From Chryseobacterium sp. FH1 (GTDB taxonomy: Bacteria; Bacteroidota; Bacteroidia; Flavobacteriales; Weeksellaceae), in the NCBI RefSeq assembly GCF_000735135.1, contig NZ_JPLZ01000006.1:1674001-1738000 (forward strand): a DNA stretch of 64,000 bases, given 5' to 3'. Positions 1-64,000 of this stretch are shown piece by piece. The translations under genes were made by a program, and so were the position numbers. The notes under the pieces were generated by a model. The model was not told the origin of the DNA and ran no database searches. It saw only the letters and a list, made by a program, of their open reading frames with translations. Every line of letters begins with the position of its first letter. Positions within the stretch are counted from its first letter, which is position 1.

Positions 1-1
1 T

Positions 2-2377
2 GTTTTGCCACTTGGACTATTATTCTACAACGCGGCCAATCCAAAATACGATACGATCCTCAAAGAATATATGACCTACCCAGGTGAGATGAGAAATCAA
101 AAATTAAGAGATTCTCTTTTCATTAAATATGAACGCCCTGAATATGTCGGTAAGAATCTTTTCTGGAACAGATTTTTTCACACCGTGGGAGAAGCGCCGA
201 TCATTTACAGTGATGCGAAGACCAAGCAAAGTGAGAAAAGTATCAACAATCGATTGATCAACCGGGGTTATTGGGATTCGGAAGTTGAAACAACGGTGAA
301 AAAAGATTCTGCACACAAAAAAGCTGAAGTTAGTTACATCATCAGGCACAAAGATCCGACGCATATAAAGGAATATTATTACAACATTCCAGATCCCAAC
401 ATCAAAGCGCTTTACGAATCCAGATTAGACAAAAGTCTTGTGAGGAAAGGACAAGTTTTGGATGAAACCGTTCTTGAAAAAGAAATTACAAGAATCAACG
501 AATTGGCAAAGGAGGATGGTTATTATAAATTTAATAATGACAGTCAGGATATTTATTTCGTGGCAGATTCTCTAAGAGGGAGAAAGGATGTTCCAGTCGT
601 GATGACGATTCATAAGGATTCTTTGGATACGCCTTATAGGAAAGCAACAATTGGAAAAGTTTCTATTTCTGTTGCCAACAATATTAACAATGTTGGTAAA
701 TTGAAAATCAAAGACAGCATCAGAGGAATTGAGATCAGCAGACAAAATCGAAAGTATGATTCGATTACTTTGTGGCGTCCGATTATCATTAAACCTGGAG
801 ATGTTTACAAACAATCCAATCTAGATTTGACAAGAAGAAACCTGATGGCGATGAACAACTTCACCATCCTTAAAGCAACGGATGAACTTAGAAAAGAGGG
901 TACTGCTGCGGAAAGAGATAGCATCATAGATGTAGAATATATTTTAAAACCCCTACCAAAATATGAGTTTAATATTGCAACAGATGTTCATTATTCTCAA
1001 ATCTTGAATTTCGGTTTTTCACCATCAGTCGATTTGACGACAAGAAATGTTTTTGGTGGCGCAGAAAATCTGATCACCAGTTTTTCCGGAATCATAGGAA
1101 CCACGAAAGATCCGAAAAATCCGGATGCATTTTTCAACGCATACGAGCTATCTGCACAGGCTTCTTTGCAGTTTCCAAGATTGCTGGTTCCATTCAAAAA
1201 TTACTGGAAATTAGTTCCAAAAAGATATTCACCAACCACGAGTTTGAATCTTGGTGCTACTGTTCAAAATAATATTGGATTGGGGAGAATCAACTTTAAT
1301 ACAGGGCTATCTTTCAACGCCAATGTGAAAGATGGATTGATACAACATAGATTGACGCTCTTCAACACACAGCTGAGTCTTACCCAAAACAAAGACAGAT
1401 ACTATGAATATTTCCCTGCTGATAATGAGATCCGACGAAATATATTTGATCTATATGCTGTAAATAATCCGGAAATTCTGACCTCCGGATATTCCTTCGA
1501 CCAGATTTCTGCAATCATTTTGGAGGATACACCATTCATTACAAACCTTATAAATTCTGATAGGAATTTGCTTTATAACTTCATGCAATCGCTTTACAAC
1601 AAGGAGCGCCAGACGCAGGACGTGATTATTTCTTCGCTTATTTATAATTACACTTACAATCAAATTGGAAAGAAAGATTACACCAATCCATTTTCTTTCA
1701 GTGGAAAAGTGGAGCTTGCAGGCAATTTCCTCAATATGATTACGAAGAGAGAAGAGAATTACTTGGTTTATGGGAATACAAAAACCATTTTCAAAATTCC
1801 GTTTTCGCAATTCATCAAGTTCGATTTTGATTTTAGAAAATATTTCACATTTTTTAATAATCGTGCAAAACCGCATACTTTAGCTTTCAGACAATTTGTA
1901 GGCGTGGGGATTCCGTATGGTAATTCATCAGAAATGCCGTTTATTAGATCGTATTTCAATGGTGGTGCTTATGACATCAGAGCTTGGATTGCTTTTGGTG
2001 GTTTGGGTCCTGCAGACTCTCAATTGGACGAAAGGGTACGATCTTTCGCAATGGATAATGTAAAACTTACCACAAGTGTTGAATACAGAATGCCATTGAC
2101 AGATGTTTTCGAAGCGGCGCTTTTTACAGATGCAGGTAACATTTGGGGGCTTAAGGACAATGGTTTTGGAGATCAATTCAAATTCAAAAAATTCATTAGC
2201 CAAATGGGTGTCGGAAGTGGTTTCGGAATCCGTATGAATATCGCTTATGTCAATTTGAGATTGGATATGGCTTACAAAATGTACGACCCAAACCGTCCGG
2301 AAGGCGAGCGTTGGATTGTTGATAAAATCAAGCCTCTCAAACCAACTGTCAATTTCGCTATCGGTTATCCATTCTAA
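2..2377 (+). CDS. BamA/TamA-family outer membrane assembly protein (5' partial)
   Basis: The frame is open to the left edge of the window, so the start and the expected signal or lipobox are missing; the leucine codon at 5 is probably internal. The visible ~790 residues show POTRA-like repeats in the first ~300 residues and then an Omp85-type beta barrel. Near residue 650 is the conserved RSYFNGGAYDIRAW block typical of this superfamily, and the protein ends in a phenylalanine (IGYPF), as outer-membrane barrels usually do. Known members insert proteins into, or move material through, the outer membrane. The length and the flavobacterial context favour a TamL-like protein over BamA itself, but this is inference. 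An SRPBCC gene follows 15 bp downstream, so the two are probably co-transcribed. Confidence 0.88.
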   Translation, partial: VLPLGLLFYNAANPKYDTILKEYMTYPGEMRNQKLRDSLFIKYERPEYVGKNLFWNRFFHTVGEAPIIYSDAKTKQSEKSINNRLINRGYWDSEVETTVKKDSAHKKAEVSYIIRHKDPTHIKEYYYNIPDPNIKALYESRLDKSLVRKGQVLDETVLEKEITRINELAKEDGYYKFNNDSQDIYFVADSLRGRKDVPVVMTIHKDSLDTPYRKATIGKVSISVANNINNVGKLKIKDSIRGIEISRQNRKYDSITLWRPIIIKPGDVYKQSNLDLTRRNLMAMNNFTILKATDELRKEGTAAERDSIIDVEYILKPLPKYEFNIATDVHYSQILNFGFSPSVDLTTRNVFGGAENLITSFSGIIGTTKDPKNPDAFFNAYELSAQASLQFPRLLVPFKNYWKLVPKRYSPTTSLNLGATVQNNIGLGRINFNTGLSFNANVKDGLIQHRLTLFNTQLSLTQNKDRYYEYFPADNEIRRNIFDLYAVNNPEILTSGYSFDQISAIILEDTPFITNLINSDRNLLYNFMQSLYNKERQTQDVIISSLIYNYTYNQIGKKDYTNPFSFSGKVELAGNFLNMITKREENYLVYGNTKTIFKIPFSQFIKFDFDFRKYFTFFNNRAKPHTLAFRQFVGVGIPYGNSSEMPFIRSYFNGGAYDIRAWIAFGGLGPADSQLDERVRSFAMDNVKLTTSVEYRMPLTDVFEAALFTDAGNIWGLKDNGFGDQFKFKKFISQMGVGSGFGIRMNIAYVNLRLDMAYKMYDPNRPEGERWIVDKIKPLKPTVNFAIGYPF

Positions 2378-2392
2378 AATTTATTACATACA

Positions 2393-3427
2393 ATGCGTCT
2401 TCTCAAGTTTATCATTATTATCATTCTGTGTCTTTTCGGGATCTATTCTATTTCTATGAATTTTGTGGACGAGAGCAAAAGTTTTGTACATCGTTCCGAG
2501 ATCGCATATCCTGTAGACAAGGTTTTTCCTCAGTTTAATAATCTTCAAAACTTCACAGCTTGGAATGATTTCTTTAATGGAAAAAAAGATATTAGCTATA
2601 GTTTTTTTACACCTTATGAAGGCATTGGAAGCGCAATGAAGTTTTCTGATAATAAGAATGAGGAATTTGGTGATATGTTTATTCGCTATTCTAATCCCAA
2701 CAGAACTTTACGTTATCAGCTTTTCGAAGGAGAAAGCGAAAATCCTTATTTGATTGATGTAAAATTTATTCCTGCTGGCGAAAAGACCAAAATGGTTTGG
2801 AACATTCATACCCCAAAAAGAAGTTATTTGGAAAGATCACTCAACTTGGTTGCAGAAGATTTTTTTGTTGAGAATATTGACAAAAGTATGAAAAACCTCT
2901 TTGCACTTTTGGGCAACAAGGTAGACAAAGATCAACAATTAGCTTCTATCAAATACGATAGCGTGATGGTTGAAAATAGAGAAGGCGGACTGATTTTGGG
3001 AGTGAATGTAAGTAGTAGAAATACGAAAGATATTTTGTTTAAAAATGTCTTGATGAATCACAACAAGGTTCTCAATTTTGTAAAATCCGACCTCGCCAAA
3101 AAAGATGACGAATTTGGAATGCCAGTTTTGCTCACAAACGCATCCAATCTTAAGGATAAAGAAATCTCTTATTTTTACGGAATTCCTTTGTCAAAAAGGG
3201 TATCCGTGAGTGATAATAATTTTAATTTCCAAACCTTGAATGCTTCTAAGATGTACTATATCTACTATCAAGGAAATTACAACAACCGTATCAAAAACAT
3301 CCAAGAACTACTCAAAAAGGTGAAAAAAGACACACTCAGAAATGGACAGCTCTATGAAGAGTTTCTGGAGGAACCGACAGATATTCAGGATGTTAAATTG
3401 AAATTATCCCTGCCGGTTTTTCGTTAA
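2393..3427 (+). CDS. Membrane-anchored SRPBCC / GyrI-like domain protein
   Basis: The 344-residue product starts with a hydrophobic segment (about residues 4-20) that would act as an anchor or signal. Residues ~30-165 look like a START/SRPBCC ligand-binding fold (HRSEIAYPVDKVFPQFNN opening, AWNDFF motif). The second half (~185-340) resembles the GyrI-like effector-binding domain, including a YYIYYQGNYNNRI strand. This two-part architecture is common in Bacteroidetes proteins annotated as polyketide cyclase or AraC-effector-binding, without a proven substrate. The gene lies 15 bp after the barrel gene. No catalytic residue can be assigned. Confidence 0.75.
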   Translation: MRLLKFIIIIILCLFGIYSISMNFVDESKSFVHRSEIAYPVDKVFPQFNNLQNFTAWNDFFNGKKDISYSFFTPYEGIGSAMKFSDNKNEEFGDMFIRYSNPNRTLRYQLFEGESENPYLIDVKFIPAGEKTKMVWNIHTPKRSYLERSLNLVAEDFFVENIDKSMKNLFALLGNKVDKDQQLASIKYDSVMVENREGGLILGVNVSSRNTKDILFKNVLMNHNKVLNFVKSDLAKKDDEFGMPVLLTNASNLKDKEISYFYGIPLSKRVSVSDNNFNFQTLNASKMYYIYYQGNYNNRIKNIQELLKKVKKDTLRNGQLYEEFLEEPTDIQDVKLKLSLPVFR

Positions 3428-3499
3428 CATATCTGATAAATATCACGTATATTTACGGGAATAAACCGTTACATTATATGCCAGTCTGCAAAAATTTAG

Positions 3500-3507
3500 T
3501 AAATTTG
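3500..3507 (+). promoter_or_regulatory. Candidate -7 promoter box of sucA
   Basis: TAAATTTG matches the Bacteroidetes sigma -7 consensus TAnnTTTG. It lies 48 bp before the sucA start, giving an expected 5' UTR of about 40 nt. No clear TTG -33 element is present at the usual spacing, so this rests on the -7 box alone. Confidence 0.45.
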
Positions 3508-3554
3508 TTGGCAATTATTTAATAAGTAAATATTTTAACAGATAATCTGTAATA

Positions 3555-6365
3555 ATGGATAAATTTTCATTTCTAAATGCCGTACATGCTCAACTTGTTG
3601 ATGATATGTACGAGCAGTACAAAAAATACCCAGACGCTTTAGAACCTTCTTGGAAAGCATTTTTCCAAGGTTTCGATTTTGCTTTAGAAAACTACAGCGA
3701 AGAAGATTCTTATGTTTCAGCGCCGTCTAATTCTGCTCCAGTTCAGTACGCACAACAAGCTGTGACAAGTAATGCTGTTTCAGAAGACATTTCAAAAGAA
3801 TTCAAAGTGGTGAACCTGATCGAAGCTTACAGATCAAGAGGTCACCTTTTCACAAAAACAAATCCTGTAAGAGAAAGAAGACATTACTTCCCAACTCTTG
3901 ATATAGAAAACTTCGGATTGTCCAAGGAAGACCTGAACAAGAAGTTCAATTCTGCAACACAAACCGGAATGCCTGGTCCTGCGACTTTGCAGGAAATCGT
4001 GACGCATCTACAAAACATCTATTGCGATTCTATCGGAGTAGAGTATATGCATATCCAAAATGTGGAGGAGAAGAAATGGATCATGGAATGGGTCAACGTA
4101 AACGAAAACCATCCAAATCTTTCTGCTCAGGAAAAAACCGAAATCCTTTTCAAATTAAACCAGGCGGTGGCGTTTGAAAATTATCTTCATACAAAATTCG
4201 TAGGTCAAAAACGTTTCTCTCTCGAAGGAGGCGAATCTCTAATTCCTGCACTAGACCAATTGATCACGCGCTCTTCACAATTAGGTGTTGACGAAGTGGT
4301 TCTCGGAATGGCGCACAGAGGACGTTTGAATGTTTTGACCAATGTTTTTCAAAAGTCTTACAAACAGATATTTTCAGAATTTGAAGGTAAGGAATTTGAA
4401 GAAGACGTTTTCTCTGGTGACGTTAAATATCACTTGGGATCTTCTAAAAAAATCACTACTGCAAACGGCGAAGAAGTTAGAATCAATTTAACGCCGAATC
4501 CATCTCACTTGGAAACTGTAGCAGCTCTTGTAGAAGGAATTTGCAGAGCAAAAGTTGATAACACTTACAATGACGATTATTCTAAAGTTCTTCCGATCGT
4601 GATCCACGGAGACGGTGCAATTGCAGGTCAAGGCATCGTTTATGAAATCGCTCAGATGATGAATCTTGAAGGTTACAGAACTGGTGGAACTGTTCATATT
4701 GTTGTGAACAATCAGGTATCATTTACAACAAATTATATGGATGCAAGATCGTCTGTGTATTGTACAGATATTGCAAAAGTGACGGATTCTCCAGTAATGC
4801 ACATCAATGCTGATGATGTAGAAGCTGTAGTTCACGCAATCAGATTTGCAGCGGATTTCCGTGCTAAGTTTGGTAAAGACGTTTATATCGATCTTCTTGG
4901 TTACAGAAAATATGGACACAACGAAGGTGATGAGCCAAGATTTACGCAACCAAATCTTTACAAATTAATTTCAAAACATCCAAATCCAAGGGAGATCTAC
5001 AAAGATCTTTTGATCAAGGAAAATGTAGTTTCTGATGACGTTTTGAAAAAAATGGAGCAGGAATTCAAAGGTTTGTTGGATGAGAATTTTGACGCTTCCA
5101 AAGAAATCGAGAGAAACACGATGGATGTCTTTATGAAAGATGACTGGACAGATTTCCCGATCGGTGGAAAAGGTTGTGTTTCGAATTCTGATATTGATAC
5201 AACTTACGATCTTGAAAAACTGAAGGAGCTTGCAGTTAAAATCTCCACTCTTCCTGCAGATAAAAAATTCATTAATAAAATCACCCGTCTTTTCGATAAC
5301 AGAGTGAAGATGGTAGAAAATAATTCTTTGGATTGGGCAACAGGCGAGTTGTTGGCTTATGCAACATTACTTACCGAAGGTTATAATGTAAGGATTTCTG
5401 GAGAAGATGTAGAAAGAGGAACTTTCTCTCACCGCCACGCAGTTGTAAAAACTGAAGATACGGAAGAAGAATACATCCCGTTGAGACACATCAATGATCA
5501 AAGATTTGATGTTTACAATTCACATCTGTCAGAATATGGTGTTTTAGGATTTGATTATGGCTATGCTATGGCAGCGCCTAAAACATTGACAATTTGGGAA
5601 GCGCAGTTTGGAGATTTCACGAATGGGGCACAGATTATTGTAGATCAATATTTGGTTGCGGCAGAGGAAAAATGGAAAATCCAAAACGGAATGGTTATGA
5701 TGTTGCCTCACGGATCGGAAGGTCAAGGTGCAGAACACTCTTCTGCAAGATTGGAAAGATTCTTGACGCTTTCTGCAAACGAAAATATCATCGTTGCCAA
5801 TATTACTTCTCCTGCGAATTATTTCCATTTGTTGAGAAGACAGATGAAGTTTGGATTCAGAAAACCATTGGTAATTATGACGCCGAAATCTCTATTGAGA
5901 CATCCAAAAGTAGTTTCTCCACTAGAAGATTTGGCAACAGGAAGTTTCCAACCAATTTTGGATGATCCAACGGCTGATCCAGCAAAAGTGGAAAAATTGG
6001 TACTTTGTACTGGTAAATTATATTACGATCTTTTGGCTAAGAAAGAAGAATTGAATGACGATAAAGTAGCTTTAGTAAGACTTGAGCAAGTTTATCCTTT
6101 AAATTTTGAAAAAGTTCAAGCAATCTTTGACAAATATAAAAACAGGAAAGATTTAGTTTGGGCTCAGGAAGAACCAGAAAATATGGGTGCTTGGAGTTTC
6201 ATATTGAGAAACTTTAGGGATACGAACATTCAGTTGATTTCTCCAGTTGCAAGTGGAACGCCTGCGCCAGGAAGTCACAAGATGTTTGAGAAAAACCAGA
6301 CGAAGATCATCAATTCTGTTTTTCAATGCAATGACGAACCTGTAAAAAGACCAGTTACAGCTTAA
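3555..6365 (+). CDS. sucA: 2-oxoglutarate dehydrogenase E1 component
   Basis: This is the thiamine-diphosphate decarboxylase of the TCA-cycle 2-oxoglutarate dehydrogenase complex; it decarboxylates 2-oxoglutarate and passes the succinyl group to the E2 lipoyl arm. The 936-residue length is normal for the family. Residues 1-40 form the E1 N-terminal region (FLNAVHAQLVDDMYEQYKKYP). HRGRLNVL lies near residue 255 and the diphosphate/Mg-binding segment with GDGAIAGQG near 352. The transketolase-like pyrimidine domain contains WEAQFGDFTNGAQ near 680. The last ~150 residues are the conserved E1 C-terminus. The E2 gene follows 64 bp downstream, so both subunits are probably on one transcript. Confidence 0.97.
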   Translation: MDKFSFLNAVHAQLVDDMYEQYKKYPDALEPSWKAFFQGFDFALENYSEEDSYVSAPSNSAPVQYAQQAVTSNAVSEDISKEFKVVNLIEAYRSRGHLFTKTNPVRERRHYFPTLDIENFGLSKEDLNKKFNSATQTGMPGPATLQEIVTHLQNIYCDSIGVEYMHIQNVEEKKWIMEWVNVNENHPNLSAQEKTEILFKLNQAVAFENYLHTKFVGQKRFSLEGGESLIPALDQLITRSSQLGVDEVVLGMAHRGRLNVLTNVFQKSYKQIFSEFEGKEFEEDVFSGDVKYHLGSSKKITTANGEEVRINLTPNPSHLETVAALVEGICRAKVDNTYNDDYSKVLPIVIHGDGAIAGQGIVYEIAQMMNLEGYRTGGTVHIVVNNQVSFTTNYMDARSSVYCTDIAKVTDSPVMHINADDVEAVVHAIRFAADFRAKFGKDVYIDLLGYRKYGHNEGDEPRFTQPNLYKLISKHPNPREIYKDLLIKENVVSDDVLKKMEQEFKGLLDENFDASKEIERNTMDVFMKDDWTDFPIGGKGCVSNSDIDTTYDLEKLKELAVKISTLPADKKFINKITRLFDNRVKMVENNSLDWATGELLAYATLLTEGYNVRISGEDVERGTFSHRHAVVKTEDTEEEYIPLRHINDQRFDVYNSHLSEYGVLGFDYGYAMAAPKTLTIWEAQFGDFTNGAQIIVDQYLVAAEEKWKIQNGMVMMLPHGSEGQGAEHSSARLERFLTLSANENIIVANITSPANYFHLLRRQMKFGFRKPLVIMTPKSLLRHPKVVSPLEDLATGSFQPILDDPTADPAKVEKLVLCTGKLYYDLLAKKEELNDDKVALVRLEQVYPLNFEKVQAIFDKYKNRKDLVWAQEEPENMGAWSFILRNFRDTNIQLISPVASGTPAPGSHKMFEKNQTKIINSVFQCNDEPVKRPVTA

Positions 6366-6429
6366 TAAAATTAATAAACTATAAAGAATAACAGTTTCGG
6401 CTGTTCTGAAATTAAAAACAAAAAAGAGT

Positions 6430-7671
6430 ATGTCAATATTAGAAATGAAAGTTCCTTCACCAGGAGAATCAATCACAGAAGTAGAAATTGCGACTTGGCT
6501 AGTACAAGACGGTGATTACGTAGAAAAAGATCAGCCAATTGCAGAAGTAGATTCTGATAAGGCAACTTTGGAACTTCCTGCTGAGCAAAGTGGAATCATC
6601 ACTTTGAAAGCTGAAGAAGGTGAAGTGGTTCAAGTTGGTCAAGTGGTTTGTCTTATTGATATGGATGCTGCAAAACCAGACGGTGGCGCTGCACCAGCTG
6701 CAGAAAAACCAAAAGAAGAGCCTAAAGCGGAAGAGAAAAAAGAAGAACCAGCACCAGCTCCAAAAGCCGAGGCTGCAAAAACTGAAACCTATGCTGCTCA
6801 AACACCTTCTCCTGCTGCTAAGAAAATCCTTGACGAAAAGGGAATTGCTCCAAGTCAGGTAAGCGGTTCTGGCAGAGACGGCAGAATTACAAAAGATGAC
6901 GCTGTTACAGCTTCGGTTCCTGCAATGGGAAGTGCAAGCGGTGGAAGCAGAGGAACATCAACTACAAAACTTTCAGTTCTTAGAAGAAAGATCGCTGCAA
7001 GATTGGTTTCAGTGAAAAACGAAACAGCAATGTTGACGACTTTCAACGAGGTTGATATGTCTGAGATCTTCAGAATCAGAAAACAATATAAAGAAGAATT
7101 CGCTGCAAAACACGGGATTGGTCTTGGATTTATGTCTTTCTTCACAAAAGCTGTAACCAGAGCATTGAAACTTTATCCAGATGTGAACGCTTCTATCGAC
7201 GGTGATTTCAAAACTAACTATGACTTTGCAGATATTTCTATCGCGGTTTCAGGACCAAAAGGTTTGATGGTGCCAGTTCTTAGAAATGCAGAAAATATGT
7301 CTCTAAGAGGTGTTGAAGCAAATATCAAAGATCTTGCTCTAAAAGTAAGAGATGGAAAAATCACAGTTGACGAGATGACTGGTGGAACATTCACTATCAC
7401 AAACGGTGGAACTTTTGGATCGATGTTATCGACGCCGATCATCAACCCGCCACAATCTGCAATCTTGGGAATGCACAACATCATCCAAAGACCGGTTGCT
7501 GTTGACGGACAAGTCGTTATCAGACCAATGATGTACGTTGCAATGTCTTATGACCACAGGATCATCGACGGAAAAGAATCCGTAGGTTTCTTGGTTGCTG
7601 TGAAAGAAGCAATCGACAATCCAGTAGAATTCCTAATGGATGGCGACGAAAGAAAAGCTTTGGAATTATAA
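6430..7671 (+). CDS. sucB: 2-oxoglutarate dehydrogenase E2 (dihydrolipoyl succinyltransferase)
   Basis: The protein transfers the succinyl group from its lipoyl arm to CoA. Residues 1-77 form one lipoyl domain with the modified lysine at K44 in the DSDKATLE motif. An Ala/Pro/Lys/Glu-rich flexible linker (about 80-125) follows. The E1/E3-binding domain (about 125-165) contains [13 protein letters not shown] and GRITKDD. The acyltransferase catalytic domain runs from ~185 to the end, with the active-site histidine H376 in DHRIIDG. One lipoyl domain and 413 residues match the succinyl type. It is the last gene of the sucAB unit and is followed 19 bp later by a strong terminator. Confidence 0.97.
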
Positions 7672-7690
7672 TTGATTTCATCAGTATGAA

Positions 7691-7723
7691 AAAAGAGAGC
7701 AAGTTTTTTGCTCTCTTTTTTTT
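7691..7723 (+). terminator. Rho-independent terminator of sucAB
   Basis: A 12-bp perfect stem (AAAAGAGAGCAA / TTGCTCTCTTTT) with a 5-nt loop is followed by a T run. It sits directly behind sucB. Confidence 0.92.
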
Positions 7724-7746
7724 ATATTTAGTCATAAAATTGAATT

Positions 7747-8217
7747 ATGATGAATTGCTTTGAGTTACCACTTTACAAAAAATCACAGGAGATCTACGAA
7801 ACTGTGAAGGTCATTACGGATTTGTTTCCAGAAGACAATGATTATTTACAAAACGTCAAGCAACATTTGTTGGGCGATAGTATGATTATTCAGGCAAAGA
7901 TTTGTGGCGCAGAAGCAGTAAAGTTATATGATATAAAAATGGAGAATACCGCAATCATTAGGAAAGTGGCGCGCGATATAATGGTCGGTGGTAACAATTT
8001 GGAACACTTTGGTTTCTCCGATGCAAAATATTATCATCTTATTAGAAAATTAATTGAGGAATTTAGACTTTTGTTTATCGATTGGGTTGGATCTTTTAAT
8101 CAGAAACATTACATTGTTGATGATTGGGGATTGTTCAATCCACCTGGAGTTTCTCCAGACCATATTCAAAGCGATGACGAACTGGACTTTTTGGATGAGG
8201 ACGATGAAGATTATTAA
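7747..8217 (+). CDS. Small helical protein of unknown function, acidic tail
   Basis: The 156-residue product has no signal peptide or membrane segment. It reads as an alpha-helical protein: the opening FELPLYKKSQEIYETVKVI and the following helices are faintly reminiscent of four-helix-bundle proteins of the S23 type, but the family's usual motifs are not clear, so this is only a suggestion. The last ~20 residues are very acidic (DDELDFLDEDDEDY). Two ATG codons are adjacent at 7747 and 7750; either may be used. It stands alone between the sucAB terminator and dnaX and is followed by a dispersed repeat. Confidence 0.7.
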   Translation: MMNCFELPLYKKSQEIYETVKVITDLFPEDNDYLQNVKQHLLGDSMIIQAKICGAEAVKLYDIKMENTAIIRKVARDIMVGGNNLEHFGFSDAKYYHLIRKLIEEFRLLFIDWVGSFNQKHYIVDDWGLFNPPGVSPDHIQSDDELDFLDEDDEDY

Positions 8218-8225
8218 TGAAATTA

Positions 8226-8345
8226 TTTGGGCAGCTTTTCCGCCTTCCGCTCCCAATCTTTTTTGCAGATGATTTCAGTTTAAATAGAACTTTGGTACAA
8301 GCAAAAAAGGATTTCCGCTCAAGTCGGGCTGCAGCTTCGCAAAGT
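8226..8345 (-). repeat. Dispersed intergenic palindrome, family A, copy 1
   Basis: A ~120-bp element is nearly identical to the one at 14893-15017. Read on the minus strand it begins GCAGCCCGACTTGAGCGG, then has a run of T, a variable centre of about 35 bp, and ends GCGGAAAAGCTGC. The ends pair with each other (GCAGC/GCTGC), as do the inner blocks ATCTTTTTTGC and GCAAAAAAGGAT, so the whole unit can fold back. The same general pattern (AGCCC-GA-AGCGG ... GCGG-A-AGCT) appears in a third element at 22643-22731. From memory, elements of this kind are common in flavobacterial genomes; the function is unknown. Confidence 0.8.
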
Positions 8346-8535
8346 TGAAAGTTTGTTTTCTAGTTTCAGATTTACCAACCGTTGAAATTTGTCTTTGGTG
8401 AGTTTTACGTCTTTGCGTACCTTAAAAATATTTTCAATAATTTCAAAGAAATCTTTGCGCTCTTTGTGTTTAAATCTTCTCCCAAACCAACAAACAATTA
8501 TTTAAAAACCATTTCCAAAATTCACAATTAATCCT
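8346..8535. other. Non-coding spacer before dnaX with TCTTTGCG-type repeats
   Basis: The spacer holds several similar words on one strand (TCTTTGG, GTCTTTGCG, ATCTTTGCG, CTCTTTGTG) between 8391 and 8471. This resembles short CTTTGCG-type intergenic repeats I recall from Bacteroidetes, but no second copy lies in this window. No gene is seen here. Confidence 0.35.
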
Positions 8536-8543
8536 TACTTTTG
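8536..8543 (+). promoter_or_regulatory. Candidate -7 box very close to the dnaX start
   Basis: TACTTTTG matches TAnnTTTG and ends 4 bp before the dnaX ATG at 8548. If used, transcription would start at or next to the start codon, giving a leaderless or nearly leaderless mRNA. There is no clear -33 element, so chance remains possible. Confidence 0.35.
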
Positions 8544-8547
8544 AGCA

Positions 8548-10289
8548 ATGGAAAATTTCATCGTATCCGCACGCAAGTACCGTCCGCAAGAGTTTGACAC
8601 TGTTGTTGGGCAATCGCACGTTACCGATACTTTGGAACACGCCATCGACGAAAGTCAATTGGCTCAGGCTCTGCTTTTCTGCGGACCAAGAGGTGTTGGT
8701 AAAACGACTTGCGCCAGAATTCTAGCAAGAAAAATCAATGAGAAGTCTGGAGCTGCAGATGATGACGGATTCGCATTCAATATTTATGAATTAGATGCCG
8801 CTTCGAATAACTCTGTTGATGATATTCGTGAATTGATTGACCAAGTGAGGTTTGCACCTCAAGTCGGAAAGTATAAAGTTTATATCATCGACGAGGTTCA
8901 TATGTTGTCTCAGGCTGCTTTCAACGCATTCCTGAAAACTTTGGAAGAACCGCCAGCACATGCTATTTTCATTTTAGCAACAACTGAGAAACACAAGATC
9001 ATTCCGACGATTCTTTCCAGATGTCAGATCTATGATTTCAAAAGAATCACGATTGAAGATATTCAGGAGCATTTGAGAAAGATTGCCGAGAAGGAAAATA
9101 TCACTTACGAAGACGATGCGCTTTACCTGATTGCTCAAAAGGCTGATGGTGCTTTGAGAGATGCTTTATCGATTTTTGATAGACTAAGTACTTTTTCTCA
9201 GAAAAATATTACGCTCGAAAAAGCAGCGGAAGTTCTCAATATTCTGGACTACGACCAATATCTGAAAATCGCTGATTTGGCGAAGGAAAATGATATTCCT
9301 GGTGTTTTAATCGCGTTCGACGAGATTGTGAAAAAAGGTTTCGACCCGCACATTTTCATTGCCGGATTGGGAAATCATTTCCGAGATCTAATGATGGCTC
9401 AGAATCCAAAAACTTTGAATCTGATCGAAGTTGGAGAAAAAACCAAATCCAAGTTTGCCGAGCAATCGCAAAAATGGAAAGCTCAGGAATTGATAGACGG
9501 CATTGAGATTTGTAATTTCGCCGACATCAATTATAAAAATTCCAAAAATCCACGTTTGACAGTTGAGATTGCCTTGATGCAATTATCAAGTCTCACGGCA
9601 GGTTTGGAAGCTAAAAAAAAAAGTTCTTAATATTAGCGCCACTTCTTGAAGCAAACCTGATTCAAGAGCCAAGTGTAAAGACTCAAGAGTCAAAACCAGA
9701 AGCTAAATCACCAGCAACCAACAACAATGTCATCCTGAGCGGAGTCGAAGGACAGCAACCAACAACCAAAATATCTTTCGAAGAACCTAAAAAGGTAATT
9801 CAGAAAGCATCTGAGCCGATTGCTAGAAGTTCTTCTAACTCTAAGTTCAGCATAAAAGCAGCTCTTGAGAAAAAGGAAGAAATTGTAAAGGATGAATTTG
9901 CAGAAATCAAAGATGAAAATCTGCCTTCAAACCATTTCTCACAGACCGATGTGGATAGAGAATGGGATATTTTTCTTAAAAATCTTGCTAGAACCAATAC
10001 TTTCGTCTACAACGCCATCAGCAGCTTCAAGTTAGAAAAAACGGATGAACATCAAATCACGGTCAAATATTCTTCTGAATTTGCAAAGTCAGAATTCGAT
10101 AGATTGAGTATCGAGTTCTTCAACCATTTCAAGCATAAAGTCAGCAACTTCAAAATTGAAATCGAATATCAGACAGATTTGACCATCAAAAAAGAAGTTT
10201 TGACCAAGCGTAAAATCTTCGAAAAATTTGTTGAAATTAATCCGCTACTGAAAGATCTGGATGATTTGATGCGTTTCGATTTGACTTAA
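8548..10289 (+). CDS. dnaX: DNA polymerase III gamma/tau subunit, two frames joined at an A10 run
   Basis: This is the clamp-loader ATPase. The zero frame (8548-9630, 360 residues) carries the AAA+ module: Walker A GPRGVGKTT at 46-54, Walker B DEVHML, and the SRC motif (SRCQIYDF). It stops at 9628-9630, just after ten consecutive A (9613-9622). The -1 frame is open from the A run to 10289 and encodes a low-complexity linker followed by a tau-like C-terminal domain (DREWDIFLKNLARTNTF onward). A -1 slip by the ribosome, or one extra A added by RNA polymerase, joins them into a ~580-residue tau; without slippage a gamma-like 360-residue form results. A sequencing error in the A run would give the same picture. 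The four-cysteine zinc module of E. coli DnaX is absent: only two cysteines occur in the first 120 residues. Confidence 0.88.
9613..9622 (+). promoter_or_regulatory. A10 slippery site in dnaX
   Basis: Ten A in a row follow codon GCT. In zero-frame register the codons are AAA AAA AAA AGT TCT TAA. The heptamer A-AAA-AAA at 9615-9621 fits the X-XXY-YYZ rule for -1 slippage by tandem lysine tRNAs, and runs of nine or more A also favour transcriptional slippage, as known for Thermus dnaX. The zero-frame stop is two codons beyond the run. Confidence 0.7.
9729..9753 (+). repeat. Family B repeat (CTGAGCGGAGTCGAAG) inside the dnaX tau linker
   Basis: The 16-base word CTGAGCGGAGTCGAAG, the core of the intergenic family B repeat, occurs once here in the tau reading frame and codes for residues within ILSGVEGQ. 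Other copies are at 14864, 21898, 29183 and 36302 in this window, all outside genes. Confidence 0.75.
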
Positions 10290-10374
10290 TTATTTTAAGT
10301 TTATGTACAATTACCTTTTTGATGTAACAAAATCACAGTCTAGTTTGTCATAGTAGTATTCGAAAACTTAAAAA

Positions 10375-11826
10375 ATGACAAAACTAAACCTGATTATTCT
10401 GCTATTTTTATCGCTCAGCATTTTTGCACAAACTGAAAGTTCAAATGTTGATGAAATTATCAATCGTGAAATGAAAGAAAGAAGAATTCCTGGATTGCAA
10501 TTAGCGGTTGTTCAAAATGGAAAAATTGTTTTGAGTAAATCTTACGGCGTTGCAAATATCCAAGATAATATTCCGGTCAAAAACACGACCATTTTTCCAA
10601 TTAATTCTAATACAAAAATTTTCACTGGTGTTTCTGTAATGCAATTGGTCGAACAAGGTAAAATAGAACTCAATGCGCCTATCAAAAAATATCTAAATGA
10701 TTTACCTTCAGAATGGCAAAATATAACGGTTGACCAATTGCTGACGCATATTTCAGGATTGCCCGAAATCCTACAACTTCTTGATCCTCTCACTGGTAAC
10801 ATAGGTCCTTTAAAAACCGAACAAGCCATTTGGGAAAAACTGAAAACACTTCCTCTAGAATTTAAAACAGGTGAACAATTCAGTTACAATCAGACCAATT
10901 ATTATCTATTAGGAAAGATTATCGAAAAAGTCAGTAAACAATCATTTGCTAATAATTTCGAGCAGAAACAGTTTGAAATTGTTGGGATGAAACATACATT
11001 GTTTGGAGATTCAAGAGATTTGATTCCGCAATTTGCGCCTACTTATCGTTACAGAAATTTATTTGATAGCAAAAAAACTGATGATAAATTGGTTAATAAT
11101 TATACCGAATTTCCTGATTTTTTAAGAACCGGAGCGGGAGTCAATAGTACAGCTGAAGATATGGCAAACTGGATAATTGCTTTGCAAAATGGTCAATTAT
11201 TTCAAAAACCTGCAACATTAGATTTGATGTGGTCGCCAAACAAATTCAATGATGGGAATCCGACCAACTGGACACGAGGTTGGGGAATTGCAAAATTTAG
11301 AAAAAACCATAAAGCAATAGGAATGTCTGGCGGAAATAGATCCGCTTTGTTGATTTATCCGGATGATAAATTGGCAATCATTGTTTTGACAAATTTAGGC
11401 GGAAGTGCTCCTGAAGATTTTCTGGAAGAGATTGCAGGATGTTACAATGCGGATATTTTAGAAGCTGATCCTCTAACTTTTTTGAGGAAAAATCTTCGAG
11501 AAATTGGATTTGATAAGGCTATTGATTTTACAAAAAACACGAAAAAGAAAAATCCCGAATTTGAACCTCAAGAAGTAGAGTTGAATAATTGGGCATACAG
11601 AATGATGGCATATAATCAACAAACCGAGGCTTTGGAAATTTTCAAACTCAACGTTTATTTATTCCCTAAAAGCTGGAATGTTTATGACAGTTATGGAGAA
11701 GTATTGTTAAAAATAGGAGATAAAAATAAGTCAATAGAAATGTATAAAAAATCGATTGAACTAAATCCTAAAAACGAAAACGGAAAAGAAATGCTTTCTA
11801 AAATTGAGAAAGAAATTTCAAAGTAA
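10375..11826 (+). CDS. Secreted serine hydrolase (beta-lactamase/PBP fold) with TPR tail, degenerate motifs
   Basis: Residues 1-19 form a signal peptide (LIILLFLSLSIFAQ). Residues ~25-365 are a class C beta-lactamase-like serine hydrolase. The SxxK motif is S78-N-T-K81. The second motif, usually YxN, reads YNQ (FSYNQTNYYLLG), and the third, usually HxG, reads SGG (GMSGGN), so two of three catalytic motifs deviate. The last ~110 residues carry TPR-like helices (YDSYGEVLLKIGDKNKSIEM, IELNPKNENGKEML). The substrate is unknown; the family includes esterases, D-amino-peptidases and PBPs. It lies 18 bp before a paralogue of the same architecture, so the pair is probably one operon arising from duplication. 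Confidence 0.85.
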   Translation: MTKLNLIILLFLSLSIFAQTESSNVDEIINREMKERRIPGLQLAVVQNGKIVLSKSYGVANIQDNIPVKNTTIFPINSNTKIFTGVSVMQLVEQGKIELNAPIKKYLNDLPSEWQNITVDQLLTHISGLPEILQLLDPLTGNIGPLKTEQAIWEKLKTLPLEFKTGEQFSYNQTNYYLLGKIIEKVSKQSFANNFEQKQFEIVGMKHTLFGDSRDLIPQFAPTYRYRNLFDSKKTDDKLVNNYTEFPDFLRTGAGVNSTAEDMANWIIALQNGQLFQKPATLDLMWSPNKFNDGNPTNWTRGWGIAKFRKNHKAIGMSGGNRSALLIYPDDKLAIIVLTNLGGSAPEDFLEEIAGCYNADILEADPLTFLRKNLREIGFDKAIDFTKNTKKKNPEFEPQEVELNNWAYRMMAYNQQTEALEIFKLNVYLFPKSWNVYDSYGEVLLKIGDKNKSIEMYKKSIELNPKNENGKEMLSKIEKEISK

Positions 11827-11844
11827 AATAATTAAATTAGAAAA

Positions 11845-13317
11845 ATGAAAAAACTACTTTCCATCATCATCATAACATTCGGATATTCCGCATTTGCCCA
11901 AAAAACTTTAACTGAAAAGCAAATTTATTCAGCAATGGATGCTCAGGCAGAAGCATTCTTGAAAGAATCAAAAGCAAATTCTTTCTCCATCGGAATCGTA
12001 AAAGACGGGAAAACTTACACCAGACATTACGGCGAAATCGACAAAGGAAAAGGCAATAAAGCCAATAATTCAACATTATTTGAAATCGCTTCTGTTACCA
12101 AATTATTTACCGGAACGTTGGTAGCGAAAGCTGTTCTGGATGGGAAAATAAGTTTGGATGACGACATCAGAAAATATATCACAGGTTCTTATCCGAACCT
12201 TCAATTTAATGGAACACCTGTAACGATTAAGGATTTGGTTTCACTGAAATCCGGTTTTAATAAAGATTTGCCAGACAGAAGTGAAGTGATGAAAGTAAGG
12301 AATGACAGCACTGCTTTCAAAGTTGAAAAATTAGAAAAAGCTTACACGAAAGAGCAGTTTTTCAAAGATTTGAAATCAATCAAAATAGAGGCTTTGCCAG
12401 GAACTGTCTATAATTATAACAACGGAACTCTACAACTGACAGCGCATATTCTTGAAAATGTTTATGGAAAAAGTTATGAGACTTTATTGAAGGAAAATAT
12501 CTTCATTCCTTTAAAATTAAATCACACAAAACTTCACATCAGTCAAAATGAAACCATCGCAAATGGTTACGATGGAAACGGCGTTCTGATGCCATTTTTG
12601 CCGTACTCACTTTGGGGCGCACAAGGTTATTTGAAATCATCATTAACTGATTTGACGACATTTTTGAAATTTGAATTGGATAAAAATAATCCGCTCGTTC
12701 AGGAATCACAAAGAGATCTACTTAATAATAAAAATTATTGGAACGCTTATTTTTGGGATGAAGTTACGGTAAATCACAACGGTCGAAATGCCAGAAAACA
12801 CGGTGGTGCTTTTGGGACGCAGAATTTGTTTTGGGTTTTTCCGGATTATAACATCGGTATTTCTGTGATCACCAATCAAGGTGGCGAAAATACTTATGGG
12901 AATCTATATAACGCTGTCCAAAATCTAATTGACGATTTGAAACCATTTGGACAAAAATTAATCGGAAGAGAAATCGAGAAAAAATGTTTTGAAAATATAG
13001 ATTCCGGAATTGCTTATTACAAAGAATTAAAGAAAAATAAACCCGATTCTTACAATTTTTCTGATGAATCTGAATTGAATAATCTTGGCTACAAATTGAT
13101 GAGAAGTGGAGCAGTAGAATCAGCCATCAAACTATTTAAACTCTACGTTTCCGAATTTCCAAACTCTGGAAATCCTTATGACAGCTTGGCTGAAGCTTAT
13201 TTTAATAATAAAGAGTATGCGCTTTCCAAACAGAATTATCAGAAAGCTATGGAGCTAAATCCAGATAATTCTAATGCGAAGGAAATGCTTTTGAAGATTG
13301 AAAACCAGACAAAATAA
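11845..13317 (+). CDS. Secreted serine hydrolase (beta-lactamase/PBP fold) with TPR tail
   Basis: This 490-residue protein is a paralogue of the upstream gene. A signal peptide ends near FAQ (residue ~19). The catalytic motifs are intact: SxxK at S83-V-T-K86, YNN at Y191-N192-N193, and HGG starting at H319. The C-terminal ~100 residues contain TPR-like helices (NPYDSLAEAYFNNKEYALSK, YQKAMELNPDNSNAKEML). It is expected to act in the periplasm or outside the cell as a hydrolase of unknown substrate. The intact motifs beside the altered ones in its neighbour suggest that the two have diverged in function. Confidence 0.87.
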   Translation: MKKLLSIIIITFGYSAFAQKTLTEKQIYSAMDAQAEAFLKESKANSFSIGIVKDGKTYTRHYGEIDKGKGNKANNSTLFEIASVTKLFTGTLVAKAVLDGKISLDDDIRKYITGSYPNLQFNGTPVTIKDLVSLKSGFNKDLPDRSEVMKVRNDSTAFKVEKLEKAYTKEQFFKDLKSIKIEALPGTVYNYNNGTLQLTAHILENVYGKSYETLLKENIFIPLKLNHTKLHISQNETIANGYDGNGVLMPFLPYSLWGAQGYLKSSLTDLTTFLKFELDKNNPLVQESQRDLLNNKNYWNAYFWDEVTVNHNGRNARKHGGAFGTQNLFWVFPDYNIGISVITNQGGENTYGNLYNAVQNLIDDLKPFGQKLIGREIEKKCFENIDSGIAYYKELKKNKPDSYNFSDESELNNLGYKLMRSGAVESAIKLFKLYVSEFPNSGNPYDSLAEAYFNNKEYALSKQNYQKAMELNPDNSNAKEMLLKIENQTK

Positions 13318-13406
13318 AAATAGAGCTTAATTTCATTTTCCTACAACATTTATCACTTAATGAAAAAATAATTGCACAATCATAGTTCTCATTTCCCATT
13401 AATTTA

Positions 13407-13414
13407 TATATTTG
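13407..13414 (+). promoter_or_regulatory. Candidate -7 box for the aromatic leader transcript
   Basis: TATATTTG matches TAnnTTTG. Transcription would begin near 13420, at the start of the 9-bp inverted repeat, about 70 nt before the leader ORF. The nearest upstream TTG (13372-13374) is too far away for a standard -33 box. Confidence 0.5.
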
Positions 13415-13419
13415 TCCAA

Positions 13420-13444
13420 GATTTCGACCACAATAGTCGAAATC
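13420..13444 (+). other. Perfect inverted repeat at the predicted leader 5' end
   Basis: GATTTCGAC and GTCGAAATC form a perfect 9-bp stem with a 7-nt loop. A second hairpin (GCCTT/AAGGC, loop CCAGT) lies at 13466-13482 just before the leader ATG. They may be RNA stem-loops protecting or controlling the leader, or the first may be an operator; the sequence does not decide. Confidence 0.55.
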
Positions 13445-13490
13445 AATTAACTCAATCAAGCTAAAAAGCCTTCCAGTAAGGCATTTACAA

Positions 13491-13619
13491 ATGGAATCAA
13501 TCCAATTTCCATATCTTTCAACTTTTGCATCTGCCGAGTATTTTGGTGGATCATTTAGCTTTTTTGGATCTTATTATAGAAATTTTAGAAACTATTACCG
13601 ATTTTATTGGTTTAGCTAA
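13491..13619 (+). CDS. Putative Phe/Tyr-rich leader peptide upstream of DAHP synthase-chorismate mutase
   Basis: A 42-codon ORF runs from ATG 13491 to TAA 13617-13619. Its product has 9 Phe, 7 Tyr and 1 Trp, about 40% aromatic, with the densest stretch at the end (residues 28-41, YYRNFRNYYRFYWF). It lies 149 bp before the gene for the first enzyme of aromatic amino-acid synthesis fused to chorismate mutase. This is the design expected of an attenuation leader: shortage of Phe or Tyr would stall the ribosome and alter folding downstream. A stem GTGGAA/TTCCGC (13644-13664) follows, but I see no clear GC-rich hairpin with a T run, so the regulatory end-point is unresolved. The function is inferred from composition and position. 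Confidence 0.6.
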   Translation: MESIQFPYLSTFASAEYFGGSFSFFGSYYRNFRNYYRFYWFS

Positions 13620-13768
13620 CTAGATTTCTTTCTCAAAAATCCCGTGGAATATTTCAGACTTCCGCAACTCATTTAAAGTTTTTAAACGTTATTTTTTGGA
13701 AAAGAATTATAAATCAACATTTATAACAGATATACTATTGCATTAATTTAAAATAAAAAATTAGAAAT

Positions 13769-14848
13769 ATGAACCTTAATGAATTAAAAAATGATTGGAT
13801 CAAAGACTTCGCAAATCCAATGATCATCGCAGGACCTTGTAGCGCAGAGAGCGAATCTCAAATGTTGGAAACAGCAAAACAACTGAAGGAAAGTGGTGCA
13901 GAGATTTCCGCTTTCCGTGCAGGGATCTGGAAACCGAGAACAAAACCAAACGGTTTCGAAGGCGTTGGCGTAATTGGTCTCAATTGGCTGAAAAAAGTAA
14001 AAGAAGAGTACGGTTTCAAAACAGCAACTGAGGTTGCAAATGCGCACCACGTTTTCGCAGCGTTGGAAGCAGATGTTGACATTCTTTGGATTGGTGCGCG
14101 TTCTACGGTGAATCCTTTCACTGTTCAAGAAATCGCTCAGGCTTTGCGCGGAACCAACAAACCAATTTTGGTGAAAAATCCAGTGAATCCAGATTTAGCA
14201 CTTTGGATCGGTGCTTTGGAAAGATTGCTAGGTCAAGGGATTGAAAATGTTGGTGCCATTCACAGAGGTTTTTCAACGTACCAAAAAACGAAGTATAGAA
14301 ATATTCCGAACTGGCAGATTGCCTTGGATTTCAAAAATCAATTTCCAAATATCCCATTGTTCATAGATCCGTCGCACATTTGTGGAAACAGAACTGGTTT
14401 GGCCGGCGTTGCGCAGGAAGCGTTCAACGTAGGTTACCAAGGTGCGATCATCGAGAGTCACAACGATCCGGACAACGCTTGGAGCGATGCTTCTCAGCAG
14501 ATCACGCCAAAAGTTTTGGCCGAGATGATAGGCAATCTTCAGATTCGTAATTCCGATATTTCTGGGTACGAAGACGAGATGGGAAAACACCGAACGCTCA
14601 TCAGCGATATGGATTTCCAATTGATCGAATTGTTGTCGCAAAGAATGAAAATCTCTGAAAAAATCGGAAATCTGAAAAAAGAAAACAACATCGCCATCTT
14701 CCAGCCAGAACGTTGGAAAGTGATCACAGAATATGCGAACCAAAAAGCCAGCGAAACAGGAATGTCCCAAGAATTCATCGAGAAAGTTTTCAAAGCGATC
14801 CACGAAGAAAGCATCGAGGTGCAGAATAATATTATGATTGACAAATAA
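13769..14848 (+). CDS. Bifunctional DAHP synthase / chorismate mutase
   Basis: The N-terminal ~260 residues are a type I beta (KDOPS-like) 3-deoxy-D-arabino-heptulosonate-7-phosphate synthase: PMIIAGPCSAES near residue 17, the GIWKPRTKP loop, and the metal and phosphate ligands in FIDPSHICGNR. Residues ~265-359 are an AroQ-type chorismate mutase (MDFQLIELLSQRMKISEKIG ... YANQKA). The protein thus catalyses entry to the shikimate pathway and the branch toward Phe and Tyr; in characterised fusions of this type the mutase domain also mediates feedback control. It stands alone with a ~350-nt upstream region containing an aromatic-rich leader ORF. The usual symbol differs between species, so none is given. 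Confidence 0.95.
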   Translation: MNLNELKNDWIKDFANPMIIAGPCSAESESQMLETAKQLKESGAEISAFRAGIWKPRTKPNGFEGVGVIGLNWLKKVKEEYGFKTATEVANAHHVFAALEADVDILWIGARSTVNPFTVQEIAQALRGTNKPILVKNPVNPDLALWIGALERLLGQGIENVGAIHRGFSTYQKTKYRNIPNWQIALDFKNQFPNIPLFIDPSHICGNRTGLAGVAQEAFNVGYQGAIIESHNDPDNAWSDASQQITPKVLAEMIGNLQIRNSDISGYEDEMGKHRTLISDMDFQLIELLSQRMKISEKIGNLKKENNIAIFQPERWKVITEYANQKASETGMSQEFIEKVFKAIHEESIEVQNNIMIDK

Positions 14849-14863
14849 TTTAGATAAAAGCTT

Positions 14864-14886
14864 GTCAGTCTGAGGAGCTTGAAGAC
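14864..14886 (+). repeat. Family B repeat, degenerate single arm
   Basis: GTCAGTCTGAGGAGCTTG followed by AAGAC is a variant of the GTCAGTCTGAGCGGAGTCG form at 21933. It lies between the DAHP synthase stop and the family A palindrome. Confidence 0.6.
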
Positions 14887-14892
14887 TTTTAG

Positions 14893-15017
14893 TTATTGGG
14901 GCAGCTTTTTCCGCCTTCCACTCCCAATCTTTTTTGCAGACGATTTCCACTTCAATAGAACTCGAAGATGACGCAAAAAAGGATTTCCGCTCAAGTCGGG
15001 CTGCAGCTTCGCAAAAT
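14893..15017 (-). repeat. Dispersed intergenic palindrome, family A, copy 2
   Basis: This copy matches 8226-8345 closely over its whole length; the main difference is the ~35-bp centre (TCGAAGATGACG in place of TTTGGTACAAG). The ends and inner arms can pair as in copy 1. It sits behind the DAHP synthase gene, as copy 1 sits behind the 7747 gene. Confidence 0.8.
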
Positions 15018-15078
15018 TTGAAGATTTGTTTTTCATTCAACATTTATCAGCAGAAGAACATTAGTTGAAAAGTAAAAT

Positions 15079-15116
15079 AACCCTTTCAGAATTCAAACTC
15101 TGAAAGGGTTTTTATT
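15079..15116 (+). terminator. Rho-independent terminator
   Basis: A perfect 12-bp stem (AACCCTTTCAGA / TCTGAAAGGGTT) with an 8-nt loop is followed by TTTATTT. It would end transcription from the DAHP synthase gene ahead of the rsgA promoter. Confidence 0.9.
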
Positions 15117-15144
15117 TGTCAACACGATAAAAGCTTTAACTTTG
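15115..15144 (+). promoter_or_regulatory. Promoter of rsgA (TTTG-N18-TAACTTTG)
   Basis: TTTG at 15115-15118 and TAACTTTG at 15137-15144 match the Bacteroidetes -33 and -7 elements with an 18-nt spacer. Transcription would start about 15 nt before the TTG start codon of rsgA. Confidence 0.65.
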
Positions 15145-15165
15145 TGAAATATTAAAATCTATTTT

Positions 15166-16092
15166 TTGAAAGGAATCATCATCAAATCTACGGGCAGTTG
15201 GTATCAGGTTTTGGAAGCAGAATCTAAAACTGTTTACGAAGCCAGAATCCGAGGCAAATTCAAACTGATAAAAACCCGACTTACAAATCCGCTTGCAGTG
15301 GGAGATGAAGTTGAATTTTCTTTGGAGCAGGATGATGTAGCCTGGATTACAAAAATTTTCCCAAGAAAGAATTATCTCATCAGAAAATCCGTAAACCTTT
15401 CAAAAGAAGCGCATATTATTGCTTCGAATGTAGATATTGCCTGTTTCATTTATACTTTAAAATTCCCAGAAACTTCATTAGGATTTTTGGACCGTTTTCT
15501 TGCTTGTTGCGAAGCTTACAATATCAAGCCTTTGATACTATTCAACAAAATGGATACTTTGAATGACGAGGAAAAAGAAATCGTGGAAAATATCGAAGCG
15601 ATGTACCAAAACATCGGTTACGACACTTTGAACATTTCATCATACACAAAACTCAATCTCAATTTTTTGATTGATAAGATTAAAGATAAAACCTCTGTGT
15701 TTTTCGGACATTCCGGTTGTGGAAAATCAACTTTAGTGAACGCAATGCAACCAGATCTTCACATCAGAACTGGCGAAATATCAGAATCTCAGCTCAAAGG
15801 AAAACATACAACGACTTTTGCTCAGATGCACTTCTGGGATTTTGGAGGTTCGGTGATAGATACGCCAGGCGTCCGGGAATTTGCAATGATTGATGTTCAG
15901 AAAGAAGAAATTCAGCATTATTTTCCTGAGATTTTCAAAGCGGGCAGGAGTTGCAAATATCACAATTGTATGCACATCAACGAGCCTAAATGTGAAGTCG
16001 TAAATGGTTTGGAAACAGGAGAAATAGAGGAGACACGATACATTACTTATCTCAAGCTGATGGAAGAGGCAGAGGAGATGAATCAAAACTAA
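15166..16092 (+). CDS. rsgA: Ribosome small-subunit-dependent GTPase A
   Basis: This is a circularly permuted GTPase that helps late maturation of the 30S subunit. An OB-fold occupies residues 1-70. The G motifs come in the permuted order: G4 NKMD at 127-130, P-loop GHSGCGKS at 181-188, G3 DTPG at 232-235. A C-terminal zinc-binding segment has C263, C268, H270 and C276. Length 308 is typical. The start is TTG at 15166: the N-terminus it gives (KGIIIKSTGSWYQV) is the conserved family start and the promoter lies just upstream. Confidence 0.95.
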   Translation: MKGIIIKSTGSWYQVLEAESKTVYEARIRGKFKLIKTRLTNPLAVGDEVEFSLEQDDVAWITKIFPRKNYLIRKSVNLSKEAHIIASNVDIACFIYTLKFPETSLGFLDRFLACCEAYNIKPLILFNKMDTLNDEEKEIVENIEAMYQNIGYDTLNISSYTKLNLNFLIDKIKDKTSVFFGHSGCGKSTLVNAMQPDLHIRTGEISESQLKGKHTTTFAQMHFWDFGGSVIDTPGVREFAMIDVQKEEIQHYFPEIFKAGRSCKYHNCMHINEPKCEVVNGLETGEIEETRYITYLKLMEEAEEMNQN

Positions 16093-16096
16093 AAAG

Positions 16097-16130
16097 AAAG
16101 TCCTGTAAAATATTTTTACAGGACTTTTTT
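16097..16130. terminator. Bidirectional terminator between rsgA and the FadL-like gene
   Basis: A perfect 14-bp stem (AAAGTCCTGTAAAA / TTTTACAGGACTTT) with a 3-nt loop has T runs on both sides, fitting two convergent genes. Confidence 0.9.
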
Positions 16131-16149
16131 ATATTTGAAAAGGTAGTTC

Positions 16150-17562
16150 TTAGAATTTCCAACCAACAGTCACAAAGAAATTGCTTCTGTTGTTTTTAAC
16201 TTTCGAAACGGCGTAAGCATCACTATTGACATCAAATCCACCATTGAAATAGCCAGAATTGTAATCTACATTTCCTTGTAAGAAAGGGCTGCTATATTCA
16301 GAAGTTATGTTTTGGTAAGATGCGTCAATATAAAATGCTCTGAAATCATAACCCAGACCTGCACCAATTGTATTTCGTTTTCCTACAAGAAGATTAGAGA
16401 ACGATTGGTTTGAAGTCGAACCATTATCGTTGTAAGATAGCAGAGACAGATTATCAAAACTATTTCCTTGATAAGCGTAGCCACCTCTCAATCGGAAAGC
16501 GTTGATTCTGTATTCCGCTCCAATTCTTACTTCCGAAGAATTTTTGTAAGAATCATCGAAGAAATCATTCAGTTCCTGTTCCGCTTCTCCATAGACTTTA
16601 TACTTAGGTTTTGTAACACCTTGGATAAAATCGACGTTGATCGCTAAATTTTTGCTTGGAACAAAAGCCGCACTCAATGTAGCTTTCATCGGCGTTACCA
16701 ATCTTCTATCTTCGCCAAATGTTCTATCATCTTGATCGAAATTGTATTGACTGAAAACTCTATCCATAGACCACCAAGTCGGCGTTTCCAAAGCTGCACC
16801 AACGCGGATCTGATTACTTACTTTTGCAATCACCCCGAAGTTTGCTGAGAAGCCGTCGGCACTTTCTTCGTATCCTGTATATTGTTTGTTATACAGTAGG
16901 TTTGTATTATCATAGTCTGACAGAAAAGCAGCAGAATCAAACTGTCTTAAGAATGAAGTCTGAAAATTAAGTCCAGCTCCAAAATATAAACGATTGTCAT
17001 AATTCGCACCAACTGCAATATTCATTTTAGATTGATCACCATATCTATCATAGCCGTGTCCGCGATATGTGTAATTTATGATTTGATTCGGAAGAGAAAA
17101 ATCATCTACAATTTTAATGTTTGAATTACCAGCAGAGTTGCTGTAATTATCCAAAGAGCGAGTAGAGTAGTTTACTCCAACGTTGATGAATTTCCAATTG
17201 GAATTTAACGCATCAAGATTGAATGACAAAAGGCCACCAGTATTGATGATGTCTGTATTGTTGATCTTATTGCTTAAAGCCTGTCCTGCAAAAGTTGTCG
17301 TATTTTTATTGCTGTGTACGCCAAGAGTTAAATTTAGATCATTGGTGATGAAAACCCCGATTCCAGCCGGATTGAGATTTGCAGAAGAAATATCGCCTCC
17401 CAATGCTCCGATAGACCCAGCCATCGAATTAAATTTCGCAGTCCCGTTAATTGGATTTGAGGAATAAACATCCACTGTATTTGTAATAACAGAGATATCC
17501 TGAGCTTTCAAATAAACAAAAGAAATAGGAATACTAAGCAGTAAGAAAGTTTTTTTTAGCAT
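16150..17562 (-). CDS. FadL/OmpP1-like outer membrane transport protein
   Basis: The 470-residue protein has a signal peptide ending near YLKAQ (residue ~20). A region rich in Gly/Asn/Ala follows (NGTAKFNSMAGSIGALGGDISSANLNPAGIG) that matches the N-terminal plug of the FadL/TodX family (NPAGIG is typical). Many amphipathic strands follow, with a terminal GWKF. Family members move hydrophobic compounds such as fatty acids or aromatics across the outer membrane; the substrate cannot be read from sequence. It lies 30 bp downstream of a Gly-rich lipoprotein gene and is probably co-transcribed with it. Confidence 0.87.
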   Translation of the reverse strand: MLKKTFLLLSIPISFVYLKAQDISVITNTVDVYSSNPINGTAKFNSMAGSIGALGGDISSANLNPAGIGVFITNDLNLTLGVHSNKNTTTFAGQALSNKINNTDIINTGGLLSFNLDALNSNWKFINVGVNYSTRSLDNYSNSAGNSNIKIVDDFSLPNQIINYTYRGHGYDRYGDQSKMNIAVGANYDNRLYFGAGLNFQTSFLRQFDSAAFLSDYDNTNLLYNKQYTGYEESADGFSANFGVIAKVSNQIRVGAALETPTWWSMDRVFSQYNFDQDDRTFGEDRRLVTPMKATLSAAFVPSKNLAINVDFIQGVTKPKYKVYGEAEQELNDFFDDSYKNSSEVRIGAEYRINAFRLRGGYAYQGNSFDNLSLLSYNDNGSTSNQSFSNLLVGKRNTIGAGLGYDFRAFYIDASYQNITSEYSSPFLQGNVDYNSGYFNGGFDVNSDAYAVSKVKNNRSNFFVTVGWKF

Positions 17563-17592
17563 TTTTTATATGAAATGTTTTTTAATTAAAGA

Positions 17593-18672
17593 TTATCTTC
17601 TTCCACCGCCACCGCCGGATCTCATTCCGCCACCGCCAGATGAACCACCAGATCTCATTCCACCTCCAGAGTTGAATCCACCAGAGTTACCAGATCTTGA
17701 AGGCGCAGAGAATGTTTCATTTCTGAAGCCACCGTTGTTAGGAGAAGTTCTTACACCGCCATTATTTGGAGTAGTTCTCACACCGCCATTATAGTTTGGA
17801 TTTTGTCTTACGTTGCCGTTTGGATAATTTTGTCTGATGCCGTTATTGGAATTTCTGATTCCACCATTATTAGGATAAGTTCTCATCCCATTATTGTTGT
17901 TTCTGAAACCATCATTTTGAGTTCTTAATCCGCTGTTTCTTGTTCCAACCGTATTCCGAACATCAAGATTTTGTCTTGAGCCACTTGTATTGATTCCATT
18001 GAAACGTCCAGCTGTTCTGTTACCAACTCTGTTTTGAGAGATCATCCCATTGAGTCTTCCACCATTTGCGCCAGATCTACCATAGATGATGTTATGTCCA
18101 CCGTAGAATCCACCGCCCCAGCCGTAGCCAGGACCCCAGAATGGGTCATAAAATCCGCCTCCCCAGCCCCAAGGTGAGTAGAACGAGTTGCCCCATCCCC
18201 AGCCGAAGCCCATTCCCCAACCCCAAGAGTTGAAAGGACTGTTCCAGCCCATTCCCCAGCCAGGATAACCCCAGCCACCGAAACCGCCTCCCCAGCCGAA
18301 TCCCATTCCCATTCCGCCCCAGCCCCAATTATTGAAGCTAGTATAGTTGGTCTCAGTTCCTGTAAAGGTTCCCCAGTCAGAATCACTGGATAAGTTGTAA
18401 CGTCCCTGCTGATCTTGTAGATTTTGCTGGTTATTATCATAAATACTAGGATATGTGTCCTGATAACTGTAATAATTATCAACCTGATTACTGTTAGAAG
18501 GATATGCACCAACAGGAAGAGAATCCTTGTTAGGATCATAATATACACCGTCTGTTTCAGAATAACCGCCTGTGTATATCACACAAGAGGTCAAAAGAAA
18601 ACTACTCGCAACTAATATCAAACCTTTTGATTTGATAAAATTCATTAAGCTTTTATTGTTGATATTTTTCAT
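17593..18672 (-). CDS. Gly/Trp/Asn-rich lipoprotein of unknown function
   Basis: A lipobox LLTSC near residue 30 marks this as an outer-membrane or surface lipoprotein; Met11 (18642) would give a more usual signal length than Met1. The middle (about 105-200) is almost only Gly, Trp, Met, Phe and Tyr in GWGGGF-type repeats. The region from ~210 to 315 is Asn/Arg/Gly-rich with GVRT.PNNG-type repeats, and the tail is [12 protein letters not shown]. Nothing enzymatic is visible. The strong Trp/Gly content suggests a disordered or surface-adhesive segment, but that is inference. It appears to form an operon with the FadL-like gene. Confidence 0.75.
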
Positions 18673-18695
18673 TTTATGAGTACTATTAAGTTTGC

Positions 18696-18703
18696 TATAT
18701 TTG
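18696..18703 (+). promoter_or_regulatory. Candidate -7 box of proS
   Basis: TATATTTG matches TAnnTTTG and predicts a start near 18709, about 110 nt before the proS ATG at 18820. This argues against the longer reading frame that begins at 18676. Confidence 0.5.
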
Positions 18704-18819
18704 TATTCTTAAAAGAAACCAAATTTTGTACCAGTAATTATTTACAAAGTAGCGTAAAATTAGGCTTTTTATTTAGATTACGAAAAGTTAAAAAAGTTAA
18801 AAACAAGTTTAAAAAAAAT

Positions 18820-20295
18820 ATGGCAAAGTTAACATCAAGAGCAGAAGATTATAGCAAATGGTACAACGAATTGGTTGTAAAAGCGGATTTGGCAGAGAAT
18901 TCTAGCGTGAGAGGATGTATGGTGATCAAACCTTATGGTTATGCAATTTGGGAAAAAATGCGTGACGAGATGGACAAAAAGTTCAAGGAAACTGGACATC
19001 AAAACGCTTACTTCCCACTATTCGTACCCAAAAGCTTGTTCGAAGCCGAAGAAAAAAATGCCGAAGGTTTTGCCAAAGAGTGTGCGGTTGTCACACATTA
19101 CAGATTAAAAACTGACCCAAATAATCCAGCAAAATTAATTGTTGATCCAGATGCTAAATTGGAAGAAGAATTAATTGTTCGTCCAACATCGGAAGCGATT
19201 ATTTGGAGTACTTATAAAAATTGGATTCAGTCTTACAGAGATTTGCCGATTTTGATCAATCAATGGGCAAATGTTGTGCGTTGGGAAATGAGAACAAGAT
19301 TGTTCCTTAGAACTGCCGAATTCCTTTGGCAAGAAGGACATACAGCACACGCCACAAGAGATGAAGCTGTAGAAGAAACTGAAAAAATGTTGGAAGTTTA
19401 TGCAAAATTTGCAGAAGACTTTATGGCAATCCCGGTTTTCCGAGGCATCAAAACACCTTCTGAGAGATTTGCCGGAGCGGATGAAACCTATTGTATCGAA
19501 GCTTTGATGCAAGATGGAAAAGCATTGCAAGCAGGAACTTCCCACTTCTTGGGTCAAAGTTTTCCGAAAGCTTTTGATGTGAAATTCACCAACAAAGAAG
19601 GAAAACAAGAGTATCCTTGGGCATCATCTTGGGGAACTTCCACAAGATTGATGGGCGCATTGATTATGACGCATTCTGATGATCTTGGTTTGGTCTTGCC
19701 TCCAACTTTAGCGCCGATTCAAGTTGTGATCGTTCCGATTTTTAAAGGAGAAGAGCAATTGGCTGAGATCAGTGAAGTGGCTTTGGAGATTCAAAGTAAA
19801 TTGAAAGCGAAAGGCATTTCGGTTAAATTTGATAATGACACACAGAACAAACCAGGTTGGAAATTCGCTGAATATGAGTTGAAAGGTGTTCCATTGAGAA
19901 TTGCGCTTGGACAGAGAGATCTTGAAAACAAAACAGTAGAATTGGCTAGAAGAGATAATTTAACCAAAGAAACCGTTTCCATTGAAGGTCTTGATGTTTA
20001 TGTCGAAGAATTATTAAAAACGATTCAAAGTGACATATATAATAAGGCTTTAAAATTCAAAGAGGAAAATATTACGAAAGTGGATTCTTACGAAGAATTC
20101 AAAAAAGTGCTTGTAGAAAAAGGTGGTTTCATCTTGGCGCATTGGGACGGAACTGCAGAGGAAGAAGAGCAAATCAAGCAGGAAACCAAAGCAACCATCA
20201 GATGTATTCCTTTGAATAATGAGCAGGAAGATGGTATTTCTTTGATAACTGGAAAACCTTCCAAACAAAGAGTTGTCTTTGCAAAAGCTTATTAA
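18820..20295 (+). CDS. proS: Prolyl-tRNA synthetase
   Basis: This class II aminoacyl-tRNA synthetase charges tRNA-Pro. With the start at ATG 18820 it has 491 residues and begins [19 protein letters not shown], the usual start of the short (archaeal/eukaryote-like) ProS form, which lacks the E. coli editing insertion. Class II motif 2 is visible in [22 protein letters not shown] region, and motif 3 in [15 protein letters not shown]. The anticodon-binding domain and a C-terminal zinc-like domain with a final FAKAY follow. The frame is open 48 codons further upstream, but that extension is low-complexity and overlaps the likely promoter, so it is not included. Confidence 0.95.
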
Positions 20296-20331
20296 AACTG
20301 ATTTTCACCAAAAATAATCCTCAGAAAAATA

Positions 20332-20370
20332 GACTGTCCCTAAAAGTTTAGAAACTTTTTAGGGACAGTC
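20332..20370 (-). terminator. Long hairpin behind proS
   Basis: GACTGTCCCTAAAAGTTT pairs with AAACTTTTTAGGGACAGTC (18 bp with one bulged T). A T-rich tail exists only when read on the minus strand (TATTTTTC), so it suits the decayed minus-strand gene beyond it. It could also stop proS transcription less efficiently. Confidence 0.6.
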
Positions 20371-20398
20371 CAGTGAGGCAAATTTTTTGCAATGATTT

Positions 20399-20700
20399 TT
20401 ATTCCATTGTTAACAGTATTTGTTGAATGGCTATTCTGTTTACTCCATTGTTGTCTTCAAATTCCGCAACGATAAACCTGTGTTTTTCATTAGTTGTATT
20501 AGGATAAAGTATTTTGTCATTTTGCTCAATAAGCTTTTTTAAAGTCTTTTCGATGTTGTAAGTTTAAAATAAATGATAACTCCATTTTTTGACGGACGGT
20601 AAATATCTCACATTGCAAAATACATTTTATAGAATTTCTCAGCTCTTCCAAATTTTAAATAGGGATTCTCAAAATAAATAAAATGTTTATATTTTTCCAT
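20399..20700 (-). pseudogene. Decayed small gene (unrecognised)
   Basis: On the minus strand an ATG at 20700 opens a 30-codon frame (beginning MEKYKHFIYFENPYLKFGRA) that ends in TGA. A second frame, closing at TAA 20399-20401, reads as plausible protein (EKHRFIVAEFEDNNGVNRIA). The two halves look like parts of one ~95-residue gene broken by a frameshift, though I do not recognise the family. The rest of the ~510-bp space between proS and the next gene holds only the hairpin at 20332. Confidence 0.35.
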
Positions 20701-20807
20701 ATTCATCTAAGTTTGATTTAGATGTTAAGAGATAATAGTTAGAAAAAATCCAATTTTGATAAAGCTAAATTTCATTTTTAGAATTATACTTTGTAATATC
20801 AATAGGA

Positions 20808-21248
20808 CTATTTCTTCTCCACCTTCACAGCTTGTCTCGCCAACAATTTCCAACCACTTTTAGTTTTAGACCAAACGTATAAAATATCAAGATTCACAAC
20901 TGCTGGTGCTTTTCCAAGGTCCTCGGTGTTTGCGAATAAATGATGACGGACGATTGCTGTTTTGTCAACGATCTGGATGGATTGGTTTGTAATATCAATG
21001 TTGAGGAAATTAGATTTTTTGCTCGCTAATTTTTCTACAAATTCTTTCGCATAGTCAATGTGACCGCCGGAATGTCCGTAGGTTAATTCAGGTAGAATCA
21101 AAGATTCTAAGACGGTTTTGTCACCGCTGATCATTGCGAGTCTCAATTTTTCTGAGGCTTCGGAAACGGCTTGTTGGTCATTGTTCTTCTGCGCAAACAT
21201 CATTGATACGGCGATAAAGCTTAATGCTACTAATAATTTTTTGATCAT
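20808..21248 (-). CDS. Secreted NTF2-like (DUF4440-type) protein
   Basis: The 146-residue product has a signal peptide (MIKKLLVALSFIAVSMMFAQ). The rest matches the NTF2/SnoaL-like fold of DUF4440 proteins: an N-terminal helix (SEASEKLRLAMISGDKTVLE), LPELTYGHSGG, and a final strand pair with SGWKLLARQAVKV. Such proteins are small periplasmic ligand-binding or enzyme-like domains with varied roles; no function is assigned. A candidate promoter box (TATCTTTG on the minus strand, 21272-21279) lies just upstream. Confidence 0.82.
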   Translation of the reverse strand: MIKKLLVALSFIAVSMMFAQKNNDQQAVSEASEKLRLAMISGDKTVLESLILPELTYGHSGGHIDYAKEFVEKLASKKSNFLNIDITNQSIQIVDKTAIVRHHLFANTEDLGKAPAVVNLDILYVWSKTKSGWKLLARQAVKVEKK

Positions 21249-21341
21249 AATAATATTATATATTTCTAACCCAAAGATAATGAACTTTCTTTTGAAATCT
21301 TATTCAACTTATTTTCTATCTTTATTTAATAATTTTTCACC

Positions 21342-21857
21342 TTGGATCCAATTCTCGATATCGTTCTTCGTTCGCTTGCAGTGTACTTTTTTATGGTCAT
21401 CGCCGTAAGGATTTTCGGTAAGAATCAATTGTCACAACTCAATGCCGGCGATGTGATTCTTTTGTTATTGATAAGCAATGCGGTTCAGAATGCGATGGTT
21501 GGCTCCAATAGCAGTTTGCAAGGTGGCATTGTTGCGGCTTTGGTGTTGTTTGTTGCGAATTTTATTGTCAAGAAATTTATTTTCAAAAGCAAGTTTGTGA
21601 AAGAATTGATAGAAGACCATCCATACATTTTGGTTAAGGACGGAAAGGTCTTCACTGATGTTTTGAAGAAAGTCCAGATCTCTGAGGATGAATTGGAAGA
21701 ATCCATCCACGAACACGGCATAGAAACGGTTTCTGAAGTGAAGCTGGCGATTCTGGAAGTTGATGGCAATATCAGCGTGATGTCCATTGATAAAGACAGT
21801 CACCAGACGCATTATTCCAGACATAAAACTAGGATTAAAAGGAAGTTTAATCCTTGA
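21342..21857 (+). CDS. DUF421 (YetF/YcaP-type) membrane protein
   Basis: The 171-residue protein begins with hydrophobic segments at about 5-22, 36-50 and 58-78. Conserved family text follows: VRIFGKNQLSQLNAGDVILLLLISNAVQNAM, then a soluble C-terminal domain with HPYILVKDGKV and EVKLAILEVDGNISV. Known members are inner-membrane proteins; in Bacillus spores related proteins matter for lipid recycling or germination, but the role here is unknown. The start is TTG at 21342. Confidence 0.85.
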   Translation: MDPILDIVLRSLAVYFFMVIAVRIFGKNQLSQLNAGDVILLLLISNAVQNAMVGSNSSLQGGIVAALVLFVANFIVKKFIFKSKFVKELIEDHPYILVKDGKVFTDVLKKVQISEDELEESIHEHGIETVSEVKLAILEVDGNISVMSIDKDSHQTHYSRHKTRIKRKFNP

Positions 21858-21897
21858 TGAAATGAACATTTCGTTGTTAAATTAAAGTTGTAAAACA

Positions 21898-21954
21898 CTT
21901 CGACTCCGCTCAGTGTGACAGATTTTAATATTGTCAGTCTGAGCGGAGTCGAAG
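21898..21954. repeat. Family B inverted repeat between convergent genes
   Basis: CTTCGACTCCGCTCAG (21898-21913) and CTGAGCGGAGTCGAAG (21939-21954) form a perfect 16-bp stem with a 25-nt loop. It lies between DUF421 and pncA, which converge, so it could serve as a transcription stop as well as being a dispersed repeat. Confidence 0.85.
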
Positions 21955-21974
21955 ACTTTGTAAGGGAAATTTTT

Positions 21975-22580
21975 TTAAGCTAAAATAGTAATTCCTTTGT
22001 CAGCCAAATCATAAATCGTATTTCTTGCGCTGTCTGGTTTTACATTCACCGCTTTTGTTCCGTTGAAGTGGAGACAAGTGATAAATCCTGCATTGAAAGC
22101 ATCTATCGCGGTAAACTTTACGCAATAATCCAAAGCCAAACCAACAATCTCGACCAGTTGAATGTCGTGATATTTCAAATAATCTTCCAATCCTGTTTTC
22201 ACAAAATGATTGTTATCCTGAAAACCACTGTAGCTGTCGATTTCTATGTTTTTTCCTTTTTGGATGATGTGCGTCACCTTGTCACGGTTCAAGTCCTTTT
22301 GAAACTCAGCCCCGAAAGTTCCTTGAATGCAATGGTCTGGCCACATAAATTGTGCACCGCCGTTCAATGTGATCATTTCGCCAACGTTTTTTCCATTGTT
22401 GGATGCAAAACTTTTATGGTCTGCAGGATGCCAATCTTGCGTCAAGATAATCTCGTCGTATTGGTTTTCTGCCAAAAGAAGATTGATATAAGGAATGATG
22501 CTGTTAGCTTCTGGAACGGCTAAAGCGCCACCTTCGCAGAAATCATTTTGAACATCAACTATTATTAATGCTTTTTTCAT
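21975..22580 (-). CDS. pncA: Nicotinamidase
   Basis: The enzyme hydrolyses nicotinamide to nicotinate in NAD salvage (and pyrazinamide incidentally). The catalytic triad is visible as D9 (IIVDVQNDF), K108 (QKGK) and C153 (GLALDYCVKF). The metal ligands are in TQDWHPADH (D49, H51) and PDH (H83). Length 201 is normal for the isochorismatase-fold family. It is a single gene on the minus strand, followed by the family B inverted repeat. Confidence 0.94.
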   Translation of the reverse strand: MKKALIIVDVQNDFCEGGALAVPEANSIIPYINLLLAENQYDEIILTQDWHPADHKSFASNNGKNVGEMITLNGGAQFMWPDHCIQGTFGAEFQKDLNRDKVTHIIQKGKNIEIDSYSGFQDNNHFVKTGLEDYLKYHDIQLVEIVGLALDYCVKFTAIDAFNAGFITCLHFNGTKAVNVKPDSARNTIYDLADKGITILA

Positions 22581-22642
22581 CTGTTAAAATATTGTCGGAA
22601 GTCGGATGTACGAAGACCGAAGTTGGATAAATGTGGAAACCT

Positions 22643-22731
22643 ATAGCCCCGATAGTAGCGGTTACCCCACAGCAAGCGTCGGGAAAAGCCTTGGCACGAG
22701 GAGTAGTAGCGGATAGCGGGAAATAGCTCCT
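22643..22731 (+). repeat. Dispersed intergenic palindrome, family A-like, copy 3
   Basis: The element begins AGCCCCGATAGTAGCGG and ends GCGGATAGCGGGAAATAGCTCC minus its last bases. This is the same general pattern as copies 1 and 2 read on their minus strand, although the centre differs. I recall similar AGCCC...AGCTCC units in Flavobacterium genomes. It lies between pncA and pruA. Confidence 0.65.
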
Positions 22732-22752
22732 GATTTTTATAAAAGAGAAAAG

Positions 22753-22813
22753 TCAGATGCCGGCAGTTTTCAACACGAAGTTTTTTTTCGAATTGAAATC
22801 TTCCGTCATCTGA
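22753..22813. other. Nested inverted repeats downstream of pruA
   Basis: GTCAGATG (22753) pairs with CATCTGAC (22806), enclosing TTTTCAA...TTGAAA arms around an oligo-T stretch. It may act as a terminator for pruA on the minus strand, but it is not a standard one. Confidence 0.4.
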
Positions 22814-22830
22814 CCTCTGACTTCAGGCTT

Positions 22831-24456
22831 TTAGCCTAAATATGGATATTTATAATCTTTAGGAGACACAAAAGTTTCCTTGATGCTTCTTAAAGAGACC
22901 CAACGCGTCAAGTTCATTTTAGAACCTGCTTTGTCATTGGTTCCAGAAGCTCTAGAACCACCGAAAGGTTGCTGTCCAACCACTGCACCCGTAGGTTTGT
23001 CGTTGATGTAGAAGTTTCCGGAAGCATTTTCCAAAGCTTTGTAAGCCTCGTCAATCGCATATCTGTCTTGTGCGAAAATAGAACCAGTCAAAGAATATTG
23101 CGTCGAAGTGTCAACCAATTTCAAAGTATCTTCCCAGTTTTCATCTTCATAAACAAAGACAGTCAGGATTGGACCGAAGATTTCCTCCACGATACTTTCG
23201 TAATAAGGATTGATGGTCTCGATAACTGTTGGATGCACGAACCATCCTTTTTTGTCATCATATTTTCCACCGATTACAACTGTTGCGTCGTTTGCCGCTT
23301 CAGCTCTGTCGATGTAGCCTTTGCATTTTTCAAAAGAATTTTTGTCGATCACTGCATTCACGAAGTTTGATGGATCTTCTGGAGAACCGATCTTGATGGA
23401 TTTAATTTGAGATTCCATCACCGCTTTCACATCATTCCAAAGAGATTTTGGAACATAGGCTCTAGATGCTGCGGAACATTTTTGACCTTGATATTCGAAA
23501 GCGCCTCTTACCAAACCAGTTGCAACGGCCTCGATATTCGCAGACGGATGAACCATCACGAAGTCTTTTCCGCCAGTTTCTCCAACGATTCTCGGGTAAG
23601 ATTTGTAGTTGTGGATATTGTTGCCGATCATTTTCCACATGCCTTGGAAAACCTTTGTAGAACCTGTGAAATGAAGACCTGCAAATTCTGGATGAGCCAA
23701 AACTTTCTCAGCCGTTTCTTTTCCGTCTGTGAAAATCATATTGATTACGCCATCCGGAAGTCCAGCTTCTTTCAAAACGTCCATAATTACTTTTGCAGAA
23801 TAGATCTGTTTGTCAGATGGTTTCCAAACCACCACATTTCCCATCATCGCCATACAAGCTGGCAAGTTTCCGGAGATTGCCGTAAAGTTGAAAGGGGTCA
23901 CCGCGAAACAGAAACCTTCCAATGGTCTATATTCTACACGATTCCAGATTCCAGCATCAGAAACTGGTTGCTCAGCATAAAGCTCCGTCATAAATTCTAC
24001 ATTGAAACGCAAGAAATCTATGAACTCACAAGCTGCATCAATCTCTGCCTGATGAACGTTTTTGGATTGTCCGATCATCGTCGCCGCGTTGATCACATCT
24101 CTGTATGGCCCAGCCAAAAGGTCTGCCGCTTTGAGGAAAATCGCCGCTCTGTGTTCCCAGCCAAGCGCGTTCCATTTTGATTTTGCAGCCAACGCAGTTT
24201 CTATCGCGCTGTCAACGTGTGACATGTCGCCTTCATAATAAAAACCGAAATCGTGTTTGTGGTCCTGAGGCGAACTTAACTGTACTTTTTTATCTGTTTT
24301 AATATCTTTTCCACCGATCACCATTGGGATTTCGGTTTTTTCTTTCCACATTTTTTTATAGGTGGCAATCAGGCTTTTTACCTCGTCGGAACCTGGTACA
24401 TAAGAATTAACAGGTTCGTTTTGTGCAAAAGGCACTTGAGAAATGGCTTTAGACAT
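22831..24456 (-). CDS. pruA: 1-pyrroline-5-carboxylate (L-glutamate gamma-semialdehyde) dehydrogenase
   Basis: The enzyme oxidises glutamate semialdehyde to glutamate, the second step of proline breakdown, using NAD. The 541-residue length and the sequence fit the monofunctional bacterial and mitochondrial type. The aldehyde dehydrogenase core is visible: GETGGKDFVMVHPSA carries the general-base glutamate, and YQGQKCSAASRAYVP carries the nucleophilic cysteine. ENASGNFYINDKPTGAVVGQ and PFGGSRASGTNDKAGS form the C-terminal signature. No proline dehydrogenase gene lies nearby. A good promoter lies 23 bp upstream. Confidence 0.96.
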   Translation of the reverse strand: MSKAISQVPFAQNEPVNSYVPGSDEVKSLIATYKKMWKEKTEIPMVIGGKDIKTDKKVQLSSPQDHKHDFGFYYEGDMSHVDSAIETALAAKSKWNALGWEHRAAIFLKAADLLAGPYRDVINAATMIGQSKNVHQAEIDAACEFIDFLRFNVEFMTELYAEQPVSDAGIWNRVEYRPLEGFCFAVTPFNFTAISGNLPACMAMMGNVVVWKPSDKQIYSAKVIMDVLKEAGLPDGVINMIFTDGKETAEKVLAHPEFAGLHFTGSTKVFQGMWKMIGNNIHNYKSYPRIVGETGGKDFVMVHPSANIEAVATGLVRGAFEYQGQKCSAASRAYVPKSLWNDVKAVMESQIKSIKIGSPEDPSNFVNAVIDKNSFEKCKGYIDRAEAANDATVVIGGKYDDKKGWFVHPTVIETINPYYESIVEEIFGPILTVFVYEDENWEDTLKLVDTSTQYSLTGSIFAQDRYAIDEAYKALENASGNFYINDKPTGAVVGQQPFGGSRASGTNDKAGSKMNLTRWVSLRSIKETFVSPKDYKYPYLG

Positions 24457-24478
24457 AAATTTTAATTTTTGATTTTTA

Positions 24479-24509
24479 CAAATTTACAATAAGGATTTCA
24501 GAACCGCAA
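24479..24509 (-). promoter_or_regulatory. Promoter of pruA (TTG-N20-TAAATTTG)
   Basis: On the minus strand TTG (24509-24507) and TAAATTTG (24486-24479) are spaced by 20 nt, the standard Bacteroidetes arrangement. Transcription would start about 15 nt before the pruA ATG. Confidence 0.65.
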
Positions 24510-24683
24510 TTGATTCAGTTTCTTTTATTGAGGGAGATTTTGAATTGTATTTAAGTTGTTGTAAATTAATGTTTTGTGAATTTAACAATTGAATTGGTTT
24601 TGTTAAAGTTTCAAAAAAGACATAATTTATTATCGATAATTTAATGCGTTAATTTTTACAGATTTTACATTAATACAAATCAA

Positions 24684-25337
24684 TCAGGGAAGAATAAAAA
24701 AGAAAATGGCGCAAAAGTGGAGAATGCTCCCACACAAAACGAAAAGATGCCAAATCGGATGGTAAAACGGTTTTCTGTCTTTAGCATAAAAATAAATCCC
24801 GAAAGTGTAGCACAATCCGCCAAGAATAATCAATGATAATGCGCCGGTGGAGAGATTCTCAATCATCGGTTTGATCGCAATAATCGAAGCCCAACCCATC
24901 AAAGCATAAAGCGAAAGCGAGATCTTCTCATTGTTTCTGAGCGGTGAGAATTTGAAAATAAATCCAATCAGAGCCATTCCCCAGATCAAACCAAACATAC
25001 TCCAGCCCCAAGCGCCTTTCAATCCCAATAATGCAACTGGCGTATAAGTTCCGGCAATCAGAACATAGATGCTGAGATGGTCTATTTTCTGGCAGATCTT
25101 TTTCCATTTCAATCTGTAAACGGCGTGGTAAATTGTTGACGCAGAATAGAGTAGTATCAAACTGATGCCGAAGATCAAAGAAGAAGCAACCGCAATCATA
25201 TTCTCGCTGATGACAGAATAATAGATCATCAAAATCAAAGCTATGATTGATAAAACAATACCCAAACCGTGTGTGATGACATTGTAGAATTCTTCTTGCT
25301 TTCGGTTCTTCTTCGGCATAATTTTCATTTTAATCAA
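24684..25337 (-). CDS. Hemolysin III / PAQR-family membrane protein
   Basis: The 217-residue protein has about seven hydrophobic segments and the conserved hallmarks of the hemolysin III (TrhA) family: NVITHGLGIVLS, STIYHAVYRLKWK, KIDHLSIYVLIAGTYTPV, and HPIWHLFVLCGSILHF near the end. The conserved histidines and aspartate form a putative metal site. Members of this family affect membrane properties; haemolytic activity is not implied. A -7-like box (TAACTTTG, minus strand, 25342-25335) overlaps the first codons of the long frame, so the start is more likely at Met7 (25319). Confidence 0.88.
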   Translation of the reverse strand: MIKMKIMPKKNRKQEEFYNVITHGLGIVLSIIALILMIYYSVISENMIAVASSLIFGISLILLYSASTIYHAVYRLKWKKICQKIDHLSIYVLIAGTYTPVALLGLKGAWGWSMFGLIWGMALIGFIFKFSPLRNNEKISLSLYALMGWASIIAIKPMIENLSTGALSLIILGGLCYTFGIYFYAKDRKPFYHPIWHLFVLCGSILHFCAIFFFILP

Positions 25338-25486
25338 AGTTAATCATTAAAGTTTTTTCTGAACTTAAAACAATTTTATTTTAACAAAGTTTAATAGTCA
25401 TCGAGACCTTCGGTGGTGTAGCCTGGTTTATACTTTCAGTTTGTAAATTATCAATATTGTTAGAAATTAACAAAATCCCAAAACTA

Positions 25487-25572
25487 GGTTGCAAAACTGA
25501 AAAAGCCCATACCTGGACATTCCTGCACCTATGCGACTAGCTTTTGTAGTTGTCCGAAAGTCTTTTGCAACC
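25487..25572. other. 86-bp element bounded by inverted repeats
   Basis: GGTTGCAAAA (25487-25496) and TTTTGCAACC (25563-25572) are perfect inverted ends. Inside them GGACA/TGTCC (25514/25551) and ACTA/TAGT can also pair, so the unit can fold into a nested stem. It may be a structured RNA or a small non-autonomous element; no second copy lies in this window. The remaining spacer from 25338 to 25673 shows nothing else. Confidence 0.4.
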
Positions 25573-25673
25573 TTGCAACATAATTTTGGAAATTTTGAAA
25601 TAGATTGATGATATGTGTAATGTTTTTTAGTAAAATAATTATCTTTAAAACTTATATTAAAAACACTCAAAAA

Positions 25674-26398
25674 ATGATTAATTCAATTGACCTTACGCGT
25701 TTGCATAACGCTAATTATCTGCAATTCCAAAAAGACTTTTTGGAAATTATTTCAAGAAACAACCCAACAGTTTTGCAGATAGAAACCAATTATAACGGCC
25801 TTTCTGACAAAATCAATGAGCTGGAAGACCTATTCAAAAAAGTTTTAGCTAATCCTATTTTTCAAGAACTATTGGTTTTGGATGAGAGTAGAGATTATGC
25901 GGTAAATGTGATTTATTACGCTACATTGGCGTACTCTTACCATTAATGCTACTACAAAACAAAGCAAAATGCAGATGCTATGCTAGCCAACATCAAACGA
26001 TATGGCTCAATTGTCAGGCAGGGACAGCTGTCATCAATAATCTGATCAATGACTGTGAAAAGAAATCGGAGCTTAACCAAGCCATTGTTACATTTGACCT
26101 GAAAGCCTGGAAAGAAGAGCTGGGAAGCATCAATACAGAATTCAGTACCTGATATCTTGATAGAACTCACGTTTATGGCAACGCTACTCCGGAAACTCTG
26201 AAATTAAAAAGAGAAGAAACGAATACTGCCTATTATGCTTTGCGAGACAGGATCAATGCACTACATTTGTTGATAGAAATGCCACCATCGCCTTACAGTA
26301 CGGTCATCAACCAGCTGAATGCTTTGGTAGAGCAGTATAATCTGCTGGTGACAGTTCCGGAAGAACCTACAGAAAAACCTAAAACGGACGAGGTATAA
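25674..26398 (+). pseudogene. DUF6261-family protein, broken by stops and frameshifts
   Basis: Joined across frames, the text reads as one ~240-residue DUF6261-like protein. Residues from MINSIDLTRLHNANYLQFQK to YYATLAYSYH are in one frame and end at TAA (25944-25946). ADAMLANIKRYGSIVRQ is in a second frame. INNLINDCEKKSEL through INTEFST is in a third, broken by TGA at 26150-26152. YLDRTHVYGNATPETL to the end at 26398 continues in that same frame after the TGA. At least two frameshifts and one point nonsense are needed, so this is a decayed gene, not one sequencing slip. The family is Bacteroidetes-specific and of unknown function. Confidence 0.85.
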
Positions 26399-26436
26399 TT
26401 AAATTAAAAACTAATAATCAGAAAAAAATCAATGTT

Positions 26437-27786
26437 ATGATTAAAAAAATGACAATTATTTTACTTTTTATCTACAGTTTTGTTGGTGCCCAATGTTGGA
26501 AATCAGTAGCCAGTGGTGGATCGCATATAGTAGCTGTAACAACGGATGGATCTCTCTATTCTTGGGGATATAATTACTATGGACAGTTAGGAGATGGGAC
26601 TTATGTCAATAAAAAAGTTCCTACTAGGATAGGATCCGATACTGATTGGAAAACCGTTGCAACAGGGAAGTACTTCACACTTGCTATGAAGACGGATGGC
26701 TCTATATGGGCTTGGGGTGATAATCAGTTTGGTCAATTAGGAGATGGTACCAATGTAAGAAGGAATAACCCTGTACGAATTGGCACCGATAAGGAGTGGA
26801 AAAGTTTACATACCACCAGTACTAACACAATAGCTATCAAGAATAATGGCTCAATATGGGGGTGGGGTAGAAACCAATTTGGAGAATTAGGAGATGGCAC
26901 TACAGTGAGTAAAGCCTATCCTACACAAATTGGAACCGACACTGATTGGAAAACAGCTACCGGTGGTTGTGGCTTTCATACTTTCGCTATAAAAAATGAT
27001 GGCTCCCTTTGGGCTTGGGGGCGTAACTTGAATGGTGAGCTGGGCGATGGGTCGATAGTCAATAAATATTTTCCTACAAAAATAGGTAATGATACCGATT
27101 GGAAAGACGTTGCAGCAGGTTTTCGATACAGTGCTGCCATCAAAAATAATGGTTCAATCTGGATGTGGGGTGATAATGGACAGGGACAATATGGGGACAT
27201 CTTTATTGGTAATAAACTGATACCTACCAGGATGGGAGTCGCTAATAATTGGCAAAGCTTGACAACGGGTATTAATGATACCTATGCCATAAAAACAGAC
27301 GGAACACTTTGGAATTGGGGTAGAAAAACTTTAGTACTTACTCCAGGTGGTAGTATTTGGGAACATAAGTTACACAAGATTGGCAACAGCGTCGATTGGT
27401 CATATGTAAAAACATCGGATACTGGTCAACTACTATTTAAGTCTAATGGTTCATTTTGGGGGATGGGCGAGAATACTTACGGACAGTTATCAAATACAAT
27501 TTCAGGATCCATTAATGTTCCAGTGGAAATCTCCTGCTCAAGGCTTAGCGTTTCAGAAACTATCAAATCAGTGTTAAATTTTTATCCTAATCCTATTAAA
27601 GATTATTTTTTTATCAATAATAAAGAAGTTAAAACAATACAGTTATATTCATTAGATGGTAAGTTGTTGAAAGAGTACTCTGTCTCGGAAAAATATTCTA
27701 TCAATGGATTATCAAAAGGTATTTACATATTGAATATACATTTAGGAAACGGCAAAGTAATTTCTGAAAAAATAATAAAAGAGTAA
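26437..27786 (+). CDS. Secreted RCC1-repeat protein with type IX secretion tail
   Basis: The protein has a signal peptide (residues 1-18, ending FVGAQ) and about seven RCC1-like repeats of ~52 residues, each with a WGxNxxGQLGDGT core and an alternating [15 protein letters not shown] strand, which should form a beta-propeller. The last ~75 residues are a type A T9SS sorting domain ([17 protein letters not shown] ... [22 protein letters not shown]), so the product should be exported by the Por machinery to the surface or medium. Its ligand is unknown. It starts 38 bp after the DUF6261 remnant and ends 6 bp before the PBP4 gene. Confidence 0.9.
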
Positions 27787-27792
27787 GCGTTA

Positions 27793-29166
27793 ATGAAGTA
27801 TTTCCTTTTAATTCCATTAGTAGTTTCACAAACTTATTTCTCACAATCGGTTTCTGCAGATCTGGAGAAATCTGTTAAAGAAATAATGTCTGCACCAAAT
27901 GCTTTGTCTGCGAATCTTTCTTTTTATGTTTCGGACGAAAAAGGAAATTTGGTTTATGAATTCAACGGGAGCAAAGGACTTTCTACAGCAAGTACGCAGA
28001 AGATTTTCACTTCGATTTCGGCTTTGGAAACTCTGGGAAAAGATTATCAGTTCAGAACAACTGCTTCATATTCCGGAAAGATATCGAATGGGAATTTGGA
28101 TGGCGATTTTTATATCACTTCAAACGGCGATCCGACTTTGGGAAGTTGGCGATATGAAGCTTACAAACCTGAGAACTTCAAGCAAAAATTGATCGAAGCC
28201 ATCAAGAAATCGGGTATCAAGAAAATCTCTGGAAATCTGATTGTGGACGATTCTTATTTCGATTTTCAAAGTACGCCTGGCGGTTGGCCTTGGAACGATC
28301 TTGGGAATTATTACGGCGCTGGAACCTTTGGCGTGAATTGGAGAGAAAATCAATTTGATATTAATGTTAATGGCAATCAAATTAAAAGCTATTCTTATCA
28401 GCTCGAAAATGTCAACTGGATCAATGAACTGAAAACTGGCGGAAGTTCTGACCAAAGTTTAATTTTCACGGCGCCACATTCTGAAACTGCAATGATCAAC
28501 GGAATGTTGCCCGCAGGAAAAGTTACAACTGTTTCTGGTGCAACGCCCAATCCTCCAATGCATTTAGCTATTGAAATCAAGAAAACGCTTGAAGAAAATG
28601 GAATTTCGGTTTCGGGAAAAGTCACTTCTTATTATAATGAAAAATTGGAAGGGAAATCCGTCTCAAAAGCGCCAAATTCTAATATTATTCTTGAGTACAA
28701 ATCGCCAACGCTTGATAAGATTGTCTATTGGTTTTTGAGAAAAAGCATCAATCTTTACGGTGAAACGCTCATCAAAACAATGGCAAAAGAGAAACGAAAC
28801 AATCCGAATTTCGAAACAGGAATTGCCTTTCTAAAAGATTTCTGGAAATCGAAAGGTATCAATCCAATGATGATCAATTTCGCTGACGGAAGTGGACTTT
28901 CGCCTCAGAACTATGTTTCTGCAAAAGCGCAGGTTCAAGCTTTGTTATACGCGAAAAAACAAAATTATTTTGATGTTTTCTATGAAGGTTTCCCAATGCA
29001 GAATGGCATCAAAATGAAAAGTGGAACGATTAAAGACAGTAAATCTTTCGCTGGTTATCACACTTCCAAAAGTGGGAAGAATTATGTTTTTTCTGTGATT
29101 TTGAATAATTATCAGGGTGGAAGTATTAGTAATGCTTTGTTTAAAATTTTGGATAATTTGAAGTAA
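27793..29166 (+). CDS. dacB: D-alanyl-D-alanine carboxypeptidase/endopeptidase (PBP4 type)
   Basis: This is a periplasmic class C low-molecular-mass penicillin-binding protein that trims or cleaves peptidoglycan peptide bridges. A signal peptide ends near FSQS (residue ~20). The SxxK motif is S67-T-Q-K70 (STASTQKIF). The SxN region is FADGSGLSPQNYVS, and the KTG-type box is K409-S-G411. The long segment between the first two motifs is the insertion usual in PBP4. The 457-residue length fits. It has only a 6-bp gap from the RCC1 gene. Confidence 0.93.
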   Translation: MKYFLLIPLVVSQTYFSQSVSADLEKSVKEIMSAPNALSANLSFYVSDEKGNLVYEFNGSKGLSTASTQKIFTSISALETLGKDYQFRTTASYSGKISNGNLDGDFYITSNGDPTLGSWRYEAYKPENFKQKLIEAIKKSGIKKISGNLIVDDSYFDFQSTPGGWPWNDLGNYYGAGTFGVNWRENQFDINVNGNQIKSYSYQLENVNWINELKTGGSSDQSLIFTAPHSETAMINGMLPAGKVTTVSGATPNPPMHLAIEIKKTLEENGISVSGKVTSYYNEKLEGKSVSKAPNSNIILEYKSPTLDKIVYWFLRKSINLYGETLIKTMAKEKRNNPNFETGIAFLKDFWKSKGINPMMINFADGSGLSPQNYVSAKAQVQALLYAKKQNYFDVFYEGFPMQNGIKMKSGTIKDSKSFAGYHTSKSGKNYVFSVILNNYQGGSISNALFKILDNLK

Positions 29167-29182
29167 GTGTAATGTACAAACA

Positions 29183-29228
29183 CTTCGACTCCGCTCAGTG
29201 TGACATTTACATTCTGAGGCTCTCGAAG
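29183..29228. repeat. Family B repeat, imperfect inverted pair
   Basis: CTTCGACTCCGCTCAGTGTG (29183-29202) has the same sequence as 21898-21917. The second arm is degraded (CTGAGGCTCTCGAAG, 29214-29228). It lies between the PBP4 and glycosylase genes. Confidence 0.8.
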
Positions 29229-29242
29229 ACAAAAAAAATTAA

Positions 29243-29737
29243 ATGAACAGAATTAACTCTTTCCCACCGATCGTAGATGAAAATTCGAGAATATTAATTC
29301 TTGGATCGATGCCTGGTGCTAAGTCTTTGGAAATGAATCAATATTATGCTTTTCCGCAGAATCAGTTTTGGAGAATTATGTTTCATCTTTTTGAATCGGA
29401 GTTTTCTGATGATTATGAAACAAGAATCAATCTCATCAAAGCAAATCATATAGCACTTTGGGATGTGATAGAAAGTTGCGAAAGAAAGGGTAGTAGCGAT
29501 ACGGAAATCAAGGCGGAAATTGATAACGATATTCCACAATTGATTGAAGATCATCCAAATATTAAAATGATATTTTGCAACGGACAAAAATCTTACAAAA
29601 ATCTGCTAAAAATCCTAGGTAAAAACTTCAAAATTCCAATTGTGGTCTTGCCTTCTACAAGTCCGCTCCATACGGTGAAGTTTGAGGAGAAACTGGAGTG
29701 GTGGAAAGTGATTAAAAATGATTTGAAGAAATCATAA
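29243..29737 (+). CDS. DNA-deoxyinosine glycosylase (uracil-DNA glycosylase superfamily)
   Basis: The 164-residue protein matches the small UDG-like family that removes hypoxanthine from DNA. It has RILILGSMPGAKSLE at ~14, the substrate-loop motif YYAFPQNQFWRI at ~34, and the C-terminal STSPLHT motif near 141 containing the histidine expected for catalysis. It is a single-domain, cytosolic base-excision repair enzyme. The regulator gene follows 18 bp downstream, but there is no functional reason to link them. Confidence 0.88.
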   Translation: MNRINSFPPIVDENSRILILGSMPGAKSLEMNQYYAFPQNQFWRIMFHLFESEFSDDYETRINLIKANHIALWDVIESCERKGSSDTEIKAEIDNDIPQLIEDHPNIKMIFCNGQKSYKNLLKILGKNFKIPIVVLPSTSPLHTVKFEEKLEWWKVIKNDLKKS

Positions 29738-29755
29738 TTAAATTATTAAAATAAA

Positions 29756-30316
29756 ATGCATCAAGTATTAAGGCTACATTTTGAAAATATAGTACAATTG
29801 ACTGATAATCAATTTGATTTTATAATGTCTCATTTCACGACCAGAAAATTAAAAAAACATCAGTTTCTAATTCAGGAAAATCAGATTGTGAATGAAGACT
29901 TTTGGGTTGCGAAAGGCTTGTTGAGAGCTTATAGTACAGATGCAAATGGAAAAGAACATATTATTCAATTTGCGAAAGAAGATTGGTGGATTTCAGATTA
30001 TCAAGCCTATTTCAATCAATTGCAATCTACCATCAACATTGTTTGCATGGAAGAGACCGAGGTTTTTTGTCTGTCATTGGAAAACAGAGAAAAGATTTGT
30101 TTGGAACTTCATAAAGTAGAACATTTCTTCCGGAAAAAATCCAATATGGGCTATATAGCTTTGCAAAGGAGAATTTTATCTCTGCTCAGCAGTAGTGCAA
30201 AAGAACGTTATGAACAGTTTTTGCTTCAATATCCAGACTTGTTGCAACGGATTCCTAAGGCACTCATTGCTTCTTATCTTGGAGTTTCCAGAGAAACGCT
30301 CAGCCGTTTGATTTGA
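29756..30316 (+). CDS. Crp/Fnr-family transcription regulator
   Basis: The 186-residue protein has a cyclic-nucleotide-binding-like N-terminal domain (KHQFLIQENQIVNEDFWVAKG, QFAKEDWWISDY) and a short C-terminal helix-turn-helix region (RIPKALIASYLGVSRETLSRL). The FNR cysteines for an Fe-S cluster are absent, so it belongs to the common CRP-like regulator group of Bacteroidetes. The immediate downstream gene on the same strand encodes a DJ-1-like protein and may be a target or partner. Confidence 0.9.
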   Translation: MHQVLRLHFENIVQLTDNQFDFIMSHFTTRKLKKHQFLIQENQIVNEDFWVAKGLLRAYSTDANGKEHIIQFAKEDWWISDYQAYFNQLQSTINIVCMEETEVFCLSLENREKICLELHKVEHFFRKKSNMGYIALQRRILSLLSSSAKERYEQFLLQYPDLLQRIPKALIASYLGVSRETLSRLI

Positions 30317-30402
30317 CATTTGTCACAGTAAAATTGTGATGTATGTCTCAATTTTTCCAATTCATAATTCGGAATTTTGTTTTGTTCAACAAAAGAAACA
30401 AT

Positions 30403-31173
30403 ATGAAAAAGTATTTTAATTTAATGATAAAAACGACGGCGGTCATTTTTACTTTGTCATTAGGCAATAATTTTCAGGCGCAAAATGAAACAATTATGAA
30501 AAAGAAAATTTTGTTTGTTGTGACCAGTCACGACAAAAAGGGTGGAACAGGAGAACCCACTGGTTATTATCTAGGAGAAGTTTCACATCCCTGGGAAGTG
30601 CTTCACAATGCAGGTTATGAGATTGATTTTGTAAGTCCGAAAGGTGGAAATCCGCCTGTTGACGGTTTTGATTTGACTGATGCCGTAAACAAAGAATTTT
30701 GGGAAAACAAAGAATATAGAAACAAAATTGGTAACTCTTTGAAGCCTGATGATGTGAAGCCGAACTCGTATTTAGCTATTTTTTATGCCGGTGGGCACGG
30801 TGCAATGTGGGATTTTGCTGATAATCAAAAATTATCACAATTAGCTTCGGATATTTATGAAAATGGAGGGGTTGTAGCGGCGGTTTGTCACGGTCCTGCT
30901 GGGCTTGTCAATATTAAACTAAAGAATGGGAAGTATCTTGTCGATGGTAAAAAAATCAATGCATTTACCAATGAAGAAGAAACTGAAGTGAAACTGGAAA
31001 AAATTGTTCCTTTTTTGCTGGAAGATAAATTGAAAGATCGTGGCGCCATCTTCGAAAAATCAGAAAAGTGGAAACCTCATGTAACCGTTGATAAAAAATT
31101 AGTTACGGGACAGAATCCTCAATCCGCCAAAATCGTTGGAGAGGCTATTTTAGCAGAATTGCAGAAAAAATAA
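30403..31173 (+). CDS. Secreted DJ-1/PfpI-family protein (Hsp31-like)
   Basis: The frame is open from 30343, but the start at ATG 30403 gives a proper signal peptide (MKKYFNLMIKTTAVIFTLSL, ending near FQAQ). The mature part (~230 residues) is a type-1 glutamine-amidotransferase-like fold: KILFVVTSHDKKGGTGEPTG, the acidic residue in GGHGAMWDF region, and the nucleophile elbow AAVCHGPAG with its cysteine. This matches chaperone/glyoxalase-type Hsp31 relatives. A signal peptide on such a protein suggests a periplasmic role. It may be co-regulated by the adjacent Crp-type protein. Confidence 0.88.
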   Translation: MKKYFNLMIKTTAVIFTLSLGNNFQAQNETIMKKKILFVVTSHDKKGGTGEPTGYYLGEVSHPWEVLHNAGYEIDFVSPKGGNPPVDGFDLTDAVNKEFWENKEYRNKIGNSLKPDDVKPNSYLAIFYAGGHGAMWDFADNQKLSQLASDIYENGGVVAAVCHGPAGLVNIKLKNGKYLVDGKKINAFTNEEETEVKLEKIVPFLLEDKLKDRGAIFEKSEKWKPHVTVDKKLVTGQNPQSAKIVGEAILAELQKK

Positions 31174-31187
31174 TTAATACAAAAGAT

Positions 31188-31219
31188 AAAGTGATTGTCA
31201 ATACACAATCACTTTTTTT
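31188..31219 (+). terminator. Rho-independent terminator of the DJ-1-like gene
   Basis: AAAGTGATTGT and ACAATCACTTT form an 11-bp perfect stem with a 6-nt loop, followed by a T run. Confidence 0.92.
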
Positions 31220-31236
31220 ATAAGATATATTTTGAT

Positions 31237-31962
31237 TCAACTCTTCCAAATCTCCCAAGCCTTCTCCGCCTGTTGCTCCAGCATATAAAAACCATTCAAT
31301 GTAGTTGCACCTTTTTCTGCAGATTTTCTGAGGAAAGCCGTTTCTGATGGATTATAAATCAAATCTATGACGTAATGTTTGTCCGTAATCGCATCAAATG
31401 GGAATTTTATAGAATCATCCACATTCGGGAAGGTTCCAACAGGAGTTGTTTGGATGATTAGTAATGAATCTTTTACAAGATCTTCACTCAGATTTTCAAA
31501 GTTGATTTCGGATTTTCTGGAAACGGTTTGATGTTCGATGTTATGTTTGTCCAGGATATATCTCACAGCTTTTGCCGCGCCGCCATCGCCGAGGATCAAC
31601 GCTTTTTTGTGATGTTCTTTTTTATTGATTAAAAGCGTTTTCTCAAAACCAAAAGCATCTGTGTTGTAACCGATTTTTTTACCGTTTTGGAATCTTACGC
31701 AATTCACAGCGCCAATCTGTAAAGCCTCATCACTAAGTTCATCGAGAAAAGGAATTACGGCTTGTTTGTAAGGAATCGTGACGTTGATGCCCACAAGATC
31801 TGGATTTTCTGTTACCGATTTGAAAAGGTCGATCTCAGGAATATCAATGAAGTTATAGCTGTGATTTTTCAGGAACAGTTTTTTGAATTTTTCTTCAAAG
31901 TATTTTTTTGAAAACGAGTAAGAAATATTCTTTCCCAACAATCCGAACGCTTTATTTTCCAT
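31237..31962 (-). CDS. aroE: Shikimate dehydrogenase
   Basis: The NADPH-dependent enzyme reduces 3-dehydroshikimate to shikimate. At 241 residues it is the short flavobacterial form. The catalytic lysine lies in GINVTIPYKQAV (near residue 65), with NCVRF and the aspartate in NTDAFGFEK. The Rossmann part contains LGDGGAAKAVRYIL, and NGFYMLEQQAEKAWEIW closes the fold. It stands alone on the minus strand. A -7-like box (TAAATTTG) lies at 31974-31967, five bases before the start codon. Confidence 0.93.
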   Translation of the reverse strand: MENKAFGLLGKNISYSFSKKYFEEKFKKLFLKNHSYNFIDIPEIDLFKSVTENPDLVGINVTIPYKQAVIPFLDELSDEALQIGAVNCVRFQNGKKIGYNTDAFGFEKTLLINKKEHHKKALILGDGGAAKAVRYILDKHNIEHQTVSRKSEINFENLSEDLVKDSLLIIQTTPVGTFPNVDDSIKFPFDAITDKHYVIDLIYNPSETAFLRKSAEKGATTLNGFYMLEQQAEKAWEIWKS

Positions 31963-32038
31963 AATTCAAATTTAGGAATTATCAGAAAATTACAGATCAA
32001 TTTTCTGGTAAAATTAATCAATTAATACAAAAGAAAAA

Positions 32039-32060
32039 CAACTTGAATAAGTTCAAGTTG
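32039..32060 (-). terminator. Terminator of the 32089 response regulator
   Basis: CAACTTGAA/TTCAAGTTG is a perfect 9-bp stem with a 4-nt loop. On the minus strand it is followed by TTTTTCTTTTG. Confidence 0.8.
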
Positions 32061-32088
32061 CTCATATCTTGTTTAGTGAAAATTAAAA

Positions 32089-32460
32089 TTATTTACTCGA
32101 GTAATATCTCATTTTTTCTACAATCTCTCCAAGGTCAAAGGGTTTTGGAATGAAATCTACCGCGCCACTTTCGATGGCTGTATCTCCCAATCCACGGCTT
32201 GCAGACATGATTACAACAGGAATATCTTTGAAATCTTCATTGGCTTTGATTTGTTTGCAAATGTCTCTGCCATCTTCGCCAGACAACCACATATCCATCA
32301 ATATCACATCTGGTTTAGAAGATGCCGTAAGAGAGTTGAACATTTCGGAACCTCTCTCATAATTATCTACTTCATAGCCTTCCATATTTAGCATTAGCTT
32401 AACTGAATCTAATATGGCTGGGCTATCATCTACTACGAATATTTTTTTTGAATTTGACAT
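32089..32460 (-). CDS. Stand-alone response-regulator receiver
   Basis: The 123-residue protein is a single receiver domain. The acidic pocket is D11-D12, the phosphorylation site D56 (VILMDMWLSGEDG), the switch threonine/serine lies in VVIMSASRG, and the conserved lysine in FIPKPFD. It has no output domain, so it presumably acts in a phosphorelay or by protein contact. It lies 12 bp downstream of a PAS-domain histidine kinase gene and is its likely partner. Confidence 0.93.
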   Translation of the reverse strand: MSNSKKIFVVDDSPAILDSVKLMLNMEGYEVDNYERGSEMFNSLTASSKPDVILMDMWLSGEDGRDICKQIKANEDFKDIPVVIMSASRGLGDTAIESGAVDFIPKPFDLGEIVEKMRYYSSK

Positions 32461-32472
32461 TTTTAATGTTTA

Positions 32473-34338
32473 TTAATAGGAGGTTATAGTTTTGGGAATC
32501 TCGAAACAAAAATCAGACCCTTTCCCTTCAACTGAGTTTACAAAAATCTTGCCACCACTTCGTTTTATAATCTCAGAAGAGATGTAAAGTCCCAAACCGA
32601 GACCAGGGAATGTGTGTTCTTTGCTTCCGCTCACACGGTAGTATTGTTCGAAGACCTTGTCTTTCTTATCATCTGGGATCCCAATTCCGAAATCTCGGAC
32701 GCAGAAACGAACGTTGTTGTCTTCTGTTATTTTGCTTGTAATTAATATTTTATCTGCGGTTGGAGAATATTTGATAGCATTGTTGATGAGATTGCTCATG
32801 ACCTGAGAAATTCTGTGTCTGTCGCCAGTGATAACACCAATTGCCTCAGAATTCAACTCAATTGCATGTTTGGTATTCATTTGTTGTTCTTCGACAGTTT
32901 CGGCAATCAGCTCATCAAAATTGAATTCAGAATTATTAAGAATGATCTTTCCATTTTGAATTTTCGTTACGTCCAAAAGATCATCCACGAGACTAGTCAA
33001 TTTATTTATTTGCTCATCCATTTTTTTGGCAACGTCAGCATTCCCCAAATCTTCCTGTTTTCTGAGATTTTTTTCTAGAAATTGAGAGTAGAGCTTAAGA
33101 CTAGTCAATGGTGTTTTCAACTCGTGGCTGGCAATGCCTAGGAAGTTATCCTTTTGTTGCTGGAATTGTTTGAATTCATCAATATCTGTGCAAGTTCCAA
33201 TCCATTGCAGAACTTCATTGTTCTGATCTTTTATGGGAATAGCTTTTCCGAGAAACCAGCGATAGGCATTTTCCCTAGTCCGATCTTTGAATTGATATTC
33301 GATCTCGTACCCTGTTTTGTTTTTTTGGCTGTTTTGCCAAATTGTACTTGCTCTTGGAAAATCATCGGGATGTAGGATTTTCTTTGATGCACTTGCGCGG
33401 TTGTCAACACCTTCAAAACCGCTGTACTCATACCAACGCTTGTTGTAATAGTCGATGTTTCCATCTTTGTCAGCTGTCCAAACGATGATTGGAAGACTGT
33501 CTGCAAGATTTCTGTATTTCTCCTCGTTGTCCTGAATTTGCTTTTTCGCAAGGACGAGATCGGTAACATTCACTGCAAAATTGAGAATTGCATAGACTTC
33601 ACCATCTTGATTTTTCAAAGGTTTGTAGGAGAAATTATAATAAAACGGTTTTAAAATACCATCTTGCTCCAGATATATATGATCTTCCGTTGCAGTGTAG
33701 GTTTTTCCGGTCTCAAAGACATTTTTCAAGATGTCCAAAAAAGGCTGACCTTTGAGTTCGGGCATTGCATCTTCCAACCTTTTTCCAATCACAGATCTGT
33801 CTTTGTCCCAGGTTTTTAGCATCGCATCATTTACCATATCCACGATGAGATCTTTGCCACTGTACAAACCGATGGAAAAATCAGATTCATTGATCAGGGT
33901 TTCGAATTTGTATTCGGTTTCGGCAAGGTTGATCTCCGCCATCACTTTGTCCGTCGCATCTGTCGCTACGATGCTCACGCCGATGATTTCAGTTTCTGCA
34001 TCGTTATAAATTGGCGCATAGATAAAGTCGAAATAACAAGCTTGTCTCTCTCCATTTTTGATAAGATAAGCCACTTGTTTGTAACCTTTGTAAGGAATTC
34101 CAGTTTTCTTGACCTCCCCAAGAATATCAATGAAAGGCTGGTCCTTGATTTCTGGAAGCGCTTCTATCAGCTTCATTCCAATCACTTCCTTCTCTCGTCC
34201 CCAAAGTTCCAAAATTTGAGGATTTGCAACTTTGATGACAAAATCATCGCCCATCAACATTGATAATGCAATAGGAGCCTGAGTCAGCAAGAGCGCCAAG
34301 GAGTCCTGAGAAATATTACTTTTAATAAAGTTTTTCAT
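32473..34338 (-). CDS. Soluble multi-PAS sensor histidine kinase
   Basis: The 621-residue protein lacks signal or membrane segments, so it senses in the cytosol. Three PAS domains fill residues ~15-385: two of a divergent type with VIGMKLIEALPE-type loops and a third with NGNIDYYNKRWYEYSG and a PAC motif. HisKA follows, with the phospho-accepting histidine near 405 (GIASHELKTPLTSLK). The HATPase domain at ~510-620 has the N box in SNLINNAIKY and the G box LGLGLYISSEI. The signal is unknown. It lies 30 bp downstream of an amino-acid permease gene and 12 bp upstream of a receiver gene. Confidence 0.92.
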   Translation of the reverse strand: MKNFIKSNISQDSLALLLTQAPIALSMLMGDDFVIKVANPQILELWGREKEVIGMKLIEALPEIKDQPFIDILGEVKKTGIPYKGYKQVAYLIKNGERQACYFDFIYAPIYNDAETEIIGVSIVATDATDKVMAEINLAETEYKFETLINESDFSIGLYSGKDLIVDMVNDAMLKTWDKDRSVIGKRLEDAMPELKGQPFLDILKNVFETGKTYTATEDHIYLEQDGILKPFYYNFSYKPLKNQDGEVYAILNFAVNVTDLVLAKKQIQDNEEKYRNLADSLPIIVWTADKDGNIDYYNKRWYEYSGFEGVDNRASASKKILHPDDFPRASTIWQNSQKNKTGYEIEYQFKDRTRENAYRWFLGKAIPIKDQNNEVLQWIGTCTDIDEFKQFQQQKDNFLGIASHELKTPLTSLKLYSQFLEKNLRKQEDLGNADVAKKMDEQINKLTSLVDDLLDVTKIQNGKIILNNSEFNFDELIAETVEEQQMNTKHAIELNSEAIGVITGDRHRISQVMSNLINNAIKYSPTADKILITSKITEDNNVRFCVRDFGIGIPDDKKDKVFEQYYRVSGSKEHTFPGLGLGLYISSEIIKRSGGKIFVNSVEGKGSDFCFEIPKTITSY

Positions 34339-34368
34339 TGAAATCTAATTCGAAAACTAATTGTGTTT

Positions 34369-36060
34369 TTAAGAATCTACACCTTGAGTTTCTTTTTTCA
34401 ATTTGCTGTTTTTATATCCATAAAGGAAATAAATCACCAAGCCTATAGCAAACCATAGTCCAAACCAGAACCAATTATCGTGGCTCATTCCAGTCAAAAG
34501 ATATAGACAAGAACTAAGTCCAATCAATGGAATTAATGATAAGTTTTTTATGAATGTCAAAATGCAAAGAATGACATTAAAAATGATATAAACGATGATT
34601 GCCAATCTGAATTCGCCTTCCTTCTCATCACTTAAATTTGTTAATTGATGGAAAAAATCTGGTTCATAAAAATAGAAAAACACCAGTCCACCAAAGAAAA
34701 TAAAAGGGAAAATAAACTTACCATTGATGTAGGGCAAATGGAATCTGCCTTTCACTTTTTCCTTATTTGGAAGTAGCAAAACGCCACCACAAACCAATAC
34801 GAATGCGAAGATGGTTCCGATACTTGTAAAATCTAGGATGAAAGATTTGTCTGTAAATAGGATAGGAACTCCGACTAAGATTCCCGTAACAATCGTTGCA
34901 AAAGAAGGGATTTTGTTTTTTGGATGAACTTCCTGAAATTTCTTTGGTAAAAGTCCGTCTCTTGACATTGCCATCCAGATTCTTGGTTGTCCCATTTGGA
35001 AAACCAAAAGCACGGTAGTAATTGCCACAATAGCTATTAATGAAACAATAAATTCCATCCAAGGCAAATTAAGATTAGCAGAGTTGAAAACGAATGACAG
35101 CGGATCTCCAATGCCATCGAAATTTTTATAATCCACCAAACCAGTCAAAACCAAGGTCAGAATAATATAAATTACGGTACAAAGTCCGAGAGAAATGAGC
35201 ATTCCTCGTGGAAGATCACGTTGTGGATTTTTAGTTTCTTCAGATAAAACCGAGATGGCATCAAAGCCAATATAAGCAAAGAAAACGCCCGAAACAGCAG
35301 ACATAACACCAGTAAATCCATTAGGCATAAAGGACGGTTCTGAAGTGACGGAACTTGTGGGAAACCAATTTCCTGTGTTCACAAATCCAATTCCGACCAC
35401 AATTACTAATAGAATTACAAATAATTTTAAGATGACAAAAAAGTTGTTGAAATTCTTGCTCTCCTTGATTCCCTGATAACAAAGCCAAGTGATCAATCCG
35501 TTGATGACCAATGCAGGAATGTCTACAATAATCTTTAATCCGCCGATGATTGGAGCCGATTTCCAAGCGTTGATCAATTCTCCGTTTGTAGAATTATTGA
35601 AGAAAGCTTTTTTGGCCTCAGTATAACTGCAAGTAAAATAATCTGGAATATGAATGCCAATTCTCTCCATAAAACTTGTGAAATAATCCGACCAAGAGAA
35701 GGCGACATAGATATTCCCGAAAGAATATTCCATAATCAAAGCCCAGCCGATGACCCAAGCGATCATTTCTCCAAAACTCGCGTAAGCATAAGTGTAAGCA
35801 CTTCCTGCAGTAGGAATTCTACTTGCAAATTCCGCATAACAAAGGGCAGTGAAAGCACAGGCAAATCCACAAATCAGATATAAGATGATCACACCCGGAC
35901 CGCCGCGGAAAATGGCTTCTCCCAAACTACTGAAACTTCCAGCCCCAATGATGGCCGCGATCCCAAAAAATACGATGTCCCAAGTTCCAAGAACTCTGTT
36001 TAGCTGTCCTGTTTCGGATTTTCCGGTGTAGTGTTTTCTTCTGAAAAGTGAGTTTATCAA
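34369..36060 (-). CDS. APC-family amino acid permease
   Basis: The 563-residue inner-membrane protein has about 12-14 hydrophobic segments. The first transmembrane helix holds the substrate-binding APC motif (FFGIAAIIGAGSFSSLG), and helix 6 region reads FFAYIGFDAISVLSEETKNPQRDLPRG, typical of cationic amino acid transporters. The C-terminus is longer than in minimal APC proteins and carries extra helices. The substrate is not determined by sequence. It is the first gene of a possible minus-strand unit with the downstream PAS kinase and receiver; a -7-like box (TATATTTG, minus strand, 36092-36085) lies about 25 bp upstream. Confidence 0.92.
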   Translation of the reverse strand: MINSLFRRKHYTGKSETGQLNRVLGTWDIVFFGIAAIIGAGSFSSLGEAIFRGGPGVIILYLICGFACAFTALCYAEFASRIPTAGSAYTYAYASFGEMIAWVIGWALIMEYSFGNIYVAFSWSDYFTSFMERIGIHIPDYFTCSYTEAKKAFFNNSTNGELINAWKSAPIIGGLKIIVDIPALVINGLITWLCYQGIKESKNFNNFFVILKLFVILLVIVVGIGFVNTGNWFPTSSVTSEPSFMPNGFTGVMSAVSGVFFAYIGFDAISVLSEETKNPQRDLPRGMLISLGLCTVIYIILTLVLTGLVDYKNFDGIGDPLSFVFNSANLNLPWMEFIVSLIAIVAITTVLLVFQMGQPRIWMAMSRDGLLPKKFQEVHPKNKIPSFATIVTGILVGVPILFTDKSFILDFTSIGTIFAFVLVCGGVLLLPNKEKVKGRFHLPYINGKFIFPFIFFGGLVFFYFYEPDFFHQLTNLSDEKEGEFRLAIIVYIIFNVILCILTFIKNLSLIPLIGLSSCLYLLTGMSHDNWFWFGLWFAIGLVIYFLYGYKNSKLKKETQGVDS

Positions 36061-36301
36061 AGCTTAAGATTTTTGTGCAAGAAACAAATATAATGATTTT
36101 TTGAGTTTTTAGTTAAAAATTTGTTAAACGTATGGAATTTTTAATAATGTCAACTTCTGATGATTCAAAATTTTTCGTTCATACAGAGTTAGAAAACTCG
36201 ATAAATGTTTTTAAAACAAAATCAACTTTGTCTAATAAAACTACCACCAAATAATATCTTTTCCCTATTTTCGTTGAAAAGGAATAAACTTTGTTGAAGC
36301 C

Positions 36302-36325
36302 GTTCTTCGACAAACTCAGAATGAC
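36302..36325 (+). repeat. Family B repeat, variant single arm
   Basis: CTTCGACAAACTCAGAATGA is a variant of CTTCGACTCCGCTCAGTGTG. It lies just before the TPR gene and overlaps the spurious N-terminal extension of its reading frame. The spacer from 36061 to 36344 shows nothing else. Confidence 0.65.
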
Positions 36326-36344
36326 ATTAATTTTGAAAATCTAT

Positions 36345-39317
36345 ATGAATTCAAAAAAAATAATAATCGCTTCGATGTTATCTCTTTACGGGATTTCCGA
36401 GGCGCAACAATCTCAATATTTTACAAAGAACGAAGATTATCATTTCGGTTTGGCAGATAATCTCTACCAGACCAAGATCTACAACGCTTCGCAATACGAA
36501 TATTCCAAACAATATTTCTACAACAAGAATCTCAGCAATTCCAGAAAGGAAGCTTCTGCGTTTTTCAGCAATGTGATCGGCGTGATCCTTCAGCAACAAT
36601 ATGCGGAAGAAGGCTTGAACGCTTTTATGAAAGAATATCCGAATTCGGCATATTTTGCACAGGCCAATGGACCTTTGGCGGATTATTATTTGGCGAAAAA
36701 AGATTTTGAGAAAGCGTTGGAAACTTTGCAGAAGGTCAATCAATACCAATTGAGCAAGGAGGAGAACACGCAACATATTATGAAGTTGGGTTATGCCAAG
36801 TTTATGACCGGCGATTCTGCTGGCGCAATCGAGGCTTTGGAAGAATCTTTCAAATCGGCGGACGAGGCCAGCAAACCAGCGATTTCTTATATGCTTGGAC
36901 ATTTGTATTACGCTGACAAACAGAATGATAATGCCTTCATTTATTTTGACCAGATTAAAAATAATGAGGAATATGCACATCTTGTGAAGCCTTACTATGT
37001 TCAGATATACTACAATCAGAAGAATTATGATTTGGCGATTTCGGAAGGAAATGAACTTCTTAATAATGGAAAATCAACCAGTTACGATACGGAAATCCAT
37101 AAGATAATTGGTGAAAGTTATTTTATGAAAGGCGATTACCAATCGGCTTATCCGCATCTGAAATTGTTTTTGGACAAGGAACAAACGCCTTCAGAATCTG
37201 ACCTTTACGAGATGGGTTTTGTTTCCGCTCAGCTGAAGAAAAATGACGAAGCGGTTGGTTATTACAATCAATTGATCAACAGCAATTCTCCGTTGGCGCA
37301 AAACGCTTATTACCAGTTGGGAAATGCGTATCTGGAAACGGGTAAAAAGCAGGAAGCTTTGTCGGCTTATCGTAATTCTTCACAAATGACTTATGACCCG
37401 AAAGTTCAGCAATTGGCTTTGGAGCAATATGCGAAACTGAGTTACGAATTGGGAAATCCGTTTGAAAACTCATCGAAAGTGATTCAAAGCTATATTGATA
37501 AATATCCGGGCGGTGCAAAAACTCAGGAAATGAGATCGCTTTTGGTTAAATCTTATCTGTATTCCGGAGATTACAAAGCGACTTTGGAAGCACTCGCAAA
37601 GCTCGACCAAAAAACAAACGAGACCAGGAAAATAGAGCAGGAGGTTTCCTATCTTTTGGGTTCTGAGGAATTCAACAAAGGGAATTTTGATGTGGCTGAA
37701 AAATATTTCAAGCAAAGTCTTCAATCTAATTTAAACAAAGAATTCTACAAGAAAGCGCAATATTGGTTGGGTCAAACTTACTATCAAAAAGGTGATTACA
37801 AATCAGCAATTTCGACTTACACAAAACTCGAGAACGAAACAGCAGAAGGTTTCCCAGAGCGTGAGCAATTGGATTACGATCTAGGTTATGCTTATTTCAA
37901 GGCTAAGGATTTTGCGTCGTCTCAGGAATATTTTAAGGAATATCTGAGGTTCCCAAAACAAGAATTCAAGGCGGATGCAGAATTGCGTTTGGCGGATACT
38001 TATTATGCTAATAATCAGTTGAATGAAGCTTTAGAGATCTATAACAAAACCGAAAATGCAAGCGATTACACATTATATCAAAAATCTTTAGCTCTTGGTT
38101 TCAAAGGTGATACAGCTGCGAAAATTGCGGAGCTAAAAACCTTAATCTCAAAATATCCAAACTCTGAATATGTGGATGACGCGAACTACGAAATCGGAAC
38201 GGCTTATGCGCAGAATGATGATTTCAATAATTCAAATTCATACTTCGATAAAGTTATCAAATCAAGTCCGGACAAAGATCTTGTAGCAAATTCCCAGATC
38301 TACCGAGCTCAGAATTACATCGACCAGGACCAAACGGACAAAGCGATTGCTGAGTTTCAGCTTTTGGCCAATCAATATAAAAATACAGCGTTTGCAGAGA
38401 AAATCGTTTTGGCTTCCAAACCTGCTTTTGTGAAAAAAGGCGACGTTGCCGGTTACGAACAATTTGCTAAAACTTTGAATGTGAAAGTTGACACTTCAGA
38501 GATCAATGAGATCAATTTCAATCTGGCGCAGGAAAGTTTTGCTAAGAAGGATTATACTAAAGCTGTTTCTTACTACGAGAAATATCTGGAGCAAAGTCCG
38601 AGTGGCGACAATCTTTTCAAATCTCAATATGAATTGGGCGAAAGTTATTATCAATTAAAACAAATTGACAAAGCGATGTTGCCGTTGCAGAATGTTGCCG
38701 ATTTCCAGAATGATTATCAGCAAGATGCGCAGGTTCGATTGGCGCAGATTTACATTTCGCAAGATAAAATTTCGGATGCGAAAAAATATCTGGAACAAGT
38801 TGCCAACTCAACGAATGTGAACATCAAAAACTTCGCTTCGATTGAATTAATGAAAATCTATGCGGACGAAAAGAACTTTGCCGAAGCAGAAAAATTCGCC
38901 AATGCAGTGATCTCGAATTCTAAAAATTCTGCAGCCACATTGGAGCAGGCGAAAGTCATAAAAGCGAGAAGTCTGATGCAACAATCGAAAGATAAAGATG
39001 CGCAAACAGCTTACACAGCTTTAGAAAAATCCTCCAATACAGAAGTTGCTGCTGAAGCTCTTTACGCAAAAGCCTTCTATCAAAACAAAGGAAAAGCCTT
39101 CAAATCGTCCAACGAAACGATTTTCAAATTGGCAAACAATTATGCTTCGGAAGAATATTGGGGCGCAAAAGCTTTGGTCATTATGGCGAAAAATTATTTG
39201 GCTTTGAAGGACAATTACCAAGCGAGTTACACTTTGGACGAGATCATCAATAATTACGGAGATTTCCCAGAGGTTGTGGCGGAAGCGAAGGAAGTGAAAG
39301 CGCAGATCAAAAAGTAA
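36345..39317 (+). CDS. Large secreted TPR protein
   Basis: The chosen start gives 990 residues and a good signal peptide (MNSKKIIIASMLSLYGISEA); the longer frame from 36291 runs through a dispersed repeat. The rest is a solenoid of about 20 TPR or TPR-like repeats (YYLAKKDFEKALETLQKV, YWLGQTYYQKGDYKSAISTY, EIGTAYAQNDDFNNSNSYFD), with no enzymatic domain. It presumably acts as a periplasmic scaffold. The downstream gene (136 bp away) encodes an outer-membrane barrel, and such a pair suggests an envelope assembly or transport complex; this is inference. Confidence 0.88.
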   Translation: MNSKKIIIASMLSLYGISEAQQSQYFTKNEDYHFGLADNLYQTKIYNASQYEYSKQYFYNKNLSNSRKEASAFFSNVIGVILQQQYAEEGLNAFMKEYPNSAYFAQANGPLADYYLAKKDFEKALETLQKVNQYQLSKEENTQHIMKLGYAKFMTGDSAGAIEALEESFKSADEASKPAISYMLGHLYYADKQNDNAFIYFDQIKNNEEYAHLVKPYYVQIYYNQKNYDLAISEGNELLNNGKSTSYDTEIHKIIGESYFMKGDYQSAYPHLKLFLDKEQTPSESDLYEMGFVSAQLKKNDEAVGYYNQLINSNSPLAQNAYYQLGNAYLETGKKQEALSAYRNSSQMTYDPKVQQLALEQYAKLSYELGNPFENSSKVIQSYIDKYPGGAKTQEMRSLLVKSYLYSGDYKATLEALAKLDQKTNETRKIEQEVSYLLGSEEFNKGNFDVAEKYFKQSLQSNLNKEFYKKAQYWLGQTYYQKGDYKSAISTYTKLENETAEGFPEREQLDYDLGYAYFKAKDFASSQEYFKEYLRFPKQEFKADAELRLADTYYANNQLNEALEIYNKTENASDYTLYQKSLALGFKGDTAAKIAELKTLISKYPNSEYVDDANYEIGTAYAQNDDFNNSNSYFDKVIKSSPDKDLVANSQIYRAQNYIDQDQTDKAIAEFQLLANQYKNTAFAEKIVLASKPAFVKKGDVAGYEQFAKTLNVKVDTSEINEINFNLAQESFAKKDYTKAVSYYEKYLEQSPSGDNLFKSQYELGESYYQLKQIDKAMLPLQNVADFQNDYQQDAQVRLAQIYISQDKISDAKKYLEQVANSTNVNIKNFASIELMKIYADEKNFAEAEKFANAVISNSKNSAATLEQAKVIKARSLMQQSKDKDAQTAYTALEKSSNTEVAAEALYAKAFYQNKGKAFKSSNETIFKLANNYASEEYWGAKALVIMAKNYLALKDNYQASYTLDEIINNYGDFPEVVAEAKEVKAQIKK

Positions 39318-39357
39318 ATTTAAAGGTTACAAATTTTTAAATCAATTTTTACCCCGA

Positions 39358-39436
39358 CCCTAAAGGGGGAATTGCTTTAAAAATTTCATCAAAATTACTC
39401 CCTTTAGGGTTAGGGAAATAGTTTTGATGAAATTTT
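39358..39436 (+). other. Two interleaved inverted repeats between the TPR and barrel genes
   Basis: Stem 1 pairs CCCTAAAGGG (39358-39367) with CCCTTTAGGG (39400-39409), 10 bp perfect. Stem 2 pairs AAAATTTCATCAAAA (39380-39394) with TTTTGATGAAATTTT (39422-39436), 15 bp perfect. The arms alternate (1-2-1'-2'), so both can form only as a pseudoknot, or they act as alternatives. The second arm of stem 2 ends 16 nt before the ATG of the barrel gene. Confidence 0.65.
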
Positions 39437-39452
39437 AAAAAATAAAAAATAA

Positions 39453-41231
39453 ATGAACAAACTGAAATATATCGCCGTTCTGGCATTTTTGGGAACTTTC
39501 GGAATTTCGGAAATCGGAGCTCAAATCAAAGAAGAGCAACTGATCCTGAACAGAAAACGTGAACCTGAAGTTAAGAAGATCGAGAAGAAGAAAACGTCTG
39601 TCATCCAGGAGAAAAATTATCCGCCGGAAAACAAAAAGAAGGAAGATTCTCTCAATCTGAAATATGATATCGTGAATGTTCCGCCGGTTTCTGACTTCAA
39701 AACGACCGAGATTCAAAGCGAAGATATTTCTCCAAAATTCAATAATGATTTTCAATCGAACTATTTCAGATTGGGTTACGGAAATTATGGAAAGTTCCTG
39801 GCAGATGCGAACATTTCTGGAAAAGTGCAGGACAATGTGGAAGTAGGAGCGGATGTTCATTATTTGTCAACGACTGGACTGAAGAAAGATTACGATTGGG
39901 ATTCCAAAAGCAGTCAGGCAAAGATTGGCGCTTATGCGAACATCTATGCGGAAAAAGGAAAGTACAATCTGGACGCGAATTATGGTTTTAATAATTACAA
40001 TTATTACGGAATTTACGCGTTTTCGCCATCAAATTCTGATTTAGACTTACAGCAAAAAGTAAACAAATTCAGTGTGAATGCCTCGTACGACCATTATTCC
40101 AACGAGATTTTGAATAATGTAAAAGTGAGATCGTACTTCTTAAGCGATCATTTTAATGCGAAAGAAAGTTATGCTGATGTTGAATTGAATTTGTCAAAAC
40201 ACGATTTTGAAGTTACCAATGACATCACGGCAAACGCAGATCTGGGAATCGATTTGGAAACCGTTAATTCTAAATTCGAATTGCTGAATCAAAATAATTC
40301 CAATCAGCTGAATTTCACTCTGTCTCCAAAAGTCACTTTCTACAAAGGCGAATCTTATTTGTTGATCGGGTCGGATTTTAGTTTTCTTAATTCAAAATTA
40401 TCCGATTTTACCGGGGAAAATAAAGGAAGCAAATTCTATTGGTTCCCGAGAGCGGAAGTTTTGGTTGCTGCGGCAGATGAATTCAAATTCTATGGAGGAA
40501 TTGATGGCGGTTTGAAGCTGAACACTTACGGAAATCTTTTGGAGGAAAATCCATTTCTGATCTCCGACTTGCTTTTGACGCCAACTGAAAATAAATACCA
40601 TTTCTATTTCGGTTTGAAAGGTGACATCAACCAAATGTTTAAGTATGATGTGAACGCAGGTTTCAGCAAAGTGAACAATGCGCAGTTTTTCATTAATAAT
40701 GGTTTGTTTAATAATACAATTTCTACAGACAGACCAGGATTTGATTATGCAAACACGTTCAGTTCAATCTACGACAATGGAACTTTGATGGAAATCAAAG
40801 GAGATTTACAAGCATTTCCTATGGAAAACCTTACTGTGGATGCAGGTTTGCATTTTATGAAATACAAATTGGATAATCTTGAGGAGGTTTATTATAAGCC
40901 TTTGGTACAATTCAATCTTGGCGCGAAATATACAATGCTGGAGAAAAAGCTGGCACTTGGGTTCAAAGGATATTTCGTAACTGACAGAACCTCAAATGCT
41001 TTCTTGGTAACGCCTAACGATTTTGTGCCTGGTCAATATTTGCCTACAGAGAATCGAGATGTAAAAGTTGGTGGTTATGCAGATTTAAATTTGTCAGCAG
41101 AGTACAAACTTCACAAAAATTTCAGTATTTTCGCACTCGGAAATAATCTTCTAGGCGCCAAATATCAGAATTACTTGGGCTACAAAGTTTTGGGAGCACA
41201 GGTTGTAGGAGGCGTGAAGATAACGTTCTAA
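39453..41231 (+). CDS. Outer-membrane beta-barrel protein (TonB-receptor-like)
   Basis: The 592-residue product has a signal peptide (ending ISEIGAQ, ~23), a charged Lys/Glu-rich stretch (about 30-70), and then long alternating strands typical of a large outer-membrane barrel up to the final VVGGVKITF. It resembles the barrel part of TonB-dependent receptors (the closing block NFSIFALGNNLLGAKYQNYLGY is characteristic), but no plug domain or TonB box is visible. The partner is probably the TPR protein encoded upstream. Its cargo is unknown. Confidence 0.82.
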   Translation: MNKLKYIAVLAFLGTFGISEIGAQIKEEQLILNRKREPEVKKIEKKKTSVIQEKNYPPENKKKEDSLNLKYDIVNVPPVSDFKTTEIQSEDISPKFNNDFQSNYFRLGYGNYGKFLADANISGKVQDNVEVGADVHYLSTTGLKKDYDWDSKSSQAKIGAYANIYAEKGKYNLDANYGFNNYNYYGIYAFSPSNSDLDLQQKVNKFSVNASYDHYSNEILNNVKVRSYFLSDHFNAKESYADVELNLSKHDFEVTNDITANADLGIDLETVNSKFELLNQNNSNQLNFTLSPKVTFYKGESYLLIGSDFSFLNSKLSDFTGENKGSKFYWFPRAEVLVAAADEFKFYGGIDGGLKLNTYGNLLEENPFLISDLLLTPTENKYHFYFGLKGDINQMFKYDVNAGFSKVNNAQFFINNGLFNNTISTDRPGFDYANTFSSIYDNGTLMEIKGDLQAFPMENLTVDAGLHFMKYKLDNLEEVYYKPLVQFNLGAKYTMLEKKLALGFKGYFVTDRTSNAFLVTPNDFVPGQYLPTENRDVKVGGYADLNLSAEYKLHKNFSIFALGNNLLGAKYQNYLGYKVLGAQVVGGVKITF

Positions 41232-41297
41232 AAATAATTGATAGATGATAATCTATAAATGATCATTCATCACTTATCACTTATCATTTATAAAAAC

Positions 41298-41371
41298 GGC
41301 TTCGTAGTTCAACTGGATAGAATATCGGATTTCGGCTCCGAGGGTTGGGGGTTCGAATCCCTCCGAAGTCA
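41298..41371 (+). tRNA. tRNA-Arg (anticodon TCG)
   Basis: A 74-nt cloverleaf can be drawn. The acceptor arm is GGCTTCG/CGAAGTC plus discriminator A. The D arm contains AGTTCAACTGGATAGA. The anticodon stem is TCGGA/TCCGA with loop TTTCGGC (anticodon TCG), and the T arm is GGGGG/TTCGAAT/CCCTC-like. CCA is not encoded. A terminator follows directly. Confidence 0.95.
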
Positions 41372-41374
41372 CTT

Positions 41375-41410
41375 AAAGAGACAACAATTTATTAGTTGTC
41401 TCTTTTTTAT
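41375..41410 (+). terminator. Terminator of tRNA-Arg
   Basis: AAAGAGACAAC and GTTGTCTCTTT form an 11-bp perfect stem with a 9-nt loop and a T-rich tail. Confidence 0.9.
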
Positions 41411-41540
41411 TCATAAATATCTCTTTATCAAACTTTTAAAGTCTGACATTTTGTGTTCGACATTTTAAGCATAAAATATTTATTCTGTTTGAAATAAGCA
41501 GTCTTACAGTGCCAGAATACGTTTGTAACCTACAAGTGTT

Positions 41541-41824
41541 GAGTGTTCGAAATCTCCTTAAGGTTAGAGCTTTTTTTTGCTACTAAATGTAGTAGTTCTA
41601 ATATATCCTTAGCTTCCTTCTCATTTACCTGAACACCATTTGGCCAAAATAATAATTGCTTGTTCTGCTGAAACATTCCTATCAATGAAGTCCTTTTTTT
41701 TCAATACTTTTTGTTACTTTTTTTGAGAATATTTTTGAGAATGCATCATTTAAATCTAAAGAAAGATCTCCTGATTCATAATCAATTTTAAATTTGATGC
41801 TATTTCACTTTTCAATTTAAAAAC
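41541..41824 (-). pseudogene. Decayed small gene next to tRNA-Arg
   Basis: On the minus strand one frame reads SIKFKIDYESGDLSLDLNDA and continues to IEKKGLH before a stop at the run of A/T near 41692. A second frame then reads FWPNGVQVNEKEAKDILELL and on to SSNLKEIS. Both parts look like protein, so this may be one small gene broken by a frameshift; I do not recognise the family. No integrase is visible beside the tRNA. The spacer from 41469 to 41540 shows nothing. Confidence 0.35.
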
Positions 41825-41835
41825 ATTTGATAATG

Positions 41836-41862
41836 AAAAAGACAGCTCTAAGCTGTCTTTTT
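41836..41862. terminator. Bidirectional terminator downstream of the giant T9SS gene
   Basis: AAAAAGACAGCT and AGCTGTCTTTTT form a perfect 12-bp stem with a 3-nt loop, giving T runs on both strands. Confidence 0.9.
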
Positions 41863-41889
41863 TAAAATTTAAGTTCTGATGGTTTTGTT

Positions 41890-44800
41890 TTATTTTTTGA
41901 TGACTTTGAAAGATTTTGTATCTCCATCTTTGAACCTGACATTGATAATATAAGTACCAGATGCACTGTTGGAGAAATTGATTTCCTTTGTTGGTTTTAT
42001 CGTTTTGATTAATTTACCAGAAACATCATTCACCGTGATAGATTCTATAAGATTTATATCCGATAAATTAATCACTTCTGTAAATGGATTTGGATAGACT
42101 GCAATACTTTTTTTGTTAATATCAGAAACATTAAGAGTAATATCAGGATTTACTTTTATCGTAAAGGTTTTTGGTGTGCCTGTGGTGGTAGTTCCAGCAG
42201 AATTATAAACTCGGAAAGCGAAATCTACATATGGGTAAGAAAAATATTCTGGCCAAACATATACTTGTCCATCAGCGTAAGTATTAAGACTCCCCATCAT
42301 ACCATTACCTTCATCTGTACTTTTGAACACCAAATAGTAAGTTGTTCCAGGCGTAACCGATACAGGCGACCACGATACATCGACCCAAGAGTTTGGTGTA
42401 GCCGTTGAGGAACCGGTTGACAATTTGATTGCTCCTGTCTGGTTTGGCAATTTGTCCCAAAGCTCTACTGTTACCGTTGAATTTCCTCCGCGTAAAGACA
42501 ATTTGATACCTGCACCAGAAATGGAGTTACTTACCGCTTTGAAAGATTGAGCAAGTGGTATATCAAAGTTTGAGATATGTTCCTCTGCGATCGGCTGGTT
42601 AATATCAACTATGTTTTCTATAACAATTTTTGGTGTTACAGTAATGGTTGCCGTAACTGCTGTACCGGTGGTATTGTTTGCTACAAAGGAAGGAATATTT
42701 CCTGTTCCGCTTGCTGGCAAGCCAATAGAAGTCGTATTGTTTGTCCAGTCATAAGTCACACCAGATACTGCACTTGTAAAAGTTACCGCCTCAGTATTGT
42801 CACCATGTCTTACTTCCTGGTTGGCAGGCTGATCCATTGTTAATCCAGGCTTTACTTTGATTGTAAAGGTTTTTGGTGCACCTATTATTGTTCCAGATTT
42901 ATAAACTCGGAAGGCGAAATCTAAATCTGGGAAAGAATCATAACCTGCATTGGCATACATTTGACCATCTACATAAGGGGTATCAAAATTTCCAAGTAAA
43001 ACATTATTATTATTTGTACTTGTAAACACCAAGTAGTAAGTTGTTCCAGGCGTAACCGATACGGGCGACCATGATACATCTACCGAAGAGTCTGGTGTAG
43101 CTGGTGAAGAACCTGTTGCCAATTTGATTGCTCCGGTCTGGTTTGGCAATTTGTCCCAAAGCTCTATAGTTACCGTTGAATTTCCTCCGTGTATATCCAA
43201 ATCCACACCAGCACCAGAAATGGAGTTACTTACCGCTTTGAAAGATTGAGCAAGATATCCTTGATCAAAAGAAGCCATTGGAATTTCTTTACTTGCTTGA
43301 TTAATATCAAGAATGTCCATCCCAATATTTTTTGGAGTTACAGTAATTGTAGCAGTAACTGCTGTACCGGTGGTATTGTTTGCTACAAAGGAAGGAATAT
43401 TTCCTGTTCCGCTTGCTGGCAAGCCAATAGAAGTCGTATTGTTTGTCCAGTCATAAGTCACACCAGCTGCTGCACTTGTAAAAGTTACCGCCTCAGTATT
43501 GTCACCATGTATTACTTCCTGGTTGGCAGGTTGGTACATAGTTAGCGCAGGATTTACTGTAAGCGTTACTGCGGTTCTTTCACTTTCGCAAGTGCCGTTG
43601 TCTGCTGTTGCATAATAGGTGTAAGTTCCTGGTGTATTCAGTTGTGTGGTATTTGTAACTTCATAAGTTGTACCTGTTGCTAAAGCTGTACCGCTTGTTG
43701 CACCATCATACCAGTTGATTGTTAGCGGTAAATTATCAGTATAAGTATATTCTAACTTAACAGAGTTAATGGTAAGATTACCAAAGCTAAAATTGTTTCT
43801 TATTTTTACTGTAAACGCTCCGTTAGTAAGACTTGCCAAATTGAGGTTATAAGGACCACCATTAGCAACATAATCAACATTAGCCAACGGCGTTTCAGCT
43901 AATGTAGTTGCTGTACCGGAAACCGATACATAGAATTCAAGAACATAAGATCCATTAACTCCTCCACTTGTTGTAACCCCATTAAATACCAATTTTGCTG
44001 ATGTTACAGTAGCTCCTGAAGGTATATCGCTAACTGAACCACTTAATTCCACAAAATCATTACGATTTCCTCCTACAACAATACTACTACCCAAGTCAAT
44101 TGTTTCGGTTATCGTGCTTTCTATTCCCGTTGCTCCCAAAATAGCAGAAGTCGCCCCTGTATAAACTGATGCATCAGTAGCCGTTGGTTGTGTAGGTTTT
44201 GTACAAGGTGTACAAGCTGTTTTAACTTCGTTTTCATTTTGGCAACCTGTGGCATTGTCAGAAATATCTCTGGTTCCTGACGTTTGCAGATAACTACAAA
44301 CACTAGCAATATTACAAACAGATAAATTAGGATGCCCCACAATAATCAAATTAATAATATCTGAACTTATATTCCGTAATCCAGAAATGTCTGATAGTTC
44401 AAGATTAGAACCAATCTCAAGACTTCCATTAATGCTTTTTAAGGCTGATAAACCATTCAGATTGGTTAATTGTGTTTCGTAAATACCTAAATGAGTTCCG
44501 ATACTCTGCAACTTGCTTAGAGGCGAAAGGTCTGTTATATCACCTTGTAGAAGTAAATAACCTGTTGTTTGTGTACAATTGGGATACATTGCTCCAAAAT
44601 CATCCACATCTTTCTGCGAACTCAAAGTAACATTTCCAATCGGACAAATTGAAATAGTACTGAATGTATGCTTAACCCAATCACTTTGATTTTCTGTACA
44701 GTTTTGACGAACATATACATCATACGAAGTAGTTTCTGTAAGTCCTGTTATCGTATAATTAAGAGCGGAAACGCCGTTTTGTTTTGTCCCCGTTCCTTGT

Positions 44801-45465
44801 GTAAAACCTGCTATTCCCCATTCTATATCAAAAGTCCCGGAGTTGGTCCAGTTAATTGTGGCTTTATTGGAAATAACATTGGAAGTTGTGATGTTTGCAG
44901 GAACTTCGCAAGCTGGAGTACAAGATGCAAGTATGGCATTTGCACTTTCGCAACCTGCGCCATTGCCATAAATCATTCTACTTCCCGAACCTTTCAAATA
45001 GTTGCAAACAAAAGTGCTATTACAAGTAGATAAATTAGAGTTATCAATAATAACAAGAGAGCGTCCAATGTTTGATACATTCCCTAAACCGTTTAGATTA
45101 TTTAATAAAGAATTATGCTCAATATTAATGTAACTTCCAACAGTTCTTAATGCCTCTAGCCCATTTAGATTAGTTAATTGATTATTATAAATATCAACAA
45201 AACCTCCGACACTTTTTATATTGCCCAAAGGTAAAAGATCGGTAATATCACCACCACTTATATGCAAAAACCCTGAGATCCCTGTACAATTTGGATACTG
45301 CAATTTAAAATTATTTACATCTGCTTGAGAAAGCAAAAAAACATTTCCACTTGGACACTGCGCATTTGCCTGCAGAGAAAACGATAAAAGCATAGCCAGA
45401 AGCCAAAAATTTTTGATAAACCCATTGGTTTTATACCCATAATAGTAAAGATGTTTCATATACAA
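41890..45465 (-). CDS. Giant secreted T9SS protein with leucine-rich, FnIII and duplicated C-terminal modules
   Basis: The 1191-residue protein has a signal peptide ending near ANAQC (about residue 35; Met3 is another start). Two receptor-L/leucine-rich modules (about 40-170 and 270-405) contain ITDLLPLGNIKSVGGFVDIY and ITDLSPLSKLQSIGTHLGIY. A fibronectin III domain lies between them (185-265). A beta-sandwich region (~430-580), an Ig-like domain ending TYYATADNGTCESE, and two tandem ~234-residue modules follow, each with WTNNTTSIGLPASGTGNIPS and AQSFKAVSNSISGAG. The C-terminus is a type A T9SS sorting tail (AVYPNPFTEVINLSD ... KSFKVIKK). It is probably a surface adhesin. Confidence 0.9.
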   Translation of the reverse strand: MYMKHLYYYGYKTNGFIKNFWLLAMLLSFSLQANAQCPSGNVFLLSQADVNNFKLQYPNCTGISGFLHISGGDITDLLPLGNIKSVGGFVDIYNNQLTNLNGLEALRTVGSYINIEHNSLLNNLNGLGNVSNIGRSLVIIDNSNLSTCNSTFVCNYLKGSGSRMIYGNGAGCESANAILASCTPACEVPANITTSNVISNKATINWTNSGTFDIEWGIAGFTQGTGTKQNGVSALNYTITGLTETTSYDVYVRQNCTENQSDWVKHTFSTISICPIGNVTLSSQKDVDDFGAMYPNCTQTTGYLLLQGDITDLSPLSKLQSIGTHLGIYETQLTNLNGLSALKSINGSLEIGSNLELSDISGLRNISSDIINLIIVGHPNLSVCNIASVCSYLQTSGTRDISDNATGCQNENEVKTACTPCTKPTQPTATDASVYTGATSAILGATGIESTITETIDLGSSIVVGGNRNDFVELSGSVSDIPSGATVTSAKLVFNGVTTSGGVNGSYVLEFYVSVSGTATTLAETPLANVDYVANGGPYNLNLASLTNGAFTVKIRNNFSFGNLTINSVKLEYTYTDNLPLTINWYDGATSGTALATGTTYEVTNTTQLNTPGTYTYYATADNGTCESERTAVTLTVNPALTMYQPANQEVIHGDNTEAVTFTSAAAGVTYDWTNNTTSIGLPASGTGNIPSFVANNTTGTAVTATITVTPKNIGMDILDINQASKEIPMASFDQGYLAQSFKAVSNSISGAGVDLDIHGGNSTVTIELWDKLPNQTGAIKLATGSSPATPDSSVDVSWSPVSVTPGTTYYLVFTSTNNNNVLLGNFDTPYVDGQMYANAGYDSFPDLDFAFRVYKSGTIIGAPKTFTIKVKPGLTMDQPANQEVRHGDNTEAVTFTSAVSGVTYDWTNNTTSIGLPASGTGNIPSFVANNTTGTAVTATITVTPKIVIENIVDINQPIAEEHISNFDIPLAQSFKAVSNSISGAGIKLSLRGGNSTVTVELWDKLPNQTGAIKLSTGSSTATPNSWVDVSWSPVSVTPGTTYYLVFKSTDEGNGMMGSLNTYADGQVYVWPEYFSYPYVDFAFRVYNSAGTTTTGTPKTFTIKVNPDITLNVSDINKKSIAVYPNPFTEVINLSDINLIESITVNDVSGKLIKTIKPTKEINFSNSASGTYIINVRFKDGDTKSFKVIKK
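42152..43555 (-). repeat. Tandem 702-bp internal duplication in the T9SS protein gene
   Basis: Two adjacent units are offset by about 702 bp (234 codons). Blocks such as 42659-42765 and 43361-43467 are almost identical at the DNA level, so the duplication is recent. The parts coding for the linker between blocks have already diverged. Confidence 0.88.
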
Positions 45466-45593
45466 AAAATATTAGATGTTAAATAGATTTCCCGCTTTTA
45501 CAAAAGCAGAATAGACAAAACTACTTTTATCTATTTAACATAATATAAAACTGGGACGAAATGCAGAACTTTGTATATGAAAGGTAAATCTGG

Positions 45594-46247
45594 CTAAAGA
45601 TTCGGTCTGTAATTCCTAGAAAGTGGCAGTTTGTAACCTTTGACAAGAACTTCATCGGAAGAAATTTTCTCTATCCAATCAGAATTTACAAACACAGAAC
45701 GATGGATTTGTTTGAAAGAAGACGGCAGTTGCTTGCAAAATTCCTGCAATGTATTTCTGATTGTGAGTTTTGTATTATTAGTAATAATATCAAGATAATT
45801 TTTATCTGCCTGGATGTAGATAATATCTTCCAATTTGAGTTTGATATCATTATAGCCATCTTTTACAAACAGGAATTGCTTTTGTTTTTTATTGATGATA
45901 ATCTTGATTGTGGTCATCAAGTCCACTTCTCGGATTGGTTTTGTAAGATAAGATTCTGGAGAGATACTGAGCGCATCTTCCACAGTTTTGGAGTCCGATT
46001 GCCCTGTGATGAAGATGATCTGGGCTTCTTCATTTTTTTCTTTGCCAAGTGAAATCCCTTCAAAGTTACCTTCCAGATTGATGTCCATCAAAATAATTTC
46101 GGGTTTCCAAGATTTCATTTTTTCTTGAGCTTCTGTTACAGAATGAGCCATTTCAATATTCTCACAGCCATTGTTTTCCAAAATATCTTTGATGTAATCT
46201 GCAATCAGAACCTCGTCTTCAACAATTAAAATTTTGATAAAATTCAC
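45594..46247 (-). CDS. LytTR-type response regulator
   Basis: The 217-residue protein has a receiver domain (residues 1-120) with phosphorylation site D55 (IILMDINLEG) and the lysine in YLTKPIRE. A LytTR DNA-binding domain (about 125-217) follows: KLKLEDIIYIQADKNYLDII, RNTLQEFCKQLP, FKQIHRSVFVNSDWIEKI and a final PLSRNYRPNL. It lies 3 bp downstream of a TPR sensor kinase gene and is surely its partner. No membrane segment. Confidence 0.94.
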   Translation of the reverse strand: MNFIKILIVEDEVLIADYIKDILENNGCENIEMAHSVTEAQEKMKSWKPEIILMDINLEGNFEGISLGKEKNEEAQIIFITGQSDSKTVEDALSISPESYLTKPIREVDLMTTIKIIINKKQKQFLFVKDGYNDIKLKLEDIIYIQADKNYLDIITNNTKLTIRNTLQEFCKQLPSSFKQIHRSVFVNSDWIEKISSDEVLVKGYKLPLSRNYRPNL

Positions 46248-46250
46248 AAC

Positions 46251-47966
46251 TTACAATTTCATATTAAAACTAAACTTAAAACCATTTCCTGATTCGATCT
46301 TGTAATCAATTCTCAATTGGCGACAGAGTTTTTCCACGAGATTCAGCTTCGTGATTTCATTTTTCGCTTTGCCATTATCTTCATATTGAAAATAGATTTT
46401 ACTTTCGTCCGTATCTATTTTGAGATCAATTTTTTTATTTTCTTGATTTGGAAAAGCGTGTTTCATCGAGTTCATACAAAGCTCCGTGACAAGAAGTCCG
46501 ATGTACATCGCACTATTTACCGGAATCACCAAATCTTTAACATCAAACTGAACTTCGATATGATTTTCAACAAACAGAAAGTGAAGATTTTGTTTAATTT
46601 CCAATAGAAAAGTTTTCAGATTCAAGTTTTTCTTGTCTTGATTATCATACAACTGACGATGCAAAATTCCCAAGGAATCGATTTTCGCAATGATTCTTTT
46701 GTTACTAAGGTCATCATTAGAATTCTTTTTCAACTCATTATCAATCAAAATTCTCACAAGCTGAAGATTATTGTTGATGCGGTGATGAGTCTCGGAAACC
46801 AAGAACTCATTTTGCTGGGAAACAACAGTCAATTTCTTATTCTGCTTTCTGATAATCTTGACATAATTAAGCAAAATAACCGTGAAAATCAAAATGGCAA
46901 TTAATCCAAAAAGGATGAAATATTTTAAAAGATTCTGTCTTTTGATTTCTTCTTCTTTTAGCAAAAGAAGCTTTTTATTGTCTTCAATCGTTTTTTCCTT
47001 TTCGGCAATCTTAAATCGCTCTTCATATTCCAAAACTTTATCATCATACAATTTGTGATAATAATCTTCCGTCAGGTTCAATCTGATTCTCAAATATTTG
47101 TGAGCTAGCTGATAATTGCCTATCTTCTCATAGACGTTTTGCAAATGATCCGCAAAAACAAGTTGATTGTAACTGAGTTTGTTTTCCTCAGACAGATGAT
47201 AACCTGCAATACCGACATTGATTGATTCAGTGTAATCTTTTGTTAAATCCAAATTTCTGGAAAGATTAATCATAGCATCGGATTGCAAATGGATATTAGA
47301 ATTTCTTCTTGCCAAACTAATTACCTGTTGCAACTGCTCTATAGCTTTTCGGTAATTTTTCCTGCCTTCGTAAATATTTGCAATCTCCATCATTGAAATC
47401 AGTTCATTTTCATAATCCTTCACTTTTCTTGATAAGATCAAAGATTTCTGTGAATATATAAGGACACTATCGGAATTGACTTGATTTTTTGAAAAGAGTG
47501 CCGCTTTTCTGTTGTAGAATTTGATGAGATATAGATCCTTGATTTTATGGTTTCTCAAAATATTCTCACAGATTTTAAAATAATCTTCAGCTTTTTTAAA
47601 CAATCTGCGGTATCTGTAAAATTCTGCAAGATGGGTGTAAACATAAAATTCTTCCTGCAAAAGGTTTTTCTGTTTGAAAATTCGAAGTGCATCTTTATAG
47701 GCCTCAGGAGATTTTTCATACTCTTGCTTCAACTTGTAGGCATTTCCTAACTCAACATATAAAAAGCCTCTGCTAATTTCGGATTTTGATTTTGAAATGT
47801 GTTGATTGATGTAAACAATTGCAGAATCAATTTTATTTTGGCGAATGAGTTCGTGAGAATAGATTAATGGATTTTTGTCATTAGCATTAATTAATATTGA
47901 ATTCATCAAGAAACATAACCCCATTACTTTTATAATCACATAAAAATTGGGAATTATTTTTTTCAT
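46251..47966 (-). CDS. TPR sensor histidine kinase (HisKA_2/LytS-like)
   Basis: The 571-residue protein has an N-terminal signal or anchor (1-28), a periplasmic TPR region (~40-310), a coiled coil (EKEKTIEDNKKLLLLKEEEIK), and one transmembrane helix (~345-370, KYFILFGLIAILIFTVILLN). The kinase part has the accepting-histidine motif ETHHRINNNLQLV near 392 and an HATPase domain (ELCMNSMKHAFPN). This architecture is common in Bacteroidetes and pairs with LytTR regulators, as here. The TPRs probably bind a periplasmic protein or peptide; the ligand is unknown. A perfect 15-bp inverted repeat lies upstream. Confidence 0.92.
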   Translation of the reverse strand: MKKIIPNFYVIIKVMGLCFLMNSILINANDKNPLIYSHELIRQNKIDSAIVYINQHISKSKSEISRGFLYVELGNAYKLKQEYEKSPEAYKDALRIFKQKNLLQEEFYVYTHLAEFYRYRRLFKKAEDYFKICENILRNHKIKDLYLIKFYNRKAALFSKNQVNSDSVLIYSQKSLILSRKVKDYENELISMMEIANIYEGRKNYRKAIEQLQQVISLARRNSNIHLQSDAMINLSRNLDLTKDYTESINVGIAGYHLSEENKLSYNQLVFADHLQNVYEKIGNYQLAHKYLRIRLNLTEDYYHKLYDDKVLEYEERFKIAEKEKTIEDNKKLLLLKEEEIKRQNLLKYFILFGLIAILIFTVILLNYVKIIRKQNKKLTVVSQQNEFLVSETHHRINNNLQLVRILIDNELKKNSNDDLSNKRIIAKIDSLGILHRQLYDNQDKKNLNLKTFLLEIKQNLHFLFVENHIEVQFDVKDLVIPVNSAMYIGLLVTELCMNSMKHAFPNQENKKIDLKIDTDESKIYFQYEDNGKAKNEITKLNLVEKLCRQLRIDYKIESGNGFKFSFNMKL

Positions 47967-48018
47967 TTTGATAATCTAGGAATCAGATTGCAAAATAAAC
48001 TTATTTTATAATAATATC

Positions 48019-48064
48019 AAATTTATCAAAGATTGTCATAAGATTTCACATCTTTGATAAATTT
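48019..48064. promoter_or_regulatory. Perfect 15-bp inverted repeat upstream of the TPR kinase gene
   Basis: AAATTTATCAAAGAT (48019-48033) and ATCTTTGATAAATTT (48050-48064) are exact inverted copies with a 16-nt gap, located 53 bp before the kinase start codon. It may be an operator, an RNA hairpin in the leader, or a stem without a T tail. Confidence 0.5.
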
Positions 48065-48267
48065 TCTCATATACTAAATATTGAGTAACAAATTTCGGAC
48101 AACTATATTGCAATGTGCAAGAATGCATTTATTTTAAAAGCCATTCTTTAACCTAAAGATCAATGATTAAAACATAAAATTAGTAATTAAAGAAAGTTGT
48201 GCAAGTTTGTCCAAATCCTCTAAAAAAGTGTTCGAAAAATGTACCGCAGTCGTCACTTTTCTAAGCC

Positions 48268-48308
48268 AAACAACGCCACTTAACTTTAGCGGCGTTGTTT
48301 GTTTTTTT
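48268..48308 (+). terminator. Plus-strand terminator without an obvious upstream gene
   Basis: AAACAACGCC and GGCGTTGTTT form a 10-bp stem followed by GTTTTTTT. The T run is on the plus strand only, yet no plus-strand ORF lies between 47967 and 48260. It may end a small RNA, or be a leftover. The rest of the 47967-48339 spacer holds only the inverted repeat at 48019. Confidence 0.65.
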
Positions 48309-48339
48309 AACAGTAATGAATTGAATTATATCAAAATAC

Positions 48340-48822
48340 CTATTTCGCAAAATTCTTAGGTGAATAGAAATACAAAAATTTCTTTTTGGCCAATGAAAAA
48401 TCACTCCAATTGTCGCAATCTACTTCGTAGCCGACAACGCCGGAAGTTGGAAGATTCACAATCTCATCTGTCAAAGAATTGGCAAAATTGGAAATCCCGT
48501 TGTTATGTGAAAACAAAATGACAGAGTTGATCGTATTTTCTAATCCGAGAATTAGGTTTTCAAAATTACGTTCTTTGGGATTGTACAAAGATGCATCTGT
48601 GGAAAAAGACTTTTGATACACCTCAGAAAATAATTTACATGTTTCCAACGCACGTTTTGCTGGACTTGAAATGAAAGTATCAAGTTCTATTAATTTTTCT
48701 TGTAGAAAACGAGCCATCTTTGGTGCATTGATCATTCCCAACTCATTCAACGGACGGTCAAAATCCTCAACATCTACAGGCCAATCACTCTTGGCATGTC
48801 TCACGAGTAAAAGTGTTTTCAT
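48340..48822 (-). CDS. SixA-like histidine phosphatase
   Basis: The 160-residue protein belongs to the histidine phosphatase (phosphoglycerate mutase-like) superfamily. The catalytic RH pair is R8-H9 (LLVRHAKSDW), with a second histidine in VILFSHNNGISNFA and SSPAKRALETCKLF between them. The short length and the DWPVDVEDFDRPLNELG segment match the SixA branch, whose E. coli member removes phosphate from the ArcB phosphorelay domain. No phosphorelay protein is encoded beside it, so the target here is unknown. Confidence 0.9.
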   Translation of the reverse strand: MKTLLLVRHAKSDWPVDVEDFDRPLNELGMINAPKMARFLQEKLIELDTFISSPAKRALETCKLFSEVYQKSFSTDASLYNPKERNFENLILGLENTINSVILFSHNNGISNFANSLTDEIVNLPTSGVVGYEVDCDNWSDFSLAKKKFLYFYSPKNFAK

Positions 48823-49198
48823 CTGTTTCTTTTAAATTTTAAACTTGCTGAACTAAATATTTAAAGATATTCTATTAACAAATAGTTAATAATAAATTAA
48901 AATTAGTAAAAAAAAATCACTTGATGGTTGTTATAAAATAAATTTTCCATGTTATTTCTCATCCTTATATATAACAAAATGTTCATCTGTATCTCGAATC
49001 ACAATTTACTGATATCAACAATAAAGTTTTATGGTTAAGTAATTGAAAATTTGATTAAAAAAATCATAATCAATTGGATGAATTATAAATTGAACATTAT
49101 AGTTTCAGATTCTTATCAACTTAAATTTCTAATGAAAAATTTAGAGCTGAGATTCTTCTCCGAAAAATTTATATATTTAAGCTAAATATTTTTAGTAA
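48823..49198. other. AT-rich spacer before the efflux two-component genes
   Basis: This 376-bp spacer is very AT-rich. No ORF of note, no TAnnTTTG box and no clear inverted repeat were found. It presumably contains the promoters of the divergent genes on each side. Confidence 0.6.
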
Positions 49199-49873
49199 AT
49201 GAATGTCCTGCTAGTTGAAGACGATGAGAGAATAAGCAATTTTTTGATGAAAGGATTGGGCGAAATTGGTTTTCAAGTAACGTTGGCGCCAACTGGCGAA
49301 ATGGCGAGAGAGTTGATTGCTACTTATGAATTCGATATTATTCTGATGGACATTATGCTTCCTGGGATAGACGGCGTGCAACTGACACAGATCATCAGAT
49401 TCAAAAAAAATTACACACCAATACTTGTTTTGAGTGCACTGAATCAGCCTGATGATAAAATCAAAATGCTGGATATTGGAGCAGATGATTTTTTGTCAAA
49501 ACCCTTTCATTTTGAAGAACTGATTTCAAGAATCAATGCGCTTACCAGAAGGAACAAATTGTCTTATCAGGATTCTTCAAACGTCATCATCTGTGGAAAT
49601 ATTACTTTGGATAACGATTTACACACTGTGATGCAGGATGGCAAAACAATCGACCTTTCACCCACAGAATATAAACTCCTGAATTATCTATTCGAAAATA
49701 AAAATAAAGTTTTGTCAAGAACCCAGATTCTACAAGCAGTTTGGGGAATTAATTTTGATAATACCACCAACGTTGTGGATGTTTACATTTCTTACATCAG
49801 AAATAAAATTGATGAAACCGAGCAAAAAATAATCCATACCGTGAAGGGAACCGGATATCTCGTAAAAGATTAA
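49199..49873 (+). CDS. OmpR-family response regulator, metal efflux type
   Basis: The 224-residue protein has a receiver (1-120) with D51 (IILMDIMLPGIDG), the switch serine in VLSALNQPDDK and K in FLSKPFHF. A winged-helix DNA-binding domain (about 130-224) contains DLSPTEYKLLNYLFENK, VVDVYISYIRNKID and the final VKGTGYLVKD. It sits 2 bp before a sensor kinase gene and ahead of a CzcCBA-type efflux operon, which it probably controls. Confidence 0.95.
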   Translation: MNVLLVEDDERISNFLMKGLGEIGFQVTLAPTGEMARELIATYEFDIILMDIMLPGIDGVQLTQIIRFKKNYTPILVLSALNQPDDKIKMLDIGADDFLSKPFHFEELISRINALTRRNKLSYQDSSNVIICGNITLDNDLHTVMQDGKTIDLSPTEYKLLNYLFENKNKVLSRTQILQAVWGINFDNTTNVVDVYISYIRNKIDETEQKIIHTVKGTGYLVKD

Positions 49874-49875
49874 AT

Positions 49876-51234
49876 ATGACGCTGAGAAACCGATTTACCA
49901 TCATTTCAAGCCTTTCTTTTGGCATCGTTTCCATCATTACTTTTGTTGTGATTTTTATCGCTTATTATGACAGTACCAAAATCTCATATTTTGACAAACT
50001 GAAAAATACAGCTTTGATTTCCGCCATCTATTATCTAGAAAAAGATGAACTTCCGAAAAACAGACATTCGCAGATTACAAAAGAATACAACCACTTGATA
50101 GAGAACAGACAAGTTGCTGTTTATGACAAAAATAACGTTGTGAATTTTGGTAAAAACTTAACTGATAAAAATATAAAAATTCAACATCTGAAAAGTGCAC
50201 GCAAGAATGGAAATGTTCAGTTTATGTCAGAGGATAATTTTTATTATGGCATCTTTTATCCTGATAATCAAGGTGATTTTGTTGTTTTTGTGAAGTCTTC
50301 GAGTGATTCCTTTAATTCTCAAATCATCAGACTTTCCATTATTATGCTTTCTGTTTTGATGATTGGTTTGCTTGCTATTTATTTTTTGAGCAGATATCTT
50401 TCGAAGATTGTCTATAAGCCGATTTCTAATGTCGTTGAGCGAATCAATAATGTAGATTATAATGATATTTCACAAGCTATAACCTCTACCAATACCCATG
50501 ATGAAATAGATGAGTTAATTAAATCTTACAACAAATTGTTTGGAAGAATATCAGAAAATATTCTCTTACAACAGAATTTTATTAACTACGTTTCCCACGA
50601 ATTCAAAACACCTTTGGCATCGATTTCTGGAAATCTTGAGGTTTTTGCTCAGAAAGACAGAAGTCCAGAAGAATATAAAAAGGTTGTAAAAGAATCTTTG
50701 GAAAACGTCTATGAAATAGAAAATATTCTCAATAATTTATTGCTCATGTCGGGTCTTGCTAATTTGAAAGAGTCACATCAAACGGTAAGAATTGACGAGC
50801 TGATTTGGAAAATTTCTGAGAAATTAAATTTTAAAATTGATGATTCTAAGTCAGCGATTTCTGTTCAACTGGAAGTTCAAACATCAGATTTTCTGGAATT
50901 CACCGGAAATGAAACCTTGATTTATCTTGCGCTATATAATATTGTAGAAAACGGTATTAAATATTCTCAAAATAGACCAATTATTATTAGAATTTTCGAA
51001 AATCAACAAGTATTAAATATCGAAATCAAAGATTTTGGAAGAGGGATTGCTCAGGAAGATTTAGATAAAATAACTGAAACATTTTACCGAGGCAAGAATG
51101 TAGAAAATATCAAAGGAAGCGGAATTGGGTTGTCTCTTTCGAAAAGTATTTTTAGCCATCATCATATCGCAATGCAGATTAGTTCTGAAATTAATTCAGG
51201 AACTCAGGTCTTGCTTACTTTCCCCAAAAATTGA
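49876..51234 (+). CDS. Membrane sensor histidine kinase partner of the OmpR-type regulator
   Basis: The 452-residue protein has two transmembrane helices (~10-32 and ~152-175, IIMLSVLMIGLLAIYFLSRYL) flanking a ~120-residue periplasmic sensor. A HAMP-like linker (YLSKIVYKPISNVVERIN), HisKA with H241 (YVSHEFKTPLASIS), and an HATPase domain (NIVENGIKYS, GSGIGLSLSKSIF) follow. The periplasmic domain has no recognised metal-binding motif; control of metal efflux is inferred from the neighbouring operon. Confidence 0.93.
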   Translation: MTLRNRFTIISSLSFGIVSIITFVVIFIAYYDSTKISYFDKLKNTALISAIYYLEKDELPKNRHSQITKEYNHLIENRQVAVYDKNNVVNFGKNLTDKNIKIQHLKSARKNGNVQFMSEDNFYYGIFYPDNQGDFVVFVKSSSDSFNSQIIRLSIIMLSVLMIGLLAIYFLSRYLSKIVYKPISNVVERINNVDYNDISQAITSTNTHDEIDELIKSYNKLFGRISENILLQQNFINYVSHEFKTPLASISGNLEVFAQKDRSPEEYKKVVKESLENVYEIENILNNLLLMSGLANLKESHQTVRIDELIWKISEKLNFKIDDSKSAISVQLEVQTSDFLEFTGNETLIYLALYNIVENGIKYSQNRPIIIRIFENQQVLNIEIKDFGRGIAQEDLDKITETFYRGKNVENIKGSGIGLSLSKSIFSHHHIAMQISSEINSGTQVLLTFPKN

Positions 51235-51309
51235 AAGTTCTAATCAAACTCTAATTTTAGATTAATCAATTCTTAATTCCATTAGAAATTACCTCTAATA
51301 TGTAGATAA

Positions 51310-51317
51310 TAGCTTTG
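51310..51317 (+). promoter_or_regulatory. Candidate -7 box of the efflux operon
   Basis: TAGCTTTG matches TAnnTTTG and predicts a start near 51324, 13 nt before the TTG start codon of the TolC-like gene. The ~60 bp upstream has repeated TTAAT/CTAAT words spaced by about 10 bp, a possible binding site for the adjacent OmpR-type regulator. Confidence 0.5.
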
Positions 51318-51336
51318 TAGTGTTAAATAGAAGACC

Positions 51337-52611
51337 TTGAAGAAAATTATTTTTACATTATTTTATATTCATTTTTTTGGATTTTTTTCTGCGCAGATTA
51401 CAGACACTTTGAAAATCAGCAGAAGCGAGGCCGAATCTGTTTTTCTCAACAAAAATTTAGACCTTATTATTCAAAAGCTTGAAATTTCTCAGGCAGAAGC
51501 ACAAGTTGTGCAGGCTAAATTCTGGCCAAATCCCACGGTGACGGTTAGCGAAGTCAATCTTTGGAGAACTTATGATATTGAAGAACAGCCTGCGTTGATT
51601 GGAAATTGGGGAAGAAGTTCACAAATATCAGCCGAAATAGAGCAGGTGATACAAACTGCTGGAAAGAGAAGAAAGAATATTGAGCTTCAGCAACTTGAAG
51701 TGGAAGGTGAAAAATATGAATTGCAGGAAGTCCTGAGAGAACTTAAAAAACTTTTGCGAAACAGCATTACTGAGATTTTATACAATCAGGAACAGCAAAA
51801 ACTCTATCAAAGCCAGATTTCATCCATTACTAAACTTACAAAATCGTACAACAATCAGTTGACTCTGGGCAACATCAGCAAATCTGAATACATCAGACTA
51901 AAAGCTCAGGAGATGGAATTTAAGAAAAAACTCATTTCGTTGCAACAGGAAATCGAGGAGCAACAAACTGAATTAAAAGCTTTACTCATTATTCCTTCAA
52001 ATTCTTATATCATTATTTCGGATCCTTTGGTAAAACCTGAGCGTGAAATTTCTGAATTGGAACTGCCAAAATGGATGGAAACTGCACAAAGCAATCGTCC
52101 AGATATTCTTCTTTCAAAAAACAAAGAAAAATATGCACTGAAAAATCTCGAACTACAAAATGCGTTAAAAACTCCCGACATCGCTGTTTCGTTGAATTAT
52201 GACCGTGGTGGGAATATTATGAAAGATTTTATTGGAGTTGGAATCTCAGTTGACCTTCCGGTTTTTGATAAGAACAAAGGAAATATTCAGGATGCAAAAC
52301 TGGAAGTCACAAAAACAGGATACGAAATCCGAAAAAGTGTGCTGAAATCTGAAAATGAAATCACCTCAGTTTTTCACAATTACCAACGGACTCAAAAAAT
52401 ATCCGAAGAAATTGATGACGATTACGAGGAAACTTTAGATTCATTAATGAGGAGCCACGAGAAAAATTTCAGACTTCGGAATATTAGTATGCTCGAATAT
52501 ATGGATTATCTGGATACCTACATTGAAAACAAAATGATCATTCTCGATACAAAAAAAGAACTCAACGAATATTATGAAAATCTACAATACGTTGTGGGTC
52601 AGGATTTATAA
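51337..52611 (+). CDS. TolC-family outer membrane efflux component (CzcC/CusC-like)
   Basis: The 424-residue protein has a signal peptide (start TTG at 51337, KKIIFTLFYIHFFGFFSAQ) and the two-fold helical-hairpin architecture of TolC-type proteins: long coiled coils with VLRELKKLLRNSITEILYNQ and LEITKTGYEIR regions, and the SNRPDILLSK block. It should form the outer-membrane channel of the tripartite pump encoded by the next two genes. Its own ~100-bp upstream region separates it from the regulator genes. Confidence 0.92.
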   Translation: MKKIIFTLFYIHFFGFFSAQITDTLKISRSEAESVFLNKNLDLIIQKLEISQAEAQVVQAKFWPNPTVTVSEVNLWRTYDIEEQPALIGNWGRSSQISAEIEQVIQTAGKRRKNIELQQLEVEGEKYELQEVLRELKKLLRNSITEILYNQEQQKLYQSQISSITKLTKSYNNQLTLGNISKSEYIRLKAQEMEFKKKLISLQQEIEEQQTELKALLIIPSNSYIIISDPLVKPEREISELELPKWMETAQSNRPDILLSKNKEKYALKNLELQNALKTPDIAVSLNYDRGGNIMKDFIGVGISVDLPVFDKNKGNIQDAKLEVTKTGYEIRKSVLKSENEITSVFHNYQRTQKISEEIDDDYEETLDSLMRSHEKNFRLRNISMLEYMDYLDTYIENKMIILDTKKELNEYYENLQYVVGQDL

Positions 52612-52620
52612 AGATTAAAA

Positions 52621-53733
52621 ATGAAAACAACTAAATATATTACCACTTTCTGTTTCCCTATCCTTATTGCATTTGCCGGATGTTCTGAAAAAAATAAAGA
52701 GGCAGAAACTGCTACCAAAGGATATTGCATTAGTCCGGAACTTAAAAAAGGGTTGAAAATCAGCACAGTCGAAATGCTTCCCATTGAAGAAAATATTACG
52801 CTTACAGGTGAAGTGGAAAGCAACTCAGATAAAACGGTCCCGTTTGTGAGTCTGGTAGATGGAGTCGTTACGCAAACTTACTTTTCTTTGGGTGATTATG
52901 TGAAAAAAGGACAGGTTTTGGCGACCGTGAAAAGTGTTTCCTTAAACGAATTACAAGACGATACTCAAACTTTACAAGCTCAATTGGGTGTTGCAAAAAG
53001 AAAGTTGGCTTCAGTTGAAGCGATGTATAAAGATGACATTGCTTCCCAAAAAGATTTGGAAGAAGCGAAATCGGAAGTTCAGATTTTACAGTCGAATATT
53101 TCTAAAACTTCTAAAAATATGCAGTTATACTCTGGTGGGAAAAATGATTTTCAAATCAAATCTCCTGCAGACGGCTATGTGATTGAAAAGAATATTTCCA
53201 ACGGAATGCCAGTTACAGCAGGTGGCGACCAGCTTTTCACCATTTCAAATTTGGATAAAGTTTGGGTGATGGCAAATGTCTATGCGACGAATATGCGTCA
53301 CGTGTATGTCAATCAACCCGCTATCATAAAAACGTTAGCTTATCCTGATGAAAGTTTTTCAGGGAAAATTGATGCCGTTTCACAAGTCTTTAATGAAAAT
53401 GAAAGGGTTTTGAAAGCCAAAATCATTATGGATAATAACAATATGAAATTGCGCCCCGGAATGTCTGCGGATATTATCCTTCCAGTCAATTCTCAAAACA
53501 TCAGCGCACTGGCAATTCCTACCAACGCTTTGATTTTCGATAACAATCAAAGTTACGTGATCGTCTATAAAAAAGATTGCGAACTTGAAATAAGACACGT
53601 GACAGAAATTGTATCAAACAATACTCTTACCTACGTGAAAGGTGCGCTAAAAGCTGGCGAAAAGGTAATCGCTTCCAACGGATTAATCATTTACGAAAAC
53701 CTTAAAAACCAATCCAATAATTCTACTAAATAA
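52621..53733 (+). CDS. Lipoprotein membrane-fusion (adaptor) subunit of the metal RND pump
   Basis: The 370-residue protein has a lipobox with C21 (IAFAGC), a barrel-sandwich (lipoyl-like) domain starting near TGEVESNSDKTVPF and resuming after the hairpin at FQIKSPADGYVIEKNI, a coiled-coil hairpin at ~110-160, then beta-barrel and membrane-proximal domains (LRPGMSADIILPVNSQ). This is the CusB/CzcB type of adaptor linking the inner-membrane pump to the TolC-like channel. It starts 9 bp after the TolC gene and its stop overlaps the pump start by one base. Confidence 0.93.
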   Translation: MKTTKYITTFCFPILIAFAGCSEKNKEAETATKGYCISPELKKGLKISTVEMLPIEENITLTGEVESNSDKTVPFVSLVDGVVTQTYFSLGDYVKKGQVLATVKSVSLNELQDDTQTLQAQLGVAKRKLASVEAMYKDDIASQKDLEEAKSEVQILQSNISKTSKNMQLYSGGKNDFQIKSPADGYVIEKNISNGMPVTAGGDQLFTISNLDKVWVMANVYATNMRHVYVNQPAIIKTLAYPDESFSGKIDAVSQVFNENERVLKAKIIMDNNNMKLRPGMSADIILPVNSQNISALAIPTNALIFDNNQSYVIVYKKDCELEIRHVTEIVSNNTLTYVKGALKAGEKVIASNGLIIYENLKNQSNNSTK

Positions 53734-56700
53734 TGCGAAAATTTGTCCAGAATATAGTTTCTTTCTCACTTAAAAACTCTTTGATTGTTCTCTTAGGAAC
53801 CTTTCTTTTGCTGGCTGGTGGAATTTATTCTTACATCCATACGCCTATAGAAGCCTTCCCGGATGTAACCAATACGAGAGTAAGAGTCATCACGCAATGG
53901 CCGGGCAGAAGTGCGGAAGAAATTGAAAAGTTTGTAACGCTACCGATTTCAAAAGAGATGAATACGATTCCGAATAAAACTTCGGTGCGTTCCATTTCTT
54001 TGTTTGGTTTATCGGTCGTTACCGTAATTTTTGATGATCACGTAGATGATTTTTATGCCCAGCAATATGCATCCAACCGGCTCGGAAATGTAGACTTGCC
54101 AAACGGAGCCGATTACAGTATAGAACCTCCGTCTGGTGCAACAGGAGAAATTTACCGATATATTATTAAAAGTGACCTTCCCATAAAAGAAGTGACTGCT
54201 ATTCAGGATTGGGTGATTGAAAGAGAACTCTTGGCGGTGCCGGGTGTTGCAGATATTGTGAGTTTCGGTGGTGAGGAAAAAACTTATGAGATCAAAATAA
54301 ATCCTACCGAGTTACATAATTACAATCTGTCACCTTTGGACGTTTATGAAGCCGTTTCGAGAAGTAATCTGAATGTCGGTGGTGACGTTATTTCAAAAGG
54401 AGATCAGGCTTATGTGGTGAGAGGAATCGGACTTTTGGAAAGTAAAAAGGATATTGAAAATCTTCAAATTGAAGTCAAAGGTTCTACGCCGATTTTAATA
54501 AAACATATTGCGGAAGTCAAAGTTTCTGCAAAACCGCGTTTGGGGCAGGTTGGTTACAATAAGGAAGATGACGTTGTAGAAGGAATTGTAATTATGCTTC
54601 GGGGTGAAAATCCAAGTGAGGTGATCGAAAGATTAAAAGACCGTATTGCAGAACTGAACGGCGGTGAACTTCCGGGTGATGTGAAAATTGTTCCAATCAT
54701 CGACCGTACCGAATTGGTTAATACAACCGTAAGCACAGTATCTAAAAATTTAGTTGAAGGTGTTATTCTTGTTTCAATCATTGTATTTATTTTCCTTTAT
54801 AATTGGAGAACTACATTTATTGTCGCCTCCGTCATTCCTTTAGCGTTTCTATTTGCCATTATTATGCTGAAGATTCAAGGATTGCCTGCGAATTTAATTT
54901 CAATGGGAGCTTTGGATTTTGGACTTTTGCTGGAAGGAACATTAGTCATCGTAGAACACGTCTTTGTCGCCCTCGAGCATAAAGCCAAGAAAATCGGAAT
55001 GGCGCGTTTCAATAAAATGTCGAAGCTCGGCATTATCAAGAAAAGTGCAGGAAGTGTAGCCGGATATATTTTCTTTGCCTTACTAATTCTGATTGTTGCG
55101 TTGATGCCAATTTTCTCCTTCCAAAAAGTTGAAGGGAAGATGTTTTCACCATTGGCATTTACTTTAGGATATGCGCTTTTAGGTTCATTAATTTTAAGTT
55201 TGACTTACGTTCCGGCAATGTGTAAATTATTGTTAACGAAAAATATAGAGGAAAAGGAAAATTTCATTTCCAGATTTTTCAGAGTCAATATGTACAGATT
55301 ATATGAGTTCGCCAACAGTCACAAAAAAGGTTTTATGATTGGCTTCGCGGCTTTGCTTGTTCTTTGTGGTTTGAAATTCTCCAATTACGGTTCTGAGTTT
55401 TTGCCAAAATTAAATGAAGGGGCAATTTATGTTCGTGCCACACTTCCGAATAGTGTCAATCTTGACGAATCGGTGCGACTGACCAAAGAAATGAAAAAAT
55501 CATTATCAAATTTTGATGAAGTGAAATTTGTCATGACGCAAACCGGACGTCCAAATGACGGAACAGACCCGACAGGGTTTTTTAATATCGAATTTAATAT
55601 TCAACTGAAGCCTGAAAATGAATGGAAGAAAAAAATATCCAAGGAGGAACTTCTTGAGCAGATGAGAATTTCACTTGAAAAATATCCAGGAATTAATTTT
55701 GGATTTAGCCAACCCATTCAGGATAATGTAGAGGAATATGTTGCCGGTGTGAAAGCGCCTTTGGTAATTAAAATTTTCGGAAATGATCTTTTTGAACTGG
55801 AAAATTACGCCAATCAAGTTGCAAATTCCATCAAAACAGTTCCCGGAATTTCTGATGTTAATGTCTTTAAAAATATAGGTTTACCCGAATTACGAATCCA
55901 ACTTCATGATGCAAAAATGGCGAAGTACGGTATTTCTACCGCAGATGCGCAAGCCGTCATCGAGATGACAATTGGTGGGCAAGCAGCGACCAAATTTTAT
56001 GAAGAGGAAAGAATGTTTGATGTGATGTTGAGGTTTGAAAAACAATATCGTGACAATCCGGAAAAAATTGGAAATATCTTAATACCAACTCAGGACAGTA
56101 AAAAGATTCCTTTAAAAGAGATCGCAACAATTGATTATCATACTGGTCCGTCATTTATTTATCGTGAAGGAAATAGCAGATACATTGGTGTTGGTTTTAA
56201 TATTGAAGGTCGAGATTTGGGAAGTACGATTGAAGATGCCAAAGCAAAAGTTGCCAAAGATGTCCACATTCCGAAGAAGCATAAAATGACTTGGGCAGGA
56301 GAATTTGAAAGTAAGGAAAGAGCCGGAAAGCAGTTGATGATGGTTGTTCCTATTTCGCTGGTGTTGATTTTAATGTTGTTGTATTTCAACTTTGGAAATA
56401 TGAAAGACACTTTGATTTCCTCTGTCACTTTGGCCTTTGCCTTTATTGGTGGATTTTTATCGTTGTGGTTTACGGGAACTATTTTCGGGATTTCGGCGGG
56501 CATTGGATTTATCATTCTCTTTGGTGTTGCCACGATTGACGGAATTGTCCTCATCGGTGTGATGAAAGAAAATCTTCAGAATAAAATGCCTTTGAAAATG
56601 GCAATTTCAGAAGGTGTAAAAAGCAGAATCAGACCAGTCGTGATGATTGCCTTAATGGGATCAATGGGACTTTTCCCAGCAGCGATTTCCAACGGAATGG

Positions 56701-56831
56701 GTTCTGAAATTCAAAAACCTTTGGCGATCATGATTGTCGGCGGATTGATTATTTGTATGATTCTATCCTTTACAATTCTTCCTTTGGTATTTTATTTTGC
56801 TTATCGAAAGAAGTATAGAATTGCAGATTAG
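53733..56831 (+). CDS. CzcA/CusA-family heavy-metal RND transporter
   Basis: This is the 1032-residue inner-membrane pump with the RND duplication: 12 transmembrane helices in two groups and two large periplasmic loops. The fourth-helix signature reads ALDFGLLLEGTLVIVEH, with D395, E401 and E408. The carboxylates match the divalent-metal (Zn/Co/Cd) HME class, which has D-D-E, rather than the Cu/Ag class; the middle D is replaced by E here. HTPIEAFPDVTNTRV near the start and IRPVVMIALMGSMGLFPAA near the end are typical. It overlaps the adaptor by one base, so the three genes are translationally coupled. Confidence 0.94.
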   Translation: MRKFVQNIVSFSLKNSLIVLLGTFLLLAGGIYSYIHTPIEAFPDVTNTRVRVITQWPGRSAEEIEKFVTLPISKEMNTIPNKTSVRSISLFGLSVVTVIFDDHVDDFYAQQYASNRLGNVDLPNGADYSIEPPSGATGEIYRYIIKSDLPIKEVTAIQDWVIERELLAVPGVADIVSFGGEEKTYEIKINPTELHNYNLSPLDVYEAVSRSNLNVGGDVISKGDQAYVVRGIGLLESKKDIENLQIEVKGSTPILIKHIAEVKVSAKPRLGQVGYNKEDDVVEGIVIMLRGENPSEVIERLKDRIAELNGGELPGDVKIVPIIDRTELVNTTVSTVSKNLVEGVILVSIIVFIFLYNWRTTFIVASVIPLAFLFAIIMLKIQGLPANLISMGALDFGLLLEGTLVIVEHVFVALEHKAKKIGMARFNKMSKLGIIKKSAGSVAGYIFFALLILIVALMPIFSFQKVEGKMFSPLAFTLGYALLGSLILSLTYVPAMCKLLLTKNIEEKENFISRFFRVNMYRLYEFANSHKKGFMIGFAALLVLCGLKFSNYGSEFLPKLNEGAIYVRATLPNSVNLDESVRLTKEMKKSLSNFDEVKFVMTQTGRPNDGTDPTGFFNIEFNIQLKPENEWKKKISKEELLEQMRISLEKYPGINFGFSQPIQDNVEEYVAGVKAPLVIKIFGNDLFELENYANQVANSIKTVPGISDVNVFKNIGLPELRIQLHDAKMAKYGISTADAQAVIEMTIGGQAATKFYEEERMFDVMLRFEKQYRDNPEKIGNILIPTQDSKKIPLKEIATIDYHTGPSFIYREGNSRYIGVGFNIEGRDLGSTIEDAKAKVAKDVHIPKKHKMTWAGEFESKERAGKQLMMVVPISLVLILMLLYFNFGNMKDTLISSVTLAFAFIGGFLSLWFTGTIFGISAGIGFIILFGVATIDGIVLIGVMKENLQNKMPLKMAISEGVKSRIRPVVMIALMGSMGLFPAAISNGMGSEIQKPLAIMIVGGLIICMILSFTILPLVFYFAYRKKYRIAD

Positions 56832-56929
56832 TTTTTTGATATATAGTTTAGTTGTGAATGTCGGAGCAGTTTTGTTTCGGCATTTTTTCAATTAAAAATA
56901 TCAGTGCAGAACTAAATTAAGCACAAAAA

Positions 56930-56956
56930 ACGAGAGCAAAATATTTTTACTCTCGT
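56930..56956. terminator. Terminator between the efflux operon and the 56981 receiver
   Basis: ACGAGAG (56930) pairs with CTCTCGT (56950), extended by AAAA/TTTT around the loop. The minus strand has a clean T run (TTTTTTGTG) behind it, so it mainly serves the minus-strand receiver gene. Confidence 0.78.
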
Positions 56957-56980
56957 CTTATATTTTCGTAAGATTTAAAT

Positions 56981-57358
56981 CTAGTTATTGGGAACTCCCG
57001 CCAACATATTGTTAATATCAACAATCATTTCATCCATGTTGAACGGCTTCGGAATGAAACCATTGGCACCTGCATTGTTAGCAATTTCTTTTCCATCTAC
57101 ACTTGCAGAAAGTATGATGACAGGAAGATTCTTGAACTCTTCACTTGTTCGGATTACTTTTAAGATTTGATCACCCGACAAAACCGGCATCCACAGATCC
57201 ATCAACAATAGATCAGGAGATGTACGCTTGATCTCGCTCAACAAATTGGTGCTGTTGCTTTCTCTGAAAACGGTAAAACCTTCGATTTCCAACATCATTT
57301 CCAAAACTTCTAATATACCGTGATCATCATCGCAGATCATAATTTTTTTCCCTTCCAT
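56981..57358 (-). CDS. Stand-alone response-regulator receiver
   Basis: The 125-residue receiver has the acidic pocket D10-D11-D12 region, phosphorylation site D54 (LLLMDLWMPVLSG), the switch serine in VVIILSASVDG-like text, and K in FIPKPFN. It has no output domain. It lies 4 bp downstream of the LOV-type kinase gene and should receive its phosphate. It is similar to the receiver at 32089, which also follows a PAS kinase. Confidence 0.93.
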   Translation of the reverse strand: MEGKKIMICDDDHGILEVLEMMLEIEGFTVFRESNSTNLLSEIKRTSPDLLLMDLWMPVLSGDQILKVIRTSEEFKNLPVIILSASVDGKEIANNAGANGFIPKPFNMDEMIVDINNMLAGVPNN

Positions 57359-57362
57359 AATA

Positions 57363-58895
57363 TCAGCTATTTATAATCGGTAATGTAAAGTTAAAAGTAG
57401 ATCCAGAGCCTATTTCGCTCTCTACCCAAAGTGTTCCATCGTGGCTGGCGATGATCTCGTGGCAAATATAAAGACCAATTCCCATTCCAGGAAATTTTTT
57501 CTGAATATCGCGTGCTCGGAAGAATCTTTCGAATATTTTTGTTTGATCCTGAGCGCTGATTCCCATTCCGTAATCTGTAACAGAAACTTTTACAAAGTTG
57601 CCAACTCTATTTCCATGAACTTCTATTTTTTTTGAGTCTGGAGAATACTTTATAGCGTTCGAAATCAGATTGTTGATGACTTGTGAGATTTGCAACTCAT
57701 CGCCCAAAATCGAAGCATTTGTATCGCTTTTCAAAATGATTTCATATTCTGGCGTCGCAACCGTCAAACTGTCGACAGTGTCTCGGAGCGCTTTGTCAAT
57801 ATCAAATGGTTCTTTGTGAATCTCAATATTTCCGGATTGGATTTTTGAAGTGTCCAAAAGTTCTGAAATCAAGTTATTTAAACGATCCACATGAACAGAA
57901 GCTTTATCCAAAGTTGCTGTGAATTTTTCCGAAGAATTTTCCGGTTTCATTCTTTGTAACAATTGCACCAAACCTTTTATTGTGGTCAAAGGCGTTTTCA
58001 GCTCGTGACTTGCAATAGAAAGAAAATCATCTTTTCTACGATCAATTTCTTTTTTGTCGGTAATATCTTCTATGGCAATCAGGATCCTGTCTTTGTACTG
58101 GCCTTCAAATTCAATTCTGTAAGCATTTACAAGCATGATCTTTTTCCCGATGTAAGGAAAGTCGTGCTCAACTTCAAAATCGATAACTGGATTGTTTGTA
58201 GGTAAAATTTTTGTCAATAAAACTTTTAAAGCTTCAATATCCCATTGGTGATTACCAAGTTCAAATAAAATCCTTCCCACCGTATCTTCCTGCGTTACTT
58301 TGAAGGAATTTAAAAAATGAGTGTTTGCACTCAAAACTTTGTAATCTGCATCCAAAACAAGCAAACTTTCTCTCACGGTTTGAATTATACTCGAAAGGAA
58401 AGCCTCATTATCCTGAAGTTCTTTTGTTCGCTCCAGAATCTTTTTGTCAACAGAAGCTTTTTCTTCACGAAGTTCATTCTCAGATTTTTTGCGATCTGTA
58501 ATATCATTTTGAACACCAATGAAGTGGGTAACTGTTCCATCCGATTTTATGACAGGAGATATGATCAACTCATTCCAAAAAAGAGTACCGTTTTTTCTGT
58601 AATTTCTGATCTCTACTCTGCATTGCTCGCCATTTTTCACAGCATTTTTTATAAACTCCCGTTCTTCCTGCATGCGATCCTGAGCCTGTAGAAAACGGCA
58701 GTTATGGCCAATGATCTCATTATGAGAATATCCTGTGATTTTTTCGAATGCTTTGTTACAATAGATAATAGGGTTGTCCGGTAACAAATTATCAGTAATA
58801 ATGATTCCAGAATTAGCGGAATCGAGGGCGTGTAAATATATATTATCGTTGAGATCGTTACTCATAGTATTGAAATCTTGTTTTAATGTATCCAA
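57363..58895 (-). CDS. LOV-domain (blue-light-type) sensor histidine kinase
   Basis: The first ~130 of 510 residues form a PAS domain of the LOV class: NPIIYCNKAFEKITGYS, then GHNCRFLQ at 63-70 with the flavin-adduct cysteine C66, IRNYRKNGTLFWNELIISP for the flavin-contact asparagines, and HFIGVQNDIT with the conserved glutamine. A coiled-coil linker (~135-160), a second PAS (~160-275), HisKA with H near 298 (FLSIASHELKTPLTTIK) and HATPase (NLISNAIKYSPDS, GMGIGLYICHEII) follow. No membrane segments. LOV domains form a flavin-cysteine adduct under blue light; whether this one does is inferred from residues only. A receiver gene follows by 4 bp. Confidence 0.9.
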   Translation of the reverse strand: MDTLKQDFNTMSNDLNDNIYLHALDSANSGIIITDNLLPDNPIIYCNKAFEKITGYSHNEIIGHNCRFLQAQDRMQEEREFIKNAVKNGEQCRVEIRNYRKNGTLFWNELIISPVIKSDGTVTHFIGVQNDITDRKKSENELREEKASVDKKILERTKELQDNEAFLSSIIQTVRESLLVLDADYKVLSANTHFLNSFKVTQEDTVGRILFELGNHQWDIEALKVLLTKILPTNNPVIDFEVEHDFPYIGKKIMLVNAYRIEFEGQYKDRILIAIEDITDKKEIDRRKDDFLSIASHELKTPLTTIKGLVQLLQRMKPENSSEKFTATLDKASVHVDRLNNLISELLDTSKIQSGNIEIHKEPFDIDKALRDTVDSLTVATPEYEIILKSDTNASILGDELQISQVINNLISNAIKYSPDSKKIEVHGNRVGNFVKVSVTDYGMGISAQDQTKIFERFFRARDIQKKFPGMGIGLYICHEIIASHDGTLWVESEIGSGSTFNFTLPIINS

Positions 58896-59015
58896 TTGTT
58901 ACATTTTATATTGAACTTAATTTTCATTAGTGCTCGATTTAAAAACACCTTTGAATTTGATGAATTAGTATTAACCAAAACTATGCCCATAGTTTTAGCT
59001 TTTATTTTATTAATG

Positions 59016-61124
59016 TTAATAGTTGGGAATTGTAAACCAGAAACTGCTACCTTGTCCGAGATTGCTGTCAACCCCAACTTCACCGCCGTGACGTTTGATG
59101 ATTTCTGAAGAAATGTACAATCCCAGACCTAAACCAGAATAGCCTTGGCTCTTGTGGCTTGCACGGTAATATCGGTCAAACAAATACGGCTGGACAGAAG
59201 GATCAATCCCGTCACCATTATCTTTAACAATGACTTTCACATGATCTTCTTTTTGTTCCACGATCATTTCAATTACTTTGGAATGGGGTGCGTATTTCAC
59301 AGCATTATTTACAAAATTGACGACGACTTGATCTATCCTATGTTCGTCTGCATAGATTTTCGCATTCAGATCACCTTTCACGACAAGTTCATGTTTTCCA
59401 TCAATTCTGACGTGGTCACAGCATGAATTCAGCATTTCAGAGACAGTGAACCAATCTTTCGTAAGCTCCAATTGACCGGCAGTCACACGATGGATATTCA
59501 AAAGGTCATCAACCAATTTATTGAGTTTTTCCAGGCTATTTGCAGATTGATCGATCAATCTTGGAATCATCTCATGCGTTGGTTGACCTTTCAGTCTCTG
59601 CAAAAGCTGAAGCGTTGCTTTTAAACTAGTGATAGGCGTTTTTAATTCGTGGCTGGCAATTCCCAAGAAATCATCTTTCTGCGTTTCGTAATGTTTTCTT
59701 TTGGTGATGTCTACAGTTACACCAATCATTTGCGTGGCTTCACCATTTTCGTCAAAACTTGGTTGCCCGGATGCACTGATCCAATGTAAAGAGCCATCTG
59801 CCCATCTTACCAAATATTCTGCATGGAAGGAGGAAAGGCTTTCTAAAGATTCATTGATTTTATCCTGAAGAGATGAGCGGTATTCTGGCAAAATAATTTC
59901 CATCAAATCATCAAAATCGAATTGATGATCAACGCTCAAACCGTAATTAGCTTTGCATTGGGCAGAGCTTGTAATCGCTCCAGTTTTCAGATTAAGATTG
60001 TAAGATCCCAACTCGCCAGCTCGCAAAGCGATTTCCAATTGTTGGTTGAGTTCTTCTAATGCATTTCTTTTATTAATGCGTTCTGTCACATCATTCGCTA
60101 TGACAATGATGGATATGGTTTCGTCCTTTTCGTTTTTCAAAGGTTCATAGATGAAATCAAAATAATGATCCTTTAAAACACCTTCAGATTCTAATTTCAA
60201 CAAAGCCGTATCGCCTATATAAGTTTCACCACTTGTGAAAACATTATCCAACAAAGAAAGATAGGGTTGTCCTTCCAATTCCGGATGTGCCACGGCCAAA
60301 GGTTTTCCAATGACATCATTCGTTTTGCCCCAAAGTAGTAAAATCATTTCATTTGCAACCTCGATTCTCATTTCGCGTCCAGTCAAAATCCCAAAAGCTA
60401 CTGGTGCTTTGCTGATAAATGATTGCAAACGCAGTTCACTTTTCTGTAAATTTTCATTTAAAGTAACTGTGAGGTCATAGGTCTTATTTAGCTCATTATT
60501 AGCGATATTAAGCTGTTCGTTGGTAGCTTCCATCTCCACATTGAATTCCGCAAGATCCTGCATTGCCACTTCCAATTGTTGACGAGCAGAATCGACTTCA
60601 TCAATTTTATCTAATGCGGATCTTCTAAGCTCAATCTGGTCCATCGCAGTCTTCGCCAATCCTTCCAAAATCAAACGGTCGGCATCGGAAAATTCTCTTG
60701 GTTTTTGATCAATGATGCAAAGTGTTCCAATCAAAAATCCATCGTGTGTGATAAGTGGAGCACCTGCGTAAAATCTTACTCCAAAATCTCCAATTACATT
60801 TGGATTGGCCATCAAGCAAGGTTCTTTCAAAGCGTCTTCAAAAACTGTGACTTCCTTGTCCAAAACTGCCAACGCACACAGACTATGACCTCGATTGGCT
60901 TTCTTTGCTTTGCCCATTCCCACATTGGCTTTGAAAAAAACAGATTCTGCATCTACGAGGGATAGCAACGAAATAGGTACATTGAAGATCTGTGTCGCCA
61001 ATTTCGCAATGCCGTCAAAACTTTCTTCGGAAGGTGTGTCTGTAATTCGATAACGATGCAACGCGTCAAGGCGCTGTAAATCATTGTCAGGCACGATGTT
61101 GATGCCAAATGTATTGTCGATCAT
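59016..61124 (-). CDS. GAF/PAS sensor histidine kinase
   Basis: The 702-residue soluble protein has an N-terminal GAF domain (~20-170; FDGIAKLATQIFNVPISLLS, GAPLITHDGFLIGTLCIID) and a coiled coil (~175-235). Two PAS domains follow (~235-350 and ~355-475; WGKTNDVIGKPLAVAHPEL and VRWADGSLHWISASGQPS). HisKA has the accepting histidine near 491 (LGIASHELKTPITSLK), and HATPase has NFVNNAVKYAPHS and SGLGLGLYISSEI. The GAF resembles bacteriophytochrome-like GAF but the bilin cysteine region cannot be judged. It lies 120 bp upstream of the LOV kinase gene and may share its transcript. Confidence 0.9.
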   Translation of the reverse strand: MIDNTFGINIVPDNDLQRLDALHRYRITDTPSEESFDGIAKLATQIFNVPISLLSLVDAESVFFKANVGMGKAKKANRGHSLCALAVLDKEVTVFEDALKEPCLMANPNVIGDFGVRFYAGAPLITHDGFLIGTLCIIDQKPREFSDADRLILEGLAKTAMDQIELRRSALDKIDEVDSARQQLEVAMQDLAEFNVEMEATNEQLNIANNELNKTYDLTVTLNENLQKSELRLQSFISKAPVAFGILTGREMRIEVANEMILLLWGKTNDVIGKPLAVAHPELEGQPYLSLLDNVFTSGETYIGDTALLKLESEGVLKDHYFDFIYEPLKNEKDETISIIVIANDVTERINKRNALEELNQQLEIALRAGELGSYNLNLKTGAITSSAQCKANYGLSVDHQFDFDDLMEIILPEYRSSLQDKINESLESLSSFHAEYLVRWADGSLHWISASGQPSFDENGEATQMIGVTVDITKRKHYETQKDDFLGIASHELKTPITSLKATLQLLQRLKGQPTHEMIPRLIDQSANSLEKLNKLVDDLLNIHRVTAGQLELTKDWFTVSEMLNSCCDHVRIDGKHELVVKGDLNAKIYADEHRIDQVVVNFVNNAVKYAPHSKVIEMIVEQKEDHVKVIVKDNGDGIDPSVQPYLFDRYYRASHKSQGYSGLGLGLYISSEIIKRHGGEVGVDSNLGQGSSFWFTIPNY

Positions 61125-61206
61125 ATTCCTTAAAATAATTGGGGAAGTAAAATTAGTTTAATATCTAATAGCACGCAAAAAGTTTCTCCAAATGCAAAAA
61201 TGAGTC

Positions 61207-61857
61207 CTATTTTGATAACAACTGACTGATGGTTTCAATATCAGAATTTTTATATTCGGAGTAGAGGTGAGCATGGAATTCATTAAGTTTTTTAAGAATT
61301 CTTAGAAGGTCATTCTTCTCATCATCATCCAATTTCCCTGATAGAATTTTGGAAGTTAAGTTAACGTTTGAAACTGAATCGTGGAAAACGGCTTCACCTT
61401 TTTTTGTCAGGTTCAATCGTTTGCTTCGTTTGTCATCTTCGTCATTTTTTTCTTCTAGAAATTCGGCCTCCAAAAGTCTTTTGATGATTTGAGTTCCGGT
61501 TTGCTTCTCGTGCCCATTTTTTTCGATCAGTTGGATTTTTGTCAAAAAAGGTTCATCTTTTAAACGATAGAGGTAGGTGAATTCTTCATTTGCCAATTCC
61601 GGAAAATCTCCCAAACCTTTTCTAATCATCAATTTAGAATATCTTCCAAGAAGGAGAATCTGTTTGCAAATCTCGTTTTCTGTGAAGGAAACCTTGTGAT
61701 TTTCATTTTTGAAAAGCTTGGTTGGACTTTCATCAGAATATTTTTTATCATTCATCCAAACTCGAAAATCCTCAACATCAGCATTGGGCTTGAACGCTTC
61801 AGAATCTTCAAATTCTTTGACTCTTTGTAGGAGATTGATGAAAAAATCGGTTTGCAT
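61207..61857 (-). CDS. MarR-family transcription regulator
   Basis: The 216-residue protein is somewhat longer than usual for MarR; the first ~70 residues are an unrelated N-terminal helix region. The winged-helix core reads LANEEFTYLYRLKDEPFLTKIQLIEKNGHE followed by ETGTQIIKRLLEAEFLEEK and RSKRLNLTKKGEAVFHD, the usual MarR recognition helix and wing. The next genes on the same strand encode an export pair (TolC and HlyD), a typical target of MarR repressors. Control is inferred from this order. Confidence 0.87.
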   Translation of the reverse strand: MQTDFFINLLQRVKEFEDSEAFKPNADVEDFRVWMNDKKYSDESPTKLFKNENHKVSFTENEICKQILLLGRYSKLMIRKGLGDFPELANEEFTYLYRLKDEPFLTKIQLIEKNGHEKQTGTQIIKRLLEAEFLEEKNDEDDKRSKRLNLTKKGEAVFHDSVSNVNLTSKILSGKLDDDEKNDLLRILKKLNEFHAHLYSEYKNSDIETISQLLSK

Positions 61858-62030
61858 AGTTCTAATTTAATGTAAAGATATTAGTTTTTTGCTTTTCGAA
61901 CACAAAGTATAGTTTCCCACTGCCCATTCCACCGTCTATTTCAATGATTTTCACGTTTGCCCCATATAACCAGTTTTTTTAATAATAAAATCAAAAGCGA
62001 TGGATTCGATCATATTTTATTGATATGGGT

Positions 62031-63437
62031 TTACCTCAAAAAATTCTCATTCAACCATTTGAGCTTATTATAGCTTTGGAGGAATTTCGTTTTAAGTTCA
62101 AGGTTTTTTTCCTTTGCTTCCAGTAGTTTATTTTCTCTTGAATTAATTAAAAACAAAGAACTTTCACCATTGCTGAATCTCATTTCTTCAGCATCCAAAA
62201 GACGTTGATAATTATTGAGGTTTCTACTCATAATATCAATCTGCGTGAAATAATTACTGACCTCGTTTTTGTAAGATTCTATTTTAGTACTGACCTCACG
62301 CGTTTTGAATTGGAAATCCTGCTGGTTCTGGGAAATCTTCAGCTTTGCAATTTCGTAATCTGCTCTTGCTTGCCTCAGGAAAATCGGAATTTCGAGCTTC
62401 AAACCGTATTGGAAATTGTTGTCAAATAATGGAAGATAATTGGGCTGATAATTTTCTTTGTTGAAAAAATTGTAGGTGAAATCCAACTTGGGAAGGAAAC
62501 TCTGCCATTTCAACCGCCGCTCACTTTCCAAAATGTTTTGTTTTTGGAAATAATATTCCAGCGAAGCGTGATTTTCCAATTGTCTATCGGAAACATTTTG
62601 AACCAAAAATTCATAGTCCGAATATCCGGAATGCTCATCAAGATTGGAAGATGGAAAAATAAGCTGTGAGATCTCAAAAAGTTCCTGATTGTCTTGCCAT
62701 AGAAACATCTGCAAATCCTGCGTACTTTTCACAAATTTCAGATAAGCATCACGCTCCTGAAGTTCAAAATTTTGCAATTGAGACAAGACTTCTACAGTGT
62801 CAATTGCTGGTCTTTCTCCGTATTCGTAGGTCTTTCTGGTAAGTTCAAGACGTTCTTTGTTGATGTCCACTGCAGATTTTTGGAGCTTGTAGATTTCATA
62901 ATTTTTCACCCATTCCCAAAATGTATTTTCAGCATCAAGCAACAGTTCATTTGTTAACACGATCTGTTCAGCTTCGGTCATTCTCAATCCGAACCTGGCT
63001 TGGTCCAGCAAACCTCTTCTTTTGTCGTATAAAAGGTTTTTGGCTAATGGAACGGTAATTCCAAATTGATAAAGTCCACCTGGCGTTTCACTGCTATTTA
63101 GCTTCTGTCCATCAAGGTAATTGTAGCTTCCCGTGATGTCGATGCCGTACCAAGTCGGGATTCCAAGTTCGATGTTTTTCTGCTCGTAGTATTTGGTGCC
63201 GTCAATATTTTTTTCACCAAGTTTTCCCGCGATCACGGGATCAAAGTTCCCCCTTGCTCGGGTAATTTCTGCATTTGCAATTTGATTTTGAAGTTGATAT
63301 TTGAAAGCCAAAGGATGATAAGTCTTTACAACATTCAAAAATTCCTGATGCGAAAGTTTCAAAGAATCCTGCGCAAAAGAGAACTGCAGACAAAACAGCA
63401 TCAAAACCAGCGATAATCTATCTTTTAGCTTTACCAT
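62031..63437 (-). CDS. TolC-family outer membrane export protein
   Basis: The 468-residue protein has a signal peptide (LSLVLMLFCLQFSFAQ) and the two-fold TolC-like coiled-coil pattern: HPLAFKYQLQNQIANAEITRA near the start, PLAKNLLYDKRRGLLDQARFG, and YQRLLDAEEMRFSNGESSLF in the second half, ending LQSYNKLKWLNENF. It should form the outer-membrane channel for the HlyD-type protein encoded upstream; the two genes overlap by 20 bp and are translationally coupled. The cargo is unknown. The 173-bp spacer behind it (61858-62030) shows nothing. Confidence 0.9.
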   Translation of the reverse strand: MVKLKDRLSLVLMLFCLQFSFAQDSLKLSHQEFLNVVKTYHPLAFKYQLQNQIANAEITRARGNFDPVIAGKLGEKNIDGTKYYEQKNIELGIPTWYGIDITGSYNYLDGQKLNSSETPGGLYQFGITVPLAKNLLYDKRRGLLDQARFGLRMTEAEQIVLTNELLLDAENTFWEWVKNYEIYKLQKSAVDINKERLELTRKTYEYGERPAIDTVEVLSQLQNFELQERDAYLKFVKSTQDLQMFLWQDNQELFEISQLIFPSSNLDEHSGYSDYEFLVQNVSDRQLENHASLEYYFQKQNILESERRLKWQSFLPKLDFTYNFFNKENYQPNYLPLFDNNFQYGLKLEIPIFLRQARADYEIAKLKISQNQQDFQFKTREVSTKIESYKNEVSNYFTQIDIMSRNLNNYQRLLDAEEMRFSNGESSLFLINSRENKLLEAKEKNLELKTKFLQSYNKLKWLNENFLR

Positions 63438-64000
63438 CTCCTGCAGATTTTTCCGTTGTTTTCACTTCATAATAGTCCGGCGGAAAACCATTGATATTTC
63501 TCCACAGTTCGTACCAAATCGGCACATCGTGCAAAATAGCGATGCCTTGAACGCCGGTTCCCATCTTTATTTTCGGAGGCCATTGTTTCTCATTTTGATC
63601 CTGAATGATTAATGCTTTGAACATTCCATTCATACTGATGTTATTCTCCACCGCAACCACTTTTCCTGCAAAAGTTCCGTAGCTGGAATTAGGCCAACCA
63701 GAAAATACAATCGCTGGAAAACCATCGAAAATACACATCACGCGTTGTCCTTCCTTCACCAAAGGCAAATCGACTGGCTTGATATAAATCTCCACCGCAT
63801 AATCCACTTTTGTTGGAACAATCACGCCGATGCTCTCACCATCTTTCAGGATTTCACCAATTCCCGCTTTATTGATTTGCACAATTTGACCATCTTGAGA
63901 CGCGATCACAAAATACAAACCTTGTCTCGCACGATAATTGGCCACCTGATTTTCAAGCTTGGCAATATCACCATCACTTCCTTCGATTTGTCCCATACTT
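63418..64000 (-). CDS. HlyD-family membrane-fusion protein (partial at window end)
   Basis: The frame is open to the right edge, so the N-terminus is missing. The visible 192+ residues contain the coiled-coil end (AKLENQVANYRARQGLYFVI), the second lipoyl-like half-motif (SQDGQIVQINKAGIGEILKDG), and the beta-barrel domain (VDLPLVKEGQRVMCIFDGFPA), ending VKTTEKSAGDGKAKR. It pairs with the TolC-family gene that overlaps its 3' end by 20 bp. An export ATPase or major-facilitator partner may lie beyond the window. Confidence 0.85.
   Translation of the reverse strand, partial: SMGQIEGSDGDIAKLENQVANYRARQGLYFVIASQDGQIVQINKAGIGEILKDGESIGVIVPTKVDYAVEIYIKPVDLPLVKEGQRVMCIFDGFPAIVFSGWPNSSYGTFAGKVVAVENNISMNGMFKALIIQDQNEKQWPPKIKMGTGVQGIAILHDVPIWYELWRNINGFPPDYYEVKTTEKSAGDGKAKR

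Follow-up and report, generated by a model that had tools for sequence, protein, structure and literature searches.

An aromatic-rich leader ORF with conserved RNA pairings precedes the DAHP synthase-chorismate mutase gene of Chryseobacterium and Epilithonimonas and probably acts as a ribosome-sensed attenuator

The window analysed here, a stretch of 64,000 nt from Chryseobacterium sp. FH1, contains a 42-codon leader open reading frame (ORF) rich in Phe, Tyr and Trp codons (13491-13619, plus strand; MESIQFPYLSTFASAEYFGGSFSFFGSYYRNFRNYYRFYWFS*), which is separated by 149 nt from the gene that follows on the same strand, a fusion of DAHP synthase and type II chorismate mutase (13769-14848, ATG at 13769). 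The product of this gene, the presumed target, carries DAHP_synth_1 (PF00793) and CM_2 (PF01817) domains; spacing and product are as given in a first-pass annotation made from the letters of this DNA. Judged by the domain matches, the gene serves the synthesis of the same amino acids as those specified by the leader codons. A recount of the 42 residues returned the 9 Phe, 7 Tyr and 1 Trp reported earlier; the densest 14 residues (YYRNFRNYYRFYWF, codons 28-41, 13572-13613, plus strand) hold 9 aromatics, not the 10 that had been claimed. The promoter box placed at 13407 is present (TATATTTG, 13407-13414, plus strand), and we take it to be a -7 box of the Bacteroidetes type, TAnnTTTG. With an aromatic fraction of 0.405 the leader ORF ranks first among the 568 ORFs of 25-70 amino acids in the window (the next reaches 0.36), and 6 of 3000 shuffles of the intergenic region yielded an ORF with 17 aromatics. 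A 14-residue stretch with 10 aromatics exists elsewhere in the window, on the minus strand near 6700, so the cluster alone is not unique and conservation has to decide.

Several features of the neighbouring DNA were also recorded. The upstream dnaX gene (8548-10289) occupies two reading frames, which part at ten consecutive A (GCTAAAAAAAAAAGTTC, near 9611-9627), and the second of them continues to 10289; either slippage that yields two forms or a sequencing error in the homopolymer could account for this. Two tandem serine hydrolase genes (10375-11826 and 11845-13317) separate dnaX from the leader, encoding Beta-lactamase domains (PF00144) and C-terminal TPR repeats, both of them far under the NCBIfam cut-offs for class C beta-lactamases. 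On the 3' side of the DAHP synthase gene, a canonical intrinsic terminator is found at about 15079-15118 (AACCCTTTCAGA..TCTGAAAGGGTTTTTATTT), and standard terminators are therefore used in the source genome.

The named relatives of the source genome are mostly Epilithonimonas. The DAHP synthase-chorismate mutase orthologue occurs in all 23 Epilithonimonas genomes and the leader ORF in 22 of them, the exception being E. bovis, in which the contig stops 147 bases before the gene. In Chryseobacterium (genus g20) the leader is present in 96 of 99 genomes; upstream DNA was read in 97, and the two others (G152 and G172) were judged by their match to a leader profile. Of the 97 upstream regions, 90 fit the motif search, four are clear variants (L180, L181, L182 and L186), two contain eroded leaders (L179 and L185) and one has none (L187). 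Both genomes of genus g32 carry the leader, and it was found in none of the 29 other genera of the family, each examined through one representative and the two most aromatic ORFs in the 450 nt upstream; in 16 of these 29 one of the ORFs listed there, read by eye, ends like dnaX. A set of named loci (L057-L117) drawn largely from the same genomes has the leader in 57 of 61 cases, without it being L082, L099, L107 and L112. The 16-row leader profile matches a single place in the source genome, and across 395 genomes of the order it reached E <= 1.7e-5 only in 7 Epilithonimonas and 41 Chryseobacterium genomes; weaker matches, seven elsewhere (E 0.001-0.007) and two second ones in Chryseobacterium (E 0.008-0.009), look like noise. 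We rejected YYRFYW leaders outside the family, for which the DNA pattern occurs in 60 of the 395 genomes: the loci that were read, 22 from other families and one from genus g16, looked like unrelated frames. All 136 leaders collected have TAnnTTTG 5' of the ORF, 71-98 nt from the assigned leader start codon (48 nt in two rows). The comparison with relatives proposed in the first-pass annotation thus found the ORF, its cluster, the promoter box and the position kept in three genera, and not the lack of conservation that had been named as the refuting outcome.

Substitution patterns, computed over pooled leader pairs without a tree, differ along the ORF. The ratio pN/pS was 0.82 for codons 2-26 versus 0.41 for codons 27-42 among 19 distinct Epilithonimonas leaders, and 0.65 versus 0.19 among 41 distinct leaders of 42 codons from Chryseobacterium and g32, so that the aromatic cluster lies in the part with low pN/pS. 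Aromatic residues number between 6 and 14 in the last 22 codons (mean 11.9). A Trp codon occurs there in 136 of 136 leaders, a count that is partly built in because most of these leaders were collected by a Trp-containing motif. The Trp codon is also found in all leaders identified first by aromatic content alone and in those that failed the motif (L098, L179-L182 and L186); the eroded L185 is without it. Of the earlier proposal of a Phe/Tyr attenuator, the Phe and Tyr codons stand, but the conserved cluster takes in the Trp codon too. The leader ORF is conserved and, as far as these ratios indicate, is under selection for translation.

The RNA pairings before and inside the ORF were compared between genomes by swapping arms among leaders. 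For the hairpins P0, P2 and P4 this test is biased, since the split between arms was chosen on the own fold, and the bias alone produced z values of -0.9 to -6.0 in shuffles and -4.5 in one ORF control; the fixed-window test and the map of 300 window pairs described below are free of it. In the biased test only P0 (z -8.6) and P2 (z -7.3) of Chryseobacterium stand out. P0 (13420-13444, plus strand, -11.2 kcal/mol) is a hairpin where the transcript is expected to begin; shuffles of the same segment under the same biased procedure gave -4.0 to -6.0, and in Epilithonimonas its score could not be told apart from those of the shuffles. A small hairpin, GCCTT/AAGGC (13468-13482, plus strand, -5.5 kcal/mol), follows before the leader start codon, so both hairpins described earlier on the 5' side of the ORF hold up. 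Inside the ORF, before the cluster, lies the conserved hairpin Pa (13529-13551, plus strand). With the best hairpin taken in each, 132 of 136 leaders have a stem of at least five pairs that reaches -5 kcal/mol, and in 133 of 136 the hairpin begins only a few nt from position -90 relative to the stop. Its mean energy is -8.7 kcal/mol (best hairpin per leader), and it is followed by a T-rich stretch with on average 9.4 T in 16 nt. The arms of Pa vary yet match (ATCTGTCA/TGACAGAT, ATCTATCA/TGATAGAT, CCGCTAA/TTAGCGG and CTGCTTA/TAAGCAG), and fixed-window swaps gave z -6.6 for 40 Chryseobacterium leaders and z -3.3 for 11 leaders of Epilithonimonas and g32 (0/5000 each), with control windows nearby at -0.2 to 2.5. 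The pairing Pb, seen in computed folds, joins AAGCTAAA before the ORF (13458-13465, plus strand) to TTTAGCTT inside it (13554-13561, plus strand); its own arms scored -11.1 and swapped arms -8.6 in the 40 Chryseobacterium leaders (z -7.5, 0/5000), with z -1.9 (149/5000) in the 11 Epilithonimonas and g32 leaders. Pb spans the leader's own start codon and could also limit new ribosomes on the leader.

The pairing P1 links the aromatic cluster to the DNA behind the stop codon. Its 5' arm, over the R-N-F-R codons 30-33 (AGAAATTTTAG, 13578-13588, plus strand), pairs with 13622-13629; fixed-window swaps gave z -4.4 in Chryseobacterium (0/5000) and -1.6 in Epilithonimonas with g32 (353/5000), and in Epilithonimonas alone the fixed-window signals of both P1 and Pb are weak. 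The third base of the Phe codon and its post-stop partner are CG in 80, TA in 35, CA in 10 and TG in 3 of the 136 leaders, with 8 different or unread. On a gene tree of 88 sequences these sites changed 11 and 8 times, with 4 changes on the same branch against 0.81 expected (P=0.0037). In L106, L108, L110 and L116, of 43 leaders aligned, the RNFR residues are replaced, yet a shift by one base keeps the DNA arm paired; partly because these rows are misaligned, the alignment counts are mixed (joint-change cells 30 versus 17.6, 0/500; joint-change pairs 7 versus 7.5, 369/500). P1 encloses an inner hairpin (13592-13612, plus strand) that appears in the fold, ranks second of the 300 window pairs (z -3.6) and also encodes YRFYW. 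The covariation check suggested with the original observation therefore gave support, in arm-swap tests and in the tree test of P1, to the stems that involve the ORF.

Behind the stop codon is the conserved element X (13620-13640, plus strand), the first part of which is the 3' arm of P1 and the rest of which can pair with a later segment, Y. Between the two are the hairpin P2 (13644-13665, plus strand; GTGGAA/TTCCGC, arms 13644-13649 and 13660-13665; -5.8 kcal/mol) and the weak AT hairpin P3 (13666-13691, plus strand; 0.0 kcal/mol alone, mean -1.4 kcal/mol over 126 leaders). Y itself (13691-13706, plus strand), a T-tract followed by GGAAAAGAA, was identified by conservation and folding; the hairpin P4 (TTATAAAT/ATTTATAA, 13707-13726, plus strand) comes next and, read by eye, is kept with changed bases in the eroded L179 and L185. 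In P2, three of five pairs changed on both sides, with only 70.6% of alignment cells paired. The GTGGAA/TTCCGC stem had been put forward as a possible control stem: it does exist as a conserved hairpin, but the stem that a stalled ribosome would break is P1. In an unbiased map of 300 window pairs, built from 24 chosen Chryseobacterium leaders anchored at the stop, the best pair was a pseudoknot between the P2 loop and bases beyond P4 (z -4.1); besides the inner hairpin of P1, the top pairs included the P1 window (-3.1), P2, Pa and Pb (-2.9 each) and P4 (-2.6), against a mean of 0.05 and a standard deviation of 1.23 over the map, with one pair above +3. With long segments the pseudoknot is marginal (102/5000, 40 leaders), and that test did not show it in Epilithonimonas. 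Comparison between genomes supports a conserved, selected leader with the predicted pairings Pa, Pb and P1 and, in Chryseobacterium, also P2, P4 and the pseudoknot.

An alternative to P1 is offered by the complementarity of ATTTCTTTCTCAAAAA, just after the stop, to TTTTTTGGAAAAGAA, about 50 nt further on. We modelled folding with a ribosome whose assumed footprint reaches from 18 nt upstream to 14 nt downstream of the first A-site base, so that codons 28, 29, 32, 35, 36, 38 and 39 are the positions from which it covers the P1 arm. In the window the fold without a ribosome has 7.1 pairs of P1 and 4.8 of X:Y, and a ribosome on codon 28, 32, 35 or 36 gives 0 and 11.9-12.6, respectively; with the ribosome on Phe codons 23-24 P1 stays intact, and at the stop neither pairing forms. 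On the Trp codon (40) P1 is lost and X:Y stays at 4.3, so the model does not support a Trp response by the X:Y route. A ribosome stalled in the cluster would thus disrupt P1, whose pairing rests on covariation and whose position relative to the codons rests on modelling. Over the 136 leaders X:Y averages 6.6 pairs free, 11.3 stalled and 2.3 with the ribosome at the stop; more than 6 pairs form in 123 of 136 leaders when stalled and in 77 of 136 without a ribosome, and the diverged L023 has no X:Y in the stalled fold. In these computations X:Y would be about as stable as P1 when no ribosome is present. The X core forms 11.4 pairs with the DNA downstream, a number that falls to 3.2 when that DNA is shuffled (30 chosen leaders; 19 of 360 shuffles are as high as the real sequence). 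No X:Y pair changed on both sides (equalled by 500 of 500 shuffles), own X:Y arms were no better than swapped ones, X:Y falls outside the best 22 of the 300 window pairs from the 24 Chryseobacterium leaders, and 28 of 568 T-run sites in the window pair with X at least equally well. In L182, L183, L184 and L186 the long T-tract is lost, X, the GAAAAGAA core and P4 are kept and, read by eye, X has gained a T opposite the kept GAAAAGAA. The X:Y alternative to P1 is a plausible prediction, not a proven one, and comes without covariation.

Taken together, we read the leader as a ribosome-sensed attenuator that reports aromatic amino acid supply to the enzyme of the shared first step, with a probability of roughly two in three. 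Transcription would start near 13420, and Pa with its T-rich stretch would probably hold RNA polymerase back for the first ribosome to catch up, after which the two would move jointly. Pause hairpins are known, and the role given to Pa is modelled on them; the trp and his leaders of E. coli also use one. With plentiful aromatics the ribosome would leave at the stop, and codons 30-33 would pair with the post-stop arm in P1 and hold X (OFF). When charged Phe or Tyr tRNA, perhaps also Trp tRNA, runs short, the ribosome would halt in the cluster, P1 would be broken and X freed to pair with Y around P2 and P3, next to P4 (ON). From the role of the gene, we infer that starvation raises expression.

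The same genomes provide a point of comparison in the leader of trpE. All 23 Epilithonimonas genomes have a short upstream ORF with WWW codons there (MK.MN..NWWWLSNSLSGLKGLSVF or close; L314, G000:C3:151335-151778 and upstream, outside the window; L292-L313), with a hairpin and T-tract behind it as read by eye, and by its sequence layout this is a classical trp attenuator in Flavobacteriia. The two leaders have in common regulatory codons in a short ORF; they differ in that the trp leader is followed by a strong hairpin and T-tract (-14.8 kcal/mol in the source genome), whereas the DAHP synthase leader is without one. A search for the most aromatic ORF per locus in 23 genomes showed no conserved aromatic leader before the prephenate dehydratase gene (at L276 another gene was read).

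A transcription attenuator ending in an intrinsic terminator, formed by P3 with the T-tract or by Pa with the T-rich stretch inside the ORF, would fit the classical attenuator before trpE in the same genus, the wide conservation of a T-tract about 70 nt after the stop, and the stability of Pa together with the T content behind it. In computed folds of RNA cut at the T-tract, P3 pairing was also lower when stalled in 61 of 126 leaders and higher in 15 (4.5 pairs free, 3.6 stalled). We nevertheless regard this explanation as unlikely. No standard terminator had been noticed between 13620 and 13768, and none was found on re-examination: a 36-nt segment with the T-tract at its 3' end has a folding energy of 0.0 kcal/mol, and a terminator pattern scan of 13300-13900 picked up only two stems, Pa within the ORF (13529-13551) and another on the minus strand. 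For hairpins on the 5' side of the T-tract the mean energy in the 126 leaders is -1.4 kcal/mol, against -14.8 kcal/mol for the trpE terminator of the source genome, and the four lineages named above dispensed with the long T-tract while X, the core and P4 remain; a terminator at the T-tract was rejected on this hairpin energy and on these lineages. The T-rich stretch behind Pa is interrupted and, since Pa precedes the aromatic cluster, any terminator at that point would lie behind RNA polymerase by the time the codons are read. A search of Rfam over 13300-13900 produced four matches, all on the minus strand and under gathering scores (best E 2.4).

Translational attenuation would have Y, or some other segment, cover the A-rich start region, which like the mRNAs of Flavobacteriia in general lacks a Shine-Dalgarno site, and X release it by capturing Y. 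In its favour, Y pairs with the start region more when X is blocked than when the ribosome is stalled (2.18 versus 0.61 pairs; difference above 1 in 56 of 126 leaders). Initiation in Bacteroidetes relies on adenines and low structure, as stated in passages of PMC6847099. Against this, the computed accessibility of positions -25 to +3 in the 126 leaders is 0.605 with X blocked and 0.613 stalled, rising by 0.05 in 23 of 126 and falling in 15 of 126; occlusion of the start codon by Y finds no support in these near-equal values, and we consider translational attenuation improbable. It is very improbable that the conserved C-terminus acts as a regulatory nascent peptide, arresting the ribosome by sensing free aromatics in the manner of TnaC and not by slow decoding. 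An alignment of 16 leaders has M1, Y36, R37, Y39 and W40 unchanged in every row and the C-terminal codons are the most constrained by pN/pS, but P1 and its inner hairpin use the same bases, the RNFR residues change while the RNA arm persists, and a biosynthetic gene would, unless the response is inverted, need the opposite sign from an arrest that a plentiful ligand triggers. That the ORF encodes a functional small protein with a role in trans, for which conservation over three genera and pN/pS below 1 would speak, is harder still to credit: the N-terminal half shows little constraint (0.65-0.82), for which Pa and Pb partly account, the peptide has no Pfam match, and each matching genome has a single copy before one gene, apart from two exceptions with weak second matches. 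Short aromatic-rich stretches are not rare in AT-rich DNA, but conservation and selection together indicate that the leader ORF is not a chance frame of odd composition, an explanation to which we give practically no weight.

Returning to the ribosome-sensed attenuator, a few candidates can be named for the step by which the ON fold would act on the gene. Our first guess, which we put at a little under even odds, is that the ON fold shields the untranslated 149 nt from premature, factor-dependent termination by Rho; protection from decay is a doubtful second guess, and an effect on translation a third and more doubtful one. A fuller version of the attenuator, tentative and to our mind clearly below an even chance, dispenses with both terminator and Shine-Dalgarno control: the stalled ribosome would reshape a compact pseudoknotted element (X:Y around P2 and P3, stacked on P4 and, in Chryseobacterium, with the P2 loop bound beyond P4), and the folded element itself would turn the gene on. 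It would have arisen within the Chryseobacterium-Epilithonimonas group, before a gene that follows dnaX in much of the family.

Most of what is known about ribosome-sensed attenuation comes from Proteobacteria and Gram-positives. The pheL-pheA, pheST and trpL leaders of E. coli use Rho-independent terminators. The leader uORFs mgtL, corL and speFL work by way of Rho or RNA structure and not by an intrinsic terminator, a stalled ribosome altering both the leader fold and premature termination; these respond to other signals and precede other genes, and a part for Rho in the present case is only a guess. The closest precedent is the AroR leader before aroF of Corynebacterium glutamicum (Neshat et al. 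2014, cited in PMC11802643; the aroF leader also figures in PMC4046766); there too aromatic codons in a leader peptide precede the gene of a DAHP synthase, and ribosome stalling under Phe limitation raises transcription according to the relevant passages of PMC11802643. By the description in those passages alone, AroR is set apart by its Phe-Tyr-Phe codons, its lack of a Tyr response and its occurrence in another phylum; unlike AroR, the leader described here has 17 aromatic codons including Trp, no terminator after it and several conserved stems that involve the ORF. The E. coli pheL-pheA, pheST and trpL leaders are, in the same passages of PMC11802643, also leader peptides controlling aromatic genes, and the DAHP synthase genes of that organism are placed there under TyrR and TrpR; those leaders control terminal branches or a tRNA synthetase, whereas here the shared first step is concerned. 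For Bacteroides, an excerpt of PMC7366714 describes sORFs reminiscent of leader peptides that need validation, passages of PMC10219788 name no Bacteroidetes case, and PMC4833913 cites Lopatovskaya et al. 2010. No published report of this leader was among the matches listed in a literature search whose coverage mostly leaves out subscription journals.

The locus would thus represent a well-conserved case in Flavobacteriia, placed at the entry enzyme of a three-product pathway and with at least four covarying pairings in the leader. The missing terminator makes the output step a direct and answerable question, and the classical trp attenuator in the same genomes makes a side-by-side comparison possible.
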